Shown here one piece after another: positions 1-64,000 of a stretch of DNA of 64,000 nt. Source of the DNA: Bacteroidales bacterium. GTDB taxonomy: Bacteria; Bacteroidota; Bacteroidia; Bacteroidales; UBA3663. The notes beneath the pieces are model-generated. The model saw only the letters and a program-made list of their open reading frames with translations. It was not told where the DNA came from and searched no databases. Position numbers and translations under genes: made by a program. The first letter of the stretch is position 1. Each line of letters begins with the position of its first letter. The stretch is taken from assembly GCA_017618715.1 (NCBI GenBank), contig JAFZTS010000067.1:1-64000 (forward strand), written 5' to 3'.

Positions 1-244
1 GACGCGCGACATAATGCTTACTACGATGGAAGAAGCACTCTGATGCGCGACATAGTGCTTGCTACGATTGGATGGAGTACTCTGACGCGCGACATAATGC
101 TTGCTACGATTGGAAGAAGCACTCTGACGCGCGACATAATGCTTGCTATGGCGGAAGAAGCACTCTGACGCGCGACATAATGCTTGCTACGATGGAAGAA
201 GCACTCTGACGCGCGACATAGTGCTTGCTACAATGGAAGAAGCA
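1..244. repeat. ~41-bp tandem repeat array, six copies, cut by window edge
   Basis: Six head-to-tail copies of a 41- or 42-bp unit begin at 1, 42, 84, 126, 167 and 208. Each opens with GACGCGCGACATA and contains a GCTTGCTACGATGGAAGAAG-like core. The copies differ by a few substitutions and a single inserted T, so the frame is not kept and the array is unlikely to code for protein. The last copy decays after 244. The array may continue to the left of the window. No gene overlaps it; the nearest is the 3' end of the DUF4886 gene at 444. Confidence 0.9.
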
Positions 245-443
245 AATTCCGAATAGAAACCGGGTTTTCTGCGTTATAGACTGGTCGTTTACACCTGCCG
301 ATGTCCTATTCCCCCCAATGTATAAAGCACGACATTATACGATGACGCGCCTTCGATTGTATAGTTTGAGCGAGAAAGGACTGATTCTACTATGATTCAA
401 TGTAGAGATGGTCAAGTTATTTTGGGAAAAGACACATCCCCTT
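245..443. other. Gene-free stretch after the tandem array
   Basis: Together with the repeat array this makes 443 bases without a supportable gene. Short open frames here are shadows of the DUF4886 gene or lack any family signal. I see no convincing terminator hairpin downstream of the DUF4886 stop codon and no promoter of the TTTG/TAnnTTTG type. Confidence 0.5.
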
Positions 444-1559
444 TCATTTGCGGTTGATGTACTTTTTGCGGCAATGGATGAGGATGCCGGGGTAGTCGTG
501 CGAAACGGGGATTCCGTAGGCATTGTAGAAGAGGTCGTTCTTGCCACAATTGTCGAAAGGAACCGAATCGATTCCGAAGGTGCTGATATTGTATGGATCG
601 GAGACGGCATCAATGGCCAATCGTTGTGCTACTGGTGCATTCTCGTCGGTGACGTCGATGCAGCTCTCCTGGTACTTTGCATCAGCCAGCTCCCATTCCA
701 GACAGGTATGTCTGAATGTGTTGCCCAAGACGGAGACACCGAAGAGCGGGGCGATGAGGGCTTCGAAGTAAGTGCATGCCGCTGTGTATTGAGCCAAACC
801 GTACCCAAGGTGGGTGCCGTCGCGAGAAAGATCGGTTTGATTGTTGAGCGATGACTCGCGCAACGATTCGATGGCTGTTCCATAGGGGATAACGAGCTGG
901 ATATCGTAATCGTTGGTCAACTGTTGAACCGATGCCGCTATCCGTTGCCAACGAGTGAAGCTGGACTTATCGATATTGTCTTCATAATTGTCGGCATAAC
1001 TGTGGACGAGTTGGAATCCGATTGCCGCCTCGGGCTGTAGCTTGTGGAGGATGGCGAGCAACTCGTTGAGGTAACCGCCAGCACCTTCGCCCGCCCATTG
1101 TTCGTAGTTGGGAGCATATTCGCTTCGCTGGTGAAGTACGATGAGATCCCACGTTTCCTGCTCCAACACTTCGCGTAGCAATGTGGCATCATAAGGGTCG
1201 GCATCGCCCTGTGGCGTCTGAATCGGCGCGCCGAGCACACGTCGGAAGTGATAGACCTGGTCGTCGATGCCATTGTAGCAGTCCACCCATGTCTTGAATG
1301 AACCACTGCTCCTTGTAAACTTGTAGATCCTGATTTTTCCCATATCGATGCCACAACTTTCCACCAAACCTTTCAAGAGGTCGGTAGCATCATCGGTGTA
1401 GGAGTTGCCGATGTCGAGCACACGATAAGGCTCCTCGCTGCCGGTGGCTTCTGTCGTCACCACGGCAAGTGCGGAGGGGAAATACATAGACAACACCAGC
1501 GACAATATCACCGCTGTCATCAATGGAAATTGAATATGTCTGTTTTTGTGGTATAGCAT
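444..1559 (-). CDS. DUF4886 domain-containing SGNH-like secreted hydrolase
   Basis: The 371-residue product has a hydrophobic N-terminal segment consistent with export. After it comes a block reading VLDIGNSYTDDA, which corresponds to the GDS-like block I of SGNH hydrolases with Ser as presumed nucleophile. A later DLIVLHQ segment and a C-terminal RDGTHLGYG block (the Asp-x-x-His block V) complete the pattern. DUF4886 proteins in Bacteroidota are probable carbohydrate esterases, but the substrate is unknown. The open frame extends to a TTG at 1568; I chose the ATG at 1559 because it is the first ATG and leaves a normal signal segment. The gene lies downstream of the GH29 fucosidase, which hints at a shared glycan target (inference). 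Confidence 0.75.
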   Translation of the reverse strand: MLYHKNRHIQFPLMTAVILSLVLSMYFPSALAVVTTEATGSEEPYRVLDIGNSYTDDATDLLKGLVESCGIDMGKIRIYKFTRSSGSFKTWVDCYNGIDDQVYHFRRVLGAPIQTPQGDADPYDATLLREVLEQETWDLIVLHQRSEYAPNYEQWAGEGAGGYLNELLAILHKLQPEAAIGFQLVHSYADNYEDNIDKSSFTRWQRIAASVQQLTNDYDIQLVIPYGTAIESLRESSLNNQTDLSRDGTHLGYGLAQYTAACTYFEALIAPLFGVSVLGNTFRHTCLEWELADAKYQESCIDVTDENAPVAQRLAIDAVSDPYNISTFGIDSVPFDNCGKNDLFYNAYGIPVSHDYPGILIHCRKKYINRK

Positions 1560-1607
1560 CCTGCACAATTATAAAATTGAAGGTTAACGTTTTCGTCCTT
1601 TATTATG

Positions 1608-1615
1608 CAAACGTA
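1608..1615 (-). promoter_or_regulatory. Possible -7 element for the DUF4886 gene
   Basis: The minus strand reads TACGTTTG, matching the Bacteroidota -7 consensus TAnnTTTG, about 50 bases before the ATG at 1559. No clear TTTG lies about 20 bases further upstream, so the call rests on one element. Confidence 0.35.
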
Positions 1616-1651
1616 CAGATGCACAAAATATTGTGTGGAAGGCAGGAATTT

Positions 1652-3043
1652 TTATTTTTCGCAGGTGAATTTCAGCGCGATGCCATGAGTGCTGGCAGCG
1701 TGTTTGGGCAGGGTGACGGTGACGATATCGCCCTTGACGGTATAGCGGACAGAGCGACCTGTGGAAAGATCGACGATGCGCGTGCCTTTGCGAGGGACGT
1801 TGCCATGCCAGGTTAGCTCAACTTTGGCCTTCCCATCAAGTGAGGGAGATTCCTGCTTGTCCGATTTTTCCGGGGTGGGAATGATGGCATAGCGGGTATG
1901 GCCGTCCTTATTGGCGGTGAACCACACGGTCTTGGCTTCGTTGGTGTAGATGGGCGTGGGAACGGTGGAGTAGATGGCTTCACCATTGGCTTTGAGCCAA
2001 CGGCCTATCTCATGGAGGCGTTCGACGGAACTTTCTTCGATAAGTCCCTGCGGAGTTGGCCCTACACCGAGCAGGAGGCTGCCGCCCTTGGCTACGATTT
2101 CGGCAAGGATGGCGATGATGCGCTCGACGGACTTGTATTCGGGATGGTTGTTCCAACCCCAATCCTGCGTGAGGGTGATGCAACTCTCCCAAGGCGTGAG
2201 TATCTGATGGTCGGGGATGGTCTGTTCGGGTGTCTGATAGTTCTCAAACTCGCCTCCGCAGGTGCGATCGACGACGAGAATGCCAGGTTGCAGGCGGCGT
2301 GCATTGGCTACGATGCGCGGCAGGTCGATGTCTTCGCGCGGCGGGGTACACCATCCGCCATCGAGCCAAAGGATATCAACGGGACCATAGCCTCGCATGA
2401 GTTCATCAACTTGGTCATAAACATACTGTTTGTACTTGGCCCAGCGTTCGGGATAGTCTTTGATATTGTAGTTGTGATGACGCGTAGGCGTGGCTTTGGC
2501 GGGCCACCAGTAGTAAGGGCAATGCCAGTCGGGCTTCGAGAAATACATGCCTGCCATGAGACCCTCGGCGCGGTAGGCATCCATGACGTAACGCACTACG
2601 TCGGCACGCGGATTCCCTTTGAATCCCGAATTGGTGACCTTGTAGTCGGTGGTGCGGGTGTCGAAGAGACAGAAGCCGTCGTGGTGTTTGGTGGTGAAGA
2701 CGACATACTTCATGCCTGCTTCACGCGAGACACGTGCCCATTGTGTGGGGTCGAACTGCGTGGGGTTGAACTCGCTGCTGAGCCCCCAGTACCAGAGCTT
2801 CTCTTCTTCGTAGGTGCGTGTGGTGTCGGGCGTGATCCAGTCTTCGCTGGTGATTTGCCACGATTCGACCATGCCGGGCACGGAATAAACGCCCCAATGG
2901 AGGATGATGCCGAACTTGAGGTCCTGCCATGCTTGGAGCTTGGCGAGCACTTCGGGCTCTTTGGGCCACTGATAGGGCTCGTCCTGGGCACTGCCCAGCA
3001 AGGAGGGGATAAGGAGGAGAAGGAGGGAGAGGAGGCGTTTCAT
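1652..3043 (-). CDS. Alpha-L-fucosidase, GH29
   Basis: The 463-residue protein starts with a clear signal peptide (MKRLLSLLLLLIPSLLGSAQ). GH29 landmarks follow in order: FGIILHWGVYSVPG (about 44-57), the substrate-pocket pair in TKHHDGFCLFDT (His120/His121), and PVDILWLDGGW, where Asp228 is the likely catalytic nucleophile. The family hydrolyses terminal alpha-L-fucose by a retaining mechanism. A beta-sandwich-like C-terminal region follows the barrel. Secretion to the periplasm or surface is expected. It is transcribed towards the DUF4886 gene with a 92-base gap. No SusC/SusD pair is adjacent. The length is normal for a compact bacterial GH29. Confidence 0.93.
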   Translation of the reverse strand: MKRLLSLLLLLIPSLLGSAQDEPYQWPKEPEVLAKLQAWQDLKFGIILHWGVYSVPGMVESWQITSEDWITPDTTRTYEEEKLWYWGLSSEFNPTQFDPTQWARVSREAGMKYVVFTTKHHDGFCLFDTRTTDYKVTNSGFKGNPRADVVRYVMDAYRAEGLMAGMYFSKPDWHCPYYWWPAKATPTRHHNYNIKDYPERWAKYKQYVYDQVDELMRGYGPVDILWLDGGWCTPPREDIDLPRIVANARRLQPGILVVDRTCGGEFENYQTPEQTIPDHQILTPWESCITLTQDWGWNNHPEYKSVERIIAILAEIVAKGGSLLLGVGPTPQGLIEESSVERLHEIGRWLKANGEAIYSTVPTPIYTNEAKTVWFTANKDGHTRYAIIPTPEKSDKQESPSLDGKAKVELTWHGNVPRKGTRIVDLSTGRSVRYTVKGDIVTVTLPKHAASTHGIALKFTCEK

Positions 3044-3061
3044 GATGTTTGAGGGAGATAG

Positions 3062-3097
3062 TGCCTATAGTTACTATAATAACTATAGTGACTATAA
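3062..3097 (-). repeat. 9-bp tandem repeat (CTATAGTNA) in the fucosidase leader
   Basis: On the minus strand four near-identical 9-base units of the form CTATAG(T/G)(C/T/A)A follow each other just upstream of the fucosidase start at 3043. Because the unit is rich in TATA-like sequence, the block is also partly palindromic. It sits between the terminator of the efflux operon and the fucosidase ATG, so it lies in the fucosidase promoter or leader. Confidence 0.65.
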
Positions 3098-3106
3098 AAG
3101 ATAATA

Positions 3107-3135
3107 CCCAGCGCATGTCTTTTGCATGCGCTGGG
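3107..3135 (-). terminator. Terminator of the efflux operon
   Basis: A perfect 11-bp stem (CCCAGCGCATG at 3107-3117 with CATGCGCTGGG at 3125-3135) encloses a 7-base loop. On the minus strand it is followed by a T-rich run. It lies 17 bases beyond the stop codon of the permease gene at 3152. Confidence 0.8.
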
Positions 3136-3151
3136 AAAATATTGACGGGGA

Positions 3152-4441
3152 TTATTCGTAGCGGATAGCTTCGATGGGGTCGAGGTTGGCAGCCTTCTGT
3201 GCGGGGATGTAGCCAAAGACGATGCCGATGATGGTGCAGACCACGAAGCTGAGGATTACTGACCAGAACGGTACGGAGGTCGGGAGGTGGAAGAGGGCGG
3301 TAGCGAGTGCTGAGATCCCGTAACCCAGCAGCACGCCCAACAGGCCTCCCGTGATACTTATGAGAATGGACTCGATAAGGAACTGTACGGAGATGTCGAT
3401 GCCTCGGGCACCTACCGACATGCGCAAACCGATCTCCTTGGTACGTTCGGTAACCGACACGAGCATGATGTTCATGATGCCGATGCCGGCGACGAGGAGC
3501 GAGAAGGCAGCTGCCACGACGAGGATGATGGTGATGGAGTCCATCGTCGATGACATGGTTTCCATCATCTCGGCCTGCGAGTTGATGGAGAAGTCGTTGT
3601 CGGCTTCATCCTTCAGCTTATGGCTGCGACGCAGCACTTCGGTGAGTTCCTCGATAGTCTGGTCGGTGGTCTCTTCGGTGAGCGATGAGACATTGATGGA
3701 GGAGAAGTAGGTCTGTGCCAGGAGTCGCTTCATGACGGTGGTGTAGGGCATGATCATGAGGTTGTCCTGGTCCATGCCGAACGAGTTGTAGCCTTTCGAC
3801 TTGAGCACGCCGATGATGCGGACGGGTGTCGATTTGAAACGGATGGTCTTGCCTACGGGCGACTGTCCGTCGGGGAAGAGGTTATCGACGAGTGTCTTGC
3901 CGATGATACAAACCTTGGCGGCCGTCTGCACGTCCTGTTCGGTGAAGCTGGTGCCGTCCTGGATCTCCCACTGTCGGATTTCGAAATATTCGAGGCTCTC
4001 GCCATAGACCGAGGTGTTGTAGTTATTGGCTCCGTAGATGGCCTGTCCGCTGGCTTGTACTTCGGGCGAGATGTACATGACGTACTTGCATTCGTTGCGG
4101 ATAGCTTCATAGTCCTCTTGCTTGAGTGTCTGCATCGACGAGGGGTCCATGCGCACGCCGCCACGACGGTCGGCACCGGGGCGTATCATGATGATGTTGG
4201 TGCCCATCTGCGAGATGTTCTTGCGGACCGACTCCTTCGAGCCTTGGCCGATGGACATCATGACGATGACGGCTGCCACGCCGATGATGATGCCGAGCAT
4301 GGACAGGAACGAGCGCGCCTTGTTGTTCGAAAGGGCCTTGATGGCCACTTTGAAGATCATGCCGAGCAGGCTCTCGTCGCGATAGTGCCGATAGACGAGG
4401 AAGGCTGCAACGATGATGGCTATGAGAATGATTATATTCAT
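3152..4441 (-). CDS. MacB-type ABC transporter permease (FtsX superfamily)
   Basis: The 429-residue membrane protein has an extra N-terminal hydrophobic segment (residues 2-16). Next comes the MacB/FtsX core: KARSFLSMLGIIIGVAAVIV as the first core helix, a large periplasmic domain (about 75-300), and three C-terminal helices including the GIMNIMLVSVTERTKEIGLR segment typical of MacB permeases. It is last in the operon tolC-like / adaptor / ATPase / permease, with 6 bases between it and the ATPase gene. In MacAB-TolC systems the permease works by mechanotransmission to export periplasmic substrates such as peptides or lipids. The substrate here is unknown. Confidence 0.88.
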   Translation of the reverse strand: MNIIILIAIIVAAFLVYRHYRDESLLGMIFKVAIKALSNNKARSFLSMLGIIIGVAAVIVMMSIGQGSKESVRKNISQMGTNIIMIRPGADRRGGVRMDPSSMQTLKQEDYEAIRNECKYVMYISPEVQASGQAIYGANNYNTSVYGESLEYFEIRQWEIQDGTSFTEQDVQTAAKVCIIGKTLVDNLFPDGQSPVGKTIRFKSTPVRIIGVLKSKGYNSFGMDQDNLMIMPYTTVMKRLLAQTYFSSINVSSLTEETTDQTIEELTEVLRRSHKLKDEADNDFSINSQAEMMETMSSTMDSITIILVVAAAFSLLVAGIGIMNIMLVSVTERTKEIGLRMSVGARGIDISVQFLIESILISITGGLLGVLLGYGISALATALFHLPTSVPFWSVILSFVVCTIIGIVFGYIPAQKAANLDPIEAIRYE

Positions 4442-4447
4442 AGTTTG

Positions 4448-5200
4448 TTAGTCCTTTTTGGGAAGTTTTGCCAAGGCTTCTTCGGCATTGAGGATATTCT
4501 GATTGATGGTATCGTACTGCACCTGTCCGTCGCGCAGGAAGATGTTGCGAGAGGAATACTGTGCAATCTCGGGGTTGTGGGTCACAAAGATGATGGTGTG
4601 ACCTTTCTGGTTGAGCTTCTGGAAGAGCACAAGCATCTCGAACGAGGTGCGGGTGTCGAGATTACCGGTGGCTTCGTCGGCCAGGATGATGGTGGGGTCG
4701 TTTACGAGGGCTCGCGCGATGGCGACACGCTGCATCTGGCCACCCGACATCTGGTTGGACTTGTGTTCCAGACGGTCGCCCAATCCCACTTCGATGAGTG
4801 CGTTGATGGCGCGCTGGCGGCGCTCCTTGGGCTTGACCTTGGCATTATACATCAACGGGAGCTCGACGTTTTCGACGGCTGTGGTCTTGGCGAGGAGGTT
4901 GTAGTTCTGGAAGATGAATCCGATCTTGCGGTTGCGCAGCTTGGCACGCTGGTTGCTGCTCATCCTGCGCACTGACACTCCATCGAGATAGTATTCGCCC
5001 GACGTGGGGGTGTCGAGGCATCCAATCTGGTTGAGCAGAGTGGATTTGCCCGAGCCCGAAGTGCCTTGGATGGTCACGAACTCACCTTCGTAGATCTTGA
5101 ACGACACTCCCCTGAGCGCATGTACCACCTCGTCGCCGACCTTGAAGTCGCGGCAAACGTTTTTGAGCTCGATGACGGCTTTTCTTTTATCTTCGCTCAT
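4448..5200 (-). CDS. ABC transporter ATP-binding protein, MacB/LolD type
   Basis: This 250-residue nucleotide-binding protein has Walker [10 protein letters not shown], a Q-loop near [10 protein letters not shown], the signature [15 protein letters not shown] and Walker [13 protein letters not shown]. These are the marks of the MacB/LolD/FtsE branch of ABC ATPases. In E. coli MacB the ATPase is fused to the permease; here it is a separate gene placed immediately before the permease, which is the usual arrangement in Bacteroidota. It would power the permease and adaptor encoded by its neighbours. Confidence 0.93.
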
Positions 5201-5267
5201 ATAGTAGGGGTTAAGAGGGGTTTGAAGGGTTCAAAGGGTTATGAAAGGTTCAAAGGGATTTGAGGGA

Positions 5268-6461
5268 TTAACGCCTGTTGCCGCCGCTGTTATTGTTGTT
5301 GTTACGACGGCCTGGAGGGCCTGGCATGAACGGGTTGTTGTTCTGCTCGGGCATCTGTGGCATTTGAGTTACACCGCCGTTGATGACAGCTTCGTTGATG
5401 ACTTCCTGTCCCTCGTTGACACCTGAAATAATCTGGGTAAAGACACCGTTCGAAGCACCCGTCTGTACGGGATAAGCCTTGAGAGTAGTGCCGTCGCGAT
5501 ACCAGAGGTTGGTGCGGGAATGCGGTGGTTCGATGACGTCGCCTTTCATGATGGCTGTCTCGCGGGGCATATAGCGAAGGGCCTTGGCACTGACGCAGAG
5601 TACATCGTGCAGCTCGAGGGTGAAGATTTCGACATTGGCGGTGAGACCCGGCATGAGCTTGAGGTCGGGGTTAGGAGCCGAGATGACAACCTGATAGGTG
5701 ACCACATTGGATGAGGTGGTTGCCTGCTGGCGCACCTGTGTGACGTGGCCTTCGAACTTGTCGTTGGGGAAGGCATCGACGGCAAACGAGACGCGCTGTC
5801 CAGCCTTGACGCCACCGATATCGGCCTCGTCAACGTCGGCGATAACGCGCATGTCGGTGAGGTCCTGTGCGATGGTGAAGAGGGTAGGAGTTGTCATCGA
5901 AGCGGCCACGGTCTGTCCTTCCTCGACTTCGCGACTGAGGATCACTCCGTCGATAGGCGAATAGATGTAAGCATAGGAAAGGTTGGTCTGTGCCTCCTGG
6001 ACGCTGAGCTTCTGGGAATCGTAGGAGATGCGTGCCTTGTCGTAGGAGAGACGTGCCGACTCGAACTCGTCGTCGGAGATGTACTGCTTGTCGTGCAGCT
6101 CCTTCATGCGGTTGAAGTTGTTGCGCTGGTACTCCATTTCGTTCTTGGCGCTGGTGAGCTGTGCGTTGGCACTGGCGAGGCGCGACTTGAGGTTGGTCTT
6201 GTCAAGCTCGGCGATGAGCTGGCCTTTCTTTACCTCGCTGTTGAAATCGACGTAGATCTTGTCGATGATACCTGATACCTGGGTGCCCACTTCGACCTCG
6301 GTGACCGGCTCGATGGTGCCGGTGGCTGTGATACTGGTGCTGATGTCGCCCTTGTGGACCTGCTCGGTATTGTAGGTCACCTTGTAGTCGTGGCCTCCGC
6401 AGCTTGCCAACAGGGTGCAGCACAGAAGGCCGAGGGCGGTTGTTTGGATTGTCGTTTTCAT
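5268..6461 (-). CDS. MacA-like periplasmic adaptor lipoprotein
   Basis: The 397-residue protein carries a lipoprotein signal (LLASC, lipid-modified Cys21 expected). It then has the membrane-fusion-protein layout: a lipoyl half-motif (GTIEPVTEVEVGTQVSG), a coiled-coil hairpin (about 85-150), the second lipoyl half (SPIDGVILSREVEEGQTVAA), and beta-barrel and membrane-proximal domains. The C-terminus is rich in Pro, Asn and Arg. It links the inner-membrane MacB-like pair to the TolC-like channel upstream. The 67-base gap to the ATPase gene contains short GGTTCAAAGG-like repeats. Confidence 0.92.
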   Translation of the reverse strand: MKTTIQTTALGLLCCTLLASCGGHDYKVTYNTEQVHKGDISTSITATGTIEPVTEVEVGTQVSGIIDKIYVDFNSEVKKGQLIAELDKTNLKSRLASANAQLTSAKNEMEYQRNNFNRMKELHDKQYISDDEFESARLSYDKARISYDSQKLSVQEAQTNLSYAYIYSPIDGVILSREVEEGQTVAASMTTPTLFTIAQDLTDMRVIADVDEADIGGVKAGQRVSFAVDAFPNDKFEGHVTQVRQQATTSSNVVTYQVVISAPNPDLKLMPGLTANVEIFTLELHDVLCVSAKALRYMPRETAIMKGDVIEPPHSRTNLWYRDGTTLKAYPVQTGASNGVFTQIISGVNEGQEVINEAVINGGVTQMPQMPEQNNNPFMPGPPGRRNNNNNSGGNRR

Positions 6462-6533
6462 TTTATTATGGAAGTTATTGGATTTTTATGGGAGTAATGG
6501 TGATGATGGGGAATGACGGAAGATGATTTCGAG

Positions 6534-7850
6534 TCACTGCCCTGTATAGAAGTCCATGAGCTCAAGGTCCATGAGAGCTGTATATTTTGACTGTAGTGTC
6601 TCCTGCTTGGCGCGCAGGTAGTTGTTCTTTTCGGTGAGCAGGTCGATGACCGACTCAAGGCCGACATTGTAGCGTTCCTCCATCATCTCGAAACTCTCCT
6701 TGGCAGAAGCCTCGCTGGCGATGGCGCTCTGGTAACGTGACTGAGCGGAGAGGATGTCGAGGTGGAGCGATGCGATGGTGTTCTGGAGCTTGAGCAGAGC
6801 GTTCTCCTGATTGAGCAGGGCGTTGCTGTACTGTATCTTGGCACGATCGATAGAGGTGCGTGTGCGGCGGTTGTCGAGGATGGGCACGGAAACGCTCAAT
6901 CCGATATTCTCGCGCATGTGATCCTTGATCTGTTCGCCGAAGCCGTTCTTATAGACGTTACCATTGCTGGAGCTGACACCGCCATTTAGTGAGATGGATG
7001 GCATGTAACCGGCCTTGGCAATCTTGGTCTGCAGCTCTGCCGACTTGGTGTTGATCTCAGCAGCCTTCACGTCAGGCAGATAGTTTTGAGCCATCAGTAT
7101 GGCATCGGCCACGGGAGGGATGACCGAAAGAACGTCCTCGTCACTGAAGTCCTGATAATTGATCGTGAAGTTGGTGTCGGGATTGAGCTGGAGCAGCTGC
7201 ATGAGCGAGAGGATGTTGGAGGCCTCGGTGTTTTGCGCATTGACCAGATTATACATGTTCTGCTGGAGCTGGCTCTCCATCTGAGCTACATCGACCTTGG
7301 TGCCCTTGCCGACATCGAGCTTGGCCTTGGTGCGGTCGAGCTCGCGCTGTGCCACGGCCACGATCTCTTCGTTGGTCTGCACGCTCTCGTGGGCATAGAG
7401 GATCTGATAATAGGCCTGGATGATCTGCACCTGGATGTTGTTGGCCGTCTGTTGTGCTTCGAGCTCGGAGGCCTGCTTGTTGAGCTTGCTCTGCTTGAGG
7501 GTGCGCCAGTTGGCACCGCCGTCAAACAGGGTCATGTTGGCATTCAGGTTGTAGGAACCGTTGTAGGTAGGGTTCTTCTGCGTGGCATCGAACGTAGAGT
7601 AGCTCTGGCTTTCGATTTTCTGGAAGCCGAGAGACTGAGAAGAGCTGAAGGAGAGTGAGGGGAAGAGGGCGGCACGGCTGGACTTGACGTCCGCCTCGGC
7701 TGTTTCGACCGAATTCTGTGCTTGCTGCACCTGAATGTTGTTCTCCAATGCATACTTGATGCAATCGTCAAGCGACCATCCCTGGGCTTGGACGTTGGTG
7801 AAGGATGATGCAGACAGCAACATGGCGGTCAGTAGGAGGGGGTGTTTCAT
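6534..7850 (-). CDS. TolC-family outer membrane efflux protein
   Basis: The 438-residue product starts with a signal peptide ending near NVQAQGWSLDDCI. It contains the two OEP repeats with long amphipathic helices typical of TolC proteins (VQQAQNSVETAEADVKSS early; YNVGLESVIDLLTEKNNYL near the end). The frame is open to 7910, but I chose the ATG at 7850, which begins MKHPLLLTAMLL and gives a proper signal peptide. It is the first gene of the efflux operon and would form the outer-membrane exit duct for the MacAB-like pump encoded downstream. Confidence 0.92.
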   Translation of the reverse strand: MKHPLLLTAMLLSASSFTNVQAQGWSLDDCIKYALENNIQVQQAQNSVETAEADVKSSRAALFPSLSFSSSQSLGFQKIESQSYSTFDATQKNPTYNGSYNLNANMTLFDGGANWRTLKQSKLNKQASELEAQQTANNIQVQIIQAYYQILYAHESVQTNEEIVAVAQRELDRTKAKLDVGKGTKVDVAQMESQLQQNMYNLVNAQNTEASNILSLMQLLQLNPDTNFTINYQDFSDEDVLSVIPPVADAILMAQNYLPDVKAAEINTKSAELQTKIAKAGYMPSISLNGGVSSSNGNVYKNGFGEQIKDHMRENIGLSVSVPILDNRRTRTSIDRAKIQYSNALLNQENALLKLQNTIASLHLDILSAQSRYQSAIASEASAKESFEMMEERYNVGLESVIDLLTEKNNYLRAKQETLQSKYTALMDLELMDFYTGQ

Positions 7851-7971
7851 ATATATATATTTTAATAATGAATAATTGACAAAAGAACTAAATAATATTT
7901 CAATTAACAATGAAAAACCAAAAAAAGAAAATTAACAATTGGAATTAACAATTGCCATTGGTTTTCGGGTG

Positions 7972-8003
7972 CAAATGTACGAAAAAAATTATGGAACCCC
8001 AAG
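7972..8003 (-). promoter_or_regulatory. Promoter of the efflux operon
   Basis: The minus strand has TACATTTG (7972-7979) as a -7 element and CTTG (8000-8003) 20 bases upstream as a weak -33 element. The -33 lies inside the loop of the terminator hairpin at 7982-8021. The predicted leader to the ATG at 7850 is about 115 bases. Confidence 0.6.
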
Positions 8004-8021
8004 AGATTCCATAATTTTTTT
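7982..8021 (-). terminator. Bidirectional terminator after the 532-residue gene
   Basis: A 9-bp perfect stem (ATTATGGAA at 7988-7996 with TTCCATAAT at 8007-8015) is flanked by A and T tracts that extend the pairing. Each strand therefore ends in a T run. On the minus strand it would end transcripts of the TonB receptor trio, about 160 bases after the last stop codon. Confidence 0.7.
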
Positions 8022-8179
8022 TTTCGAAATTTGCATTAATTATAGTTTTTGTCGCTTTTATGCCTAAAAGATTTGTTAAATGTTAAAAGCCAATTGTTAA
8101 AGGGTGATTTTTGTCCTTTTATACATAATTTTTGTTTTTTTGTTGAAAAAATCACACATTTTGTTGAAACGAGAAGGGG

Positions 8180-9778
8180 TCATTTTGCACCAATTTCGAG
8201 CAAAAATGCCTTCGAAACGTATTTTCCTGTGTTATCGTAACCTTGCAGAAGGACGCGATAAATTCCAGGACTTTCAGGTGCCGAAAACGATGTTTTTTTA
8301 ACATTTGAACCCATGAATCCGGGATTCCAGACGACTGTGCCGGCCTGCGGGTCAGAGGGGACGATGAAGGCGGGATGGTCTTGCGGAAAACTATAGGATA
8401 CGAGGTGGGATGCGCGGTCGAGATTGAAGTTGGAGAGCAGGCCTTTCTGCGAGATGAACGAGATGATGCCTCCGTAAATGGTGTTGCCGAAAGTGTAGCG
8501 ATCGGTATAGATCATGACGTACTTGAGCAGTCGGGCATCGTAGTCGAGGATGTCATCGATGTTGAAGACGGGCATACCATCGAGCAGCACGAGGGCCGAC
8601 CACTTGGAATAGATATGCAAGTCGGGATCGATGGTAAAGAGCTGGTTGACGCCATGTACTTTTTCGCGTTTGACACCTTTCACAAATTCGATAAGGATCT
8701 CACGCACGCTCTTGAACTTGGTGTATTCGTCCAAATCGTAGCTGAATCGGGGTTCGCCCGACAAGAGATTGGAGTTAAAGGCTATCGAATCGAGGGCAAG
8801 CCAGTCGGTGATGTCCTGTTCGCGACGGGCACTTTCGGCTCGGCGCTGCATGTCAGCTTCGGAGCATCCTACCTCAAGTTTAGGCAAGGAAAGGGGAAGG
8901 ATCTTGACAAAAGGCGAGACGAACTCCATGGGGACGGGACGACCTTCGGTGTCGTAGGTGCTGAGCATAGAGGCGCGTTTGCCAAAGAGGTTGTTGGTGT
9001 AGTAGAGCCAGGTGCCATCAGGTTGCCATTGGCCGTCGAAGATGGCGTTCTGGTGTCCTATCATGACGAGTCGTGTCTGTGCAATGATGGATTTTGCGTC
9101 GGTAGGACGAGCCAGGACAAGATGTCCTTCGGTTTCGGGAAGTATCGTCGCACCTTGAGGCTTGGAGGTCAGCATGCGACGTGCCGGCTTCAGAGTGGAG
9201 TAGTCGGGGGAGATAAGGTCTTCCCTCATCACCGAGAGCGAGGAGAACAGGAGGTTGTCGCCGAGATTGTCGGGAAGGGTAACTTCTTGTCCGGCTTTGC
9301 CGGAGAGGGTGACGGCTTGGGCAAAGACGGGACTCTCGTCGATGCTGTCTTTGGGAAGAAAGACGATGTTGTCGGCACGCGACACGTGAGTCGGGTTGAC
9401 AATGGAAATGACCTTGGAGAAGAGCGCGTCATCGCTGGTAAGGTCGAGGTTTCGCATGGCACGGGTATAGACCGTGAGCAGATAGTTGCCGCTGTGCATC
9501 GATGCCGGCAAGGCGATGTCGGCCCAGCCGCGTCCGTGGTCGAGCGATACCAAGCCTTGAGCACAGAGGCGATAGGTGTCGGAAATCTCAACATAAGCCA
9601 CACGACTCAGGGAGGAGGGGCGCAGGTCGTCGTCGAGGATGCAGACGCTGATGTGTAGTCGTTCGCCTGTCATATAAAGCTCCTTGTCAGTGAGGGCAAG
9701 GGCACGTTCGGCTGCCTGGCACGTCAGGGAGCCGAGGAGCAGCGTCAGTGTTAGGAGAAGGAAGGTTATACGTGGCAT
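8180..9778 (-). CDS. Secreted protein with MG2-like N-terminus and TonB plug-like C-terminus
   Basis: The 532-residue protein has a signal peptide (cleavage near CQAAERAL). The N-terminal half resembles the MG2 beta-sandwich found in alpha-2-macroglobulins and in large Bacteroidota surface proteins: DKELYMTGERLHISV then GNYLLTVYTRAMRN. Near residues 410-460 a stretch reads VLLDGMPVFNIDDILDYD and continues to GGIISFISQKG, which resembles a TonB-receptor plug. No beta-barrel follows, so this is not itself a receptor. It is the last gene of the receptor/DUF4249 trio and starts 12 bases after the DUF4249 stop codon. I infer a surface or periplasmic partner of the receptor; function unknown. Confidence 0.6.
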   Translation of the reverse strand: MPRITFLLLTLTLLLGSLTCQAAERALALTDKELYMTGERLHISVCILDDDLRPSSLSRVAYVEISDTYRLCAQGLVSLDHGRGWADIALPASMHSGNYLLTVYTRAMRNLDLTSDDALFSKVISIVNPTHVSRADNIVFLPKDSIDESPVFAQAVTLSGKAGQEVTLPDNLGDNLLFSSLSVMREDLISPDYSTLKPARRMLTSKPQGATILPETEGHLVLARPTDAKSIIAQTRLVMIGHQNAIFDGQWQPDGTWLYYTNNLFGKRASMLSTYDTEGRPVPMEFVSPFVKILPLSLPKLEVGCSEADMQRRAESARREQDITDWLALDSIAFNSNLLSGEPRFSYDLDEYTKFKSVREILIEFVKGVKREKVHGVNQLFTIDPDLHIYSKWSALVLLDGMPVFNIDDILDYDARLLKYVMIYTDRYTFGNTIYGGIISFISQKGLLSNFNLDRASHLVSYSFPQDHPAFIVPSDPQAGTVVWNPGFMGSNVKKTSFSAPESPGIYRVLLQGYDNTGKYVSKAFLLEIGAK

Positions 9779-9790
9779 TTTTTCGTTTTA

Positions 9791-11005
9791 TTATTCTTCT
9801 TTATCTACCCAGAAAGAGGGACGCTCGAGGGAGGCTCCCCAGGAGGGGTCGGTGCAATCTACACACCAGCGGCGAGTCCAAGTGGGAGGGAAAGGACTTC
9901 CAACGATATATTCATAGACGCGCCATCCCCATTGCCAAAGCTGGAGCCAAGGCGCTTGAAGCAGATAGTCATCTTCGGCCATTTGCACAACGCGCATATC
10001 CACGTGGTTTACTGCATTTCGATTCGCATAGACGTGGGCCGAAGTGGTGTTGAGGCTTACTCCGATATAACCGATGGCCTGTAGGTTGGCTGTCTTGCAT
10101 TCGATGTTGGTGGGTAAGGCGGAAGGCTGTGGGGTAAAGAGGCCGCCCATCTCATAACTGAGCTGACGAGAGAGGTTCTCGTATTCATATTCTTCGCGGG
10201 TGATGGCCGTCTGATAGACTCGTGTGTAATATCGATAGACGAACCGATCCTCATCCTTGTGAACTTGATAAACCACAAGGTTGTTTATCTGCCCATCCTG
10301 ATAGTTTTCGTTGCTGCCAAGTTTGGAAAAGCGTCCGTTGGCATGGGCCCATCCAACATTGAGGTAGTTGTTAACGGGTAAGATTAAGTCCTGTTCGGGA
10401 ACGTATTCGTAAAAGGCAACCAAGGGTGTATGCACTTCCCAGGTCTCTTCGTAGCTCCATCGGTAATACTGCTCCTTGGTATCGGTGGGGGCAGGAGTGA
10501 CCATGATATTGACATATTGTCCATCGAGTGACATTTCCCATTTGAGGTCTTGAATCTCGGGCGTTGGGAGCGGCAGTTGGGGCTTGGAGATGTAGGTGTT
10601 GTCATTCCAGTTTATTTCGAGCCAGTATTCAGTGGACGGGTCGAGTTGCCCGACAGGGACCACGTAAGTGCCTGACATGAATCCAAAGCCGCCATAGCCA
10701 TTGTATTTGTCGTAGGTAGAGCCTGTATAACCTTCGAAGATGTTATGGCCTTGCCATATTTGGCCGTCTGATCCATGCACGGCAATTTCAGCATCCCAGA
10801 TTGCGAAGCCGTCGTAGATCTCATCGTCGTCAAGTTTGATCGGAATGCCATGCGAAAGGTAGAAGGTGCACTCGGTATTGCCTCGGATGGATCCTTCAAC
10901 ACAAAGGATACGGGTGTCTGACGAAGGTAGATCTGCCTCGAACTCGTCGATACAGGAGCAGCACAACAACGTGGCAATAATAATATAATATATGTACGTG
11001 CGCAT
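9791..11005 (-). CDS. DUF4249 domain-containing lipoprotein
   Basis: The 404-residue product has a lipobox ending in CCSC (Cys18) followed by IDEFEADLPSSDTRILCVEG, the opening typical of DUF4249. The family is restricted to Bacteroidota and is almost always encoded beside a TonB-dependent receptor, as here (3-base gap). By analogy with SusD-like partners it may be a surface lipoprotein working with the receptor, but no ligand is established. Several Trp/Tyr-rich segments (QYYRWSYEETWEVHTPL) are visible in the body. Confidence 0.82.
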   Translation of the reverse strand: MRTYIYYIIIATLLCCSCIDEFEADLPSSDTRILCVEGSIRGNTECTFYLSHGIPIKLDDDEIYDGFAIWDAEIAVHGSDGQIWQGHNIFEGYTGSTYDKYNGYGGFGFMSGTYVVPVGQLDPSTEYWLEINWNDNTYISKPQLPLPTPEIQDLKWEMSLDGQYVNIMVTPAPTDTKEQYYRWSYEETWEVHTPLVAFYEYVPEQDLILPVNNYLNVGWAHANGRFSKLGSNENYQDGQINNLVVYQVHKDEDRFVYRYYTRVYQTAITREEYEYENLSRQLSYEMGGLFTPQPSALPTNIECKTANLQAIGYIGVSLNTTSAHVYANRNAVNHVDMRVVQMAEDDYLLQAPWLQLWQWGWRVYEYIVGSPFPPTWTRRWCVDCTDPSWGASLERPSFWVDKEE

Positions 11006-11008
11006 AGG

Positions 11009-13939
11009 TCAGAACTTGATATTGTAGGATACGAAGGGGATGGGAGCGCCGAAGATCGAGAGCTTGTAACCCTGGATAGAACCGTATTGGGCAAGATAGT
11101 AGATCGAATAAGCATTCTTGCGAGCCAGGACGTTGTAGCAGCCGAAGGAGATCCAGGAATGGGTCAGCGCAGTGAGGTGATGCGAAGGCTCGATGTTGAA
11201 CGAGGCATCGACGCGGAAATAATCGGGCATACGATAATCGTTTCGTTTGGTGTAGAACGGGAGGAGGTAGCCCTGCTGATAGTTGTAGTACTGGCCGGCC
11301 GGGATTGTGGTGGCTCGACCCGTGCTATAGTCGAGGTTCATCGAAAGGCTGTAGCGGTGGGTGAACTTGTAGTTGCCTACAAACTTGAGTTCGTGCGGGC
11401 GGTCGTATTCGGCCGGGAACCATTCGCCACCATTGATAGCCAAAGAAGAAGGGGCATTGTCCTGCTGGAGCTCGGTGCGCGAATAGCTGTAGCTCACCCA
11501 TCCTGTCAGCATTCCGACATCCTTCTTGAGCTGGAGTTCCACGCCGTAGGCGCGTCCATGGACGCCTACAACATCGTTCTCAAGGTCGGGATTCATAAGC
11601 AACTTGCCTGCGCTACGATAGGTCAGGTAGTTGTTCATCTGCTTGTAGTAAGCCTCGACATTGATCTCGTACTCGGCATTATGAGTCTGGTAATAATAGC
11701 CTGCTGCCACCTGCCATCCGTCCTGAGGTTTGATCTTCGAGTTGCTGAGCGTCCAGGTATCGGTGGGCGACATGATGCTGGTGTTCGAAACCTTGTGGAT
11801 GAACTGGTGCATCGTGTTGAAGCTGGCTTTGACCGACTGGTCTTCGTTGAGCTTGTAGCTTGCCGACAGACGGACCTCGGGAGAGTGGTAGGTGTGGGTC
11901 TTGCCATCGCGCAGGGCATTGAAGAGGTTGTATCGGAGGCCGCCGATGAGCTTCAGTTGGGGTAATAACTGCCAGGTGTCTTCGGCAAAGATTGCCGACT
12001 CGATGGCCTTGTCCTGCTCGAGCTCCGTGTAGGCGATAAACGAATCCTCGCCGATGGGTTCGTAGGTGCCAGGGTTGACCAGATAATACTGCGTGTGGAT
12101 ACCCGTCTGCAGTTCGTGGTCATCGATGAGTTTGATGTTTACATTGGCGCGTGCGAACCATTGGTTGATGTCGAACGAAAGGCGTGCAGCCTCATACACC
12201 ATCTCTTTTTCCTCGTTGTAGTAGTCGTAGTGGTCCATGCCTATCGAAAGGCTGGAGTTCACCCGATCGTTGTAACGACTCTTCCATTCGATAGAGCCGT
12301 TGAGGTTGGTGTAACCGTATTTGTCGAACTCCGAGAACGAGAAGCGGTCGTTGCTGAAATAGAAATAGGTGTTGATACGCTGATTGCGATTGATGGCTGT
12401 GGCGAGGGTGGCGCTCACGTCCCAGAAGCCGGCTTTGCCATCGCGGTAGCCGCTCTTTTCGGGAATCATTTTCAGCATCCAGTCGCTATAGGTCGAGCGT
12501 CCGCCCAAGAGAAGAGTAGCATGGTCATCGACGATGGGTATTTCGAGGGTGGCTTTGCTGGTGACGAGTCCGATGCTTGCCGACCCATGAAACTCCTTCC
12601 AGTCGGCAGTACGGTTGTGGATGTCCATGACCGAGGAGATGCGTCCGCCATATTGCGTGGGGATGCCGCTCTTGTAGAGCTCGGTTTCGCCAATCATATC
12701 GCTATTGAATGCCGAGAAGATGCCGAACATGTGCATCGGATTGAAGACGGTGTTGCCATTGAGCAGGATGAGGTTCTGGTCGGCGGCACCGCCTCGCACA
12801 TTGAAGCCGCTCGATGCTTCGCCCATGGTCTTCACACCGGGGAGTGTCTGCACCACCTTCATCACGTCGGCTTCGCCCAGTGCCAGCGGGATGTTGCGAA
12901 GCTGTGCGGGACGGAATTTTTCCATGCCGACCTGTGCGTTGTTGACCTTCTGCAGGAAGCCGCGTACGGTGACTTCGTCGAGGATGTGGTCCTCACGAAT
13001 GGGTTCGAGGTCTGCGAAGATGTCCGACTCGTAATAGGTCTCCTCTTCTTCATATTGCGGCTTGTTGTCGCCAAGATAAGCTTGATAGGCTTTCACTTCC
13101 ACGGACTCATTGGTGAAGATTGAATCAGGAGCCGTGATGGGTGAAGAGCCCTGAAGGATTGAAGGGCCATAGGTGGGGGTGGCATCCCCCGAGCCTGCCA
13201 GGTCAGAAAGATCCTTCATGTCCGAAAGATCTCCAATCGTTGCAGTAACCCCCGACGAGGTGAGCAATTGGTCCAGATAGGCCACATCTTCGCTTAGGCT
13301 CGTCGCGAGAAACTTGTCTTTGTATTTGTGTCGGGCCTTGCGGCTGTTTTCGCGCAAAGGCTGCTTGAACTGCGGATATGCCTCGATGATGCTTTTGATA
13401 TTCTTGATTTTCAGCGGTTCCGAATCGGGTGCGAACAGGAAATAGTCATCCGTAGTAATCAAGTTGTGAATCGTGTGCATGTCCTTGATGATGTCGCTTG
13501 AACGGGTCTTGACCCTGCGATGGATCAAAGCTACATGCTTACCTTGCTCGAGGATTTGGCAAAAGAACCCGTCGAAGCGGACAAAGAGCTTGCTATCGAT
13601 GACAAAGTATTCGATCTTGTCCTGGTCGGGAAGTATCGCCCCTCCTTTGACGGGAGTGATCACCGCTACCCAATTACGATAGATGTCGAAACGAATCCCG
13701 ACGTTCCGATAGAGCCTCCCTTCGAAGCAAATGTCTCCTGGTACGAAATCCTTGCCATCCCAATAGGGATCGTCGCTCCAGGCAATCTGTGCAAAACCTG
13801 GTTCGATGCGTCCCTGGTAGAGGGCTGCATGGTCGCCCGCTGCCTGAAGGTATTGCTCGAAAGTTTGTGCCTTGACAGACGAAGGGAAGGCAAGGGGTAG
13901 GAGAAATAACCAACTGAGGAAAATGCCTTTTTTGGACAT
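11009..13939 (-). CDS. TonB-dependent outer membrane receptor with unusual N-terminal domain
   Basis: The 976-residue protein has a signal peptide (to about Ala24). A region of about 200 residues follows, beginning FEQYLQAAGDHAALYQG and containing FDIYRNWVAVITP. It is not the carboxypeptidase-like domain usual in this receptor class. A TonB-box-like DEVTVRG (about residue 318) precedes a standard plug (LGEADVMKVVQTLPGV, then GFNVRGGAADQNLILLNG). A long 22-strand-type barrel follows, ending in an aromatic C-terminus (VSYNIKF) as expected for BAM-assembled proteins. The receptor would import a ligand using TonB energy; the ligand is unknown. It heads the trio with the DUF4249 lipoprotein and the MG2/plug-like protein. 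Confidence 0.9.
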   Translation of the reverse strand: MSKKGIFLSWLFLLPLAFPSSVKAQTFEQYLQAAGDHAALYQGRIEPGFAQIAWSDDPYWDGKDFVPGDICFEGRLYRNVGIRFDIYRNWVAVITPVKGGAILPDQDKIEYFVIDSKLFVRFDGFFCQILEQGKHVALIHRRVKTRSSDIIKDMHTIHNLITTDDYFLFAPDSEPLKIKNIKSIIEAYPQFKQPLRENSRKARHKYKDKFLATSLSEDVAYLDQLLTSSGVTATIGDLSDMKDLSDLAGSGDATPTYGPSILQGSSPITAPDSIFTNESVEVKAYQAYLGDNKPQYEEEETYYESDIFADLEPIREDHILDEVTVRGFLQKVNNAQVGMEKFRPAQLRNIPLALGEADVMKVVQTLPGVKTMGEASSGFNVRGGAADQNLILLNGNTVFNPMHMFGIFSAFNSDMIGETELYKSGIPTQYGGRISSVMDIHNRTADWKEFHGSASIGLVTSKATLEIPIVDDHATLLLGGRSTYSDWMLKMIPEKSGYRDGKAGFWDVSATLATAINRNQRINTYFYFSNDRFSFSEFDKYGYTNLNGSIEWKSRYNDRVNSSLSIGMDHYDYYNEEKEMVYEAARLSFDINQWFARANVNIKLIDDHELQTGIHTQYYLVNPGTYEPIGEDSFIAYTELEQDKAIESAIFAEDTWQLLPQLKLIGGLRYNLFNALRDGKTHTYHSPEVRLSASYKLNEDQSVKASFNTMHQFIHKVSNTSIMSPTDTWTLSNSKIKPQDGWQVAAGYYYQTHNAEYEINVEAYYKQMNNYLTYRSAGKLLMNPDLENDVVGVHGRAYGVELQLKKDVGMLTGWVSYSYSRTELQQDNAPSSLAINGGEWFPAEYDRPHELKFVGNYKFTHRYSLSMNLDYSTGRATTIPAGQYYNYQQGYLLPFYTKRNDYRMPDYFRVDASFNIEPSHHLTALTHSWISFGCYNVLARKNAYSIYYLAQYGSIQGYKLSIFGAPIPFVSYNIKF

Positions 13940-14079
13940 ATTATATATATTATGAATCTATAGTTTCTGAAGGCTGTAAACGGGTTCGCGCTAAAGCGCA
14001 GGAGTTATCTCTTGATAAATAAATGCCGAAAGTTTCAAAACCTTGCACCATCGGCAGTATTTTTTTAGAAAAATAATAT

Positions 14080-14119
14080 TTCGCACATTGTCTCATTTGG
14101 TAATCAGACAATATGCGAA
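14080..14119 (-). terminator. Terminator after gldH
   Basis: A stem pairs TTCGCACATTGTCT (14080-14093) with AGACAATATGCGAA (14106-14119) with one internal mismatch and a 12-base loop. On the minus strand it is followed by an A/T-rich stretch with short T runs. It lies about 12 bases after the gldH stop codon. Confidence 0.55.
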
Positions 14120-14130
14120 CTATGCGTTAA

Positions 14131-14706
14131 TCAGTATTGTTTGGATAATGTGATGCCGATTGCCGAGAGCCCCACGAAACTTTTCACGTTCCTCAGGTCA
14201 GGGATAAGCATCATGCGATAAGTGCCTGTCGAGTCGAAACTGATGATTAGATTTTCGATGTAGTTGTCGTAGTCGATCAGCGAGCCCCAGCTGGGACCGA
14301 GGGGATGACCCAGCGTGTCGCGAACGGCAGGGGCGATATGCTCGCGCATCACATTTCGTACGATGTGCTCATGCCCCCCCGTCGTGTCGGTCTGCTGGAC
14401 GATGAGCTGCATGGGCACTCGTGTGAATCGATAGTCGGCCGACATGCGAATACTGTAGCCCACCTGGTAGGGTATGCCCTGCACGATGGGGTCGCGTATG
14501 GTTGAAGGATTGGTGACATGAATCGGAAAGAACAGGGTATCGCCGGCATTCCATCCGAGCATGTTGACATCGACAATCACGTTGTAGGCAGGATCAGTTC
14601 CGTCCTCGTGGCTTTGGCATGCGCTCATCATCAGGGCCGCCATCGCCATCATTGGCACCATTGCCAGTCGGAGCATTGCCCTGATTGTCCTGCGGTTTGC
14701 TGTCAT
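14131..14706 (-). CDS. gldH: Gliding motility lipoprotein GldH
   Basis: The 191-residue product (from this start) has a lipoprotein signal ending LMMSAC. A GldH-type body follows: WNAGDTLFFPIHV, then YSIRMSADYRFTRVPM and a C-terminal FVGLSAIGI segment. GldH is one of the lipoproteins tied to gliding and type IX secretion in Flavobacteria, and it is kept in non-gliding Bacteroidales where its role is less clear. The frame is open to 14754. I chose the ATG at 14706; the ATG at 14676 is equally plausible and gives a 20-residue signal. Either start overlaps the end of ricT (which stops at 14594) by at least 83 bases. Confidence 0.75.
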   Translation of the reverse strand: MTANRRTIRAMLRLAMVPMMAMAALMMSACQSHEDGTDPAYNVIVDVNMLGWNAGDTLFFPIHVTNPSTIRDPIVQGIPYQVGYSIRMSADYRFTRVPMQLIVQQTDTTGGHEHIVRNVMREHIAPAVRDTLGHPLGPSWGSLIDYDNYIENLIISFDSTGTYRMMLIPDLRNVKSFVGLSAIGITLSKQY

Positions 14707-15865
14707 TATTGCGGTTCTTGTTAGCGCGCTTTTTCTTTTTCTTCGATTTGTCAAAGCGATTGAGCGCCTCGTCGCCTACGCCATCGGTAAATTCCGGACT
14801 GGTCGTCGTGGTACCCTCGTCGATGTCGAGCCGTTCGGGCTTCTCGCCGCGCTTGTTCTGATGATATACGTCAAATGCACGCTGTGCAGAGATGGTCACC
14901 AGATTGAAGCCGCCATCCCTTCCCGACGAATAAGTGCATTTGCGTGCCAGCGTATCTACCTTGAAGAGATGCCATTCGCCACCGACGGTGTAGAGCACGA
15001 TGTCCTTGGCTGGAATCTCGTTCGCGGCTTCCATGTAGCAGTCCACCTCGTAGTTGAGGCAACACTTCAGCTTGGCGCATTGTCCGGCCAGCTTCTGCGG
15101 ATTGAGCGAAAGATCCTGGAATCGCGCGGCTGCCGTGCCTACCGACTGGAACCGTGTCTGCCACTTGGCGCAACACAGTTCATGCCCGCATGGGCCGATG
15201 CCACCTATGCGTCCCGCCTCCTGGCGAGCGCCGATCTGCTTCATCTCGATGCGGATCTTGAAGGCGGCAGCCAGATCCTTGATGAGCTGTCGGAAATCGA
15301 CGCGTCCGTCAGCGATGTAGTAGAAGATAGCCTTCTGCCCATCGCCCTGGAACTCCACGTCGCCGATCTTCATCTCCAGTCCCAGACCTTCGGCAATCTG
15401 CCGGCTGCGCAGCATCGTTTCGTGTTCGCGGGCCTTCGCCTCGTAGTAGCGCTGCATGTCGTTCTCGCGGGCATGGCGGAACACCTTCTTCTGGGCATCC
15501 GGCGAATCGAAGTGGAAGTTGCTCTTCTTCATCTGCAGGTGCACCAGATAGCCGGTGAGAGTCACCTCACCGATGTCGTGTCCGGGATTACCCTCCACTG
15601 CCACGATGTCGCCCTTGTGCAGGTCCAGTCCTTCGGAATTGAGGTAGTATCCCTTGCGGGTGTTCTTGAATTGAACCTCCACATACGGGCACTCACCGAC
15701 CAACTCCGGGGCATCGTCCATATAGTCATAGACCATCTGGGGTTTGTTCTGTCGGCAAATCTGCGTGTGGCTTCGGCAGTTGTCCGAATCCTTCGGGCAG
15801 GGTTCCGACTGGAAAACCTCGTATGGTTCTATGGCGTCGATGTATTCGAATTCCTTTTTAGCCAT
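14594..15865 (-). CDS. ricT: RicT/YaaT-like PSP1 domain protein
   Basis: The 423-residue protein contains the PSP1 C-terminal domain signature, with cysteine clusters GGIGPCGHELCCAKW and GQCAKLKCCLNYE. In B. subtilis RicT these help bind Fe-S clusters in the RicAFT complex, which acts with RNase Y in RNA maturation. Here the gene lies immediately after rny (27-base gap), fitting that link. The last 60 or so residues are Lys/Arg/Asn- and Gly/Asp-rich low complexity, and the following gene gldH begins inside this tail. Confidence 0.88.
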   Translation of the reverse strand: MAKKEFEYIDAIEPYEVFQSEPCPKDSDNCRSHTQICRQNKPQMVYDYMDDAPELVGECPYVEVQFKNTRKGYYLNSEGLDLHKGDIVAVEGNPGHDIGEVTLTGYLVHLQMKKSNFHFDSPDAQKKVFRHARENDMQRYYEAKAREHETMLRSRQIAEGLGLEMKIGDVEFQGDGQKAIFYYIADGRVDFRQLIKDLAAAFKIRIEMKQIGARQEAGRIGGIGPCGHELCCAKWQTRFQSVGTAAARFQDLSLNPQKLAGQCAKLKCCLNYEVDCYMEAANEIPAKDIVLYTVGGEWHLFKVDTLARKCTYSSGRDGGFNLVTISAQRAFDVYHQNKRGEKPERLDIDEGTTTTSPEFTDGVGDEALNRFDKSKKKKKRANKNRNNDSKPQDNQGNAPTGNGANDGDGGPDDERMPKPRGRN

Positions 15866-15892
15866 AACCTAAAACCTCATGACGACACGACC

Positions 15893-17428
15893 TTACTTCG
15901 CGTATGCCACCGAACGTGTTTCGCGAATCACGGTGATCTTCACCTGTCCGGGGTAGGTCATCTCGGTCTGTATCTTGCGGGCGATATCGGTCGAAAGCTT
16001 CTCGGCCTCGGCGTCACTGATCTTGTCGGCACCTACAATCACACGCAGTTCGCGACCTGCCTGGATGGCGTACGACTTGATGACGCCCGGGTACGACTGT
16101 GCCAGGTTCTCCAGATCGTTGAGGCGTTTGATGTAGGCTTCCACGATTTCGCGGCGGGCACCTGGTCGGGCTCCCGAGATGGCATCGCAGATCTGCACAA
16201 TGGGTGCAATGATCGACGTCATTTCGCACTCCTCGTGGTGGGCAGCGATGGCATTGACAATGTCGGGCTTCTCCTTGTACTCCTCGGCGATCTTTGCGCC
16301 AAGCAGGGCGTGCGGCAGTTCGGGTTCGTCATCAGGCACCTTGCCGATGTCGTGCAACAAGCCGGCGCGGCGTGCCTTCTTCACATTCAGGCCAAGTTCG
16401 GTGGCCATGATGGCACAAAGGTTGGCTGTCTCGCGAGCGTGCTGCAGAAGGTTCTGACCGTACGACGAACGGTACTTCATCTTGCCGATCATTCGGATGA
16501 GTTCGGGGTGCAGGCCGTGCACGCCCATGTCGATACAGGTGCGTTTGCCGGTCTCGATGATCTCCTCTTCGAGCTGCTTCTTCACCTTGGCCACCACCTC
16601 CTCGATGCGTGCAGGATGGATGCGTCCATCGAGCACCAGCTGGTGCAGGGCCAGGCGAGCAATCTCGCGGCGCACGGGGTCGAAGCAAGAGAGAACGATG
16701 GCCTCGGGGGTGTCATCCACCACAACCTCCACGCCGGTGGCAGCTTCCAGAGCACGGATGTTGCGACCTTCGCGACCAATGATGCGACCCTTCACCTCGT
16801 CCGAATCGATGTGGAAGACGGTCACCGAGTTCTCGACGGCGGTTTCCGTGGCGACACGCTGGATGGTCTTAATCACGATCGATTTGGCCTCCTTGTTGGC
16901 TGTCATGCGTGCATCGTCCATGATTTCGTTGATGTAGCTTGCAGCTTCGGTCTTTGCCTCATCCTTCAGACCCTCGATGAGGTTTTTCTTCGCCTCTTCA
17001 GCGCTCAGCCCGGCAATCTGCTCCAGCATCTTGCGGCCTTCGGCAATGCGGGCATCGGCCTCCTTCTTCTTCTGCTCCACCAGGTCGAGCTGCTTTTGCA
17101 GGTTCAATCGGGTGTTGTCGTTGTCGTTGATGCGGCGGTCCAGCTCGCTCTGCTTCTGCTGAAGCTGCTGTTGCTGCTGCTTGATGCGCTGCTCGTTCTG
17201 CTGCATCTTCTGGTTGCGCTGATTGGCCTGGCGGTCCAGGTCGCTCTGCATGCGGCTGATTTTTTCCTTCGCCTCGACGAGCTTCTGCTCCTTGACGAGT
17301 TCACCTTCCTTCTCGGCATCAGCCAATGCCCGTTTATAGGTCTTGCCCAGGAAAGTGTTCCATATAGCGAAAACGATAACGCCTCCGAGGACGAAACCGA
17401 TAATCGCTGCTAAGATGATAGAAATCAT
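15893..17428 (-). CDS. rny: Ribonuclease Y
   Basis: The 511-residue protein has the full RNase Y order. An N-terminal membrane anchor (residues 2-22) precedes a long Gln/Lys/Glu-rich coiled coil (about 30-145). A KH domain follows with [19 protein letters not shown]. The HD domain has LLHDIGKV (about residue 358), AAHHEECE and the C-terminal [11 protein letters not shown] block. RNase Y is a membrane-bound endoribonuclease that starts mRNA decay. It sits between zapA and ricT in an operon-like run. Confidence 0.97.
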
Positions 17429-17604
17429 TAGTGAAACGGGGATTGAAAGTATATAATAGAGTTAAAAATGTGGCAAAACAGCAGCGCCGACATTCTCTTT
17501 GAAGAGATGCCGGTAAGCGAGGTGTGCAGCATGGAATGGGGTAGAAGGATTCGAAAGGTTGCTCCCGTTGGTCGCATCCGAGGGAAGCGATGGGGGCGAA
17601 AGGT
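17429..17604 (-). other. 176-bp gap between zapA and rny with promoter and hairpin
   Basis: A candidate rny promoter on the minus strand has TTTG in the run at 17474-17478, 20 bases of spacing, and TATACTTTC (17445-17453) near -7. An imperfect 12-bp hairpin (17487-17513) lies upstream of it. It is not followed by a good T run, so I do not call it a terminator. No open frame here has family signal. Confidence 0.4.
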
Positions 17605-17913
17605 TCAGGATTGTGTGGTTTCGTTACCGAGGAACTCCCGCAAATCGGCCGCGATGTTGGCCAGCGTGGCCTCTGTCGTCTCCAAGTTGGTGTTTTGGCT
17701 CTGCCTCAGGTACACCGATGCCAGATCGACGGCGGCCATGGCCATCACTCGCTCGGAGGAGATATTTGCGCCTCGGTATTTCGTACTATAGGCAATGAGT
17801 CTTCGGTTCACCATGCGGGCTGCCTCGCGAAAGATGGGCTCTTCCTGGGGCTCGACCCACAGGGGGTACATCGACTCCCCGACCTGTATATTGATTCTGA
17901 TCTTCTTATCCAT
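17605..17913 (-). CDS. zapA: Cell division protein ZapA
   Basis: The 102-residue protein from the ATG at 17913 begins MDKKIRINIQVG. It has the ZapA fold: a short N-terminal globular part with EPIFREAARMVNRRL, then a coiled-coil helix containing ERVMAMAAVDLASVYL. ZapA binds FtsZ and promotes Z-ring bundling. The frame extends upstream to 17937, but that would put the start deeper inside the coiled-coil gene. From 17913 the two genes overlap by 8 bases, a sign of translational coupling. Confidence 0.85.
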   Translation of the reverse strand: MDKKIRINIQVGESMYPLWVEPQEEPIFREAARMVNRRLIAYSTKYRGANISSERVMAMAAVDLASVYLRQSQNTNLETTEATLANIAADLREFLGNETTQS

Positions 17914-18205
17914 GTTGCAACGTTTCGATGCAAGCATCTATCTCGCTTACTATGGCGAGGTATTGCTCCTTCAACCGTTCCACCTGCTCGCGATTGCCTC
18001 CCGTCGCAGCCAGTCCGGTCTGGAGAGCCTGGTATTTTCTGTCGAGTTCGGCTTTCTCTTGCTCTAGCTTCTTGTACTTCGCCTTCTGTTCGTCCATTTG
18101 TCGTTCGAGATCCGTGACACGCGACTCTGCCACAAGGCAGCGTCGTTTGAGTTGGCCAATCAGTGTACGCAAGTCGCTGGTTAGTGTGCGAAAGTCTATG
18201 CTCAT
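17906..18205 (-). CDS. Small coiled-coil protein, ZapB-like
   Basis: The 99-residue protein is almost entirely a charged coiled coil (VTDLERQMDEQKAKYKKLEQ and onwards), followed by a short C-terminal helix containing EQYLAIVSEIDACIETLQ. The gene overlaps zapA by 8 bases and starts the zapA/rny/ricT/gldH run. A similar coiled-coil gene in front of zapA is common in Bacteroidota, and a ZapB-like partner role is a reasonable inference. Coiled coils give weak homology, so the name is tentative. Confidence 0.7.
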   Translation of the reverse strand: MSIDFRTLTSDLRTLIGQLKRRCLVAESRVTDLERQMDEQKAKYKKLEQEKAELDRKYQALQTGLAATGGNREQVERLKEQYLAIVSEIDACIETLQHG

Positions 18206-18257
18206 GACATAAAATTGTGTGCGAAGATAGGTATTTTTTTGTAATTGTCAAAATAAA

Positions 18258-18284
18258 AGCCCCGAATTTTACAAATTCAGGGCT
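18258..18284 (-). terminator. Terminator after the DUF3109 gene
   Basis: AGCCC-c-GAATTT pairs with AAATTC-a-GGGCT (one mismatch, 3-base loop). It is followed by TTTTATTTTG on the minus strand and ATTTTTCC on the plus strand. It lies 29 bases beyond the stop codon of the DUF3109 gene. Confidence 0.75.
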
Positions 18285-18312
18285 ATTTTTCCTTGTTTTC
18301 TGTCGTTTTTGC

Positions 18313-18954
18313 TCATAACATGCCGATTTTTTTCATTTCTTTGGCGCATATTTCCAGCTCGTCGTACCACTCTTTCCCGAACTTGCGTATCAGACCTTCG
18401 CGCACGCATTCGAAAACATGCACACCCGTCTTCCGACCCAGTTTCCGTGCACATCCGCACATCTTCGGTTGCGAGTCGTAGTTCACTGCCGTGTATTCGC
18501 CGATCTTCTTCAGGCGGATGGGGTAGAGCTGGCACGAGATGGGTTTGAGGAAGGGCGTCTTGCCGTCGCGATAACCAGGCAACGTCGTGAATCGACCTTC
18601 ACGGAAAGCCTTTTCGATGGCGCAGAGGCAGGCTCCTTTCAGCGGGACCTCGACATTCTCGTCGTTGTAGGTGCAGAACACGCAGTCGTGACCGTCCACG
18701 ACGGTGGTCACCCAGTCGCCCGCCTTATCCTTGAAGTAGGGGCCCACTTCGCGTAGTGTCTGTTGTCCTCGTGGCGTTAAGTCATCCCACACGATGGGGA
18801 TGACCTCCTGCATGGCCTTCAGCTCGTCCTCGTCGAGGGGCGCGCCGCTCTCGCCTTCGCTGTTGCAGCAGTTGCCCTTGCATACGCTGAGGTCACAGCA
18901 GAACTCCTCCGCGATTACGTCCTCGCTCACCAATGTTTCGCCAATATGAACCAT
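18313..18954 (-). CDS. DUF3109 family cysteine-rich protein
   Basis: The 213-residue protein has a cysteine-rich start (Cys19, 20, 25, 29, 30 in EEFCCDLSVCKGNCCNSEG). Further cysteines occur in DGHDCVFCTY, GACLCAIEKA, ISCQLYPIR and KMCGCARKLG. This is the DUF3109 pattern, related to YkgJ-type proteins that bind zinc or Fe-S clusters. Function is unknown. The frame is open to a TTG at 18981 inside a TTGTTAATTG-type repeat, but the ATG at 18954 gives the usual family start (MVHIGETLVS). Confidence 0.82.
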   Translation of the reverse strand: MVHIGETLVSEDVIAEEFCCDLSVCKGNCCNSEGESGAPLDEDELKAMQEVIPIVWDDLTPRGQQTLREVGPYFKDKAGDWVTTVVDGHDCVFCTYNDENVEVPLKGACLCAIEKAFREGRFTTLPGYRDGKTPFLKPISCQLYPIRLKKIGEYTAVNYDSQPKMCGCARKLGRKTGVHVFECVREGLIRKFGKEWYDELEICAKEMKKIGML

Positions 18955-18995
18955 GGTCAAATTACAATTAACAAATAACAATTAATTGAGGAGGG

Positions 18996-20099
18996 TTAGA
19001 GGTTGGCGATGAACTTCATCAGCTTGTCATAAATCTTCGGTGTATTGTCAAGGATGAAAAGAATCGCCTTAGGATACGCATTCTTTTCGAACACCGAAGC
19101 AAAGTGCGCAATGGCCTCTTGGTTCTTAGCCTTCTCCAGCATCTCATAGTATGCCAGCAGGTTGTTGGTGATCGTTGCCACGTCATCACCTTTGATGTCG
19201 CCCGCCTCCATATAGCGGAAGATGCCGTCATTGACGATGGCAAGCTGGTGCAACTTGTATTTGCTGAGCGCCGCCTTGCATTTGTTGAAGTTCAGCAGCA
19301 CCTCCATGCCCGAAAATACCTTGTTGCCTGTGATCGAGCCGAAGAAGCGGCTGGTGGCAGCCGGACCTATGATGCCTGCCACGAGTTTCTTGTGCAACTC
19401 GGTGAGCTCTTCCTTGCCTACGAGCACGTCCGACACCTTCTTCCACGCCCTTCGGTCGGGCGTCTTGTCAAGGCCCGTGTCGATACCCGCTTTCTGGCCC
19501 TCGTTGCCGTCGAGCCAAACGCCCTCGTTCTGGATGAACTCCACTACGCGGAAGTCGAGCTTTTCCCTTGATGCCCAAAGCAGCCATTCGTTCACTGTGG
19601 GACGAAAATTATAGATGTTGAAACGCGACACCAGCGCCGGGTCGAGGTCGGTGAGCTGGTATTCTTCGCCCGCATTCACTGCTGAGATGATGCGAGACCC
19701 CTCGGGTAGGAGGCGTCCCGCTAGCTTGCGGTTCAATGCAAGGTCCATGATGGTCTGCAGCACCTCTGGACGGGCGCGGTTCAATTCGTCGAGGAATAGC
19801 ACGATGGGCTCGTCGTGCAGCGGCCACCAGTAGGGTGGGATGAATTCGGTGCGCACGGTCACTTGACTTCCGTCCTTGCCCGTTGCAAACTCGGCCTTCG
19901 AAGGCAGACCAATCAGGTCGCCCGGGTCGGACATCTGTCCCAGGAACAGGGCCACCACCTTCATGCCTTTCGCTGAAAAGTATTGCGTGAGGATCTCGCT
20001 CTTTCCGATGCCATGTCGTCCCACCAGCATGATGTTTTGTGTGGCGGGAGTCTGGTCGAGGATTTCCAGTAGGTCTTGTGTCGTGATGTTGATACCCAT
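18996..20099 (-). CDS. MoxR-family AAA+ ATPase
   Basis: The 367-residue protein has Walker A GRHGIGKS (27-34), a Walker B with IVLFLDELNRARPEVLQ, and a sensor-type ISAVNAGEEYQL segment. The overall layout is MoxR/CbbQ-like. MoxR ATPases usually act as chaperones that insert cofactors or remodel a partner carrying a VWA domain. No VWA gene is adjacent; the only gene in the same unit is DUF3109, 41 bases downstream. It has its own good promoter (20122-20153). The substrate is unknown. Confidence 0.8.
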   Translation of the reverse strand: MGINITTQDLLEILDQTPATQNIMLVGRHGIGKSEILTQYFSAKGMKVVALFLGQMSDPGDLIGLPSKAEFATGKDGSQVTVRTEFIPPYWWPLHDEPIVLFLDELNRARPEVLQTIMDLALNRKLAGRLLPEGSRIISAVNAGEEYQLTDLDPALVSRFNIYNFRPTVNEWLLWASREKLDFRVVEFIQNEGVWLDGNEGQKAGIDTGLDKTPDRRAWKKVSDVLVGKEELTELHKKLVAGIIGPAATSRFFGSITGNKVFSGMEVLLNFNKCKAALSKYKLHQLAIVNDGIFRYMEAGDIKGDDVATITNNLLAYYEMLEKAKNQEAIAHFASVFEKNAYPKAILFILDNTPKIYDKLMKFIANL

Positions 20100-20121
20100 T
20101 TTCTTGTAATTTTACAGGGTG

Positions 20122-20153
20122 CAAAGATACGCCTAATTTGCGGGAAAAGCAAA
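20122..20153 (-). promoter_or_regulatory. Promoter of the MoxR/DUF3109 unit
   Basis: Minus-strand TATCTTTG (20122-20129) lies 20 bases from TTTG (20150-20153), an exact match to the Bacteroidota consensus and spacing. The predicted leader to the ATG at 20099 is short, about 15-20 bases. Confidence 0.8.
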
Positions 20154-20212
20154 TCTTTTCGAGCGAAAAATATGTTTTTGGACATGTTTTTCCAAAAAAA
20201 ATGGCAAAACAT

Positions 20213-20243
20213 TTTGCGTTTTCCCCGAAATTATCTATCTTTG
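20213..20243 (+). promoter_or_regulatory. Promoter of the dcuB-like gene
   Basis: TTTG (20213-20216), a 19-base spacer and TATCTTTG (20236-20243) match the consensus. The promoter is divergent from that of the MoxR gene about 60 bases away. The leader to the ATG at 20316 is about 65 bases. Confidence 0.8.
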
Positions 20244-20315
20244 CCCCAAAATTTGTGAGAGTAGAGAAATATATTACACATCCGTCATCTTTACAACCTT
20301 AAATATATTATTATT

Positions 20316-21656
20316 ATGTTCCTTATGATTCTTGAGCTGCTCATCGTATTAGGAGCGCTCTACGTAGGTTCACGCTACGGCAGCCTTGCCTTAGGTGCTA
20401 TTTCCGGCATCGGTTTGGCTATTCTCGTTTTCGGCTTCCACCTGAAGCCAGGTACCCCACCCACTGATGTCATCTACATCATCATCGCAGCCGTAACCTG
20501 CGCCGGCATGTTGCAGGCCGCCGGTGGTATGGATTGGATGATTCAGGTTGCAGAGAAGATGTTGCGTAAGCATCCCAACAACATTACCTTCCTTGCTCCC
20601 CTCTGCACCTTCTTCCTTACCGTGTTCGTTGGTACAGGTCACGTGGTTTACACCTTGATGCCAATTATCTGCGACATCGCCCTCAAGAAAGGCATTCGTC
20701 CCGAGCGTCCTTGTGGTGTAGCATCCATCGCCTCGCAGGTGGGTATCACCTGTTCGCCCATTGCTGCCGCCGTTGTTTCCTTCACGACGATTTCAGCAGC
20801 CAACGGTTTTGATGTCAGCAACCTCCAGGTCATCGGCATCACCATTCCTGCCTGTCTTTGCGGTTTGATGGCAGCCGCCCTTGCCAGCTACAAGCGTGGT
20901 CTCGACCTCGATAAGGATCCCGAGTTCCAGGCGCGTTGCCAGGATCCCGAGCTCTATCACTACATGTATGGCAACTCGGCAACCTTGCTCGATAAGGAGA
21001 TCACCCCAGAGGCCAAGCGTTCGGTGTACATCTTCCTCCTTGCCCTCGCCGTCATCGTCATCTTCTCTATCTGCCAGATTCTTGATTGTGATATTCGTCC
21101 AGTCTTTGACGAAAAGCCCTTGAAGATGAATCTCATCATCCAGATCGTCATGATTGCGGCTGCTGCATGTATGATTCTGTTTGCCAAGGCCAAGCCCAAG
21201 AAGGCCGTTTCGGGCGCTGTATGGCAGTCTGGTATGGTCGCTGTTGTAGCTATCTACGGCATCGCGTGGTTGGCCGATACCTATTTCAGCAACTACATGA
21301 CCGAGATGCAGGCAGGCCTCCAGGACATTGTAGCCAAATATCCTTGGGCCATCGCCTTCGCCTTCTTTGCAGTTTCCGTGCTTATCAACTCGCAGGGCGC
21401 AGTAGTTGTGGCCATGCTTCCATTGGCATATTCCTTGGGCATTGCAGGTCCGGTTCTCCTCGGCTTGCTGCCGTCGGTTTACGGATACTTCTTCATCCCG
21501 AACTATCCTTCGGATATTGCCACGGTGAACTTCGACCGTTCAGGCACAACCGTCATCGGTAAATATCTGTTGAACCACTCGTTCATGATGCCAGGCTTGA
21601 TTTCTGTAATCGTGTCCTGTCTCGTGGGCTACGGCCTCGTTTCGATTTTCTATTAA
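20316..21656 (+). CDS. dcuB: Anaerobic C4-dicarboxylate antiporter DcuA/DcuB family
   Basis: The 446-residue, highly hydrophobic protein matches DcuB in length and in characteristic segments: FGFHLKPGTPPTDVIYIIIA, AGMLQAAGGMDWMIQVAEKM, FVGTGHVVYTLMPIICDIA, SQVGITCSPIAAAVVS and RGLDLDKDPEFQ. Dcu carriers exchange fumarate or aspartate for succinate during fumarate respiration, which suits a succinate-producing anaerobe. It has its own promoter, and a strong hairpin terminator follows the stop codon. DcuA versus DcuB cannot be settled by eye. Confidence 0.92.
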   Translation: MFLMILELLIVLGALYVGSRYGSLALGAISGIGLAILVFGFHLKPGTPPTDVIYIIIAAVTCAGMLQAAGGMDWMIQVAEKMLRKHPNNITFLAPLCTFFLTVFVGTGHVVYTLMPIICDIALKKGIRPERPCGVASIASQVGITCSPIAAAVVSFTTISAANGFDVSNLQVIGITIPACLCGLMAAALASYKRGLDLDKDPEFQARCQDPELYHYMYGNSATLLDKEITPEAKRSVYIFLLALAVIVIFSICQILDCDIRPVFDEKPLKMNLIIQIVMIAAAACMILFAKAKPKKAVSGAVWQSGMVAVVAIYGIAWLADTYFSNYMTEMQAGLQDIVAKYPWAIAFAFFAVSVLINSQGAVVVAMLPLAYSLGIAGPVLLGLLPSVYGYFFIPNYPSDIATVNFDRSGTTVIGKYLLNHSFMMPGLISVIVSCLVGYGLVSIFY

Positions 21657-21681
21657 TCTTAATTTAAGATTAGAAGATATG

Positions 21682-21724
21682 GCCATCTCTGCATTTGCCC
21701 AGGCAAGCAGAGGTGGCTTGTTTT
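21682..21724 (+). terminator. Terminator after the dcuB-like gene
   Basis: An 11-bp stem (GCCATCTCTGC at 21682-21692 with GCAGAGGTGGC at 21707-21717, one G-U pair) encloses a second 5-bp stem (TTGCC/GGCAA), so the hairpin is nearly continuous. TTGTTTTA follows. A 9-bp palindrome TAATCTTAA/TTAAGATTA (21654-21672) precedes it, overlapping the dcuB stop region. The next gene's ATG lies only a few bases after the T run, at 21731. Confidence 0.8.
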
Positions 21725-21730
21725 AGAAAT

Positions 21731-22684
21731 ATGACATTAAAGCAGCTTTTGAAGGATTGGACACTCCCTGTATCGATGGCAGTGGGTGCCTTATCCTATA
21801 TACTGTTTACCCAGGTCGAAGCGTTGTATGACATGAAGGTGGCATTGGTGGGATTCATACCTTATCTGCTTCCGATGCTTATTTTTGTCATGCTCTTTTT
21901 CACTTATTGCAAGATTGAACCAAGGGAATTGAAGCCACGCCTCTGGCATCTATGGCTCATTCTGATTCAATTGATTGAGGTTGGGGTTGTATTATGGTGG
22001 TGCATGCAACATGAAGATTCGAAATGGATTCCAATTGGGGAGGCATTGTTGGCCTGCTTCATCTCGCCTATGGCAGCTGTCGGTGCTGTTGTGACACAGA
22101 AGATTGGAGGTAATACAGCGACAGCAACGACCTATACACTGATTTCTTCGACCTTTACAGCTATCATGGTGCCTTGGGTATATCCGCTTGTCGAACCTGG
22201 CATCAATATGACTTTCTCGGAACTGTTCCTCAGGATTCTTTATCGTGTCTTTCCGACTATTATGGCGCCTCTTGTCCTGGCACTGCTTTTATGGTGGCTG
22301 ATGCCAAAGGTAAAGATGTATATTGCAGAGAAGTCGAAGGACTATTCATTTTACCTTTGGGCAATATGTACGATGGTAAATACGGCACAGATTATTCGCT
22401 CCATCGTGGGCGCGCCAGGAAGTGGCAGCATTGTCATTTGGATCTTTGTAGCCATCGGCATTATTGTCTTTGCCCAATTCTTTGTGGGTAAGACCATCGG
22501 CAGCGTCTATGGAGACAGAATGGCTGCAGGACAAGGGTTGGCACAAAAGAATACCGTCTTGTCTATCTGGATGGCAATGTCATTCCTCAATCCTACAGCC
22601 GCTATTGGTCCGGGAGCCCATCTGTTATGGCAGAATCTCTTCAATTCCTGGCAGATTTATACGCATGGAAGGGAGACTAAATGA
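21731..22684 (+). CDS. BASS-like (bile acid:sodium symporter family) membrane transporter
   Basis: The 317-residue protein is nearly all membrane helices (about 9-10). It has a central GGNTATATTYTLISSTF stretch and a second-half GSIVIWIFVAIGIIVF segment, resembling the repeated crossover motifs of the BASS fold. Homologues in Bacteroidales are annotated only as transporters, and the substrate is unknown. I chose the ATG at 21731; the frame is open to 21695, but that region is the dcuB terminator. I see no clear promoter between the terminator and the start. Confidence 0.55.
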   Translation: MTLKQLLKDWTLPVSMAVGALSYILFTQVEALYDMKVALVGFIPYLLPMLIFVMLFFTYCKIEPRELKPRLWHLWLILIQLIEVGVVLWWCMQHEDSKWIPIGEALLACFISPMAAVGAVVTQKIGGNTATATTYTLISSTFTAIMVPWVYPLVEPGINMTFSELFLRILYRVFPTIMAPLVLALLLWWLMPKVKMYIAEKSKDYSFYLWAICTMVNTAQIIRSIVGAPGSGSIVIWIFVAIGIIVFAQFFVGKTIGSVYGDRMAAGQGLAQKNTVLSIWMAMSFLNPTAAIGPGAHLLWQNLFNSWQIYTHGRETK

Positions 22685-22693
22685 ACTATAATA

Positions 22694-22728
22694 AAACAGC
22701 GTTTGGAAGATAGTCCTAAACGCTGTTT
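22694..22728. terminator. Bidirectional terminator between convergent genes
   Basis: AAACAGCGTTT (22694-22704) pairs perfectly with AAACGCTGTTT (22718-22728); an inner GGA/TCC extends the stem past a bulge. It lies between the BASS-like gene (+) and the hemerythrin-LuxR gene (-). Confidence 0.8.
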
Positions 22729-22747
22729 AATCATAAAGTATAAGTTA

Positions 22748-23725
22748 TTATGTGTAGGAGAGATCCTTGATGTCTTCGATCGAAACTATTCCGTTGACGA
22801 TGGCATAGATGACGAGACCGGCAGGGGAGTGGATGCCGAGCTTGCGTGCAATGTTGCGTCGGTGAGTCAGTACAGTATGAATCGAGATGCAGAGATGGTC
22901 GGCAATCTCCTTGTTGGTCTGTCCTTTCACCACGCCTACGATGATATCTTTTTCGCGTTCACTGAGGGTGTCCTTTTCGAGGGCACTCTCAGTAAGTGTG
23001 TCATCCCCCGCTTCGTTGATATCGACCTGGCTCTCGAGCAGTGAGACGATGGGGATGAAGATGGTGTCCTCGAGCTGGGTGTGACTGTTGAGATCGGTTT
23101 CGAACTCGAATAGGTGAAGTAGGGCATCGTTGAGTTGCTCCTTGCGCGACGAGGTGGGACAGTAGCGGATGATGATGTTCTTCAAGTCGGACATCTTCTG
23201 GGCAATGAGTTTGTCGTGATCCTTATGGATGTGGTCATTCTCGAAATTCGCCAAGCAAGTATCCGCCTTGCGTTTTCCTTGAAGCAGACCATCCACGTAA
23301 CCGAAGAAGTGATCCGACTCGTAAGCCTGGTGCTTGGCGATTTCGGCCACGTAGTCGTCGAAGAATTTCAAGATCAGAAAGCCGATTTCGTTTTGGGTTG
23401 AGCAATCCACCGCATCCACAAACTCCCTGCGGATGCTCGGGAGCATGAAGTCGAGGAAGAAATTGTGGCTGTTGCGCAGGTAGGTCAGCAGGCTGCCCAC
23501 ATTGAGCGAAGTGTATTCGTCAAACGACGGCTTGATACCCTGGCTGATGAAGTTGCAAACGGCAATGAACGTCTCCGTATCCACGTTGTTCTCCTTGCAA
23601 ACCTCATCAACGCATTTGTCGCCAAAGCCAAGCGCGATGCCGAATCGGCTCAGTACCTGTAGCAGTTTGAAGTCGTCGCTGATAAGCTCAGACAATGAGT
23701 CATTCCTCTTGTATTTGTGTCCCAT
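22748..23725 (-). CDS. Hemerythrin-domain LuxR-type transcription regulator
   Basis: The 325-residue protein combines three parts. Residues 1-60 are helical and resemble the ScdA/DUF542-like N-terminus of iron-sulfur repair proteins (RFGIALGFGDKCVDEVCKEN). Residues 80-232 look like a four-helix hemerythrin domain, with candidate ligands His87, His132, His167/His170, His215 and Glu219. Residues 252-310 are a LuxR/GerE helix-turn-helix (LSEREKDIIVGVVKGQTNKE). A diiron centre linked to DNA binding suggests sensing of O2, NO or redox state (inference). There is no receiver domain. The gene starts 2 bases after the K+ channel stop codon, so the two are co-transcribed. Confidence 0.8.
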   Translation of the reverse strand: MGHKYKRNDSLSELISDDFKLLQVLSRFGIALGFGDKCVDEVCKENNVDTETFIAVCNFISQGIKPSFDEYTSLNVGSLLTYLRNSHNFFLDFMLPSIRREFVDAVDCSTQNEIGFLILKFFDDYVAEIAKHQAYESDHFFGYVDGLLQGKRKADTCLANFENDHIHKDHDKLIAQKMSDLKNIIIRYCPTSSRKEQLNDALLHLFEFETDLNSHTQLEDTIFIPIVSLLESQVDINEAGDDTLTESALEKDTLSEREKDIIVGVVKGQTNKEIADHLCISIHTVLTHRRNIARKLGIHSPAGLVIYAIVNGIVSIEDIKDLSYT

Positions 23726-23727
23726 AT

Positions 23728-24588
23728 TTATTGTTTTTTCTCAATGGACTCAAGCGCCGAGCCGCAGTATTTGCAGTATAGCGCATCCTTGTCGTGTCCG
23801 ATTCTTCCGCAGTTCGGGCAGACGCGGCGAATCTGTTTCTTCGTATTCTTCACCATCTCCGATGTCACGATGGCAGGGGGCACGGCCATCGTTGTATAAC
23901 CCAGCAACATCACCAGCGTGCTGAAGAATCGTCCCACGCTTGTCACTGGTGTGATGTCGCCATAACCAACCGTCGTCATCGTTACCACTGCCCAATAGAT
24001 GCTTGTCGGGATGTCGGTGTATTGTGAACCCTCTACGCCATTTTCTACGATGAACATCACCGTGCCCAGGCAGATGACCACGATCACCACGAAGAGAAAG
24101 AAGATGACCATCTTGTTCAGCGAGTTTCTGATCGACTTCAGCAGCAGGTGGCCCTCTTCGAGAAACGCGAACAGTTTGAAGATGCGGAACACTCGGATCA
24201 ATCGGAACGACCTCAAAAGGAGCATGTAACGTGCGCCGTGCAGGAAGAAACCTAAGTACATTGGCAGGATCGACACCAGGTCGATGATGCCGAAGAAGCT
24301 CAGGGCATAAGCGCGGGGCTTCGGCGAACAATAGAGGCGCACGATGTATTCGATGGTGAAGAAGATCGTGAGCACGTATTCCAACACCACAAACGAGGCC
24401 AGAATCCACGGATGGCCGCGAAAAAGAGAGTCGCACATCACGATCAGGATGCTTAGGATAATCGCAATGATCAGAATGATGTCAAATTTCTTACCTGCCT
24501 CAGTCTCGCTGCCGAAGACGATTTTGTAGAGCTTGTCCTTCAGCTCCTGATTGGCCATTAGATTATGCCAGCGTTGTTTTAATGTCAT
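23728..24588 (-). CDS. Voltage-gated-type potassium channel with C-terminal zinc ribbon
   Basis: The 286-residue protein has six membrane segments with an S4-like helix (RSFRLIRVFRIFK, 126-138) and the K+ selectivity filter TTVGYGD (205-211). After the last helix (about 225-242) comes a short tail with a zinc ribbon: Cys257, Cys260, Cys272 and Cys275 in CPNC...CKYC. Six-helix channels of this kind set membrane potential or K+ flux. The zinc ribbon could bind metal or a partner. It is the first gene of a two-gene unit with the hemerythrin-LuxR regulator. Confidence 0.88.
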   Translation of the reverse strand: MTLKQRWHNLMANQELKDKLYKIVFGSETEAGKKFDIILIIAIILSILIVMCDSLFRGHPWILASFVVLEYVLTIFFTIEYIVRLYCSPKPRAYALSFFGIIDLVSILPMYLGFFLHGARYMLLLRSFRLIRVFRIFKLFAFLEEGHLLLKSIRNSLNKMVIFFLFVVIVVICLGTVMFIVENGVEGSQYTDIPTSIYWAVVTMTTVGYGDITPVTSVGRFFSTLVMLLGYTTMAVPPAIVTSEMVKNTKKQIRRVCPNCGRIGHDKDALYCKYCGSALESIEKKQ

Positions 24589-24607
24589 AGCGATAGGAAT
24601 TATGATG

Positions 24608-24642
24608 CAAAGATAGTCGATTTTGTAATATGATGGTGCAAA
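24608..24642 (-). promoter_or_regulatory. Promoter of the channel/regulator unit
   Basis: Minus-strand TATCTTTG (24608-24615) is a perfect -7 element. The nearest TTTG (24639-24642) is 23 bases upstream, slightly longer than usual spacing. The leader to the ATG at 24588 would be short. Confidence 0.6.
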
Positions 24643-24683
24643 AATGGTACAAAATCACCCCAAATTTATAGAAATTCATCTTT

Positions 24684-24718
24684 TTTGCATTATGATGTCA
24701 GTTTTTTCCCTATCTTTG
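24684..24718 (+). promoter_or_regulatory. Promoter of the DASS transporter gene
   Basis: TATCTTTG (24711-24718) follows TTTG (24684-24687) at 23 bases. A start site just after 24720 rules out translation from the upstream start at 24644 and supports the ATG at 24773. Confidence 0.6.
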
Positions 24719-24772
24719 CACACGTTAAACGATGCTTTCCCGCAACACTTACTTATCACTTATATTTTAAAC

Positions 24773-26293
24773 ATGTCTGTATTCAGTGTTCTTGTACGGC
24801 GCTACAGGGATCTCCGTAACCCCGCCAATTTCAAGACTGTCTTTGGTGGATTGTTGGCGTTCATAGCTTATTTCACCGTATTGTTCATGGACCCCGCTGT
24901 CTATGGTCTTCCTAACCTCACCGCTGTTGAAGTGCGCGTAGTGGCCATTTTCCTTACGGCGGCTATTCTCTGGCTGTCGGAAGCCATACCCACGTGGTGT
25001 ACTTCGGTGCTCATCATCGTAGTGATGTTGCTTACCGTGTCAGATTCCTCACTTTGGTTTATGAAGGTCGCTACGGCCAAGGATCCCATCGAGATACAGC
25101 AGCAATATGGACTGGGTATCGACTACAAGGCTATCATGGCCACGTTTGCCGACCCTGTAGTCATGCTGTTCATGGGCGGCTTCGTGCTTGCCATCGCTGT
25201 AGAGAAGGTCGGACTTGACGTCTTCATGGCCAAGGCGTTGCTCAAGCCTTTCGGCTCACACCCAGCCTCCGTCCTCGCAGGTTTCATCCTCGTCACCGCG
25301 CTCTTCTCAGCCTTCATCTCCAATACGGCTACTGCAGCCATGATGCTTGCCTTCCTCGCACCCGTGCTTCGTTCCCTCCCGGGTAATAGCAAGGGCAAGG
25401 TGGCTCTCGCCATGGCCATTCCGCTTGGTGCCAACATTGGCGGTATCGCCACGCCTATCGGCACGCCTCCCAATGGTGTGGCCATGAAGTACCTGAACGA
25501 CCCTGGAACACTCGACATGTTGCGCGAGGCAGGGCAGGAGGCCCACGAAGTGTCGTTCGGCGAATGGTGTGCAGTCATGACTCCTGTTACCCTCATCACG
25601 CTTGTCATCGGTTGGGTGGTGCTCCAGTTCATGTTCCCCTTCCAGAAGGGCGAGCGCGTCGTAATCAACATCGAAGGCGGTTTGATCAAGGGATACAAGA
25701 CATGGGTGGTAGCCTTCACCTTTGCCCTCACCATCATCTTGTGGTTCACAGGCGAGTGGAACCATCTCAATGCCAATGTCGTTGCCCTCGTGCCTATCTG
25801 CTGCCTTTGCTTGACAGGTATTCTGCACAAGCGTGACCTCGAAAAGATCAACTGGTCCGTGCTGTGGATGGTGGCCGGTGGTTTCGCCCTCGGTCTCGGA
25901 TTCAATAAGTCCGGTCTGGCGCATGACCTCGTGACAGCTATCCCGTTCGGATCGTGGTCGCCACTCGTAGTGCTTATCGCAGCAGGTCTCATCTGCTGGA
26001 TTCTCTCCAACTTCATCTCCAACTCTGCTACGGCAGCGCTGTTGATTCCTATCCTCTGCGCTGTGGGTGTAGGTATGGGTGACAAGCTGCTCGAGATTGG
26101 TGGTCTCCGTTGCCTCCTCTTCGGCACCGCAATGGCCGCATCGCTCGCCATGACACTGCCCATCTCCACGCCGCCCAATGCCATCGCATCATCGACAGGC
26201 ATCATCAACACCTCCGATATGGCCAAGTCAGGCCTTACCATCGGTATCCTCGGTGGCATCGTGGGCTATATCCTCCTGATTCTCTTGGGTTGA
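24773..26293 (+). CDS. SLC13/DASS-family sodium:carboxylate (anion) symporter
   Basis: The 506-residue membrane protein has both DASS signature halves: ISNTATAAMMLAFLAPVLRS with IATPIGTPPNGVAM, and FISNSATAALLIPIL with LPISTPPNAIASSTG. The paired S-N-T and T-P-P motifs form the sodium and carboxylate sites. The likely substrates are succinate or other di/tricarboxylates (family knowledge); sulfate is less likely. The start is placed at 24773 because the promoter lies at 24684-24718. A terminator hairpin follows. Confidence 0.9.
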   Translation: MSVFSVLVRRYRDLRNPANFKTVFGGLLAFIAYFTVLFMDPAVYGLPNLTAVEVRVVAIFLTAAILWLSEAIPTWCTSVLIIVVMLLTVSDSSLWFMKVATAKDPIEIQQQYGLGIDYKAIMATFADPVVMLFMGGFVLAIAVEKVGLDVFMAKALLKPFGSHPASVLAGFILVTALFSAFISNTATAAMMLAFLAPVLRSLPGNSKGKVALAMAIPLGANIGGIATPIGTPPNGVAMKYLNDPGTLDMLREAGQEAHEVSFGEWCAVMTPVTLITLVIGWVVLQFMFPFQKGERVVINIEGGLIKGYKTWVVAFTFALTIILWFTGEWNHLNANVVALVPICCLCLTGILHKRDLEKINWSVLWMVAGGFALGLGFNKSGLAHDLVTAIPFGSWSPLVVLIAAGLICWILSNFISNSATAALLIPILCAVGVGMGDKLLEIGGLRCLLFGTAMAASLAMTLPISTPPNAIASSTGIINTSDMAKSGLTIGILGGIVGYILLILLG

Positions 26294-26314
26294 TCGAATC
26301 ATCCCATGATAATA

Positions 26315-26354
26315 ACACCCGGCCTCTCCGTGCGGAGAAGTCGGGTGTATTGTT
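26315..26354 (+). terminator. Terminator after the DASS transporter gene
   Basis: ACACCCG (26315-26321) pairs with CGGGTGT (26342-26348). An inner CTCTCCG/CGGAGA stem makes one long hairpin, followed by ATTGTTTTT. Confidence 0.8.
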
Positions 26355-26375
26355 TTTCAATAAACCATCATTTCA

Positions 26376-27305
26376 TCAATTGTCACTCTCTCTTTTCTTA
26401 CGTTTCGAAGCATCGAAGAGCATCTGTTTCTCCTCAGCGGTGAGACCATCGTAGCCATGGCGGGAGATCTTGTCGAGAATGGCATCAATCTGCTCCTCCT
26501 GACTGCGCCTGTCAGCGTTATAGTCCATATCGCGCTGCTTTTCGGCACCGATAGGTCCGTAGCCCTTGCCACCTCGCGTGGCTGTCATCTTGGGGCGGCG
26601 CAGCCCGTCGATCCATTGCCCGATGCCGCCAATAATCTTCATGGGCAATGCGCAAATGTCGATGCCTCTCCGCTCCATCCATCCATACCATAAGCCAAAT
26701 AGGATGCCGCCAATGTGGCACACCTGTCCGCCAGTATTGCTGCCATTGAAGCCGGTGAGCACTGTGAGTCCCAGCACTGCCAAGGCCAGCCACTTCATCT
26801 TGACCCAAACGACCCGCACAAAGAGATTGAGCCCAATGACCCGCTGCGCCTGATTCATGCCCACCGCTACAATCAGGGCACAAATGGCTCCTGATGCCCC
26901 CACCACATAGGAGAACAGCCTATCGAACTGGAAGTAGGGGAATATGTTGTAGCAAAGCAAGAAGAACAGCCCCGCGAAGATGCCGCTGGTGAGATAGAAC
27001 GACAGCAATTGCCGACTGGTGTGGTTCTGCAGGAAGAACTGCCCGAACCACCACAACCACAACATATTGAAGATGATGTGGAACGGGTCCTGGCTCAAAT
27101 CGGCATGGCAGAACATATAGGTGAGCAACGTCCAGGGCCGAAAGAGGAAGTCATTGAGGTTGGAGGGCAGGGCGAGCCAATGCACCCATCCGTTGCCGCT
27201 CCAGACAAAGAGCACACCGATGAGCTTCCACAGCTGCGTGAGCAGGAAGACAACGACGGTGATATAGATGAGCTTGCCGTAGATGGGAAGAGTCTTGTAA
27301 TTCAT
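26376..27305 (-). CDS. Rhomboid-family intramembrane serine protease (second of pair)
   Basis: The 309-residue protein has six or so membrane helices with the catalytic Ser in VVGASGAICALI and the catalytic His in CHIGGILFGLWYGW. A cytoplasmic C-terminal tail of about 90 residues ends in charged residues (LFDASKRKKRESDN). The frame is open to 27338, but the ATG at 27305 starts MNYKTLPIYGK and begins 2 bases after the upstream rhomboid gene stops. Rhomboids cleave membrane proteins inside or near the bilayer; the substrate is unknown. Confidence 0.88.
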   Translation of the reverse strand: MNYKTLPIYGKLIYITVVVFLLTQLWKLIGVLFVWSGNGWVHWLALPSNLNDFLFRPWTLLTYMFCHADLSQDPFHIIFNMLWLWWFGQFFLQNHTSRQLLSFYLTSGIFAGLFFLLCYNIFPYFQFDRLFSYVVGASGAICALIVAVGMNQAQRVIGLNLFVRVVWVKMKWLALAVLGLTVLTGFNGSNTGGQVCHIGGILFGLWYGWMERRGIDICALPMKIIGGIGQWIDGLRRPKMTATRGGKGYGPIGAEKQRDMDYNADRRSQEEQIDAILDKISRHGYDGLTAEEKQMLFDASKRKKRESDN

Positions 27306-27307
27306 TG

Positions 27308-28045
27308 TCAGAAGGACATGCGGCGGTCGTGTCGCCAAATCATGATAAGGATGAAGCCGAAGAGCATGCCACCGAGGTGGGCGAAATGTGCCACGTTGTC
27401 ACCGGCAGTGTTAACCACGCCACCGAAGAGTTCGAACAGTCCATAACCGATGACGAGCCACTTGGCCTTGAGCGGCATGGGCGGGAAGAGGAGAAAGATG
27501 GTGGCGTTGGGGAACATCATGCCGAAAGCAAGGAGGATGCCGAAGACGGAACCAGAAGCACCCACGGTGATGTATTGGTTGACGTAGCCTTCGCAGTAGT
27601 TGAGCAACTCGGAATAGGACATCGCGCTGATCTGGTCGGTGGGAGTGGTTGGATTGGCCATCATGAGCGCACTGGCCATGGCGTCGTGCATACCCCAGCG
27701 CCATGTGAGCTGCTGCACGAGGGCTGCGCCCACGCCGCAGACAAGGTAATAGATGAGGAAGCGCTGCGCTCCCCACACTTGTTCGAGCAACCGTCCGAAC
27801 ATGTAAAGCGAGAACATGTTGCAGAAGAGGTGGGTGAAGTCGGCGTGCATGAACATGTATGTGAATGACTGCCAGACGTGGTAATCGGGCGCGTCATAAT
27901 AGTGGAGGCCGAGGAGCTGTGTGAGGTTGATGCCCTTGTTGCGAAGTATGCCTGTGGCGAGGAGCATCACCACGTTGATAATGATGAGATGAAGTGTCAC
28001 CGGTGTAGCGGGTGACCCTGTGTAATTATCGTTTTGAAATGCCAT
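27308..28045 (-). CDS. Rhomboid-family intramembrane serine protease (first of pair)
   Basis: The 245-residue protein has the GASGSVFGILLAFG serine loop and HFAHLGGMLFGF histidine helix of active rhomboids, plus the family's WQSFTYMFMHADFTHLFCNM segment near the N-terminus. It lacks the long tail of the downstream copy. The two genes are separated by 2 bases and are co-transcribed. The two proteins differ clearly in sequence, so this is an old or independent pair, not a recent duplication. Confidence 0.88.
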   Translation of the reverse strand: MAFQNDNYTGSPATPVTLHLIIINVVMLLATGILRNKGINLTQLLGLHYYDAPDYHVWQSFTYMFMHADFTHLFCNMFSLYMFGRLLEQVWGAQRFLIYYLVCGVGAALVQQLTWRWGMHDAMASALMMANPTTPTDQISAMSYSELLNYCEGYVNQYITVGASGSVFGILLAFGMMFPNATIFLLFPPMPLKAKWLVIGYGLFELFGGVVNTAGDNVAHFAHLGGMLFGFILIMIWRHDRRMSF

Positions 28046-28064
28046 GTGGTTCAGTTTTTGGGTG

Positions 28065-28072
28065 CAAAATTA
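28065..28072 (-). promoter_or_regulatory. Possible -7 element of the rhomboid pair
   Basis: Minus-strand TAATTTTG fits TAnnTTTG about 20 bases before the ATG at 28045. No good -33 element is visible. Confidence 0.35.
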
Positions 28073-28134
28073 CTATTTATTTTTTAAAAACGTGTACGTA
28101 AAGGGGGTATTTCGTTCTTTTTCATGCAAAAAAG

Positions 28135-28165
28135 TTGCATTTCGTGCAAAAATGTATTATATTTG
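28135..28165 (+). promoter_or_regulatory. Promoter of the ftsX operon
   Basis: TTG (28135-28137), a 20-base spacer and TATATTTG (28158-28165) fit the Bacteroidota consensus. The leader to the ftsX ATG at 28247 is about 75 bases. Confidence 0.65.
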
Positions 28166-28246
28166 CACCGATTTTGGGTAGTTTCGGCTCTTCTGAACTG
28201 CACAAACGATTATCTAAATTTGAAATTTGTAATCTGTCAAGTATAA

Positions 28247-29116
28247 ATGAAGCGATTCTTCGGCGCAAAGTTTACCTCCACCCTCAGCATTGCCCTCGTG
28301 CTTTTCGTATTGGGCTTGATGACGATGGGCGGATTGGTTGCTGCGCGCGTTGCCAAGGAACTACGTGAGCGTTTCACCGTTACAATCACGGTGAGCGACG
28401 TTGCTTCGACCGACTATGGGCAACGGCTTGTAAAGCGGCTCATAAGGTCGAGATATACTGCCGAGGCGGTGTATGTAAGCGCGGACAGCGCCTTGAAGGT
28501 GCTACAAACCGAGCTGGGTGAGAATCCGGCAGAGTTCCTAGGCTATAACCCCCTGTCGCCTACTGTCGAACTGAAGCTGAAGGCTGAATATGCGGTGGCT
28601 GACAGCATCAAGATGATTGTCAGCGAACTTGAGCGCACGCAAGGTGCGAACATTGCGGAAATCGACTACAACCACACCTTGCTCGATATGGTGAATTCGA
28701 ACCTTAAGCGCTTTGCCATCGTGTTGGCGGTGCTTGCCGTCGTATTGCTGATCATCTGCGTGTCCCTCATCGGCAATACGGTACGCCTGATACTCCATGC
28801 TGACCGTTTCCTGATCAATACGATGCGGCTGGTTGGCGCGACGAAGTGGTTTGTGCGCTGGCCGTTCATCAAGACCCACATCATTTGCGGACTGATTGCA
28901 GCTGTGGTGGCTCTACTGGCCCTTGCCGCCTTGGTCTATGGTGGAGCGAGCCAGGGCTTGTCGCATGTGATTGCGGAGGTTCTGCTGCAACCCGTTCCAT
29001 TGTTCATCCTGGTAGGTACCGTGGTGGTGCTCGGCGTCCTTATCCCCGCCATCGCTGCCTGGCATGCTGCCGACAAGTATATGGGTAAGACGGTGGATGA
29101 ACTGTACTTGATGTAA
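28247..29116 (+). CDS. ftsX: Cell division protein FtsX
   Basis: The 289-residue protein has the FtsX layout: a short cytoplasmic start, a first helix (TLSIALVLFVLGLMTMGGLV), a periplasmic domain (about 40-155), then three helices with RLILHADRFLINTMRLVGAT between them. With FtsE it forms an ABC-like complex that controls septal cell-wall hydrolases. No ftsE lies next to it, which is normal in Bacteroidota. It starts a plus-strand run of cell-envelope and RNA-modification genes. Confidence 0.92.
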   Translation: MKRFFGAKFTSTLSIALVLFVLGLMTMGGLVAARVAKELRERFTVTITVSDVASTDYGQRLVKRLIRSRYTAEAVYVSADSALKVLQTELGENPAEFLGYNPLSPTVELKLKAEYAVADSIKMIVSELERTQGANIAEIDYNHTLLDMVNSNLKRFAIVLAVLAVVLLIICVSLIGNTVRLILHADRFLINTMRLVGATKWFVRWPFIKTHIICGLIAAVVALLALAALVYGGASQGLSHVIAEVLLQPVPLFILVGTVVVLGVLIPAIAAWHAADKYMGKTVDELYLM

Positions 29117-29171
29117 ACGGGAGTTGTCGCTTACACCCATTAATTCTTGCTAACTTCTAAACTAAAATTAT

Positions 29172-29405
29172 ATGCGTCTTTGTTTAACAAAAGTCAACTT
29201 CATTATCATGGGCATTGCTGCCCTGATGATTTTGATTGGTTTCGTAATGACATGCGGCAGCGCAAGTACCCCAGATCACTTCAATCCTGATGTGTTCAGT
29301 AATACGCGCGTCGTATATGGCCCCAACTTGTGTTTCTTCGGCTATCTGCTGATGATTGTGGGTATTTGTGTGAAGGGTCGCTCTAAAAAGAATAACGTTG
29401 AATAA
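29172..29405 (+). CDS. DUF3098 small membrane protein
   Basis: The 77-residue protein has two membrane helices separated by [18 protein letters not shown], the DUF3098 pattern (Asn-Pro-x-x-Phe/Ser then Arg-x-V). This family regularly sits between ftsX and uppP in Bacteroidota. Function is unknown; a role with FtsX or in the envelope is a guess from context. Confidence 0.82.
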
Positions 29406-29416
29406 TTGCTGAAGGA

Positions 29417-30253
29417 ATGGATTGGTTACATGCACTAATCTTGGGTATCGTACAGGGTCTCACGGAATACCTTCCAGTTTCGTCGAGTGGACATCTTGAG
29501 ATCGGCAAGGCGCTGCTTGGCCCTGAAGCTGAGGCAGGTGGTTTGACTTTCGACATCGTGGTCCATGTGGCTACCGTGATGGCTACCTTGGTCATCCTCT
29601 GGAAGGAGGTGATATGGATATTCAGCGGACTGTTCTCGCCGCTCAAAAATGGCAAGATGAACAATGAGCAGCGTTATGTGGTGAATATTCTCATTTCGAT
29701 GATTCCGGTGGGCATCGTCGGCCTGTTCATGAAGGACAGCATCGAGTCGCTCTATGCCGATGACACGATCAAGCTGAAGGTGGTGGGCGTGTGCCTGCTC
29801 ATCACGGCGTCGTTACTGGCCCTGACCCATTTCTATAAACCGAAGGAGAAGGAGAACCTTTCTCCCTTCCATGCGTTCATCATCGGTATTGCACAGGCTT
29901 GTGCGGTGCTGCCGGGATTGTCGCGCAGCGGTTCGACCATTGCCACGGGTCTGCTCTTGGGCAACAGCAAGTCTTCGCTGGCCCAGTTCTCGTTCCTGAT
30001 GGTCATTCCTCCTATCTTGGGAGAAGCGTTGCTTGACTTCAAGCATATCGTAGCTCCCTCGGCCGAATACCTCGCCGCACATGGCATGTCTGAGCCGATT
30101 GGTACGGTGCCGATGGCGGTGGGCTTCGTGGCTGCGTTCATCAGTGGCTGCTTTGCCTGTAAGTGGATGATTGCTCTGGTGAAAAGGTGCAAGCTCATCT
30201 ACTTCGCGATTTATTGCGCGTTGGCGGGAGTGTTGACGCTGGTATTTCTCTAA
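29417..30253 (+). CDS. uppP: Undecaprenyl-diphosphate phosphatase UppP (BacA)
   Basis: The 278-residue membrane protein has the two UppP motifs: [14 protein letters not shown] near the N-terminus and [15 protein letters not shown] in the second half. The enzyme recycles undecaprenyl diphosphate to the monophosphate carrier used for peptidoglycan and surface glycans. It is placed 11 bases after DUF3098 and 2 bases before truB. Confidence 0.95.
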
Positions 30254-30255
30254 GG

Positions 30256-31113
30256 ATGAAGGCCTACGATTTCATCGAGGGGGAGGTTCTGGCGTTTGAC
30301 AAGCCATTGACGTGGACATCGTTCAATCTGGTGAAGGTGGTGCGTAACAACCTGAGCCGCCGCCTGGGTCTGAAAAGGCTGAAGGTGGGACACGCAGGCA
30401 CCCTCGATCCGCTTGCCAGCGGGGTGATGATACTCTGTACGGGCAAGTGCACGAAACTGATCGACCAGCTGCAAGCGGGCACGAAGGAATATGTAGCAAC
30501 GCTGCGACTGGGTTGCACTACACCGTCGTTCGATGCGGAACATCCCATCGATGCCACCTATCCCACGAGCCACATCACCGAGGCAACGGTGCGTGAGGCA
30601 TTGACTCAATTCCGAGGCTCAATCCAGCAGGTTCCTCCGGTCTATTCGGCCTGCAAGGTGGAGGGGCGCCGCGCCTTCGACTACATCCGCCAAGGCGAAG
30701 CCGTGGAATTGAAGGCGAAGGAACTGGTGATCGATGAACTGGAGCTCCTCGACCTGCATCTGCCTGAGCAGGGGCTCTGTTCGCCCCACGCTGAGGAGGT
30801 GGCGAAGATGGCGCGCGAGGACATCCATATCAAGGACTACGGACGCGACAAGGAGTCGTACGAGATTGCCGAAGCCACGGGCATCGATGCCGCACAGTTG
30901 CCCTACCTGCAGATTCGCGTGGTTTGTTCGAAGGGCACCTACATTCGCGCCTTGGCCCGCGACATCGGTGAAGCACTCGGGAGCGGAGCCTACTTGATCG
31001 GATTGCGGCGTACCCGCGTGGGAGATTTCCACGTGGAGGATTGCTTGCCGGTCGAGAACATCGAACAGTGGTGCAATACGGTTCCTATCGTGGAACAACC
31101 GAAAATTCAGTAA
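30256..31113 (+). CDS. truB: tRNA pseudouridine(55) synthase TruB
   Basis: The 285-residue protein has the catalytic block VGHAGTLDPLASGVM with the Asp nucleophile and the substrate block PPVYSACKVEGRRAF. The C-terminal CSKGTYIRALARDIGEALG is also typical of TruB. It makes pseudouridine 55 in the T loop of tRNAs. The frame is open from 30163, but the ATG at 30256, 2 bases after the uppP stop, gives the normal length. An insertion near residues 170-200 (ELLDLHLPEQGLCSPHAEEV) is longer than in E. coli TruB. Confidence 0.94.
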   Translation: MKAYDFIEGEVLAFDKPLTWTSFNLVKVVRNNLSRRLGLKRLKVGHAGTLDPLASGVMILCTGKCTKLIDQLQAGTKEYVATLRLGCTTPSFDAEHPIDATYPTSHITEATVREALTQFRGSIQQVPPVYSACKVEGRRAFDYIRQGEAVELKAKELVIDELELLDLHLPEQGLCSPHAEEVAKMAREDIHIKDYGRDKESYEIAEATGIDAAQLPYLQIRVVCSKGTYIRALARDIGEALGSGAYLIGLRRTRVGDFHVEDCLPVENIEQWCNTVPIVEQPKIQ

Positions 31114-31131
31114 CTTAAAATAAAATCTACC

Positions 31132-32220
31132 GTGAAGTTAAGTCAGTTCAGATTCAAGCTCCCTGAGGAGCGTTTCGCCCTACAGCCCAGCGAGCGTCGT
31201 GACGAATGTCGCCTGATGGTGCTCCACAAGAAGAGCCGCAGTTTTGAGCACAAGATGTTCAAGAACTTCATCGATTACTTCGGTGACAAGGATCTTGTGT
31301 TGTTCAACGACACGAAGATCTTCCCGGCACGCCTGTATGGCAACAAGGAGAAGACGGGTGCAAGGATCGAGGTGTTCCTCTTGCGCGAACTCAACCCGGA
31401 AATCCGCTTCTGGGACGTGCTGGTCGATCCTGCCCGTAAGATTCGTATCGGCAACAAACTCTATTTCGGCGATGACGAGAGCCTGGTGGCCGAGGTCATC
31501 GACAACACTACTTCGCGCGGACGTACGCTGCGTTTCCTTTTCGACGGAACGCATGACGAATTCATCGATGTGCTGTACGGATATGGCGAGACGCCGATAC
31601 CCCCGTCGCTCAAACAGCGTCGCGACGTCATCGACGTGCCTGTCGATGAGGAACATCCCTTCACCGATCGCGAACGCTATCAGACCATCTTCGCGCGTAA
31701 TGAGGGCGGCGTGGTGGCTCCACAGGCAGCCTTGCATTTCAGCCGCGAGTTGCTCAAGCGCATGGAGATCAAGGACGTCGAATACGAATTTATCACCATA
31801 CACAGCAACCAAGGCAACTTCCGCGAAATCGATGTGGAGGATCTGACGAAGCACAAGATGGACTCTGAGCAGATCTTCATCAGCGAGAAGGTGGCCGAAA
31901 AGGTGAACAGAACCAAGGACGAAGGGCATCATGTCTGTGCCGTCGATACCTCGGTGATGCGTGCCATCGAGTCGAGCGTTTCGACAACGGGACACCTCAA
32001 GCCTTTCGAGGGATGGACCAACAAGTTCATCTTCCCACCCTACAATTTCTCGATTGCGGACTGCATGGTGGCAAATTTCTATGAGCCTTACAGCACCCTA
32101 CTGATGCTGTCGTCGGCATTCGGAGGCTATGAATTCGTGATGGAGGCCTACAAGCTTGCCATCAAGGAGGGGTATATGTTCGGCCCCTATGGCGACGCCA
32201 TGCTGATCATGCCTGACTGA
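31132..32220 (+). CDS. queA: tRNA preQ1(34) S-adenosylmethionine ribosyltransferase-isomerase QueA
   Basis: The 362-residue protein starts [19 protein letters not shown] and has typical QueA segments ([42 protein letters not shown]). QueA makes epoxyqueuosine from preQ1 in tRNA, a step of queuosine synthesis. The start codon is GTG at 31132, fixed by the conserved N-terminus. The stop codon overlaps the folK start by one base. Confidence 0.94.
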
Positions 32221-32675
32221 TGGAGCTACACATCGTTTATATTGGATTGGGCAGCAACCTGGGCGATGGGCCAAAGAACCTGGATAGGGCAGTGGCCGAG
32301 TTGCGGAAGGAGGTCGGCGAGGTGCTCTACACTTCGGCCTACATCGAAAGCGAGCCGTGGGGCTTCGAGAGCGAGCATCGCTTCACGAATGCAGTGACCG
32401 TGGTGAGCACTACGCTGGAGCCGCTGGACCTGCTGGACCTGACGCAGCGCATCGAGCGACGCATGGGCCGCACCCGAAAGCGCAAGCGCGGCGAGGGTTA
32501 TTCGGACCGTGTGATTGACCTTGATCTGCTTGTGTATGACGATGTGCAAATCGATTCGGAGCGTCTCACCCTGCCGCATCCCCATATCACCGACCGCGAC
32601 TTCGTCCGTTTACCCCTTGAGGAATGTCAGGCCTTCATCCGGCAGATGAACCAGGAACAAGAACAAGAAGAATGA
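32220..32675 (+). CDS. folK: 2-amino-4-hydroxy-6-hydroxymethyldihydropteridine pyrophosphokinase FolK
   Basis: The 151-residue protein has the HPPK order: IGLGSNLGDGPKNLDRAV, SEPWGFESEHRFTNAV, DRVIDLDLLVYDDV with the metal-binding Asp residues, and LPHPHITDRDFVRLPLEE. It is a step in folate synthesis. A short Glu/Gln-rich tail (MNQEQEQEE) ends it. Its ATG overlaps the TGA of queA, implying translational coupling. Confidence 0.94.
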   Translation: MELHIVYIGLGSNLGDGPKNLDRAVAELRKEVGEVLYTSAYIESEPWGFESEHRFTNAVTVVSTTLEPLDLLDLTQRIERRMGRTRKRKRGEGYSDRVIDLDLLVYDDVQIDSERLTLPHPHITDRDFVRLPLEECQAFIRQMNQEQEQEE

Positions 32676-32728
32676 GATAACGTCTGTTGACAAACGAACC
32701 ATTAACATCAATTATAATCAAAAAACGT

Positions 32729-34525
32729 ATGAACAGTTTTTGGAAAACAGTGCTTGCCGTGATTGTCGGCACACTCATTGTGAGTCTGATCAGCTGTATG
32801 TTCACCACTTGCGTGTTTGTGGGCATGATCGCTTCGTCGTCATCGGCTGATAAAGGTGCGAAGACCAGCGAGGGCGACGTGATGTTGCTCAAGATCAACG
32901 GTCCCGTGACCGAGATTCCTTCGTCGATGCCTTTCGCATTCGACATCCTTGGAGGTATCACCAAGAATCAGGAGCTCAGCCTGCGCGGTTATCTGAATGC
33001 CATCGCCTGTGCAAAGGCCGATCCTAACATCGCAGGTATCTATCTGAATACCGACGGCATGTCGGCTGCTCCCGCCAGCTATGAGGCCATCCACGATGCC
33101 CTTGTGGACTTCCGTGCCAGCGGCAAATGGATCATTGCATATAATGATAGCTACGGCTTCGGCCAATATTACTTGGCATCGGCTGCCGATTCGGTGTATG
33201 TGAACACCATCGGTTCAGTGACCTTCGACGGTATGTCAAGCGTGCAGACTTATCCGAAGGGTCTGCTCGACAAGCTGAACATCGAGATGCAGGTGTTCCG
33301 CGTAGGACAGTTCAAGAGCGCTGTGGAGCCCTATATGGTGGAGCACATGAGCGATGCCAACCGCCTGCAGATCGAGACCTACCTTCGCAATATCTGGGAC
33401 CAGAATGTGAAGGACATCGCTGCCTCGCGCAACATGCCTGTGGAGACACTGGAGGCACTGGCCAACCAGGCTGTGAGCTATATGGAGCCCGAAGAGTTGG
33501 CCGAAACGGGCCTTGTGGATGCGATGCTCTACAAGAGTGACGTCGAGAAGATCCTGCTTGCCAAGATGGGCAAGGACGAGCTGAAGAAGCATGCCATCAC
33601 CGCCGCCCAGATGGTGAACAACTACGAAAAGCTCTTCCCCAACGAGGGCGAGAAGATTGCTGTACTCTATGCTTCGGGCGAGATTGCCAGCGAAGCCAAG
33701 GGCAGCGGCGACGACATCTACTACGAGAACCTCATCAAGAATATCCGCAAGATTGCCGAGGACAAGAAGGTGAAAGCTTGCGTACTTCGCGTCAACAGCC
33801 CTGGTGGCAGCGGTTTTGCCAGCGAGCAGATATGGAAGGCCCTGATGGACCTCAAGGCTGCGGGCAAACCCCTTGTAGTTTCTATGGGCGACTACGCTGC
33901 AAGCGGCGGTTATTACATCAGCTGCATGGCCGACTATATCGTTGCCGAGCCCAATACGTTGACGGGTTCGATCGGTGTCTTCGGCGTGATTCCCAACTTC
34001 GGTGGCTTAGCCACAGGCAAGATGGGCGTGAACTTCGAAGAGGTGAAGACGCACGACTTCGGCACCCTGACCACCATGCGTAAGGCTTCGGAGGCTGAGG
34101 CTGCCAAGATTCAGCATGGCATCGATTCGTTCTACGAAATCTTCACCAAGCGTTGCGCCGATGGTCGTGGCATGGAGCAGGACAGCATTAAGGCCATTGC
34201 CGGCGGTCGCGTTTGGACGGGCTCGGATGCCGTGAACATCGGCCTTGTTGACGAGCTCGGCGACCTGAACACCGCTTTGGCCAAGGCTGCCGAACTGGCA
34301 GGCATCACCGATGGCAAGTACTATCGTTCGGTATATCCCGAAGCCAAGTCGTCGTACGAGACGCTACTCGAGATGTTAGACGACACGAAGCAGGATCTCA
34401 CCCTCCGCATCGTTGACCACCTCATCGGCAGTACACCCGCCGATCGCGAGGCCCTGAAGTTCATCAAGCATCTGCAGAATGCCGATCGGATTCAGGCTCG
34501 TTCGTTCGATGCGGTAGTATATTGA
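32729..34525 (+). CDS. sppA: Signal peptide peptidase SppA, 67K type
   Basis: The 598-residue protein from the ATG at 32729 has an N-terminal membrane anchor (about 5-35) and the two-lobed S49 layout of long SppA. The catalytic Lys196 lies in VGQFKSAVEPY and the Ser392 nucleophile in GDYAASGGYY. SppA degrades cleaved signal peptides in the membrane. The frame is open from 32687, but the later start gives the correct anchor. The gene stops 1 base before lpxK. Confidence 0.93.
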   Translation: MNSFWKTVLAVIVGTLIVSLISCMFTTCVFVGMIASSSSADKGAKTSEGDVMLLKINGPVTEIPSSMPFAFDILGGITKNQELSLRGYLNAIACAKADPNIAGIYLNTDGMSAAPASYEAIHDALVDFRASGKWIIAYNDSYGFGQYYLASAADSVYVNTIGSVTFDGMSSVQTYPKGLLDKLNIEMQVFRVGQFKSAVEPYMVEHMSDANRLQIETYLRNIWDQNVKDIAASRNMPVETLEALANQAVSYMEPEELAETGLVDAMLYKSDVEKILLAKMGKDELKKHAITAAQMVNNYEKLFPNEGEKIAVLYASGEIASEAKGSGDDIYYENLIKNIRKIAEDKKVKACVLRVNSPGGSGFASEQIWKALMDLKAAGKPLVVSMGDYAASGGYYISCMADYIVAEPNTLTGSIGVFGVIPNFGGLATGKMGVNFEEVKTHDFGTLTTMRKASEAEAAKIQHGIDSFYEIFTKRCADGRGMEQDSIKAIAGGRVWTGSDAVNIGLVDELGDLNTALAKAAELAGITDGKYYRSVYPEAKSSYETLLEMLDDTKQDLTLRIVDHLIGSTPADREALKFIKHLQNADRIQARSFDAVVY

Positions 34526-34526
34526 T

Positions 34527-35693
34527 ATGTATCTCCCGAAAGTAAAGAATTTGACGTTGCTGGCCCCACTCTCCGGACTTTACGGTCTGGGGGTGTGGGT
34601 TCGCAACATGTTGTTCGATTGTGGGCAGTTGAAATCGACATCGTTCGAGGACATCGTGCCCGTGATCTGTGTCGGCAACCTGGCCGTGGGCGGCACGGGC
34701 AAAACGCCCCACACCGAATACCTGGTGAACCTGCTGCATCACCACGGCTATAGCACCATTGCGGTGCTGAGTCGCGGCTACAAGCGGCGCAGCGAAGGTT
34801 ATCATGTGGCCCTGCCGCGCGAGGGGAAGGAGACCGACGGGAAGATCAATGCCGCTCTGCTTGGCGATGAGCCCTATCAACTCTATCGCAAATTTCCCTT
34901 CCTGATTGTGGCTGTCGATGCCAATCGTGTACACGGCATCAACGAGCTGCTGAAACTGCCGACACCCCCACAGGTCATCATCCTCGACGATGCGATGCAG
35001 CATCGACACGTGAAGCCAGGCCTGACCATCTGCTTGAGCAGTTACAACCGCATCCTTTATAAGGATATGCTGATGCCTGCAGGGCGTCTGCGTGAGCCGA
35101 TGTCGAGCATTTCGCGTGCAGATATGATTGTCGTGACCAAGTGCCCGAAGGCGTTACGTTCGGAGGAGGAGACCGAGATCCTTGCCAACCTGCCTACCCG
35201 GATAGACCAGCCGGTGCTGTATTCGGCTTATCGTTATGGGACGTTCGTGAATCTCGACACGGTGGAGGAATGCGACATCGACCATTCGACCGAGGTGCTC
35301 ATCGTGGCCGGCATCGCCGACCCCAGAGCCATGGAGGAATATGTGCATACGCATTATCGTCTGCTCGACATCATCAACTACGGAGACCATCATCAGTTCA
35401 CCGACAAGGACATCGAGACCATCAAGGCCCGACTGGATGGCGTGAACGGAAAGGGATATGTGTCGAACGACAGTGGAAGCAAGGCGGTCATCATCACCAC
35501 CGAGAAGGATGCGGCAAGGCTCGTTCACCATCCGGCAGTAAACGACGAGCTGCGCAAGCGTATCTATTATCTCCCTACCGAGGTCTATTTCCTCAAGAAT
35601 CATGCCGACAAGTTTGACAAGATCGTGCTCGACTACGTCAGGAAGCCACGTGCCGGCATTGTGAAAGGTTCAAATTTAACCATTGGCAAATAA
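34527..35693 (+). CDS. lpxK: Tetraacyldisaccharide 4'-kinase LpxK
   Basis: The 388-residue protein starts with the membrane-associated helix typical of LpxK (SGLYGLGVWVRNMLF). It has the P-loop VGNLAVGGTGKTPHTEYL and later VIILDDAMQHRHVKPGL and ADMIVVTKCPK. It adds the 4'-phosphate of lipid A, so the cell makes a lipid A-based outer membrane. It follows sppA by 1 base and is followed by thiL 8 bases later. Confidence 0.94.
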   Translation: MYLPKVKNLTLLAPLSGLYGLGVWVRNMLFDCGQLKSTSFEDIVPVICVGNLAVGGTGKTPHTEYLVNLLHHHGYSTIAVLSRGYKRRSEGYHVALPREGKETDGKINAALLGDEPYQLYRKFPFLIVAVDANRVHGINELLKLPTPPQVIILDDAMQHRHVKPGLTICLSSYNRILYKDMLMPAGRLREPMSSISRADMIVVTKCPKALRSEEETEILANLPTRIDQPVLYSAYRYGTFVNLDTVEECDIDHSTEVLIVAGIADPRAMEEYVHTHYRLLDIINYGDHHQFTDKDIETIKARLDGVNGKGYVSNDSGSKAVIITTEKDAARLVHHPAVNDELRKRIYYLPTEVYFLKNHADKFDKIVLDYVRKPRAGIVKGSNLTIGK

Positions 35694-35701
35694 ACGGAAA
35701 C

Positions 35702-36778
35702 ATGGAAATCAGTCATTACGGCGAATTCGGATTGATACGTCATCTCACTGAAAACATCGAACTCAAGAACCCCAGTTCGGTGTATGGCGTGGGCGATGAT
35801 TGCGCGGTGATCAACAACACGCCCGAAGAGGGCATGACGGTGGTCACCACGGATTTGCTTTTGGAGGGTATTCACTTCGACCTGACCTATTGCCCGCTTC
35901 GTCATCTGGGCTATAAGGCATGCGTCGTGAACTTCAGCGATGTCTATGCCATGATGGGAACCCCTCGACAAATCACGGTGTCGCTCGGTATCTCGAAGCG
36001 TTTCAGCGTGGAGGATCTCGACGAACTGTATGCCGGCATGAAGCTGGCTTGCGACATCTATGGCGTCGATCTGGTCGGAGGAGACACCTCGGCGTCGATG
36101 ACGGGTCTCACCATTTCGATCACGGCTATTGGCGTGGCCAAGCATCCCGTCTATCGCAATGGAGCCAGGCCGAACGACCTGGTTTGCGTGAGCGGTGATC
36201 TCGGTGCTGCCTATATGGGATTGCAGCTTCTCGAAAGGGAGAAGGCGGTGTTCTGGAAGGAATACGATGAGTGGCGCAGGAAGAGCAACAACGGTGCCGA
36301 TGGAAGCGAGGCTCCCAAGTTCCAACCGAAGTTCGAAGGACGCGAATATTTGCTCGAACGCCAACTGAAGCCCGAAGCGCGCAAGGATATTGTCAAAGCC
36401 CTGCAGGAGGCAGGTGTGACGCCAACCAGCATGATGGACATCAGCGACGGACTGTCGAGCGAGTTGCTGCACATCTGCAAGCAGAGCCACGTAGGCTGCC
36501 GTGTCTATGAGGAGCGATTGCCCATCGACTACCAGACTGCCGTGCAAGCCGAGGAATTCAACCTGAACGTGACCACTGCGGCCATGAATGGCGGCGAAGA
36601 CTACGAATTGCTCTTTACCGTGCCTTTGGAACAACATGAACGTATTCAGCAGGTGTCGGGTGTCCGTCTGATTGGACATATCACCGACGAAAAGCTGGGT
36701 TGCGCCATGATCACCCGCGACGGCAACAGCGAGGTGATGCTGAAGGCACAAGGCTGGAATGCGTTTACTCAAGATTAA
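35702..36778 (+). CDS. thiL: Thiamine-monophosphate kinase ThiL
   Basis: The 358-residue protein has the ThiL/PurM-type ATP site: YGVGDDCAVINNTPEEGMTV, the TTDLLLEGIHF metal site and VDLVGGDTSAS. The C-terminal SMMDISDGLSSELLHICKQS and MNGGEDYELLFTV are also typical. It phosphorylates thiamine monophosphate to the diphosphate. It ends the housekeeping run; 32 bases later the GH28 gene begins, so read-through into the glycosidase cluster is possible. Confidence 0.93.
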   Translation: MEISHYGEFGLIRHLTENIELKNPSSVYGVGDDCAVINNTPEEGMTVVTTDLLLEGIHFDLTYCPLRHLGYKACVVNFSDVYAMMGTPRQITVSLGISKRFSVEDLDELYAGMKLACDIYGVDLVGGDTSASMTGLTISITAIGVAKHPVYRNGARPNDLVCVSGDLGAAYMGLQLLEREKAVFWKEYDEWRRKSNNGADGSEAPKFQPKFEGREYLLERQLKPEARKDIVKALQEAGVTPTSMMDISDGLSSELLHICKQSHVGCRVYEERLPIDYQTAVQAEEFNLNVTTAAMNGGEDYELLFTVPLEQHERIQQVSGVRLIGHITDEKLGCAMITRDGNSEVMLKAQGWNAFTQD

Positions 36779-36810
36779 GAAAGGTTCAACCCCTCACCCC
36801 CCCTTTACAC

Positions 36811-38148
36811 ATGAAGCACTTTTCTCTTTTCGTTCTTGCAGCGCTACTGCTGCCGTTTTCCCTTTCGGCCAAACCCAAGGCCAAGGCGCAGATTGATCTT
36901 TGGCCGGATGGAACAACGGTCGGAGAGTGGTTCCATGACCTTAGCCCCGTCGATGTGGCGGCGTTGGGCAAACAGTATAAACTGACCGATTACGGCATCT
37001 TTGCCGATGGTACTGTCCATACCCGTCAGATACAGGATCTGGTTGACAAGATTGCTGACGAGGGCGGTGGCGTGCTCGTCGTTCCTGCAGGCACTTACCT
37101 CACCGGTGGCATCTACTTTAAGCAGGGTACCCATCTGCATCTGCTTGAAGGCGCAACCCTCCAGGGTTCGGACTTCATTGGTGACTATCAGCTTGCCACG
37201 ACCCGTATCGAAGGGGAAACTTGCACCTATTTCGAGGCTTTGATCAACGTGAAAGGTTTGGATGGCTTCACCATCACCGGCAAGGGAACCATTGACGGCA
37301 ACGGGTTGAAGTACCATCAGTCGTTCTGGCTTCGCAGGAAGTGGAACCCCAAGTGTACGAACAAGGATGAACAGCGTCCGAGGCTCGTATATGTGTCCGA
37401 TTCGAAGAATGTGACCATCGAAGGCGTTCGTCTTCAGAACTCGGCATTCTGGACGACACATATATATAATAGTACGCGCGTGAAGATGATGGGCGTTTCA
37501 ATCTATAGCTTGGCCCAACCCAATACGCACAAGGGACCATCGACCGATGCCATCGATCTCGATGTGGTCGAGGATGTGCTGGTGCATGGCTGCTATATGG
37601 AGGTAAACGACGATGCCGTGGCGATGAAGGGCGGCAAGGGTCCTTGGGCCGACGATCCCGCAAAGAGTGAGGGTAATGGTGCGAATCGCAACGTTATTAT
37701 CGAGGATTGTACCTACGGATTCTGTCATGGTTGTTTGACCTGCGGTTCCGAATCGGTGTTCAATCACAATATCATCCTGCGTCGCATCCAGGTCAATCAT
37801 GCCACCCGTCTGCTCTGGCTCAAGATGCGTCCCGATACTCCCCAGCGTTACGAATATATCACCGTCGAGAATATCACGGGTCAGGTGTCACGCGTGCTCT
37901 ATGTTCGTCCCTGGACACAGTTCTATGACCTGAAGGACCGCAAGGACATCCCCATGTCGTACAGCGACCACATCACCTTGCGCAACTGCACCATCGACTG
38001 CGACATCTACAAGGAAATCGAGCTCAAGCCCGACCAGTATGAACTCTCGAACTTCCTGTTCGAGAATATGAACATCACCGAGAAGAGTCCCGAGAAGGCT
38101 CCCAAACTCGACGATGCCGGTGGCCACGTCTTCTTTGAAGAACGATAA
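36811..38148 (+). CDS. GH28 polygalacturonase-family glycoside hydrolase
   Basis: The 445-residue protein has a signal peptide (ending LPFSLSAKP) and the parallel beta-helix signature of GH28. The catalytic Asp residues are in STDAIDLDVVEDVLVHG and EVNDDAVAMKGG, the conserved His in GFCHGCLTCGSE, and a Lys-containing LWLKMRP stands in for the usual R-I-K. Ala replaces Gly in the usual NTDGID motif. Such divergent GH28 enzymes act on rhamnogalacturonan or other galacturonides. It heads a cluster with GH105 and GH106. The frame is open from 36700, but 36811 gives the signal peptide. Confidence 0.88.
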   Translation: MKHFSLFVLAALLLPFSLSAKPKAKAQIDLWPDGTTVGEWFHDLSPVDVAALGKQYKLTDYGIFADGTVHTRQIQDLVDKIADEGGGVLVVPAGTYLTGGIYFKQGTHLHLLEGATLQGSDFIGDYQLATTRIEGETCTYFEALINVKGLDGFTITGKGTIDGNGLKYHQSFWLRRKWNPKCTNKDEQRPRLVYVSDSKNVTIEGVRLQNSAFWTTHIYNSTRVKMMGVSIYSLAQPNTHKGPSTDAIDLDVVEDVLVHGCYMEVNDDAVAMKGGKGPWADDPAKSEGNGANRNVIIEDCTYGFCHGCLTCGSESVFNHNIILRRIQVNHATRLLWLKMRPDTPQRYEYITVENITGQVSRVLYVRPWTQFYDLKDRKDIPMSYSDHITLRNCTIDCDIYKEIELKPDQYELSNFLFENMNITEKSPEKAPKLDDAGGHVFFEER

Positions 38149-38216
38149 GCGATGATTATTATCCCTGATTCGTGATAAAAAGAAATGAATATCCGAAACT
38201 CTTTCACACATTTATT

Positions 38217-39419
38217 ATGAAGAAATTTTTTTTGACTATCGTTTTAGCAGCAACGACCCTTTCGGGTTTTGCACAAGACCAGTTGCCATCGCGTGCCGAG
38301 GTTCTCAAGCTCGCCCAAAAGGTGAATGCGTGGTTCATGAAGAAATACGATCCTGCCGATGCCTTCCTCGGCGGTGGCAAGGTGCGCACCACCAACCTGT
38401 GGACACGCGCGGTCTATCACGAGGGCCTTTGTGCACTTTACAGCATCTATCCTCTCGAAGAATACTACGAGTACAACCTGAAGATGGCCGAGGGCAACAA
38501 ATGGAGTCCTCGCTATGGAGCCTACAGCCTCGATGCCGACAATTATGCCTGTGTACAGACCTATGTTGATCTCTATCGCCTTGAGCCGGAATCGTACAAG
38601 CTGCGTCAGGCTATCGCTTGCTTCGATGCCATCGTCAACAACCCCGACAACAGCGGCTGGTGGTGGATTGATGCCATCCAGATGGGTATGCCTGCCTTTG
38701 CCAAACTGGGTCGTACCACGGGTAACCATAAATATTGGGACAAGATGTGGCAGATGTACGAATACACCCGCAACCAGTATGATGGCGGTCTGTGGAATGC
38801 CGCTGAAGGTCTATGGTGGCGTGACCACGACTTCAACCCTCCTTACACCACACCCAATGGCAGGAACTGCTATTGGAGCCGTGGCAATGGCTGGGTGGTG
38901 GCTGCTTATGTCCGCACGATGGACGAGCTCGACGAACCTGCTGCTCCAGTCAAGAAGGGACAGGTGGTGGATGATCCGTATCACTACAATGACTACAAGG
39001 CCGACTTCATCGCCATGTGCAAGGCTCTCAAGGGCATCCAGCGCGAGGATGGCTATTGGAACTGCGACCTCGGTGATCCCGACAACTTCGGAGGTCCTGA
39101 GACTTCAGGCACCGCGCTCTTCATCTATGGCATGGCATGGGGCGTTCGCAAAGGTTATCTCGATCGCGATGAATTCATGCCCATCATCGTGAAGGGTTGG
39201 AAGGCATTAACCAACGCTGTGCAACCCAGTGGCTTTGTAGGCTACATCCAGGGCACAGGCAAAGAGCCCAAGGACAGCCAGCCTATCACCGTTGATGGCA
39301 AGCTCGACTTCGAGGATTTCGGCATCGGTTGTTGGTTGCTCGCTGCTACCGAGGTTTGGAAACTCTCTCCCGGTGAGCAGGGTCTGGGTGCTGCCAAACT
39401 GGCGGCTTTGAAGAAATAG
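38217..39419 (+). CDS. GH105 unsaturated rhamnogalacturonyl hydrolase
   Basis: The 400-residue protein has a signal peptide (FFLTIVLAATTLSGFAQ) and the alpha/alpha-barrel pattern of GH105: WTRAVYHEGLCALYSI, then WWWIDAIQMGMPAFAKLG with Asp152 as the likely catalytic residue. A second site, RGNGWVVAAYV, and ETSGTALFIYGMAWGV follow. GH105 enzymes remove the unsaturated galacturonic acid left by pectin or rhamnogalacturonan lyases. It lies 68 bases after GH28 and 15 before GH106. Confidence 0.9.
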   Translation: MKKFFLTIVLAATTLSGFAQDQLPSRAEVLKLAQKVNAWFMKKYDPADAFLGGGKVRTTNLWTRAVYHEGLCALYSIYPLEEYYEYNLKMAEGNKWSPRYGAYSLDADNYACVQTYVDLYRLEPESYKLRQAIACFDAIVNNPDNSGWWWIDAIQMGMPAFAKLGRTTGNHKYWDKMWQMYEYTRNQYDGGLWNAAEGLWWRDHDFNPPYTTPNGRNCYWSRGNGWVVAAYVRTMDELDEPAAPVKKGQVVDDPYHYNDYKADFIAMCKALKGIQREDGYWNCDLGDPDNFGGPETSGTALFIYGMAWGVRKGYLDRDEFMPIIVKGWKALTNAVQPSGFVGYIQGTGKEPKDSQPITVDGKLDFEDFGIGCWLLAATEVWKLSPGEQGLGAAKLAALKK

Positions 39420-39434
39420 TTTGAGACAAAGATT

Positions 39435-42206
39435 ATGAAAACGAAACTTTCAACCCTCTTCACATTTTTCACACTCTTCTTCCTTTCCTCCGAGATGGGT
39501 TTAGCCCAGGAATGGCCTGTCGTAAAGCAAGAGGCCAAGCCGGGTACTCGTTGGTGGTGGATGGGCAGTGCTGTCGATAGCGCCAACTTGACCTATAATC
39601 TGGAGACTTACGCCAAAGCTGGCATCGGTGCCGTCGAAATCACTCCCATCTATGGAGTAAAGGAAAATGAGAAGAACGATATCGATTTCTTGTCGCCACG
39701 ATGGATGAGGATGCTGGGCCACGTCGAGAACGAAGGTAAGCGTCTGGGCATCGAAATCGACATGAACACGGGTACCGGCTGGCCTTTTGGCGGTCCCGAA
39801 GTAAGTGTGGAAGAAGCTGCTACGCGTGTCTATTTCACTACGTGGCATGCAGGTGATGTTATGCCGGAACTGACGGAAAAGGAGAAGAAGAACTTCCCCA
39901 AGTTGCAGAAGGTTTATGCCTATCTCAACCTGAACGAGATACTCGAGATGGAGGCTCAGGCTGCCGAAATCAAAAAGAAGGATAAACGTCAGGAATTCCT
40001 CGACAATTACAAGTTCGATACCCTTTATGTGGGCTATTATATTGCCAAAACCCGTCAGCAGGTAAAGCGTGCAGCGCCAGGCGGTGAAGGTTATGTGTTG
40101 GATCACTTCAACCCCACAGCCGTGCAGAATTACTTCAAGCGTTTCGACAAGGCTTTTGCTGCAAGCGGAGTGCCGTATCCCCACACTTTCTTCAATGATA
40201 GTTACGAGGTTTATGAGGCCGATTGGACTCCTGCCATGCTTGAGGAGTTCAAGGCGCGTCGTGGATATGCCTTGGAAGAATACTTCCCGGTGTTTATGGA
40301 TGCGAACTACAATGATTCGAAATACTTCTCGATCAACTATCGCACCTATCCACAAACCAAGGCTGTCCGGTTCAGGACGCACGAAGATGTCGTTGCCGAT
40401 TATCGCCAGACCTTGAGCGACCTGCTGCAGAAGATGTTTACCAACCCTTGGGTCAAGTGGGCTCATAAGCATGAGGCCAAGGTGCGCAATCAGGCACATG
40501 GCAGTCCTGCCAACTTGCTCGACATTTATGCAGCTGTGGATATTCCCGAGATCGAGAGCTTCGGTCTGTCGGACTTCGGCATCGAGGGCTTGCGTTCCGA
40601 TACGCTTACCCGAAAGAACGATTCCGACCTTTCTATGCTGAAGTATCCGGCTTCGGTGGCTCATTTCTATGGCAAGGAGTTTGTTTCGGCCGAGACATTC
40701 ACTTGGCTTACCGAACATTTCCGTACGTCGCTTAGCCAGTGCAAACCCGACTTCGATCTGATGATGGTGGCAGGTGTCAACCATTGCTACTTCCACGGCA
40801 CGACCTATTCGCCACGCGAAGCACCATGGCCCGGCTATTTGTTCTATGCTTCGATGGAGATGTCTCCCATCAATACGATTTGGCAGGATGCGCCAGCGTT
40901 TTTCGAGTATATCACCCGCGTACAGTCGTGGATGCAGTATGGCCAGCCCGACAACGACCTGCTCGTTTATTTGCCATTCAACGACATTATCCACGAATAC
41001 CCGGGTCGTCTCCTGCAGTTTGACATTCACTCGATGGCGAAGAAGGCTCCAAGATTCATTCATGCCGTCAACTCCATCTACAATGCAGGTTATGACATGG
41101 ATTATTGTTCCGACCGCATGATCCTCGACATCACGGGTGTCGATAACGATGGCTATATCATTGCTCCCAGTGGTGTTCGCTACAAGGCGTTGGTTCTGCC
41201 CGAAGTGAAGATGCTTCCCGATAATGTCAGGGCACGCTTGGAGAAATGGAAGGTGTTTGGAGCAACCATTATTGAAGTCGATAATCCCGATGATTATGTG
41301 TCGGCATTGAAGCAGTTCCCGAAGATTGTGCCTGAGGATATGACAGCTCTTCACGGACTCAAGTTCATCCGTCGCCATAATATTACGGGATATCATTACT
41401 TCATCACCAGCTTGCAGGACAAGGGTGTCGATGGATGGGTTGGCCTTGCTACAGAGGCGCATAAGGCATATCTCTTCAACCCGTTGACAGGCGCAGTTCA
41501 GGAGACACCCGTGCGTCAGCAGGATGGACGCTCCGAGGTTTATCTTCGTTTGGAAAGTGGTGAGAGCTGCATCCTTCAGACCATCGTTTCCGATCGTCAG
41601 ATCACGGCATTCCAAGGCCAGCACCTCGTAGCTTCTACACCTCAAACCCTGGTAACCTCAAAGCTCACGGCCTCACCTCGTCAGTATATGACTCCCATCG
41701 ACCTGACAGGCAACACTTGGACACTTAAGCCAAAGAATTTCGAGACATGGGGAAAGCTGGGCAATGAGACCATCCGTGGACTCAAGCCTTGGACGGCTCT
41801 CGGCAAGCTTTGGGAGACAGGCAAGGGAACCGTGCGTTATTCGACTACGGTCAACGTGTCGGCAGGGTCTATCAGCGGTTCCAAGGACGTGCTCTTGGAT
41901 CTTGGCGACGTGCGCGAAAGTGCACATGTCTATATCAACGGACGCGATGCGGGTGTGGCATTCTGCGCTCCGTTCCGGCTGAGTGTGGGCAAGTATCTGC
42001 ATGCCGGCAGCAATACCATCGACATCGACGTGACAGGCCTTGCGGCCAACTATGTTGCCGAGATGGATAGGCAGGGTTATGTGTGGCGCATCTTCAAGAA
42101 TGCCAATATTGCCAATCTCAAGGGAGGAGCTGTGAGCTACTACGGCGATTGGGATGTCATGCCCGGTGGCCTGAATTCTACAGTCAAGCTGATTCCCGTC
42201 AAATAA
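39435..42206 (+). CDS. GH106-like alpha-L-rhamnosidase
   Basis: The 923-residue secreted protein (signal peptide to about GLAQEW) opens with KPGTRWWWMGSAVDSANLTY and IEIDMNTGTGWPFGGPEVS. Both are typical of the large GH106 family, which shares a central catalytic barrel and a C-terminal carbohydrate-binding beta-sandwich (here AHVYINGRDAGVAFCAPFRL). GH106 removes alpha-L-rhamnose from rhamnogalacturonans. With GH28 and GH105 it fits stepwise breakdown of rhamnogalacturonan I. It is the last gene before mnmA, 28 bases away. Confidence 0.85.
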   Translation: MKTKLSTLFTFFTLFFLSSEMGLAQEWPVVKQEAKPGTRWWWMGSAVDSANLTYNLETYAKAGIGAVEITPIYGVKENEKNDIDFLSPRWMRMLGHVENEGKRLGIEIDMNTGTGWPFGGPEVSVEEAATRVYFTTWHAGDVMPELTEKEKKNFPKLQKVYAYLNLNEILEMEAQAAEIKKKDKRQEFLDNYKFDTLYVGYYIAKTRQQVKRAAPGGEGYVLDHFNPTAVQNYFKRFDKAFAASGVPYPHTFFNDSYEVYEADWTPAMLEEFKARRGYALEEYFPVFMDANYNDSKYFSINYRTYPQTKAVRFRTHEDVVADYRQTLSDLLQKMFTNPWVKWAHKHEAKVRNQAHGSPANLLDIYAAVDIPEIESFGLSDFGIEGLRSDTLTRKNDSDLSMLKYPASVAHFYGKEFVSAETFTWLTEHFRTSLSQCKPDFDLMMVAGVNHCYFHGTTYSPREAPWPGYLFYASMEMSPINTIWQDAPAFFEYITRVQSWMQYGQPDNDLLVYLPFNDIIHEYPGRLLQFDIHSMAKKAPRFIHAVNSIYNAGYDMDYCSDRMILDITGVDNDGYIIAPSGVRYKALVLPEVKMLPDNVRARLEKWKVFGATIIEVDNPDDYVSALKQFPKIVPEDMTALHGLKFIRRHNITGYHYFITSLQDKGVDGWVGLATEAHKAYLFNPLTGAVQETPVRQQDGRSEVYLRLESGESCILQTIVSDRQITAFQGQHLVASTPQTLVTSKLTASPRQYMTPIDLTGNTWTLKPKNFETWGKLGNETIRGLKPWTALGKLWETGKGTVRYSTTVNVSAGSISGSKDVLLDLGDVRESAHVYINGRDAGVAFCAPFRLSVGKYLHAGSNTIDIDVTGLAANYVAEMDRQGYVWRIFKNANIANLKGGAVSYYGDWDVMPGGLNSTVKLIPVK

Positions 42207-42240
42207 TTGTTAACTTTTAATTGTTGATTGTTAATTGAAT
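42207..42240 (+). repeat. TTGTTAATTG-type repeat supplying the mnmA start
   Basis: The sequence between GH106 and mnmA consists of TTGTTAAC/TTAATTGTT units ending in TTAATTG. The final TAA-TTG is in frame with mnmA, so the repeat ends exactly at the TTG start codon. Sense orientation relative to mnmA. Confidence 0.7.
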
Positions 42241-43323
42241 ATTGCAGCCTTATTATCAGGTGGTGTCGATAGCAGTGTAGCTGTTCATCTGCTTTGCGAG
42301 CAGGGCCATCGTCCAGACCTCTTCTATATCAAGATTGGCATGGATGATGATGGCTATAGTTGTCCGCAGGAGGAAGACCTCGAAATCGTTCAGGCCATGG
42401 CACGTCGTTATGGCTTGAAGTATGACGTGGTGGATCTGCAGAAAGACTATTGGGACAACGTGGTGGCCTATACCATCGACAAGGTGAAGCGAGGCTTCAC
42501 ACCCAATCCTGATGTGATGTGCAATCGTCTCATCAAGTTCGGTGCCTTTGATCAACGGGTAGGACATCTTTACGACAAGACGGCAACAGGCCATTACGCC
42601 ACAGTGATTGAAGAGGATGGGTTATCGTGGCTTGGTACCACGCCCGATCCGGTGAAGGACCAAACTGACTTCTTGGCGCAGCTTACAGGCTTGCAGGTGG
42701 CGCACAGCCTTTTCCCCATCGGCAAGATGGCAAAGGGAGAGGTGCGACGCATCGCCGAAGAGGCTAAACTGCCCAGTGCCCATCGCAAGGATTCGCAGGG
42801 CATTTGTTTCCTCGGAAAGATTGACTATAACCAGTTCATCGAGCGTTTCTTGGGCAAGAAGGAGGGCCCGATTGTCGAGATTGAGACGGGCAAGGTGTTG
42901 GGTCATCATCAGGGATTCTGGTTCCACACCATCGGGCAGCGCAAGGGTCTCTACTTGAGTGGTGGCCCTTGGTTTGTTGTCAAGAAGGACATCGATGAGA
43001 ATATCATCTATGTGAGTCGTGGCTATCAGCCCGAGGCGCAGATGAAGGACGAACTCGTGATGCGCGATATGCATTGGATCACCCTGAATCCTTACGAAAC
43101 TCAAACTCCTGTCCTTCGTGTCACGAATGATGAGACGCCCATCCTCTTCAAGATTCGACATGTCGCTGAACTGCGTACAGGTCGTCTCTCACGTCGAGCC
43201 GATGACAGCTATTACCTCAAGATGGATGCCAAGACCAACGGCGTTGCCCCAGGTCAGTTCTGCGTCATATATACTCCCGATGGCCGTATCTGCCTTGGCT
43301 CGGGTGAGATTGCGTGGGAATAA
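42235..43323 (+). CDS. mnmA: tRNA 2-thiouridine(34) synthase MnmA
   Basis: The 362-residue protein has the PP-loop [15 protein letters not shown] at its N-terminus. The two catalytic cysteines lie in [15 protein letters not shown] and [12 protein letters not shown], and the C-terminal barrel includes [11 protein letters not shown]. It puts sulfur on U34 of Lys, Glu and Gln tRNAs. The start must be the TTG at 42235. The codon just before it is TAA, and the first in-frame ATG lies beyond the PP-loop. The TTG is the end of a TTGTTAATTG-type repeat. Confidence 0.92.
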
Positions 43324-43367
43324 TGTAAGAGTTGTTAATTATATATCTTAATTCATTTTTTTTAGTT

Positions 43368-44894
43368 ATGAGAAAAATCTTTTTGTGGATGATGACCACC
43401 CTTGCTTTGGTCATTATGTTGACGAGTTGTTCCAAGTCCGACGACTACGTGTCTGCTATTCCTTCCGATGCAGTTTTTGTCGCTAAGATCAACGTTTCTT
43501 CGATGGTGAAGAAGTCTGCCGTGATGAGTACTCCCGATATCAAGGACCAGATTGAGGCTGCCATCGAAAAGACACCCGAGAATCTTCGTGCAAAGGTGCA
43601 GGAGATCAAGGACAATCCCGACAATAGCGGCATTGATTTCAGCAAGCCTATCTATTTTGCGGTAACTAGCGTGTCGCGTAGCCGTGCCATGGTCGTTGCG
43701 GCCGTCAAGGACCGCAAGAAGGTGGAAGAGCTCTTCAAGACGTTCGGCGAGGATCCCAGCGCAAATATGGAGGTGGTCAAGCGTGGCGCCTTCAGCGAGG
43801 TGGAAACGGGCGAAGACTTCTGCAAGCTCGCTTTTGGTGACAACAGCGTTGTCCTCTCTTTCAATTTCGATGGCAAGAGTGCCGAGGATGCCGTTTCTCT
43901 TTTGAGTCAGGAATCCAGCGAGAGCATCCTTTCGAACAATAAGTTCGACCAGCTTCTTGGCGAAGGCTCTGATTTTGCAGCGTTCTATGATTATGGCTCG
44001 TTGATGAAATCGGTAAACACCTTGACTGGCAATCGTTCAAAGGCCGATATTTTTGAAGGAGCCATCGGTAACCTGTCGGTCAATTTCGAGAACGGTGAAA
44101 TCGTCGTGAAGTCAAAGCTCGATAGCGACAACGAGCAGTATAAGCAGATTCTCGGCTGTGTGAAGCCAGCCAAGGGCGCCTTCCTTTCGAGCATTCCCGC
44201 CGACAGCTACGTCGCCATGCAGGTTGGTATCTCTGATCTGACACCCATGTCGGCTTTCATCAAAGATCAGATGCCGAAAAGCCAGTATGACGAGGCAAAC
44301 AATGCCTTGAGCCAGAGCTTCGGCATGGATATGGAGGCTATCGAGCGGTGCATTGGTGGCGACATGGCCATGTTCGTCGCTCCACAAATGGGTGCAGAAA
44401 ACCCCACCTTCGGCGTGGGTATTCAGCTGAAGGACGATCAGCTTTGGAAAAAGATTCAGGAGTTGCTCGATCCTATGGCCGAACAATCCCCCGAAATCGA
44501 AAAGAGTGCTACAGGCTATGTCCTCAATCTTGCTGCGGCCTTGGGATGCGACTATGCATTGTCTTTTGACGATGGCAAGCTCTCCTTCCTGCCAAACGCT
44601 GCTCCGAGCCAGTCCTTCAAATCCAACCCGTATGCTAAGACGCTGGATGATGGTGGTTTCGTGATTGATATCCAAGGTATTCTCGCCAATCCCTCGGTTA
44701 AAGCCTTTGCTCAGAGGGATCGGGAAGTGGCTGCACTTCTTTCCTTCTGCAGTTCCTTCAAGGCCATTACCGCCCAGTATCAGGATCCTACGAAAGTCCA
44801 GCAGGCTCGTATCATCATGGCTAACGACAAGAATGCACTTGCCTCTCTTGTCGATGCTGGTATTGACGCATACATGTCATTGCAAAGGAATTGA
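43368..44894 (+). CDS. DUF4836 family lipoprotein
   Basis: The 508-residue protein has a lipobox (VIMLTSC, Cys21). Its body opens SAIPSDAVFVAKINVSSMVK, the usual start of DUF4836 in Bacteroidales. The protein is probably anchored in the inner or outer membrane facing the periplasm or surface. No function is established for the family. The frame is open from 43332, but the ATG at 43368 gives the lipoprotein signal. It sits alone between mnmA and an ABC transporter pair, with a TTGTTAATTG-type repeat after its stop codon. Confidence 0.85.
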   Translation: MRKIFLWMMTTLALVIMLTSCSKSDDYVSAIPSDAVFVAKINVSSMVKKSAVMSTPDIKDQIEAAIEKTPENLRAKVQEIKDNPDNSGIDFSKPIYFAVTSVSRSRAMVVAAVKDRKKVEELFKTFGEDPSANMEVVKRGAFSEVETGEDFCKLAFGDNSVVLSFNFDGKSAEDAVSLLSQESSESILSNNKFDQLLGEGSDFAAFYDYGSLMKSVNTLTGNRSKADIFEGAIGNLSVNFENGEIVVKSKLDSDNEQYKQILGCVKPAKGAFLSSIPADSYVAMQVGISDLTPMSAFIKDQMPKSQYDEANNALSQSFGMDMEAIERCIGGDMAMFVAPQMGAENPTFGVGIQLKDDQLWKKIQELLDPMAEQSPEIEKSATGYVLNLAAALGCDYALSFDDGKLSFLPNAAPSQSFKSNPYAKTLDDGGFVIDIQGILANPSVKAFAQRDREVAALLSFCSSFKAITAQYQDPTKVQQARIIMANDKNALASLVDAGIDAYMSLQRN

Positions 44895-44907
44895 GACCTT
44901 CCCAATT

Positions 44908-44947
44908 TAATTGTTAATTATTAATTATTAATTGTTAATTGATAATT
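44908..44947 (+). repeat. TTAATTGTTAATTA repeat supplying the ABC ATPase start
   Basis: A run of TTAATTG, TTAATTA and TTGTTAATTG units fills the gap after the DUF4836 gene. As at mnmA, the last TAA-TTG is in frame, and the TTG at 44939-44941 is the start codon of the next gene. Confidence 0.75.
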
Positions 44948-45598
44948 GAATTCACCCTCCATCAACTTCTGCCAAATGTCTTCGCTGACACTGGAATCGA
45001 AAAAGGGTCATCGGACGTTTGGCAGGTTGATTTGACCTTTCAACGTGGACAATCATATCTTGTCGAGGCCTCTTCTGGTCGCGGCAAGACTTCGTTGTGT
45101 ATGTTTCTCTATGGCTTGCGTACCGACTACAGCGGGGAGATTGCCGTCACCACCACTGAGGGTGCCACTTGCCGCTTGCTCGATATGAATCTTGATGAAC
45201 TGAGGCAGCGGAGCTTGGCTATGATGTTCCAGGATAACCGGCTTTTCCCCGAACTGACAGCCGTCGAGAATTGCCTGCTTAAGAACCGTCTGACCAATCA
45301 TCTGTCGGAACAGGAGATTCGTTCGAAGCTCATGCAGCTTGGGCTTGAAGCGAAGTTGGACGTGCCATGTGGTCTTTTGTCCTTAGGCCAACAGCAGCGT
45401 GTCGCTTTTGTGCGAATGCTTTGCCAACCTGCCGACTTCTATTTACTCGACGAACCCGTCAGCCATCTCGATGACGAGAATATCCGCTTGATGAGCGACA
45501 TGCTTCAGCAGGCACAATCTGCGACTGGCGCAGGGGTGATTCTGACCTCTATCGGTCGCGAGCTTCCATACCATTACGACCACGTATTGAAGCTTTAA
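44939..45598 (+). CDS. ABC transporter ATP-binding protein with variant Walker A
   Basis: The 219-residue ATPase has Walker A EASSGRGKTSL (the first Gly of GxxGxGK replaced by Ala-Ser), a Q-loop in AMMFQDNRLFPEL, a signature LSLGQQQRVAFVRML (LSLGQ instead of LSGGQ) and Walker B FYLLDEPVSHLDDEN. These changes are mild and it is probably active. It is paired with the FtsX-like permease downstream. The start is TTG at 44939, preceded directly by an in-frame TAA; the next Met lies after Walker A. Substrate unknown. Confidence 0.82.
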   Translation: MIIEFTLHQLLPNVFADTGIEKGSSDVWQVDLTFQRGQSYLVEASSGRGKTSLCMFLYGLRTDYSGEIAVTTTEGATCRLLDMNLDELRQRSLAMMFQDNRLFPELTAVENCLLKNRLTNHLSEQEIRSKLMQLGLEAKLDVPCGLLSLGQQQRVAFVRMLCQPADFYLLDEPVSHLDDENIRLMSDMLQQAQSATGAGVILTSIGRELPYHYDHVLKL

Positions 45599-45638
45599 TC
45601 GTCAGCAGCAGCATTATTTGAACCCTTCAGATTATAAC

Positions 45639-46862
45639 ATGCGCCTTCTTTTCAAATTGCTTCGAAGGAACTTGAATCTTTGGCAGATGCTCGGATTTGC
45701 CCTCGCCAATCTCCTGGGTGCCGTTATCGTTCTTTTCGGCATTCAGGCTTATCGCGATTTGGATACGGTGTTTGACGCGGAGGACTCTTTCATCTCATCC
45801 AATTACCTTGTACTTTCGAAGCCTGTAAGTGTCCTGTCAACCGTCACTTCGGCACTCGGTGCACATTCTGGATTCAGTGAGGAAGAAATTCATGAACTGG
45901 AACAACAGCCGGGTGTGACGAGGGTTGGACGATTCCAGGCAGCGCAGTTCAATGTCTATGGATCGGTTGATATTGGCGGGACACAGATGACCTCAGCAAT
46001 GTTTCTTGAGTCTGTGCCCGATGAGTTCCTCGACTTTCAAGGTGATATGGATCGCACGTGGAAAGCAACCTTGGAAGGTGAGTTTATCCCGATGGTCATT
46101 CCTCAGTCTTACCTGAACCTATACAACTATGGCTTTGCGACCTCCCGAGGTATGCCGCAGATGGGAGAGAATCTGCTCTCACGGTTCACCTTGGTGCTGA
46201 CATTGTATGGACAGGGGGAAGTTCATCATTATCGTGCGCGTGTCGTTGCGCTTTCCAATCGGCTCAACACCATCCTTGTCCCCGAAGGCTTCCTCACGGA
46301 AGCTAACGAACGCATGGGTCGGAAGGATAAATCGTCGTTACCCTCGCGGTTGATTGTTGCAACGCAAACCAGCGACGCTTCATCAGAGTTGCTGAACTAT
46401 ATCGAAGAAAATGATTACGCTATCGAAGATAATGCCGACGAGAAGTTGCGTATGCAGACTTTCGTACATGGCATACTTTGGGCTGTTGTTGCATTGGGTC
46501 TGGTGGTTTCTGTGCTGGCCTTCTTCTTGTTGCTCATCAGCATCCTGCTGCTCATCGAGAAGAATCGCGAGAAACTTTCCACGCTTCATGCCATCGGCTA
46601 TGAACTGTCCCGCATTGCAAAACCCTATCAGCTCATGGCTGTCGCGCTTGACGTATTTGTTTGGTTCTTCGCCGCCCTCGTGGTGATGGCGGTTTATCCA
46701 CTTTTCTCACGATTCTTGTCTGGAGTCATTCCTGGATTCGAACCCAACTCCATCGCCTTGATTTGGATCGTTGCATTCCTCTTTACCCTTATCTTCTCCC
46801 TTCTCCATCTCGTGGTTATCTATCGAAATGTATGGAAAATTCGTTCTGCTAATGCAAAATAA
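45639..46862 (+). CDS. FtsX-like ABC transporter permease
   Basis: The 407-residue protein has an N-terminal helix (NLWQMLGFALANLLGAVIVL), a periplasmic domain (about 40-275), and three C-terminal helices (ILWAVVALGLVVSVLAFFLL and two more). The segment IEKNREKLSTLHAIGYEL matches the coupling region of FtsX/MacB permeases. It lies 40 bases after its ATPase and 8 bases before a lipoprotein carboxylesterase. The frame is open to a TTG at 45618, but the ATG at 45639 is preferred. Substrate unknown. Confidence 0.82.
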   Translation: MRLLFKLLRRNLNLWQMLGFALANLLGAVIVLFGIQAYRDLDTVFDAEDSFISSNYLVLSKPVSVLSTVTSALGAHSGFSEEEIHELEQQPGVTRVGRFQAAQFNVYGSVDIGGTQMTSAMFLESVPDEFLDFQGDMDRTWKATLEGEFIPMVIPQSYLNLYNYGFATSRGMPQMGENLLSRFTLVLTLYGQGEVHHYRARVVALSNRLNTILVPEGFLTEANERMGRKDKSSLPSRLIVATQTSDASSELLNYIEENDYAIEDNADEKLRMQTFVHGILWAVVALGLVVSVLAFFLLLISILLLIEKNREKLSTLHAIGYELSRIAKPYQLMAVALDVFVWFFAALVVMAVYPLFSRFLSGVIPGFEPNSIALIWIVAFLFTLIFSLLHLVVIYRNVWKIRSANAK

Positions 46863-46870
46863 TAGTTAAT

Positions 46871-48433
46871 ATGAAAAGAATCACATTTGTTCTTGTATTG
46901 ATGCTCGGCATTATCGCATCGTCATGCCGAGACAAGGAAGAGGTGTTGGTTATCCAAACGCAAAGTGGCAAAGTAAGTGGTACGGTGCAGGAAGGCACGA
47001 TGGCATTCCTTGGCATCCCCTACGCACGGGTGGAGAGATTCATGCCACCGCTTCCCGTCGAACCCTGGGATACTGTGCGTGTGTGTGATCATTTCGGACC
47101 TCAGGCCATGCAGCAGACCGGTGGACGCCAACTCTCCGAAAGCGAGATGTCTGAGCAGAATTCGTGCGTGCTCAATGTATGGACCACCGACACTCAAGGA
47201 AAGCGCCCTGTGATGGTTTGGCTCCACGGAGGAGGTTTTGATTCCGGCACCTCGGCTTGGGACCCGGGTCAATGCCTGGCTCGCAAGGACGTGGTGGTTG
47301 TTGGCGTGAACCATCGTCTCAATATTCTGGGCTTTCTTGACTTGTCGGGTGTCTCTGGAGGATATAGGTACTCTGGCAATGTCGGAATGCTTGACATCGT
47401 TGCAGCCTTGGAGTGGGTACGTGACAATATCGCCCGTTTCGGTGGCGATCCGAACAACGTCACCATTTTCGGCGAATCGGGAGGCGGAGGCAAGGTCGGT
47501 ACGCTGATGTGCATGCCGGTCGCCAAGGGACTCTTCCACAAGGCCATTATCATGAGCGGTACTATCCTGAATGTCAATACGCACGAGATGACACAGGCGC
47601 TTGGTCGTGCCGTGCTGAAGGAATTGGGCATCGATGAGGCTCATCCCGAACAGCTTCTCGACGTGCCTTATCAGACGCTCTACGAGGCTGGACAACGTGC
47701 CATGGAGGCCAGCATCGGACGTCGTCGCCCGGGGACGCCAATGATGTGGGGCTTCGGCCCAACACCCGACGGCGAAATGCTGCTCCAACAGCCCTTCCAA
47801 CCAGGTTTCGCAAGTATCTCTGACCATGTGCCCTTGCTCATCGGTTCCACATTCAACGAACTGCAACGACTCCAATACAATCGTGAACTTACCATGCAAC
47901 AGGCACGCGAAGAGCTGAAGAAGACCTTCGACAAAGAGACCGATACCTACATCGAGGCTTTTGGAAAAGCTTGGCCGGACTACTCTCCGCAGGATCTGCT
48001 CAGCATCGACTGGCTCTTCCGTCCTAAGACGCTCATCACGACCGATGTCATCGGTGGAAACCGTCAGGCTCAGACCTACGCCTATCTCTTCACTTGGCGC
48101 TCACCTGTCAGTCTCGGTTCGGTGCATGGCAATGAACTGTGTTTCTGTTTCAATCGTCTGCATCAGGCTCCTAATATCATTCCCGAGCCTACCACTGAGG
48201 ATTTGCAGTTGGCCGACACCATGTCGAGCATTTGGTCTGCTTTCGCCCACACGGGCAACCCCAACGTGGAGGGTCTCCCTGCATGGCAACCTTACACCAA
48301 GGAGAACGGCGAGTTGATGCTCTTGGGCTACAAGTGCGAACTCCGTCACAACCACGATCGTGAGCTCGAAGAGATCATCGACCGCCACTGCTTCCGTCAG
48401 TTGGATGAGTTCAGAGCCAAGAATAGGAAGTAA
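46871..48433 (+). CDS. Type B carboxylesterase family lipoprotein
   Basis: The 520-residue protein has a lipobox (GIIASSC, Cys19) and the alpha/beta-hydrolase layout of carboxylesterase type B: MVWLHGGGFDSGTSAW (oxyanion hole), Ser203 in TIFGESGGGG and His419 in SVHGNELCFCF. A Glu in GSTFNELQRL is the likely third triad member. It would act on ester substrates at the periplasm or surface, perhaps acetylated glycans (inference). It follows the ABC permease by 8 bases and ends at a strong bidirectional terminator. Confidence 0.88.
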   Translation: MKRITFVLVLMLGIIASSCRDKEEVLVIQTQSGKVSGTVQEGTMAFLGIPYARVERFMPPLPVEPWDTVRVCDHFGPQAMQQTGGRQLSESEMSEQNSCVLNVWTTDTQGKRPVMVWLHGGGFDSGTSAWDPGQCLARKDVVVVGVNHRLNILGFLDLSGVSGGYRYSGNVGMLDIVAALEWVRDNIARFGGDPNNVTIFGESGGGGKVGTLMCMPVAKGLFHKAIIMSGTILNVNTHEMTQALGRAVLKELGIDEAHPEQLLDVPYQTLYEAGQRAMEASIGRRRPGTPMMWGFGPTPDGEMLLQQPFQPGFASISDHVPLLIGSTFNELQRLQYNRELTMQQAREELKKTFDKETDTYIEAFGKAWPDYSPQDLLSIDWLFRPKTLITTDVIGGNRQAQTYAYLFTWRSPVSLGSVHGNELCFCFNRLHQAPNIIPEPTTEDLQLADTMSSIWSAFAHTGNPNVEGLPAWQPYTKENGELMLLGYKCELRHNHDRELEEIIDRHCFRQLDEFRAKNRK

Positions 48434-48460
48434 AGTGCTTGAAAGACCACGTCTATCAAT

Positions 48461-48494
48461 AAAAAAAGTTCTCACCGAAATGAGAACTTTTTTT
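48461..48494. terminator. Bidirectional terminator between carboxylesterase and nadB
   Basis: A perfect 14-bp stem (seven A plus GTTCTCA at 48461-48474 with TGAGAAC plus seven T at 48481-48494) has a 6-base loop. Outer TCAAT/ATTGA pairs extend it. It serves both convergent genes. Confidence 0.88.
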
Positions 48495-48507
48495 GTTTTA
48501 TTGACGA

Positions 48508-50094
48508 TTAGAATCCCTCAATTCCACGGTCTGCGGGCGGGTAGTCGATAGAGTAGTGGCAGCCTTTGCTCTCCTTGCGCTCCATGGCCTGGCGCATTAT
48601 GATGTAGCCGGTATTGATCATGTTGCGGAGCTCGCAGATGTCCATGTTGACCTTTGAGCGGAGGAAGAGTTTCTCGGTCTCTTCGTAGAGGATGTCGAGA
48701 CGTGTCCATGCACGCTTCAGACGGAGTTTCGAACGAACGATACCGACGTAGGTTTGCATGATCTGCTGTACCTCGGTCTTCGAGTCGGTGATGAGGTAGA
48801 GTTCCTCCTGGCGGACAGTGCCGGTGTCAATCCAGTCGGGGATATCGGTTCGATAAGTGAGTTCGTTGATGCGTGGGATGCTGTGCTTGGCAGCCAAATC
48901 GGCATAGACGATGGCTTCGATGAGCGAGTTGGAGGCAAGGCGGTTGCCACCGTGCAGACCCGTACAGGAACATTCGCCTGCAGCGTAGAGGCGGTTGATG
49001 GATGACTGTCCGTCATAATCGACCTTGATGCCGCCGCACATGTAGTGATGGCAGGGCACGATGGGGATACACTCTTTGGTGATGTCGATGCCAATGGAGA
49101 GACATTTCTTGTAGATGTTCGGGAAGTGGTGTTTGGTCTCCTCGGGATCCTTGTGCGTCACGTCGAGCAGCTCGTGATCCTCGCCACGTTGCTTCATCTC
49201 GTTGAAGATGGCGCGTGCCGTGATGTCGCGCGGTGCCAACGAGAGGCGTGGGTCGTATTTGTGCATGAATTCCTTTCCGTCAAGGGTGCGCAGGATGCCG
49301 CCGTATCCGCGCATCGCCTCGGTGATGAGGAAGTTCTGGTGATCGCCTGGGTGATAGAGGGCAGTGGGGTGGAACTGCACGAATTCCATGCCTTCCACGG
49401 TGCCCTTGGCGCGATAGACCATGGCTGTGCCGTCGCCCGTGGCGATGGGGGGATTGGTGGTATTCAGATATACCTGGCCTACACCGCCCGTTGCCATCAT
49501 GGTCACCTTCGAGAGATAGGTGTCAATCTGCCCGGTTTTTTCGTCGAATACGTATGCTCCGAAGCATTCGATGTCGGGTGTGCGACGCGTCACTTCAACG
49601 CCCAGATGATGCTGGGTGAGAATCTCGATAGCGAAATGACGCTCCAGCACCTCGATGTTAGGATGCTTCTTCACGGCTTCGATAAGCGCACATTGGATGG
49701 CATGTCCCGTATTGTCGGCATGGTGGAGGATACGGAATTCGGAATGTCCGCCTTCGCGATGCAGGTCGAACTCGCCATTCTCGTTCTTGTCGAAGTCCAC
49801 ACCCCACTCTACGAGCTGACGGATCTGCTCGGGAGCCTTGGTCACGACAAGTTCCACGGCCTTCGGATCAGAGAGCCAATCGCCTGCGACCATCGTATCG
49901 TGGATGTGTTTCTCGAAATTATCCAGTTTGAGGTTGGTTACCGAAGAAACGCCGCCCTGCGCAAGGTCGGTGTTCGATTGCTGTAGGTCACTCTTGCAGA
50001 TCAGCGCCACCTTGCCGGCATGTGCCACCTTGAGAGCGTAGCTCATACCTGCGATGCCGGAACCGATGACCAGGAAGTCGTAATACTTTTGCAT
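48508..50094 (-). CDS. nadB: L-aspartate oxidase NadB
   Basis: The 528-residue flavoprotein has the N-terminal FAD-binding motif LVIGSGIAGMSYALKV, the succinate dehydrogenase/NadB-type HREGGHSEFRI active-site segment and the C-terminal helical domain. It makes iminoaspartate for NAD synthesis. nadA and nadC are not adjacent. The gene has a candidate -7 element TAAATTTG (50126-50133) and ends at the shared terminator near 48494. Confidence 0.93.
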   Translation of the reverse strand: MQKYYDFLVIGSGIAGMSYALKVAHAGKVALICKSDLQQSNTDLAQGGVSSVTNLKLDNFEKHIHDTMVAGDWLSDPKAVELVVTKAPEQIRQLVEWGVDFDKNENGEFDLHREGGHSEFRILHHADNTGHAIQCALIEAVKKHPNIEVLERHFAIEILTQHHLGVEVTRRTPDIECFGAYVFDEKTGQIDTYLSKVTMMATGGVGQVYLNTTNPPIATGDGTAMVYRAKGTVEGMEFVQFHPTALYHPGDHQNFLITEAMRGYGGILRTLDGKEFMHKYDPRLSLAPRDITARAIFNEMKQRGEDHELLDVTHKDPEETKHHFPNIYKKCLSIGIDITKECIPIVPCHHYMCGGIKVDYDGQSSINRLYAAGECSCTGLHGGNRLASNSLIEAIVYADLAAKHSIPRINELTYRTDIPDWIDTGTVRQEELYLITDSKTEVQQIMQTYVGIVRSKLRLKRAWTRLDILYEETEKLFLRSKVNMDICELRNMINTGYIIMRQAMERKESKGCHYSIDYPPADRGIEGF

Positions 50095-50125
50095 TTTTTG
50101 AGTTGTGGGTTATGGTTATTCGGTG

Positions 50126-50133
50126 CAAATTTA
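50126..50133 (-). promoter_or_regulatory. Possible -7 element of nadB
   Basis: Minus-strand TAAATTTG matches TAnnTTTG about 30 bases before the nadB ATG. No TTTG at the right distance upstream is obvious. Confidence 0.4.
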
Positions 50134-50224
50134 TGAAAAAAAGAAATAGGATGGTATTTCGAGGGCGCTTTTTGTGTGAAATTTAGGCAAATAAATTCAA
50201 AATACTCCGTTTATGTCCAAATTT

Positions 50225-50256
50225 TTTGGCGTTATCATGGCTTTTTTGTATCTTTG
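50225..50256 (+). promoter_or_regulatory. Promoter of the polysaccharide export gene
   Basis: TTTG (50225-50228), a 20-base spacer and TATCTTTG (50249-50256) match the consensus exactly. Its position shows that translation starts at the ATG at 50281 and not at the upstream frame opening at 50176. Confidence 0.85.
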
Positions 50257-50280
50257 TGGCCAATAAATAGCATTCGTAAA

Positions 50281-51087
50281 ATGAAAAAAACAATTCTTTC
50301 ACTCCTCTCTGTCATCATATTGACTACGATGCTCTGCAGTTGTAATTCCAGAGAGAAGATCGTCTATATCCAAGGTGCCAGCAAGACCTGTGTATTCCAG
50401 AACGCCACGCCTTACGAGGCACGCATCGCCAAGGATAACCAGCTTTCCATCCTGGTGACCTGCAGCGACCTGCTTTTGGCAGTGCCGTTCAATTTGCAGC
50501 GTCCCCAGGCCTCGATGCAGGAGGGCGGCGGCAGTTATAGCACCAATATCAACGATAACGACAACCTCTATTATCGCGTGGATGCAAATGGCGACATCCT
50601 TTTTCCAACCATCGGCAAGTTGCATGTCGAAGGCATGACACGCGGTGAACTCTCGGATTATCTGACCAATTATCTGAGCTCGAAAGGCTATATCAGCGAT
50701 CCGATTGTCAATGTCTCTTTTACCGGGGCGCATTATTCCGTGATTGGTGAGGTGAACAATCCCAGTGTCATTCCAATGACGCAGGAGCGTGTCACCATCT
50801 TCGAGGCATTGGCTGCCGCACATGATATGACCATCTTCGGCGAACGCGACAAGGTCCAGCTGATTCGTGAGGACAACGGAAACCAACAGGTCGTTTGTCT
50901 CAACCTCAAGGATCCGCAGATCATTTCCAGTCCTTATTATTTCGTGAAGAATGGCGATGTGATCTACGTTGAACCCAGTGGCACCCGTGCCGCCAACCGT
51001 GAGGTTTCGAACCTCTCATCATTCGCTATTTCCATCACTTCTATCCTCATCACCATCGCCAGTTTGATCATCACGGTGACGAAGTAA
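50281..51087 (+). CDS. Polysaccharide export outer membrane lipoprotein (Wza-like)
   Basis: The 268-residue protein has a lipobox ending MLCSC (Cys21). It has the polysaccharide export layout: a Poly_export domain with YYRVDANGDILFPTIGKLHVEGMTRGEL, then an SLBB-like segment (YSVIGEVNNPSVIPM) and the NGDVIYVEPSG motif. It ends in a hydrophobic C-terminal helix. Such proteins form the outer-membrane exit of capsule or exopolysaccharide. No Wzc-like kinase, glycosyltransferase or flippase lies nearby, so this copy is an orphan with its own promoter. Confidence 0.88.
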   Translation: MKKTILSLLSVIILTTMLCSCNSREKIVYIQGASKTCVFQNATPYEARIAKDNQLSILVTCSDLLLAVPFNLQRPQASMQEGGGSYSTNINDNDNLYYRVDANGDILFPTIGKLHVEGMTRGELSDYLTNYLSSKGYISDPIVNVSFTGAHYSVIGEVNNPSVIPMTQERVTIFEALAAAHDMTIFGERDKVQLIREDNGNQQVVCLNLKDPQIISSPYYFVKNGDVIYVEPSGTRAANREVSNLSSFAISITSILITIASLIITVTK

Positions 51088-51097
51088 GTTTTTTTTG

Positions 51098-51250
51098 AAG
51101 GGACATTAAGGGTAGTAAAAGGGTTAATAAAAGGTAGTAAAAGGGACGATTGTTTTCCTTGTCCTTCCAATATTACTCCTTTTCCCTTCCTCCCCTCACT
51201 GATAGTAATGTCCCTTTTACTCCCCTTTTACTCCCTTTTAACTCCCCTTC
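51098..51250. repeat. Imperfect inverted repeat of purine-rich units
   Basis: The left arm (about 51098-51147) is built of GTAAAAGGG/GTTAATAAAAGG units. The right arm (about 51205-51250) is built of CCCTTTTACT units, the reverse complement with gaps. The pair could fold into a long hairpin in RNA from either strand. It lies between the export gene and ychF. Confidence 0.55.
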
Positions 51251-51268
51251 AACTCCCTATAATAAACT

Positions 51269-52372
51269 ATGGCTTTACAATGTGGTATCGTAGGATTGCC
51301 CAACGTTGGCAAATCCACCCTTTTCAATTGTCTGTCGAGTGCAAAGGCACAGGCAGCCAACTTCCCATTCTGCACCATCGATCCTCAAGTCGGCATCATT
51401 ACCGTGCCCGACGAGCGTCTCAATAAACTTGCCGAACTTGTCCATCCCGGGCGTATCGTTCCTGCTACCGTCGAAATCGTCGATATCGCGGGCCTTGTCA
51501 AAGGTGCCTCGAAGGGCGAAGGTCTTGGCAACAAGTTCCTCGCCAACATTCGTGAGACGGATGCGATTATTCATGTGTTGCGTTGTTTCGACGACGACAA
51601 TGTGGTGCATGTCGATGGTTCGGTCGATCCGATTCGTGACAAGGAAATCATCGACGCCGAGCTTCAGCTCAAGGACCTCGAAACCATCGAGACACGTCTG
51701 CCCAAGGTCGCCAAGTTGGCACAAGTTGGCTCAGACAAGGACGCCAAGGTGCAGTACAACCTGATGACACGCATCAAGGATGCCTTGTCGCAAGGTAAGT
51801 CTGCCCGCACGGTGCAACCCGAGAATCCCGACGAGGAGCGTGCCTATCATGACCTTTTCCTTCTGACCAGCAAGCCGATCCTTTACGTCTGCAACGTCGA
51901 TGAGGCATCTGCCAAGGATGGTAACGCATACGTCGAAAGGGTGAAGGAAGCTGTCAAGGACGAGGATGCCGAGGTGCTCGTCATTTCGGCAAAGATAGAG
52001 TCGGAGATTGCCGAGTTCGAGTCATTCGAAGAGCGGCAGATGTTCCTCGAAGAACTTGGATTGGAGGAGTCGGGTGTCAACCGATTGATCCACGCCGCTT
52101 TCAAGCTCCTTGGCTTGGAGACCTACATTACCGCTGGTCCTATGGAGGTGAAGGCTTGGACTTACCGTAGGGGCATGAAGGCACCACAGTGTGCCGGCAT
52201 CATCCACGGCGACTTCGAGAAGGGATTTATCCGTGCTGAAGTCATCAAGTACAACGATTACATCAAATATGGCAGCGAGGCTGCTGTGAAGGAAGCAGGC
52301 AAGATGAGTGTCGAGGGTAAGGACTATGTCGTCCAGGACGGCGACATCATGCACTTCCGGTTTAATGTGTAA
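51269..52372 (+). CDS. ychF: Redox-regulated ATPase YchF
   Basis: The 367-residue protein starts MALQCGIVGLPNVGKSTLFN, an Obg-type P-loop, followed by FPFCTIDPQVGIITVPDERL and later the TGS-like C-terminal domain (FIRAEVIKYNDYIKYGS). YchF hydrolyses ATP rather than GTP, binds ribosomes and affects oxidative stress responses. The N-terminus is fully conserved, so the start is secure. Confidence 0.95.
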   Translation: MALQCGIVGLPNVGKSTLFNCLSSAKAQAANFPFCTIDPQVGIITVPDERLNKLAELVHPGRIVPATVEIVDIAGLVKGASKGEGLGNKFLANIRETDAIIHVLRCFDDDNVVHVDGSVDPIRDKEIIDAELQLKDLETIETRLPKVAKLAQVGSDKDAKVQYNLMTRIKDALSQGKSARTVQPENPDEERAYHDLFLLTSKPILYVCNVDEASAKDGNAYVERVKEAVKDEDAEVLVISAKIESEIAEFESFEERQMFLEELGLEESGVNRLIHAAFKLLGLETYITAGPMEVKAWTYRRGMKAPQCAGIIHGDFEKGFIRAEVIKYNDYIKYGSEAAVKEAGKMSVEGKDYVVQDGDIMHFRFNV

Positions 52373-52402
52373 CTTTTTTGTCGGCCTATGGCCTCAAAAT
52401 CT

Positions 52403-52498
52403 CTCAAAATCTCATCAAAAATCTATCATCAATCATGAAGGAAAAAATGCTGGAAAACTACTGATAGATTTTTAATATGTATTTTGTTTGATTTTGAG
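52403..52498 (+). other. Long hairpin in the polA leader
   Basis: CTCAAAATC (52403-52411) can pair with GATTTTGAG (52490-52498), and AAAAATCTATCA (52417-52428) with TGATAGATTTTT (52462-52473). Together they form a long stem-loop that ends 20 bases before the polA ATG. No T run follows the outer stem, so it is not a standard terminator. Confidence 0.5.
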
Positions 52499-52518
52499 CG
52501 AAGCGACCTTTAAAGATT

Positions 52519-55500
52519 ATGAAACGCCTTTTCCTCTTAGATGCATACGCGCTGATATTCCGCGCCTACTACGGATTTATCAACAAGCCGCTTGTCAATA
52601 GCAAGGGGCAGGTGACTTCGGCCATCTATGGATTCACCAAGACGCTCCAGGACGTACTCGGAGGACAGAAGATGCCGGAAGCCAAACCCGCTTGGCTCGA
52701 TGAGTCGGGATTATTGCGTCCCGACTGCATTGCCGTGTGCTTCGATCCGAAGGGCGGTACATTTCGACATGCCCAGTTCCCCTCCTACAAGGCACAACGC
52801 GAGGCCACGCCCGAAGACATCATCTTCGCCGTGCCTTGGATAAAGAAGATCATCGAGGCTTATCGCATCCCCATCATCGAAGTGCCTAACTACGAGGCCG
52901 ACGATGTGGTGGGTACGATGTCGCGCCTTGCCGATGAGAGCGGACAGTTCGAGACCTTCATGATGAGCCCTGACAAGGATTATGCCCAGCTCGTCACTGA
53001 CCATAGCGTCATCTTCAAACCGAAATCCTTCGGCCCGGGTTACGAGATCCTCGACGCCGAGGCCGTGCTCAAGAAGTATGGCTTGAAACGCACCTCCCAG
53101 GTCATCGATATGCTGGGCTTGCAGGGCGACTCGGCCGACAACATCCCGGGTTGTCCGGGTGTGGGGCCAAAGACGGCACAGAAACTCATCGAGGATTTCG
53201 ATAGCGTGGAGAATCTGATCGCCACGGTCGAAGCTGCCGCCTCCGAGGGAAAGAAGGAACTTCCCAACCTCAAGAAGGGCATGTTTGCCAAGGTGGCCGA
53301 CAATATCCAACAGATCAAGGACTCGAAATACCTCGCCACCATCTGTCTCGATGTGCCGGGCACCGTGCTTGATGCAGAGGCCCTTAAGGTCGAGACGCCC
53401 GACTATGCCAAGCTCGCAGATATCTTCAACGAGCTCGAGTTCCGCAAGATGCGCGACGAAGTGAAGGCAAAGATAAGCAACGCGTCCCTTTTCGCCGAGC
53501 AGTCTGCGTCCGCCCCAGCGGCTGTTCCCACAGCCACCCCTGCGGCTCCCACAGCCACCCCCGCTTCGCCAGCCGCCCCCGCCACTCCCGCTGCTACCCC
53601 CACGGCTCCCGCTGTTCCAACAGCGTCCTCGTCTCAGCCAAGCTTGGCTGAGAACAGAGGTGCAACCATCCGCGACATCCAAACCAACTACATCATCGCC
53701 GATACGCCCGAAAAGCGCCAGGACCTCGTTTCCGAGCTTTTTTGGACTGCCGAATGGGCTTTCGACACCGAGACGACAAGCCTCAACATCATCGACGCTG
53801 AACTTGTCGGCATCTCGTTCGCCGTGGCCGATCACAAGGCGTGGTATGTGCCCGTACCGGCTGATGAGCAGGAGGCCCGTGCCATCGTCGAGGAGCTTCG
53901 TCCCATCTTCGAGAATGATGCAGCCCTTAAGATAGCGCAGAATGCGAAGTATGACTATTCCATCCTCAAGCGCTATGGCGTCGAGGTGGCTTATCCGCTC
54001 TTCGACACGATGATTGCCCATTATCTGCTCGAGCCGGAGCAGCCTCACAATATGGATTATCTGTCGGAGATCTATTTGGGTTACAAGCCCATTCCGACCA
54101 GTGCGCTCATCGACACCGGCAAGAAGAAAAAGGCTGCTGAGGCCGATCTCGACCTCTTTGCCATGATGGATGCTGCCGAAGACGATGGGAAGCCGATGAC
54201 CATGCGAGACTGCCCCGTGGAGCAGGTGGCCGAGTATTGCTGCGAGGACAGTGACGTGACCTATCAGCTTGCACAGCGGTTCCGTCCGATGCTGAAGAAG
54301 GAGAATCTGCTCAAGCTCTTCACCGAGGTCGAGATGCCGCTTGTGCGTGTCCTGGCGGATATGGAACTTACCGGTGTGCGCCTTGACGTCGGGGCACTTA
54401 CCGAGTCGAAAGCCATCCTTGAGGAGGAGCAGAAGCGATTGGAACAACGTCTGGCCGAAATCGTGGGACATCCGTTCAATCCGCTTTCGCCCAAGGTTGT
54501 GGCTCAGGTGATTTTCGACGAATTGCGTCTCGATCCGAAAGCGAAGAACCGCAGCACGGCTGAAGATGTGCTCGTGCAGCTCAAGAGCCGTCTTGAGAAA
54601 CCCGAGCATCTCGAACTCATCGACGGCATACTGAATTATCGTGGCAACAAGAAACTGCTGGGCACCTACATCGAGGCATTGCCCCAGGAAATCAATCCTC
54701 GCACGCATCGCATCCATTGCCAGTTCAATCAGACCGTCACTGCCACGGGCCGACTCTCGAGCAGCAATCCCAACCTGCAGAACATCCCCATACGTGATGC
54801 TACAGGCCGTGAACTTCGCAAGGCTTTCGTGCCCGACGAGGGCGAGGTCTTCTTCAGTGCCGACTATAGCCAGATCGAACTGCGACTCATGGCACATCTG
54901 AGCCAGGATCCGAATATGGTGGAAGCCTTTCTCGAAGGCGATGATATCCATCGTGCCACGGCTGCCAAGATCTATCATGTGCCCCTCGACCAGGTCACCA
55001 AGCTTGAACGTACCAAGGCAAAGACGGCGAACTTCGGCATCATCTATGGTATCTCGACCTTCGGCTTGGCATCACGTCTCAACATCCCGCGAGGTGAAGC
55101 GAAGCAACTCATCGACGGATATTTCTCGACCTATCCGCGCGTCAAGGAATACATGGACGAAAGTATCCGTGTGGCTCGTGAAAAGGGTTATGTGGAGACT
55201 CTGTTCGGTCGTCGCCGTATGCTCAAGGATATCCACTCGGCCAACGCCACCGTGCGCGGTTATGCCGAGCGCAATGCCATCAATGCACCCATCCAGGGAA
55301 CGGCAGCCGACATCATCAAGATTGCCATGGTGCGTATTTGGGAACGTATTCGCCGTGAGAAGCTCCATGCCAAGCTGTTGATTCAGGTACACGACGAATT
55401 GAACTTCACCGTGCCCCCTCAGGAACTTGAACGTCTGACGAAGGTGGTGCTCGAAGAGATGTCGGGCGTTGTCAATCTCTCCGTCCCGCTCATTGCCGAT

Positions 55501-55536
55501 TGTGGAAGCGGCCCCAATTGGTTAGCAGCACATTAA
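52519..55536 (+). CDS. polA: DNA polymerase I PolA
   Basis: The 1005-residue protein has the 5' nuclease domain (about 1-310, NYEADDVVGTMSRLAD). Next come a low-complexity Ala/Pro/Thr linker (about 331-374) and the 3'-5' exonuclease domain with DTETTSLN at about 415, whose Asp and Glu ligands are intact. The polymerase domain has motif A ADYSQIELRLMAHLS (about 781) and motif C QVHDELNF (about 956). It repairs DNA and removes Okazaki primers. The linker makes the protein longer than the 928-residue E. coli enzyme. Confidence 0.97.
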   Translation: MKRLFLLDAYALIFRAYYGFINKPLVNSKGQVTSAIYGFTKTLQDVLGGQKMPEAKPAWLDESGLLRPDCIAVCFDPKGGTFRHAQFPSYKAQREATPEDIIFAVPWIKKIIEAYRIPIIEVPNYEADDVVGTMSRLADESGQFETFMMSPDKDYAQLVTDHSVIFKPKSFGPGYEILDAEAVLKKYGLKRTSQVIDMLGLQGDSADNIPGCPGVGPKTAQKLIEDFDSVENLIATVEAAASEGKKELPNLKKGMFAKVADNIQQIKDSKYLATICLDVPGTVLDAEALKVETPDYAKLADIFNELEFRKMRDEVKAKISNASLFAEQSASAPAAVPTATPAAPTATPASPAAPATPAATPTAPAVPTASSSQPSLAENRGATIRDIQTNYIIADTPEKRQDLVSELFWTAEWAFDTETTSLNIIDAELVGISFAVADHKAWYVPVPADEQEARAIVEELRPIFENDAALKIAQNAKYDYSILKRYGVEVAYPLFDTMIAHYLLEPEQPHNMDYLSEIYLGYKPIPTSALIDTGKKKKAAEADLDLFAMMDAAEDDGKPMTMRDCPVEQVAEYCCEDSDVTYQLAQRFRPMLKKENLLKLFTEVEMPLVRVLADMELTGVRLDVGALTESKAILEEEQKRLEQRLAEIVGHPFNPLSPKVVAQVIFDELRLDPKAKNRSTAEDVLVQLKSRLEKPEHLELIDGILNYRGNKKLLGTYIEALPQEINPRTHRIHCQFNQTVTATGRLSSSNPNLQNIPIRDATGRELRKAFVPDEGEVFFSADYSQIELRLMAHLSQDPNMVEAFLEGDDIHRATAAKIYHVPLDQVTKLERTKAKTANFGIIYGISTFGLASRLNIPRGEAKQLIDGYFSTYPRVKEYMDESIRVAREKGYVETLFGRRRMLKDIHSANATVRGYAERNAINAPIQGTAADIIKIAMVRIWERIRREKLHAKLLIQVHDELNFTVPPQELERLTKVVLEEMSGVVNLSVPLIADCGSGPNWLAAH

Positions 55537-55539
55537 AGT

Positions 55540-56394
55540 ATGCTTTGCGATAAGATTCTTGAAGACCGCGAATTCGGACACCTGTACATCATTGTCAATG
55601 CGCGGGCGGTGCGATATACGTTCCGTCCGGCCAATGACGGCACCAAGCAGATAGGTATTCGCGTGACGGTGCCAACTCGCTATGATCTGAAGGACGTGTT
55701 GCAGTCGGTCGAAAGGATGCGTCCTCAGTTGAATGCGATGTTGCAGAAGTGTCAGGCATCCAAGTCCGAAGCCAAGAAGCAAACGCATATCGATTGGGAC
55801 TTTCGCATTGAGTCCGACTGTTTGCATATCTCTTTTGTCAAAGGAACGAGTCAGAAGGTCCTTTTTCATAAGGAAGCCGCCCAGATCGACAGGAATGAGC
55901 AGGGTGAAGACATTGTTTTGAAGCCCGCTGTATTGCAATTTGTTTGTCCTCCCGATTTCGATTTTGATAAAGGTGACAGACAAGCAATGTTTGAGCGTGC
56001 AATCATTGAAGGCGTCCGATTGCATGCCAAGATTCAGTTGTTGCCTCGATTACTGGCGTATGCCAACCGTTACGGCATCCAACTGAAAGAGGTCAAGATC
56101 AATAGCAGCAAGGGCCGATGGGGGAGTTGCTCGCTTCACAAGAAGCGCACACTCCTGAAAACCCAGATACTTCACAACATCAATCTTTCGCTCTTCACGC
56201 TGCTCTTGCCGATGCATCTGCAGAAGCTGATTCTCCTTCACGAGCTCACGCATACCTTTTACATGGATCACAGCCCAGCTTTTCATGCCAAACTCGATGC
56301 TTGGCTCGGAGGGAAGGAGGCAGAGCTTGAGAAAGAGCTGAAAAAGTACAAGACCACGATATTCTCATTTGTCAAAGATGTCAAGCCAAAATAA
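55540..56394 (+). CDS. YgjP-like metal-dependent hydrolase (M48/DUF45 type)
   Basis: The 284-residue protein has the zinc motif HELTHTFYMDHSPAFH (His234, Glu235, His238 and a third His downstream). A preceding KINSSKGRWGSCS block is typical of YgjP/SprT-like DUF45 proteins. Family members are described as metallopeptidases or nucleotide hydrolases; the activity here is not known. The gene begins 3 bases after polA stops, so it is probably co-transcribed with it. A hairpin terminator overlaps its stop region. Confidence 0.8.
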   Translation: MLCDKILEDREFGHLYIIVNARAVRYTFRPANDGTKQIGIRVTVPTRYDLKDVLQSVERMRPQLNAMLQKCQASKSEAKKQTHIDWDFRIESDCLHISFVKGTSQKVLFHKEAAQIDRNEQGEDIVLKPAVLQFVCPPDFDFDKGDRQAMFERAIIEGVRLHAKIQLLPRLLAYANRYGIQLKEVKINSSKGRWGSCSLHKKRTLLKTQILHNINLSLFTLLLPMHLQKLILLHELTHTFYMDHSPAFHAKLDAWLGGKEAELEKELKKYKTTIFSFVKDVKPK

Positions 56395-56396
56395 AA

Positions 56397-56430
56397 AATA
56401 CACCCCGAATTCAGGGTGTATTATTTATTT
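56397..56430 (+). terminator. Terminator after the YgjP-like gene
   Basis: AATACACCC (56397-56405) pairs with GGGTGTATT (56414-56422) around an 8-base loop, followed by ATTTATTTT. It begins just after the stop codon at 56392-56394. Confidence 0.75.
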
Positions 56431-56438
56431 TCACATCG

Positions 56439-56731
56439 GTCCAATTCACGATCGTAAATTGGACATTTCCAATCGTGAGCGTCCAATTCTGAATCGTAAA
56501 TTGGACCCGTCCAATCGTATCGGTCCAATTCTCTAACGTAAATTGGACCCGTCCAATCGCGTCAGTCCAATTCTCGAACGTAAATTGGACCCATCCAATC
56601 GTGTCGGTCCAATTCACAATCGTAAATTGGACCCGTCCAATCGCATCGGTCCAATTCCCGAACGTAAATTGGACCCATCCAATCGCGTCGGTCCAATTCA
56701 CTAACGTAAATTGGACCGATACGATTTTTGC
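56439..56731. repeat. Seven-copy 42-bp palindromic tandem repeat
   Basis: Units begin at 56439, 56481, 56523, 56565, 56607, 56649 and 56691, exactly 42 bases apart. Each contains GTCCAATT, a 10-base partly variable loop and AATTGGAC, so it can form a hairpin. A third half-site (G/A)TCCAATCG follows. The variable bases sit mainly in the loop and at two positions near the unit end. Because 42 is a multiple of three, the minus strand reads a 14-residue repeat of the form VQFTxxNWTD(A/T)IG(R/W) through all seven copies. The plus strand reads a similar peptide but has a stop in the second copy. The array fills the gap between two convergent genes. Confidence 0.92.
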
Positions 56732-56738
56732 AAAATTA

Positions 56739-58460
56739 TTAGAATCCGCTCCAGAACATGCGCCAGTATTGGCGATAGAGTTCGTCCCAACGGAGGACGG
56801 TGGCACCGATGAAATCGGAGGTGTAGCCGTTGAGGAACTCGATGGCCGCTTGGTCAGGGTCGTCGGAAGTGGTGGTGGAGCGAAGGATGCCCATATATTG
56901 CTGCTCTACGAAAGGAATTTCTCGTTCTGCCTTGTCGAGGAAGTAATTGCGTGCCGATTCGAGGTCCTTGCGGCAGTCGCCCCAGCGAACGGTGGCGAGT
57001 TTGTTGGCCTGACGATAGTGCCAGACGAGTGCATCGTCGCGATAGCGGTGCTGACCGCAGACCTGCAGCATCTTGGGCAGCGTGGTGGTGCCGCAGAAGA
57101 TGGGGAAGCGTGGCGACTGGCCGGGATTGTCGAGCGACATCCAGCAGATGCCGCCCACGGCATCGGGAAGCCAGCCTCGCAGTTGGATGACGGTCGAGTA
57201 GGCACATTGAGGCACAGCTACGGTGCGTACCCAATGCCAATCGTTGTCGCCCGTCAAGGCATAGAGTGTATTGATGAGGCGGCTGTTCATCCATGGGTTG
57301 GCGATAGATGAGATGATGCTGTCCTCGCTTGCCCATGGCTTCTTGCCGGCCAGGTCGCGGCTTGCCTTGGGGATGCGCATCTTCTGGGTTAGGTCAAGGG
57401 TGGAATCGCCTTCATACCATGTGCCGATCAGGTTGATGACCTTGCGGTAGGAGACGAGCGAATCGGGACGGAAGCTGACAGGCAGTTCGTCCATCGTGTC
57501 GTTGAAACCCAGCGATGGAGCCAGTTGCTGCATAATGTAGAGTTCGCGCGTGGAATAGTTCTTGGGCTCATCGAAGTAGTTGACACCGCTGTAGGCGCGC
57601 CAGAACGAGAACTCGGTGGAGCCGTCCCAGAACCCGAGCTTGCGGGCTACGTCGAAGACATTCTGCGAAGCCATCTGCGTATCGGAGACGAGGGGTGCGT
57701 AGGCAGGCTTCTTTCCCTTCTTCGCCTTTACAGGCTTGGTGGGAGGCGTGAGCGTGCTGAGTGAACCGATGCGACTGATATTGGCCGAGACGCAAACCTC
57801 ATCATCGGGAATGCGCTGGGCTGCCCATACGCCACCTACTTGGTCGGGTCCTTCGCCCAATGCCTCGAAGATCCATGCCTCGTCGGTATCGGCAATCGTC
57901 AGACATTCGCCCGAATCGCCATATCCGTACTCGTGGATGAGTTGGCCCATGAGGAGAATGGCCTCGCGCGCCTTGGTGCAGCGTTGCAAAGCCACACGGC
58001 AAAGCTCTTCGATCATGAACATGCCCTCCTTGTTTTCGAGCGTGTCACGTCCCGTGAAGGTGGTCTCTCCGATGCCGAGCTGATGCTCGTTAAGGCAGGG
58101 ATAGGCCGTGTCGAGGTAGCGATAGGTGTGTCCGGCAGGTTGCGGTATCTGTCCCTTGACCTTGACACCGTCCTTCGAATCGGGATATTCGGTGTGCATT
58201 CGCCCCTCGTAGATATCCATCACGGTGTCGCGTTCGAAGTCGGCAGCCGGCACCCAACGCATCCAGGTGCGGTACCATGAGTCGCAGTTGTGGCTGGTGA
58301 TGACCGAGCCATCGGTTGAGGCCTTTCGGCCCACGAGGATGCTGGTGCAGTTATCGCCCAGCTGTGTTTCTTGTCCAGCCGACGGTTGGGCAGAAACACT
58401 AACGGCACAGAACAATGTCCATGCCGTCAGAGTGATTATCGTAATGAGATTTTTCATCAT
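56739..58460 (-). CDS. C69 family dipeptidase
   Basis: The 573-residue protein has a signal peptide (to about VSAQPS). The C69 core opens GDNCTSILVGRKASTDGSVI, where Cys38 is the presumed nucleophile. Later family segments include HQLGIGETTFTG and EAWIFEALGEGPDQVGGVWA-like sequence. C69 peptidases are Ntn hydrolases that cleave dipeptides, first known from lactobacilli PepD. It may take part in periplasmic peptide use. It follows the FKBP-like gene by 6 bases and ends next to the 42-bp repeat array. A second ATG lies one codon inside (58457). Confidence 0.9.
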   Translation of the reverse strand: MMKNLITIITLTAWTLFCAVSVSAQPSAGQETQLGDNCTSILVGRKASTDGSVITSHNCDSWYRTWMRWVPAADFERDTVMDIYEGRMHTEYPDSKDGVKVKGQIPQPAGHTYRYLDTAYPCLNEHQLGIGETTFTGRDTLENKEGMFMIEELCRVALQRCTKAREAILLMGQLIHEYGYGDSGECLTIADTDEAWIFEALGEGPDQVGGVWAAQRIPDDEVCVSANISRIGSLSTLTPPTKPVKAKKGKKPAYAPLVSDTQMASQNVFDVARKLGFWDGSTEFSFWRAYSGVNYFDEPKNYSTRELYIMQQLAPSLGFNDTMDELPVSFRPDSLVSYRKVINLIGTWYEGDSTLDLTQKMRIPKASRDLAGKKPWASEDSIISSIANPWMNSRLINTLYALTGDNDWHWVRTVAVPQCAYSTVIQLRGWLPDAVGGICWMSLDNPGQSPRFPIFCGTTTLPKMLQVCGQHRYRDDALVWHYRQANKLATVRWGDCRKDLESARNYFLDKAEREIPFVEQQYMGILRSTTTSDDPDQAAIEFLNGYTSDFIGATVLRWDELYRQYWRMFWSGF

Positions 58461-58466
58461 GATATT

Positions 58467-59174
58467 TTATTCGGTCTTCTTTGGCTCCACATTACCGCCC
58501 CATGAGGTGATGTCGCAAAGCTCGATGCGGAAGAAGAGATTGGAATAAGGATTGATGTTCGAACCACTGCCGCTTTGGCCGTAAGCCAGGAACCAGGGAA
58601 TCATGCAGACAACGTGATCGCCGATATACATCTGCTGCAGGATGTCGCCCCAGCCGGTGATGACAGCGTTTGGCGTGAAGCCCGAGTAGTACATTACTTG
58701 ATAGGACTCGATGGTATCAGCCTTCAGCGGGCTGTCTTCGGCAGCAGCGAAGAACAATGAGTCGAGGATGCCACCGGGATTGCGCAGATACTCCTTTGAC
58801 CAGCCGCCCTGACGCTTGACCGTAGCAAAGAGCGAATCGGTCTGGAAAAGCGTATAATGGACGCTGAGCGTGCTCGTTGAGTAGGGACGGTAGTCCTTGC
58901 GTGGATTGAGGTTGCGCAGGCTGTCGATGTTGGCGTGCTTCACGTAGTGAACGAAGCTGGGATAGTACTGCGGCTCCTTGAGCGACTGCACCGCATGGTT
59001 GAAGTAGGTGAGGGCCGAGTCACTGCTTTGCGCCGAAGCGAACAACTCGGTAACTGCGTTGTTCTCGTCGCGCCAACCGTAATACTCGGTGTAATCTACA
59101 TCGTCATCGTCGTTGCAGGCCAGCATCAGCGGCATCGCCACTACAGCGAGCAGTAAATATAGTATCTTTTTCAA
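58467..59174 (-). CDS. FKBP-like peptidyl-prolyl isomerase lipoprotein
   Basis: The 235-residue protein has a lipobox (LMLAC, Cys20) followed by a run of Asp. The C-terminal half has the FKBP pattern: AVITGWGDILQQMYIGDHVV, CMIPWFLAYGQSG, and YSNLFFRIELCDI. The start is TTG at 59174, fixed by the in-frame TAA immediately upstream and by the need for a lipoprotein signal (the next Met is only six residues from the Cys). The TTG belongs to a TTAATTG repeat. The gene sits between glyS and the C69 dipeptidase, all on the minus strand. Confidence 0.78.
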   Translation of the reverse strand: MKKILYLLLAVVAMPLMLACNDDDDVDYTEYYGWRDENNAVTELFASAQSSDSALTYFNHAVQSLKEPQYYPSFVHYVKHANIDSLRNLNPRKDYRPYSTSTLSVHYTLFQTDSLFATVKRQGGWSKEYLRNPGGILDSLFFAAAEDSPLKADTIESYQVMYYSGFTPNAVITGWGDILQQMYIGDHVVCMIPWFLAYGQSGSGSNINPYSNLFFRIELCDITSWGGNVEPKKTE

Positions 59175-59205
59175 TTAACAATTAACAATTAACAGTTAAC
59201 AATGC
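59172..59205 (-). repeat. GTTAATTG repeat supplying the FKBP start
   Basis: On the minus strand GTTAACTGTTAATTGTTAATTG-type units run from the glyS stop to the FKBP start. The last TTAATTG supplies TAA-TTG in frame, the TTG being the start codon. Confidence 0.75.
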
Positions 59206-59206
59206 C

Positions 59207-60754
59207 TTAGTCGTTCTCAATCTTACGAAGCAAAGAAGAGATGTTCACCGAGTCACCGATGATCTTGTGGAGGTCGGCGATAGCTACGCGCTCCTGCTCC
59301 ATAGTGTCGCGGAAGCGGAGGGTAACGGTGTTGTCCTCGAGGGTCTGTCCGTCAACAGTAACGCAATAGGGCGTGCCGATGGCGTCCTGACGACGATAGC
59401 GCTTGCCGATGGAATCCTTCACTTCGATCTGGCAGGTGTAGTCGTAACGAAGCTCGCGGAGGATCTCCTCGGCCTTCTCCGGCAGACCGTCCTTGTTGAC
59501 GAGTGGCAGGATGGCCACCTTGACAGGAGCCAATGCGGGTGGCAAGGCAAGAACTACGCGACGCTCGCCATTGACCTCCTCCTCACGATAGGCACCGGCC
59601 ATGATGCTGAGGAACATGCGATCGACACCGATAGAGGTCTCGATGACGTAGGGAACGAATGACTCGCGGGTCTCGGGGTCGAAGTACTCGATCTTCTTGC
59701 CGCTGTACTTGGCGTGCTGCGAGAGGTCGAAGTTCGTGCGGGAATGGATACCCTCCACCTCCTTGAAGCCGAATGGCATGTTGAACTCGATATCGGTGGC
59801 AGCATTGGCGTAGTGAGCCAGCTTCTCGTGATCGTGGTAGCGATACATGGCATCACCGAAGCCGAGAGCCTTGTGCCAGGCAAGACGGGTCTTCTTCCAC
59901 TTGGCAAACCAATCAAGCTCGGTGCCGGGCTTGATGAAGAACTGCATCTCCATCTGCTCGAACTCGCGCATACGGAAGATGAACTGGCGTGCTACGATCT
60001 CGTTGCGGAAAGCCTTGCCGATCTGGGCAATGCCGAAAGGCAGCTTCATGCGGCCCGACTTCTGTACGTTGAGGTAATTGACGAAGATACCCTGTGCGGT
60101 CTCTGGACGAAGATAGATCTTCATGGCACCGTCAGCTGTGGAACCCATCTCGGTGGAGAACATGAGGTTGAACTGACGCACGTCGGTCCAGTTGCGGGTG
60201 CCGCTGATGGGGCAGACGATCTCCTCGTCGAGGATAATCTGCTTCAGTTCCTCGAGGTCCATCTTGTTCATGGCATCGCTATAGCGCTGATGCAGGGCAT
60301 CCCACTTGGCCTGATGTTCAAGTACACGGCCATTGGTGGCACGGAACTGAGCCTCGTCGAAAGCCTCGCCGAAACGCTTGCGGGCCTTCTCGACCTCCTT
60401 GTTGATCTTGTCCTCAATCTTGGCAAGCTGTTCCTCGATGAGCACATCGGCACGATAGCGCTTCTTGGAGTCGCGGTTGTCGATAAGCGGGTCATTGAAT
60501 GCATCGACGTGGCCCGAAGCCTTCCAGACTGTCGGGTGCATGAAGATGGCGGCATCGATGCCCACGATGTTCTCGTGGAGCTTGGTCATAGCCTCCCACC
60601 AGTAGCGCTTGATATTGTTCTTGAGTTCGACGCCGTTCTGTCCGTAGTCATAGACTGCGCCCAGTCCGTCATAGATTTCACTCGAAGGGAAAACGAAGCC
60701 ATACTCCTTGCAGTGGGACACCAGCTTCTTGAAAACATCTTCCTGATTTGCCAT
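59207..60754 (-). CDS. glyS: Glycine-tRNA ligase, single-chain type GlyS
   Basis: The 515-residue protein is the alpha2-type class II synthetase, not the GlyQ/GlyS pair of E. coli. Visible motifs include motif 2 RQFIFRMREFEQMEMQFF, YLRPETAQGIFVNYLNV and motif 3 SIGVDRMFLSIM. The C-terminal anticodon-binding domain has PLVNKDGLPEKAEEILREL. It charges tRNA-Gly. A candidate -7 element TAACTTTG (60827-60834) lies upstream, and a TTGTTAATTG-type repeat sits in its leader (60765-60796). Confidence 0.95.
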   Translation of the reverse strand: MANQEDVFKKLVSHCKEYGFVFPSSEIYDGLGAVYDYGQNGVELKNNIKRYWWEAMTKLHENIVGIDAAIFMHPTVWKASGHVDAFNDPLIDNRDSKKRYRADVLIEEQLAKIEDKINKEVEKARKRFGEAFDEAQFRATNGRVLEHQAKWDALHQRYSDAMNKMDLEELKQIILDEEIVCPISGTRNWTDVRQFNLMFSTEMGSTADGAMKIYLRPETAQGIFVNYLNVQKSGRMKLPFGIAQIGKAFRNEIVARQFIFRMREFEQMEMQFFIKPGTELDWFAKWKKTRLAWHKALGFGDAMYRYHDHEKLAHYANAATDIEFNMPFGFKEVEGIHSRTNFDLSQHAKYSGKKIEYFDPETRESFVPYVIETSIGVDRMFLSIMAGAYREEEVNGERRVVLALPPALAPVKVAILPLVNKDGLPEKAEEILRELRYDYTCQIEVKDSIGKRYRRQDAIGTPYCVTVDGQTLEDNTVTLRFRDTMEQERVAIADLHKIIGDSVNISSLLRKIEND

Positions 60755-60764
60755 ATTTTATTGA

Positions 60765-60796
60765 ATTAATAATTAACAATTAACAAATAACAATTG
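60765..60796 (-). repeat. TTGTTAATTG-type repeat in the glyS leader
   Basis: On the minus strand the leader reads CAATTGTTATTTGTTAATTG and TTAATTATTAATTC units in the sense of glyS, ending 11 bases before its ATG. Confidence 0.6.
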
Positions 60797-60826
60797 GTTG
60801 TTACGCAATTATCACTAAAAACGGCG

Positions 60827-60834
60827 CAAAGTTA
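60827..60834 (-). promoter_or_regulatory. Possible -7 element of the glyS operon
   Basis: Minus-strand TAACTTTG matches TAnnTTTG about 75 bases before the ATG at 60754. No clear -33 element. Confidence 0.4.
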
Positions 60835-60928
60835 CAAAAAAACTGTGAAAGTTGAAAATATTTTGTCGTTTTTTTAGTCTTTTTGTCTTTTTTTGTCCCG
60901 AAAATTAGGATATTTCAAAATGTATTTG

Positions 60929-60936
60929 TATATTTG
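60929..60936 (+). promoter_or_regulatory. Possible -7 element of the second GH28 gene
   Basis: TATATTTG matches the -7 consensus 32 bases before the ATG at 60968. The nearest upstream TTTG is too far away (about 33 bases), so the -33 element is missing or weak. Confidence 0.4.
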
Positions 60937-60967
60937 CAGCAAATTAACACACTCTTTTTCACACATT

Positions 60968-62467
60968 ATGAATCGTTATTTATCATTACTGACGCTCCTG
61001 GCCGTGGGCCTCGTAGCCTGTCAAAATCAAGGCGAACCTTCCTCACTTGCACCTTATGTTAAACCCCAGTATGCTGCGGCTCCTTTCGACATGCCCAATG
61101 TGGCAACCGTCAATATTCCAAGCTACAGCGTGCTTCTCACCGACTTCGGAGCCAAGGGCGACGGAGGCAGTCTATGCACCGAAGCCTTTGCTGCAGCCAT
61201 GAAGGCTCTTGATGAGAAAGGCGGTGGACACCTCATCGTTCCCAGTGGTATCTGGCTCACAGGACCTATCCAGTTTGTCTCGAATGTCGATCTGCACGTC
61301 GAGCAGGGTGCTCTCGTGCTCTTTACCACCGACTTCGATGCCTATCCCGATGTAACCACCATTTACGAGGGCAATACTGCGACCAAGAAGATGGCGCCAC
61401 TCTATGCCTACGAGGTCAACAACATTGCCATCACGGGACCAGGCTCGTTCGACGGGCAAGGTCAGGCTTGGCGACCCAGCAAGAAGGGCAAGTTCACCTC
61501 CAGCCAATGGAATGAGCTCACTTCGGGCAGTGGTATTGAGATGAACAGCATTTGGTACCCCAATGCTAAGGAAGATGCCGAGAAGGGCGAAGCGGACAAG
61601 CCCGATATGCGCCGCGTCACCCAGCGTCCCGTTTTGCTCGAATTCACTCGTTGCAATCGTGTCCTGCTCAAGGATGCCACCTTCTCGAATTCTCCCGCTT
61701 GGAACATCCATCCGCTGATGTGCGAAGACCTCATCATTGACCATGTCACCATTCGCAATCCGTGGTTCGCACAGAATGGCGATGGCCTTGACCTCGAATC
61801 GTGCAACCGCGTTTTGATCCTCAACTCGATCTTCGACGTGGGCGACGATGCCATCTGCATCAAGTCGGGCAAGGACGCGGAGGGACGCAGCTGGAAACGT
61901 CCCTGCCAGAACGTCATCATCGACGGCTGCACCGTGCTGCATGGACATGGCGGTTTCGTCATCGGTTCGGAGATGAGTTCGGGTGCCAACAACATCTACG
62001 TACACAATTGCCTTTTCAACGGCACCGATACAGGTCTGCGCATGAAATCGACACGTGGTCGCGGTGGTGTGATTGAGAATATCTACATCGACCAAATCAA
62101 CATGGTAGCCATCTCGGGTGATGCCTTCACCTTCGACCTCTATTATTCGAACAAACCTGTGGGTGGAAAGGCCGACAAGGACAGTTCTGCTGAAGATGCT
62201 GTGCCACCGGTAACCGAGGAGACTCCCTGCTTCCGCAATCTCTATATCTCGAATGTCATTTGTCAGGGTGCCAAACGTGCCATCTGGTTCAACGGCCTGC
62301 CCGAGATGCCTCTCGAGAACCTCCAGATGCGCAATTCCCTCTTCGTCGCCGACAAGGGTTGCGAAATGCACTACGCCAAGGACATCACCTTCGAGAACGT
62401 CAAGATTCAGAACTCGAAAGGCGAGCGTATCATCGCCGCCGACGTTACGGGATTTGTGGAGAAATAA
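60968..62467 (+). CDS. GH28 polygalacturonase-family lipoprotein
   Basis: The 499-residue protein has a lipobox (VGLVAC, Cys18) and a full set of GH28 residues. FAQNGDGLDLESC and FDVGDDAICIKSG supply the three catalytic Asp residues. GHGGFVIGSE carries the His, and GLRMKSTRGRGG is the substrate-binding Arg/Lys site. It hydrolyses galacturonide links in pectin; exo or endo action cannot be told. It stands alone with its own promoter and a strong terminator, 19 kb from the other GH28. The start at 60968 gives the lipoprotein signal; the frame is open to 60893. Confidence 0.9.
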   Translation: MNRYLSLLTLLAVGLVACQNQGEPSSLAPYVKPQYAAAPFDMPNVATVNIPSYSVLLTDFGAKGDGGSLCTEAFAAAMKALDEKGGGHLIVPSGIWLTGPIQFVSNVDLHVEQGALVLFTTDFDAYPDVTTIYEGNTATKKMAPLYAYEVNNIAITGPGSFDGQGQAWRPSKKGKFTSSQWNELTSGSGIEMNSIWYPNAKEDAEKGEADKPDMRRVTQRPVLLEFTRCNRVLLKDATFSNSPAWNIHPLMCEDLIIDHVTIRNPWFAQNGDGLDLESCNRVLILNSIFDVGDDAICIKSGKDAEGRSWKRPCQNVIIDGCTVLHGHGGFVIGSEMSSGANNIYVHNCLFNGTDTGLRMKSTRGRGGVIENIYIDQINMVAISGDAFTFDLYYSNKPVGGKADKDSSAEDAVPPVTEETPCFRNLYISNVICQGAKRAIWFNGLPEMPLENLQMRNSLFVADKGCEMHYAKDITFENVKIQNSKGERIIAADVTGFVEK

Positions 62468-62502
62468 TTGTTTTTGAAAATTCCAAATTACATTCCAAAG
62501 AT

Positions 62503-62548
62503 AAACGATAGCCGAGCACGTTATTTGTGCTCGGCTATCGTTTTGCCT
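62503..62548 (+). terminator. Terminator between GH28 and the SDR gene
   Basis: A perfect 17-bp stem (62503-62519 with 62527-62543; core GATAGCCGAGCAC / GTGCTCGGCTATC) has a 7-base loop and is followed by TTTGCC. It lies between convergent genes. Confidence 0.85.
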
Positions 62549-62584
62549 CTATTTCGTTGTTTTCTATCGCTTGAAGACTTTAGT

Positions 62585-63331
62585 TTATTTCAAGAGTCGC
62601 CCCCCATCAATCACAAGTGAGGTGCCAGTAACCCAGGCGGCAGCATCGGAGAGGAGGAAGATGATGGCGTGGGCGACCTCCTCAGGCTTGCCGTATCTCT
62701 TCAGAGCATATAAGTCCTTGTCTTTAGCGATAAGTTCATCGGGGACATTCCCTATTCCCAATGTGGTTTCGATAGTCCCCGGCAGCACTGCATTGGAGCG
62801 TATTCCTCGACTGCCAAGTTCTACAGCACAAGAGCGCATGAAGGAACTGACGGATGCCTTCGTTGAAGCATAAAGGCTACTTCCAGGTGTGCTGAGTGAA
62901 GAAGCTATGGACGAGGTGAAAACGATGGAACCTCCTTTCAGAATCTTCCTCTTTTTCAGCAGTCCTTTGGTCAGAAGGATAGGAGCGAAGACGTTGGTCT
63001 GATAAATGATATCGAGATCAGTCTGCTCAATGTAGTTGACGGTGACAATGCTGTTTTGACCTGCATTATTGACGAGGCCATTGAGCATAGGCGTTTGAGC
63101 GATCAGGTTGTCAATATCCTCCTGCTTGGTGAGGTCTGCCACAATCTGCATATGACCTTCGCCTTCAAGTTGGCCGAATGTCTCTGCAAGACGTTCTTCG
63201 TTACGCCCCGTGATGACCACACGATCACCCAACTTGGAGCATTCGATGGCCGTAGCTCTTCCGATGCCAGAAGATGCTCCTGTCACAAGAATCGTTTTGT
63301 TTTCGAGGGAGAATGGATTGTAGGTGGTCAT
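62585..63331 (-). CDS. Short-chain dehydrogenase/reductase (SDR)
   Basis: The 248-residue protein has the classical SDR features: TGASSGIG cofactor loop (18-25), NNAGQ (88-92), the catalytic Ser around 140-141, and Tyr154/Lys158 in SLYASTKASV. The end reads SDAAAWVTGTSLVIDGGRL. The Arg in TGRNEERLAE points to NADP(H). The exact substrate is unknown. It lies 18 bases after the PD-(D/E)XK gene on the same strand. Confidence 0.9.
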   Translation of the reverse strand: MTTYNPFSLENKTILVTGASSGIGRATAIECSKLGDRVVITGRNEERLAETFGQLEGEGHMQIVADLTKQEDIDNLIAQTPMLNGLVNNAGQNSIVTVNYIEQTDLDIIYQTNVFAPILLTKGLLKKRKILKGGSIVFTSSIASSLSTPGSSLYASTKASVSSFMRSCAVELGSRGIRSNAVLPGTIETTLGIGNVPDELIAKDKDLYALKRYGKPEEVAHAIIFLLSDAAAWVTGTSLVIDGGRLLK

Positions 63332-63349
63332 TTGAATTGGCCGAGGAAA

Positions 63350-64000
63350 TTAAATCACTGCTTCAAAAATACGTTTGCTGTTCCATTCAATCCATTGTGG
63401 TTCGACAATCTGCTTATTCTTCGAGAAGTCGAAGGTGACGAGGTAACCTTCTTCCGCATGGCGTGTTTCGAGATAGGCTGCCAACTGGTCGCGACCACTC
63501 TCTTCGTACTTGTCGCCTCTCCAAATCTTCAACTCTATAATAAACTCTTGCTGACCGTAGGTCACTACGAGATCCATGCGACGGTTATCGCGCGTTTGTG
63601 GTTCCACGTAGTAGAAGCCGATACCGTTAATGATGGGTTTAAGGAAAGTGAGGAACAGCAACCTTCCTTCTCGTTCGAGGAAGGGGACGGTGCTGTCGCT
63701 ATATTCTTCGTGTATCAGGTCTTGGAAACGTGTGACTACATATTCCATGATTAACTGACCGTTGCGCACATAGTTCAACTGGAAGGGAGAGAGCTTGCTG
63801 TTGTTTTTGATGGCGTAATCTATAGTAAAATATAGGAACAATGCTTCCTCGAAAATCAGGTTGTGTATAACCACATGACCATCTTTGTTGCGAATGTATG
63901 AGAACATGTTGCCCATGTTCACCATCGGATTGAGCAACGAAAACGAATAGTCGGTGCTGTTGATTGAGATGGAATACATGAACTCGCGGAACTCAGGATT
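63350..64000 (-). CDS. C-terminal part of an AAA-ATPase-like PD-(D/E)XK protein (partial)
   Basis: The frame runs off the right edge without a start; the visible 216 residues are a C-terminal piece. A nuclease-like core reads MDLVVTYGQQEFIIELKIW, with Asp and the Glu-x-Lys pair of the PD-(D/E)XK fold, followed by a Gln in GRDQLAAYLE. The upstream part (NMFSYIRNKDGHVVIHNLIF) matches the family of ATP-binding proteins with a C-terminal nuclease-like domain (DUF1703 type), common in Bacteroidales. Its role is unknown. The Met at 63979 is internal: seven more codons before it are open to the edge. Confidence 0.75.
   Translation of the reverse strand, partial: NPEFREFMYSISINSTDYSFSLLNPMVNMGNMFSYIRNKDGHVVIHNLIFEEALFLYFTIDYAIKNNSKLSPFQLNYVRNGQLIMEYVVTRFQDLIHEEYSDSTVPFLEREGRLLFLTFLKPIINGIGFYYVEPQTRDNRRMDLVVTYGQQEFIIELKIWRGDKYEESGRDQLAAYLETRHAEEGYLVTFDFSKNKQIVEPQWIEWNSKRIFEAVI

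Follow-up and report, generated by a model that had tools for sequence, protein, structure and literature searches.

Heptamer repeats beside start codons

Direct repeats of the heptamer TAACTGA have been described in marine Beggiatoaceae, some Cyanobacteria and five Bacteroidetes (MacGregor 2015, PMC4679880). The same paper summarises a survey of long simple sequence repeats with heptanucleotide units (Mrazek 2007), for which slippage is the proposed origin; the use of repeats as start codons is not described in that summary. Translation initiation in Bacteroidetes, in turn, has been reported as SD-independent and Kozak-like (PMC6847099).

The window studied here, i.e. the whole 64,000-nt stretch of DNA that was analysed, comes from G000, a draft assembly of 3.0 Mb in 87 contigs, and carries arrays of a different unit, TTAATTG. 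As with TAACTGA, these are intergenic arrays of an AT-rich heptamer with few units, present many times per genome, mostly forward and with a start codon a few nucleotides away (22:1 within 10 nt in G000). In both cases the arrays sometimes overlap the end of the upstream gene, are patchy across lineages, precede diverse genes and mostly stand in leaders without an SD. However, the TAACTGA array contains no ATG, GTG or TTG, whereas the TTAATTG array has a TTG directly after TAA in every frame. It is further distinguished by a second common position, antisense beside stop codons, and by ATG/TTG swaps that reveal start-codon replacement when orthologues are compared. When the literature on Prevotella and Bacteroidetes was searched for the repeat, the TAACTGA paper was the sole close match. 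Start-adjacent heptamer arrays between genes are known (PMC4679880); the variant here is a unit that includes the start codon and appears to have replaced ATG in some orthologues.

Three genes with a probable TTG start inside TTAATTG arrays

The preliminary description had located the TTG starts of mnmA, an ABC ATPase and an FKBP lipoprotein within one type of repeat. At all three sites the TTG does lie inside a TTAATTG tandem array, and the features concerned are as follows:

42204..42237, plus strand: TTAATTG-type array (about 4.9 units) that spans the whole interval from a glycoside hydrolase gene to mnmA
42235..43323, plus strand: mnmA (tRNA 2-thiouridylase), TTG start at 42235; Pfam tRNA_Me_trans from residue 1
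44907..44948, plus strand: TTAATTG array of 6 units
44939..45598, plus strand: ABC ATPase, TTG start (44939) inside the array; Pfam ABC_tran from residue 29
59172..59203, minus strand: FKBP leader array, a TTAACTG unit and three TTAATTG units; G006 and G010 carry the identical array
58467..59174, minus strand: FKBP-type lipoprotein, TTG start at 59174; Pfam FKBP_C

The first TAA of the mnmA array is the stop codon of the upstream glycoside hydrolase gene and its last TTG is the mnmA start, with TAATTGTTAACTTTTAATTGTTGATTGTTAA joined directly to TTG AAT ATT GCA at the junction. Thirteen N-terminal residues of mnmA are encoded directly after this TTG, and the next in-frame ATG, GTG or TTG lies 105 nt past it, beyond the SGGVDSS motif. 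For FKBP, the N-terminus read from TTG is a lipoprotein signal. The TAA immediately before each TTG, also pointed out earlier, is present in all three cases but represents one property of the TTAATTG unit rather than three coincidences. Such an array offers TAA-TTG once per 21 nt in each of the three frames; 1.5% of heptamers place a stop directly before a start when tandemly repeated.

The TTAATTG arrays of the window are not a chance product. Arrays of at least three units (up to 2 mismatches) occur six times in the window versus none in 60 order-1 Markov sequences, and TTGTTAATTG, with up to 1 mismatch, is found 21 times versus 3.2 expected. Among exact heptamer doublets, the TTAATTG class also ranks first, both in the window and in four of the five syntenic stretches from sister genomes. 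The nulls were Markov sequences and tandem counts over all heptamers; a reversed control is invalid, since reversing TTAATTG yields another rotation of the same unit.

Three other arrays of the window lie ahead of genes that can use an ATG:

60764..60795, minus strand: array in the leader of a class II aminoacyl-tRNA synthetase gene (59207-60754, ATG start)
18958..18985, minus strand: array before a DUF3109 gene, whose ATG is 10 nt past the array
7901..7914, minus strand: short array ahead of an efflux gene of the OEP family, which probably starts at an ATG 50 nt past the array

The synthetase leader array is recognisable at the same place in 6/6 sister genomes and has accumulated substitutions between species. 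As candidate starts, TTG 7910 (OEP) and TTG 18981 (DUF3109) were rejected in favour of the better ATG present in each gene, and TTG 43332 (DUF4836) in favour of ATG 43369, which begins a lipoprotein.

Another early suggestion was that translation may rely on the repeat, instead of a Shine-Dalgarno site, as its start signal. SD-like motifs (AGGAG-like, 4-15 nt before the start) are found in only 6-9% of sampled ordinary genes, and no AGGAG-like motif occurs within the arrays. Ordinary ATG genes have A at -3 in 59-64% of cases, while T is the rarest base at this position among G000 ATG genes (4%). The scarcity of SD and the enrichment of A at -3 match the SD-independent initiation of Bacteroidetes (PMC6847099), from which the array-borne TTG differs by its T at -3, a non-preferred context. 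Lack of an SD is thus the norm here, the array provides a non-favoured context, and the suggestion is not supported.

Distribution of the arrays

The arrays of G000 were surveyed by sequence stretches and pattern searches. The 105 matches to two units (up to one mismatch) resolved into 59 distinct arrays of 2-6 units in the loci analysed; the genome holds about 60. Arrays are abundant in 6 of the 15 genomes of the genus and were detected in 71 of 393 genomes, and 54 of 206 genera, of an order-wide sample. As regards the terminal inverted repeats typical of miniature inverted-repeat elements, the arrays inspected are direct repeats filling the spacer, although some spacers contain an oppositely oriented unit as well.

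Elsewhere in the order (families at L385-L414), the heptamer arrays lie mostly antisense beside stops; no TTG starts were seen there, in a small sample with 1-2 arrays per genome and crude gene calls. Two further loci stand out by their form: a long pure array of 12 units (G291 contig 138:4213-4296) and a series of array matches exactly 49 nt apart (G142 contig 100:16118-16334).

Start codons and leaders differ between sister genomes

Six syntenic genomes, all metagenome assemblies (G000, G003, G005, G006, G010 and G013), were compared; the close relatives were assembled from ruminant-gut metagenomes and bear the label Bacteroidales or Prevotellaceae. The mnmA gene has TTG and an array in G000 and G003, and ATG and an unrelated leader in G005, G006, G010 and G013. 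FKBP has TTG and an array in G000, G006 and G010, and ATG in G003, G005 and G013, with 93.8% DNA identity around the gene in one of these ATG-type genomes. Where the array is absent, the ATG of both genes occupies exactly the same codon, and more distant mnmA orthologues likewise have ATG at the start. This same-codon ATG is the best evidence that the TTG codons of mnmA and FKBP are probably true starts. For the ABC ATPase, fewer relatives stand behind the comparison than for mnmA and FKBP: TTG with an array recurs in G003, and a 47% identical homologue in G011 starts with ATG.

Among the syntenic spacers, the entire stop-to-start segment is replaced wholesale. In front of mnmA there is either the heptamer array or a TTCGAACCC-type leader, and in front of FKBP either the array or a leader with CCCGAATTATCGAA...TTCGATAATTCG. 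The comparison thus demonstrates a same-codon ATG/TTG difference together with leader replacement between the stop and the start codon. In several more distant genus members, FKBP starts at or overlapping the upstream stop (ATGACTAA-type), with no spacer at all. The ATG-type FKBP leader (L262, L260, L264; G003, G005, G013) has inverted ends, ATCCCGAATTATCGAA and TTCGATAATTCG-GAT, which could possibly form a hairpin or delimit a small inserted element.

On the tree ((G000,(G005,G006)),(G003,(G010,G013))), a Fitch count gives at least three state changes for FKBP and two for mnmA. The start-adjacent coding sequence groups by species and not by leader type; recombination carrying leader and coding sequence together is not supported, since the coding sequence follows the species.

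Five more array-borne TTG starts were identified, namely in a G000 lipoprotein gene, rseP, queE, pssA and a G003 lipoprotein gene. TTG starts also arise otherwise, since array-less TTG occurs in rseP of G003 and G013, and in queE of G013, G012 and G002 no clear array accompanies the TTG. In G000, most start-side arrays are closely followed by a usable ATG. With a single fixed criterion applied to the sister genomes, TTG-only genes amount to 6/30 next to arrays versus 2/149 elsewhere (p = 3e-4). The same test in G000 was not significant (2/28 versus 4/97), with mnmA placed by the caller among the array-free genes and the ABC and FKBP cases overlooked. When six genes chosen for having a TTG-plus-array case (mnmA, ABC, FKBP, rseP, queE and pssA) were tabulated across the six sister genomes, all 17 cells with an array had TTG and the 13 array-less ones comprised 10 ATG and 3 TTG (p = 1e-5), a table that is descriptive only, as two array cells are degenerate and the species are related.

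A repeat family as the source of start codons, the possibility raised earlier, is supported by these relatives, mnmA and FKBP orthologues having TTG with the array and ATG without it. An ancestral TTG in relatives lacking the repeat, considered earlier as the opposite outcome, was not what the alignments revealed for mnmA and FKBP, but was found in part for rseP and queE.

Array polarity at starts and stops

The polarity of the arrays at gene boundaries is a clear regularity. Of the G000 arrays that lie within 10 nt of a start, 22 are sense and one is antisense; of those next to stops, away from any following start, 12 are antisense and two are sense. Pooling the sampled genomes, which are not independent, gives 54 sense to 2 antisense at starts and 32 antisense to 5 sense at stops. 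Of 42 antisense arrays, 17 contain the stop codon. At starts and stops alike, the TTG end is thus directed towards the coding sequence. Since a mutational process cannot see coding boundaries, this arrangement suggests selection or sequence-specific seeding.

One conceivable form of selection is a pairing network, in which (UUAAUUG)n leaders, running up to or including the start codon, would pair in trans with the exact complement, (CAAUUAA)n, beside the stops of other genes, in their 3' UTRs, thereby covering UUG/AUG and repressing translation. Selection for repression would then account for the orientation of the TTG end, which points towards the gene at either boundary. Duplexes between leaders and 3' regions are predicted at -21 to -36 kcal/mol, versus about -7 to -9 for shuffled partners. 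However, strong predicted duplexes are expected of any complementary repeats and are no evidence of function, and we regard such a network as highly improbable.

Origin of the array-borne start codons

It is fairly likely, judging from the orthologue comparisons, that TTAATTG is an intergenic heptamer tandem repeat that has spread through a ruminant-gut lineage, replacing leaders and some ATG starts. Arrays would occupy and replace short gaps between co-directional genes, presumably spreading by slippage or by copying between arrays. When an array overwrites or reaches the native ATG, upstream translation should still be terminated and an in-frame start provided, because in an array of several units TAA is followed by TTG in any frame. 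The arrays could be nearly neutral. Their gain would have caused the loss of ATG, the end-of-array unit now serving as the start codon of mnmA, the ABC ATPase, the FKBP lipoprotein and a few other genes. Ribosomes would initiate at the array TTG via the SD-independent Bacteroidota route, without a dedicated repeat signal. Strong polarity, on the other hand, is not predicted by neutral spreading. In addition, the FKBP array, common to three species with its variant TTAACTG unit and equal copy number, would need repeated gain, repeated loss or exchange.

Alternatively, the array could be a functional initiation or regulatory leader, (UUAAUUG)n being recognised by ribosomes or an RNA-binding protein and kept sense and start-adjacent by selection. 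Such a role, similar to that proposed for TAACTGA arrays (PMC4679880), would agree with the sense bias near starts (22:1 in G000; 54:2 in the non-independent pool), the identical FKBP leader array of three species and the persistence of the synthetase array in 6/6 genomes. It nevertheless seems unlikely, since orthologues drop the array and use unrelated leaders, and the array puts at -3 the base that G000 ATG genes use least; moreover, the synthetase array carries between-species substitutions, and an initiation role does not explain the mostly antisense arrays beside stops. It is very unlikely that the TTG starts are simply ordinary and old, with the array beside them by chance. Although rseP and queE have TTG without arrays, the excess of TTG-only genes next to arrays (6/30 versus 2/149) and the same-codon ATG of array-less mnmA and FKBP orthologues, and of more distant mnmA, point the other way, and the start-codon and spacer comparison already contradicts this reading for both genes. 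Tandem units of seven bases can slip, and seven is not a multiple of three. Changes in unit number could accordingly switch genes on and off, as in phase-variable contingency loci, but this is extremely unlikely: mnmA and FKBP start in the last unit, so that unit number leaves the frame unchanged, the number of FKBP array units is constant across three species, and housekeeping genes such as mnmA, rseP and queE are among those affected.

Under the spreading-repeat explanation, sister species would display a tandem repeat in the course of replacing the start codon and leader of conserved genes. In several genes the last repeat copy would be the TTG start where close relatives have ATG; on this explanation, spreading repeats can replace start codons. 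This bears on start-codon turnover where SD sites go unused, and gene callers may misplace starts in array-bearing genomes.

Other repeat families

The nonamer TTCGAACCC is common in the six syntenic genomes (e.g. L256, L258, L415-L454), the very ones that carry the heptamer, where it also fills leaders, and is nearly absent from the rest of the genus, with one match. It has no start codon within, and sense copies less than 17 nt before a start were not found, in gene calls that are unreliable here because the TTCGAACCC unit is open in frame. The window further contains about 6 copies (89% matches) of a 41-nt tandem repeat at its edge (1-244), and 11-nt TCCCTTTTACT-type repeats in the spacer at 51108-51258, the orthologous spacers of sister genomes having unrelated repeats. 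A 42-nt tandem repeat (GTCCAATTC..GTAAATTGGACC) lies between convergent genes at 56435-56717, and a related, differently spaced version is present in G003.
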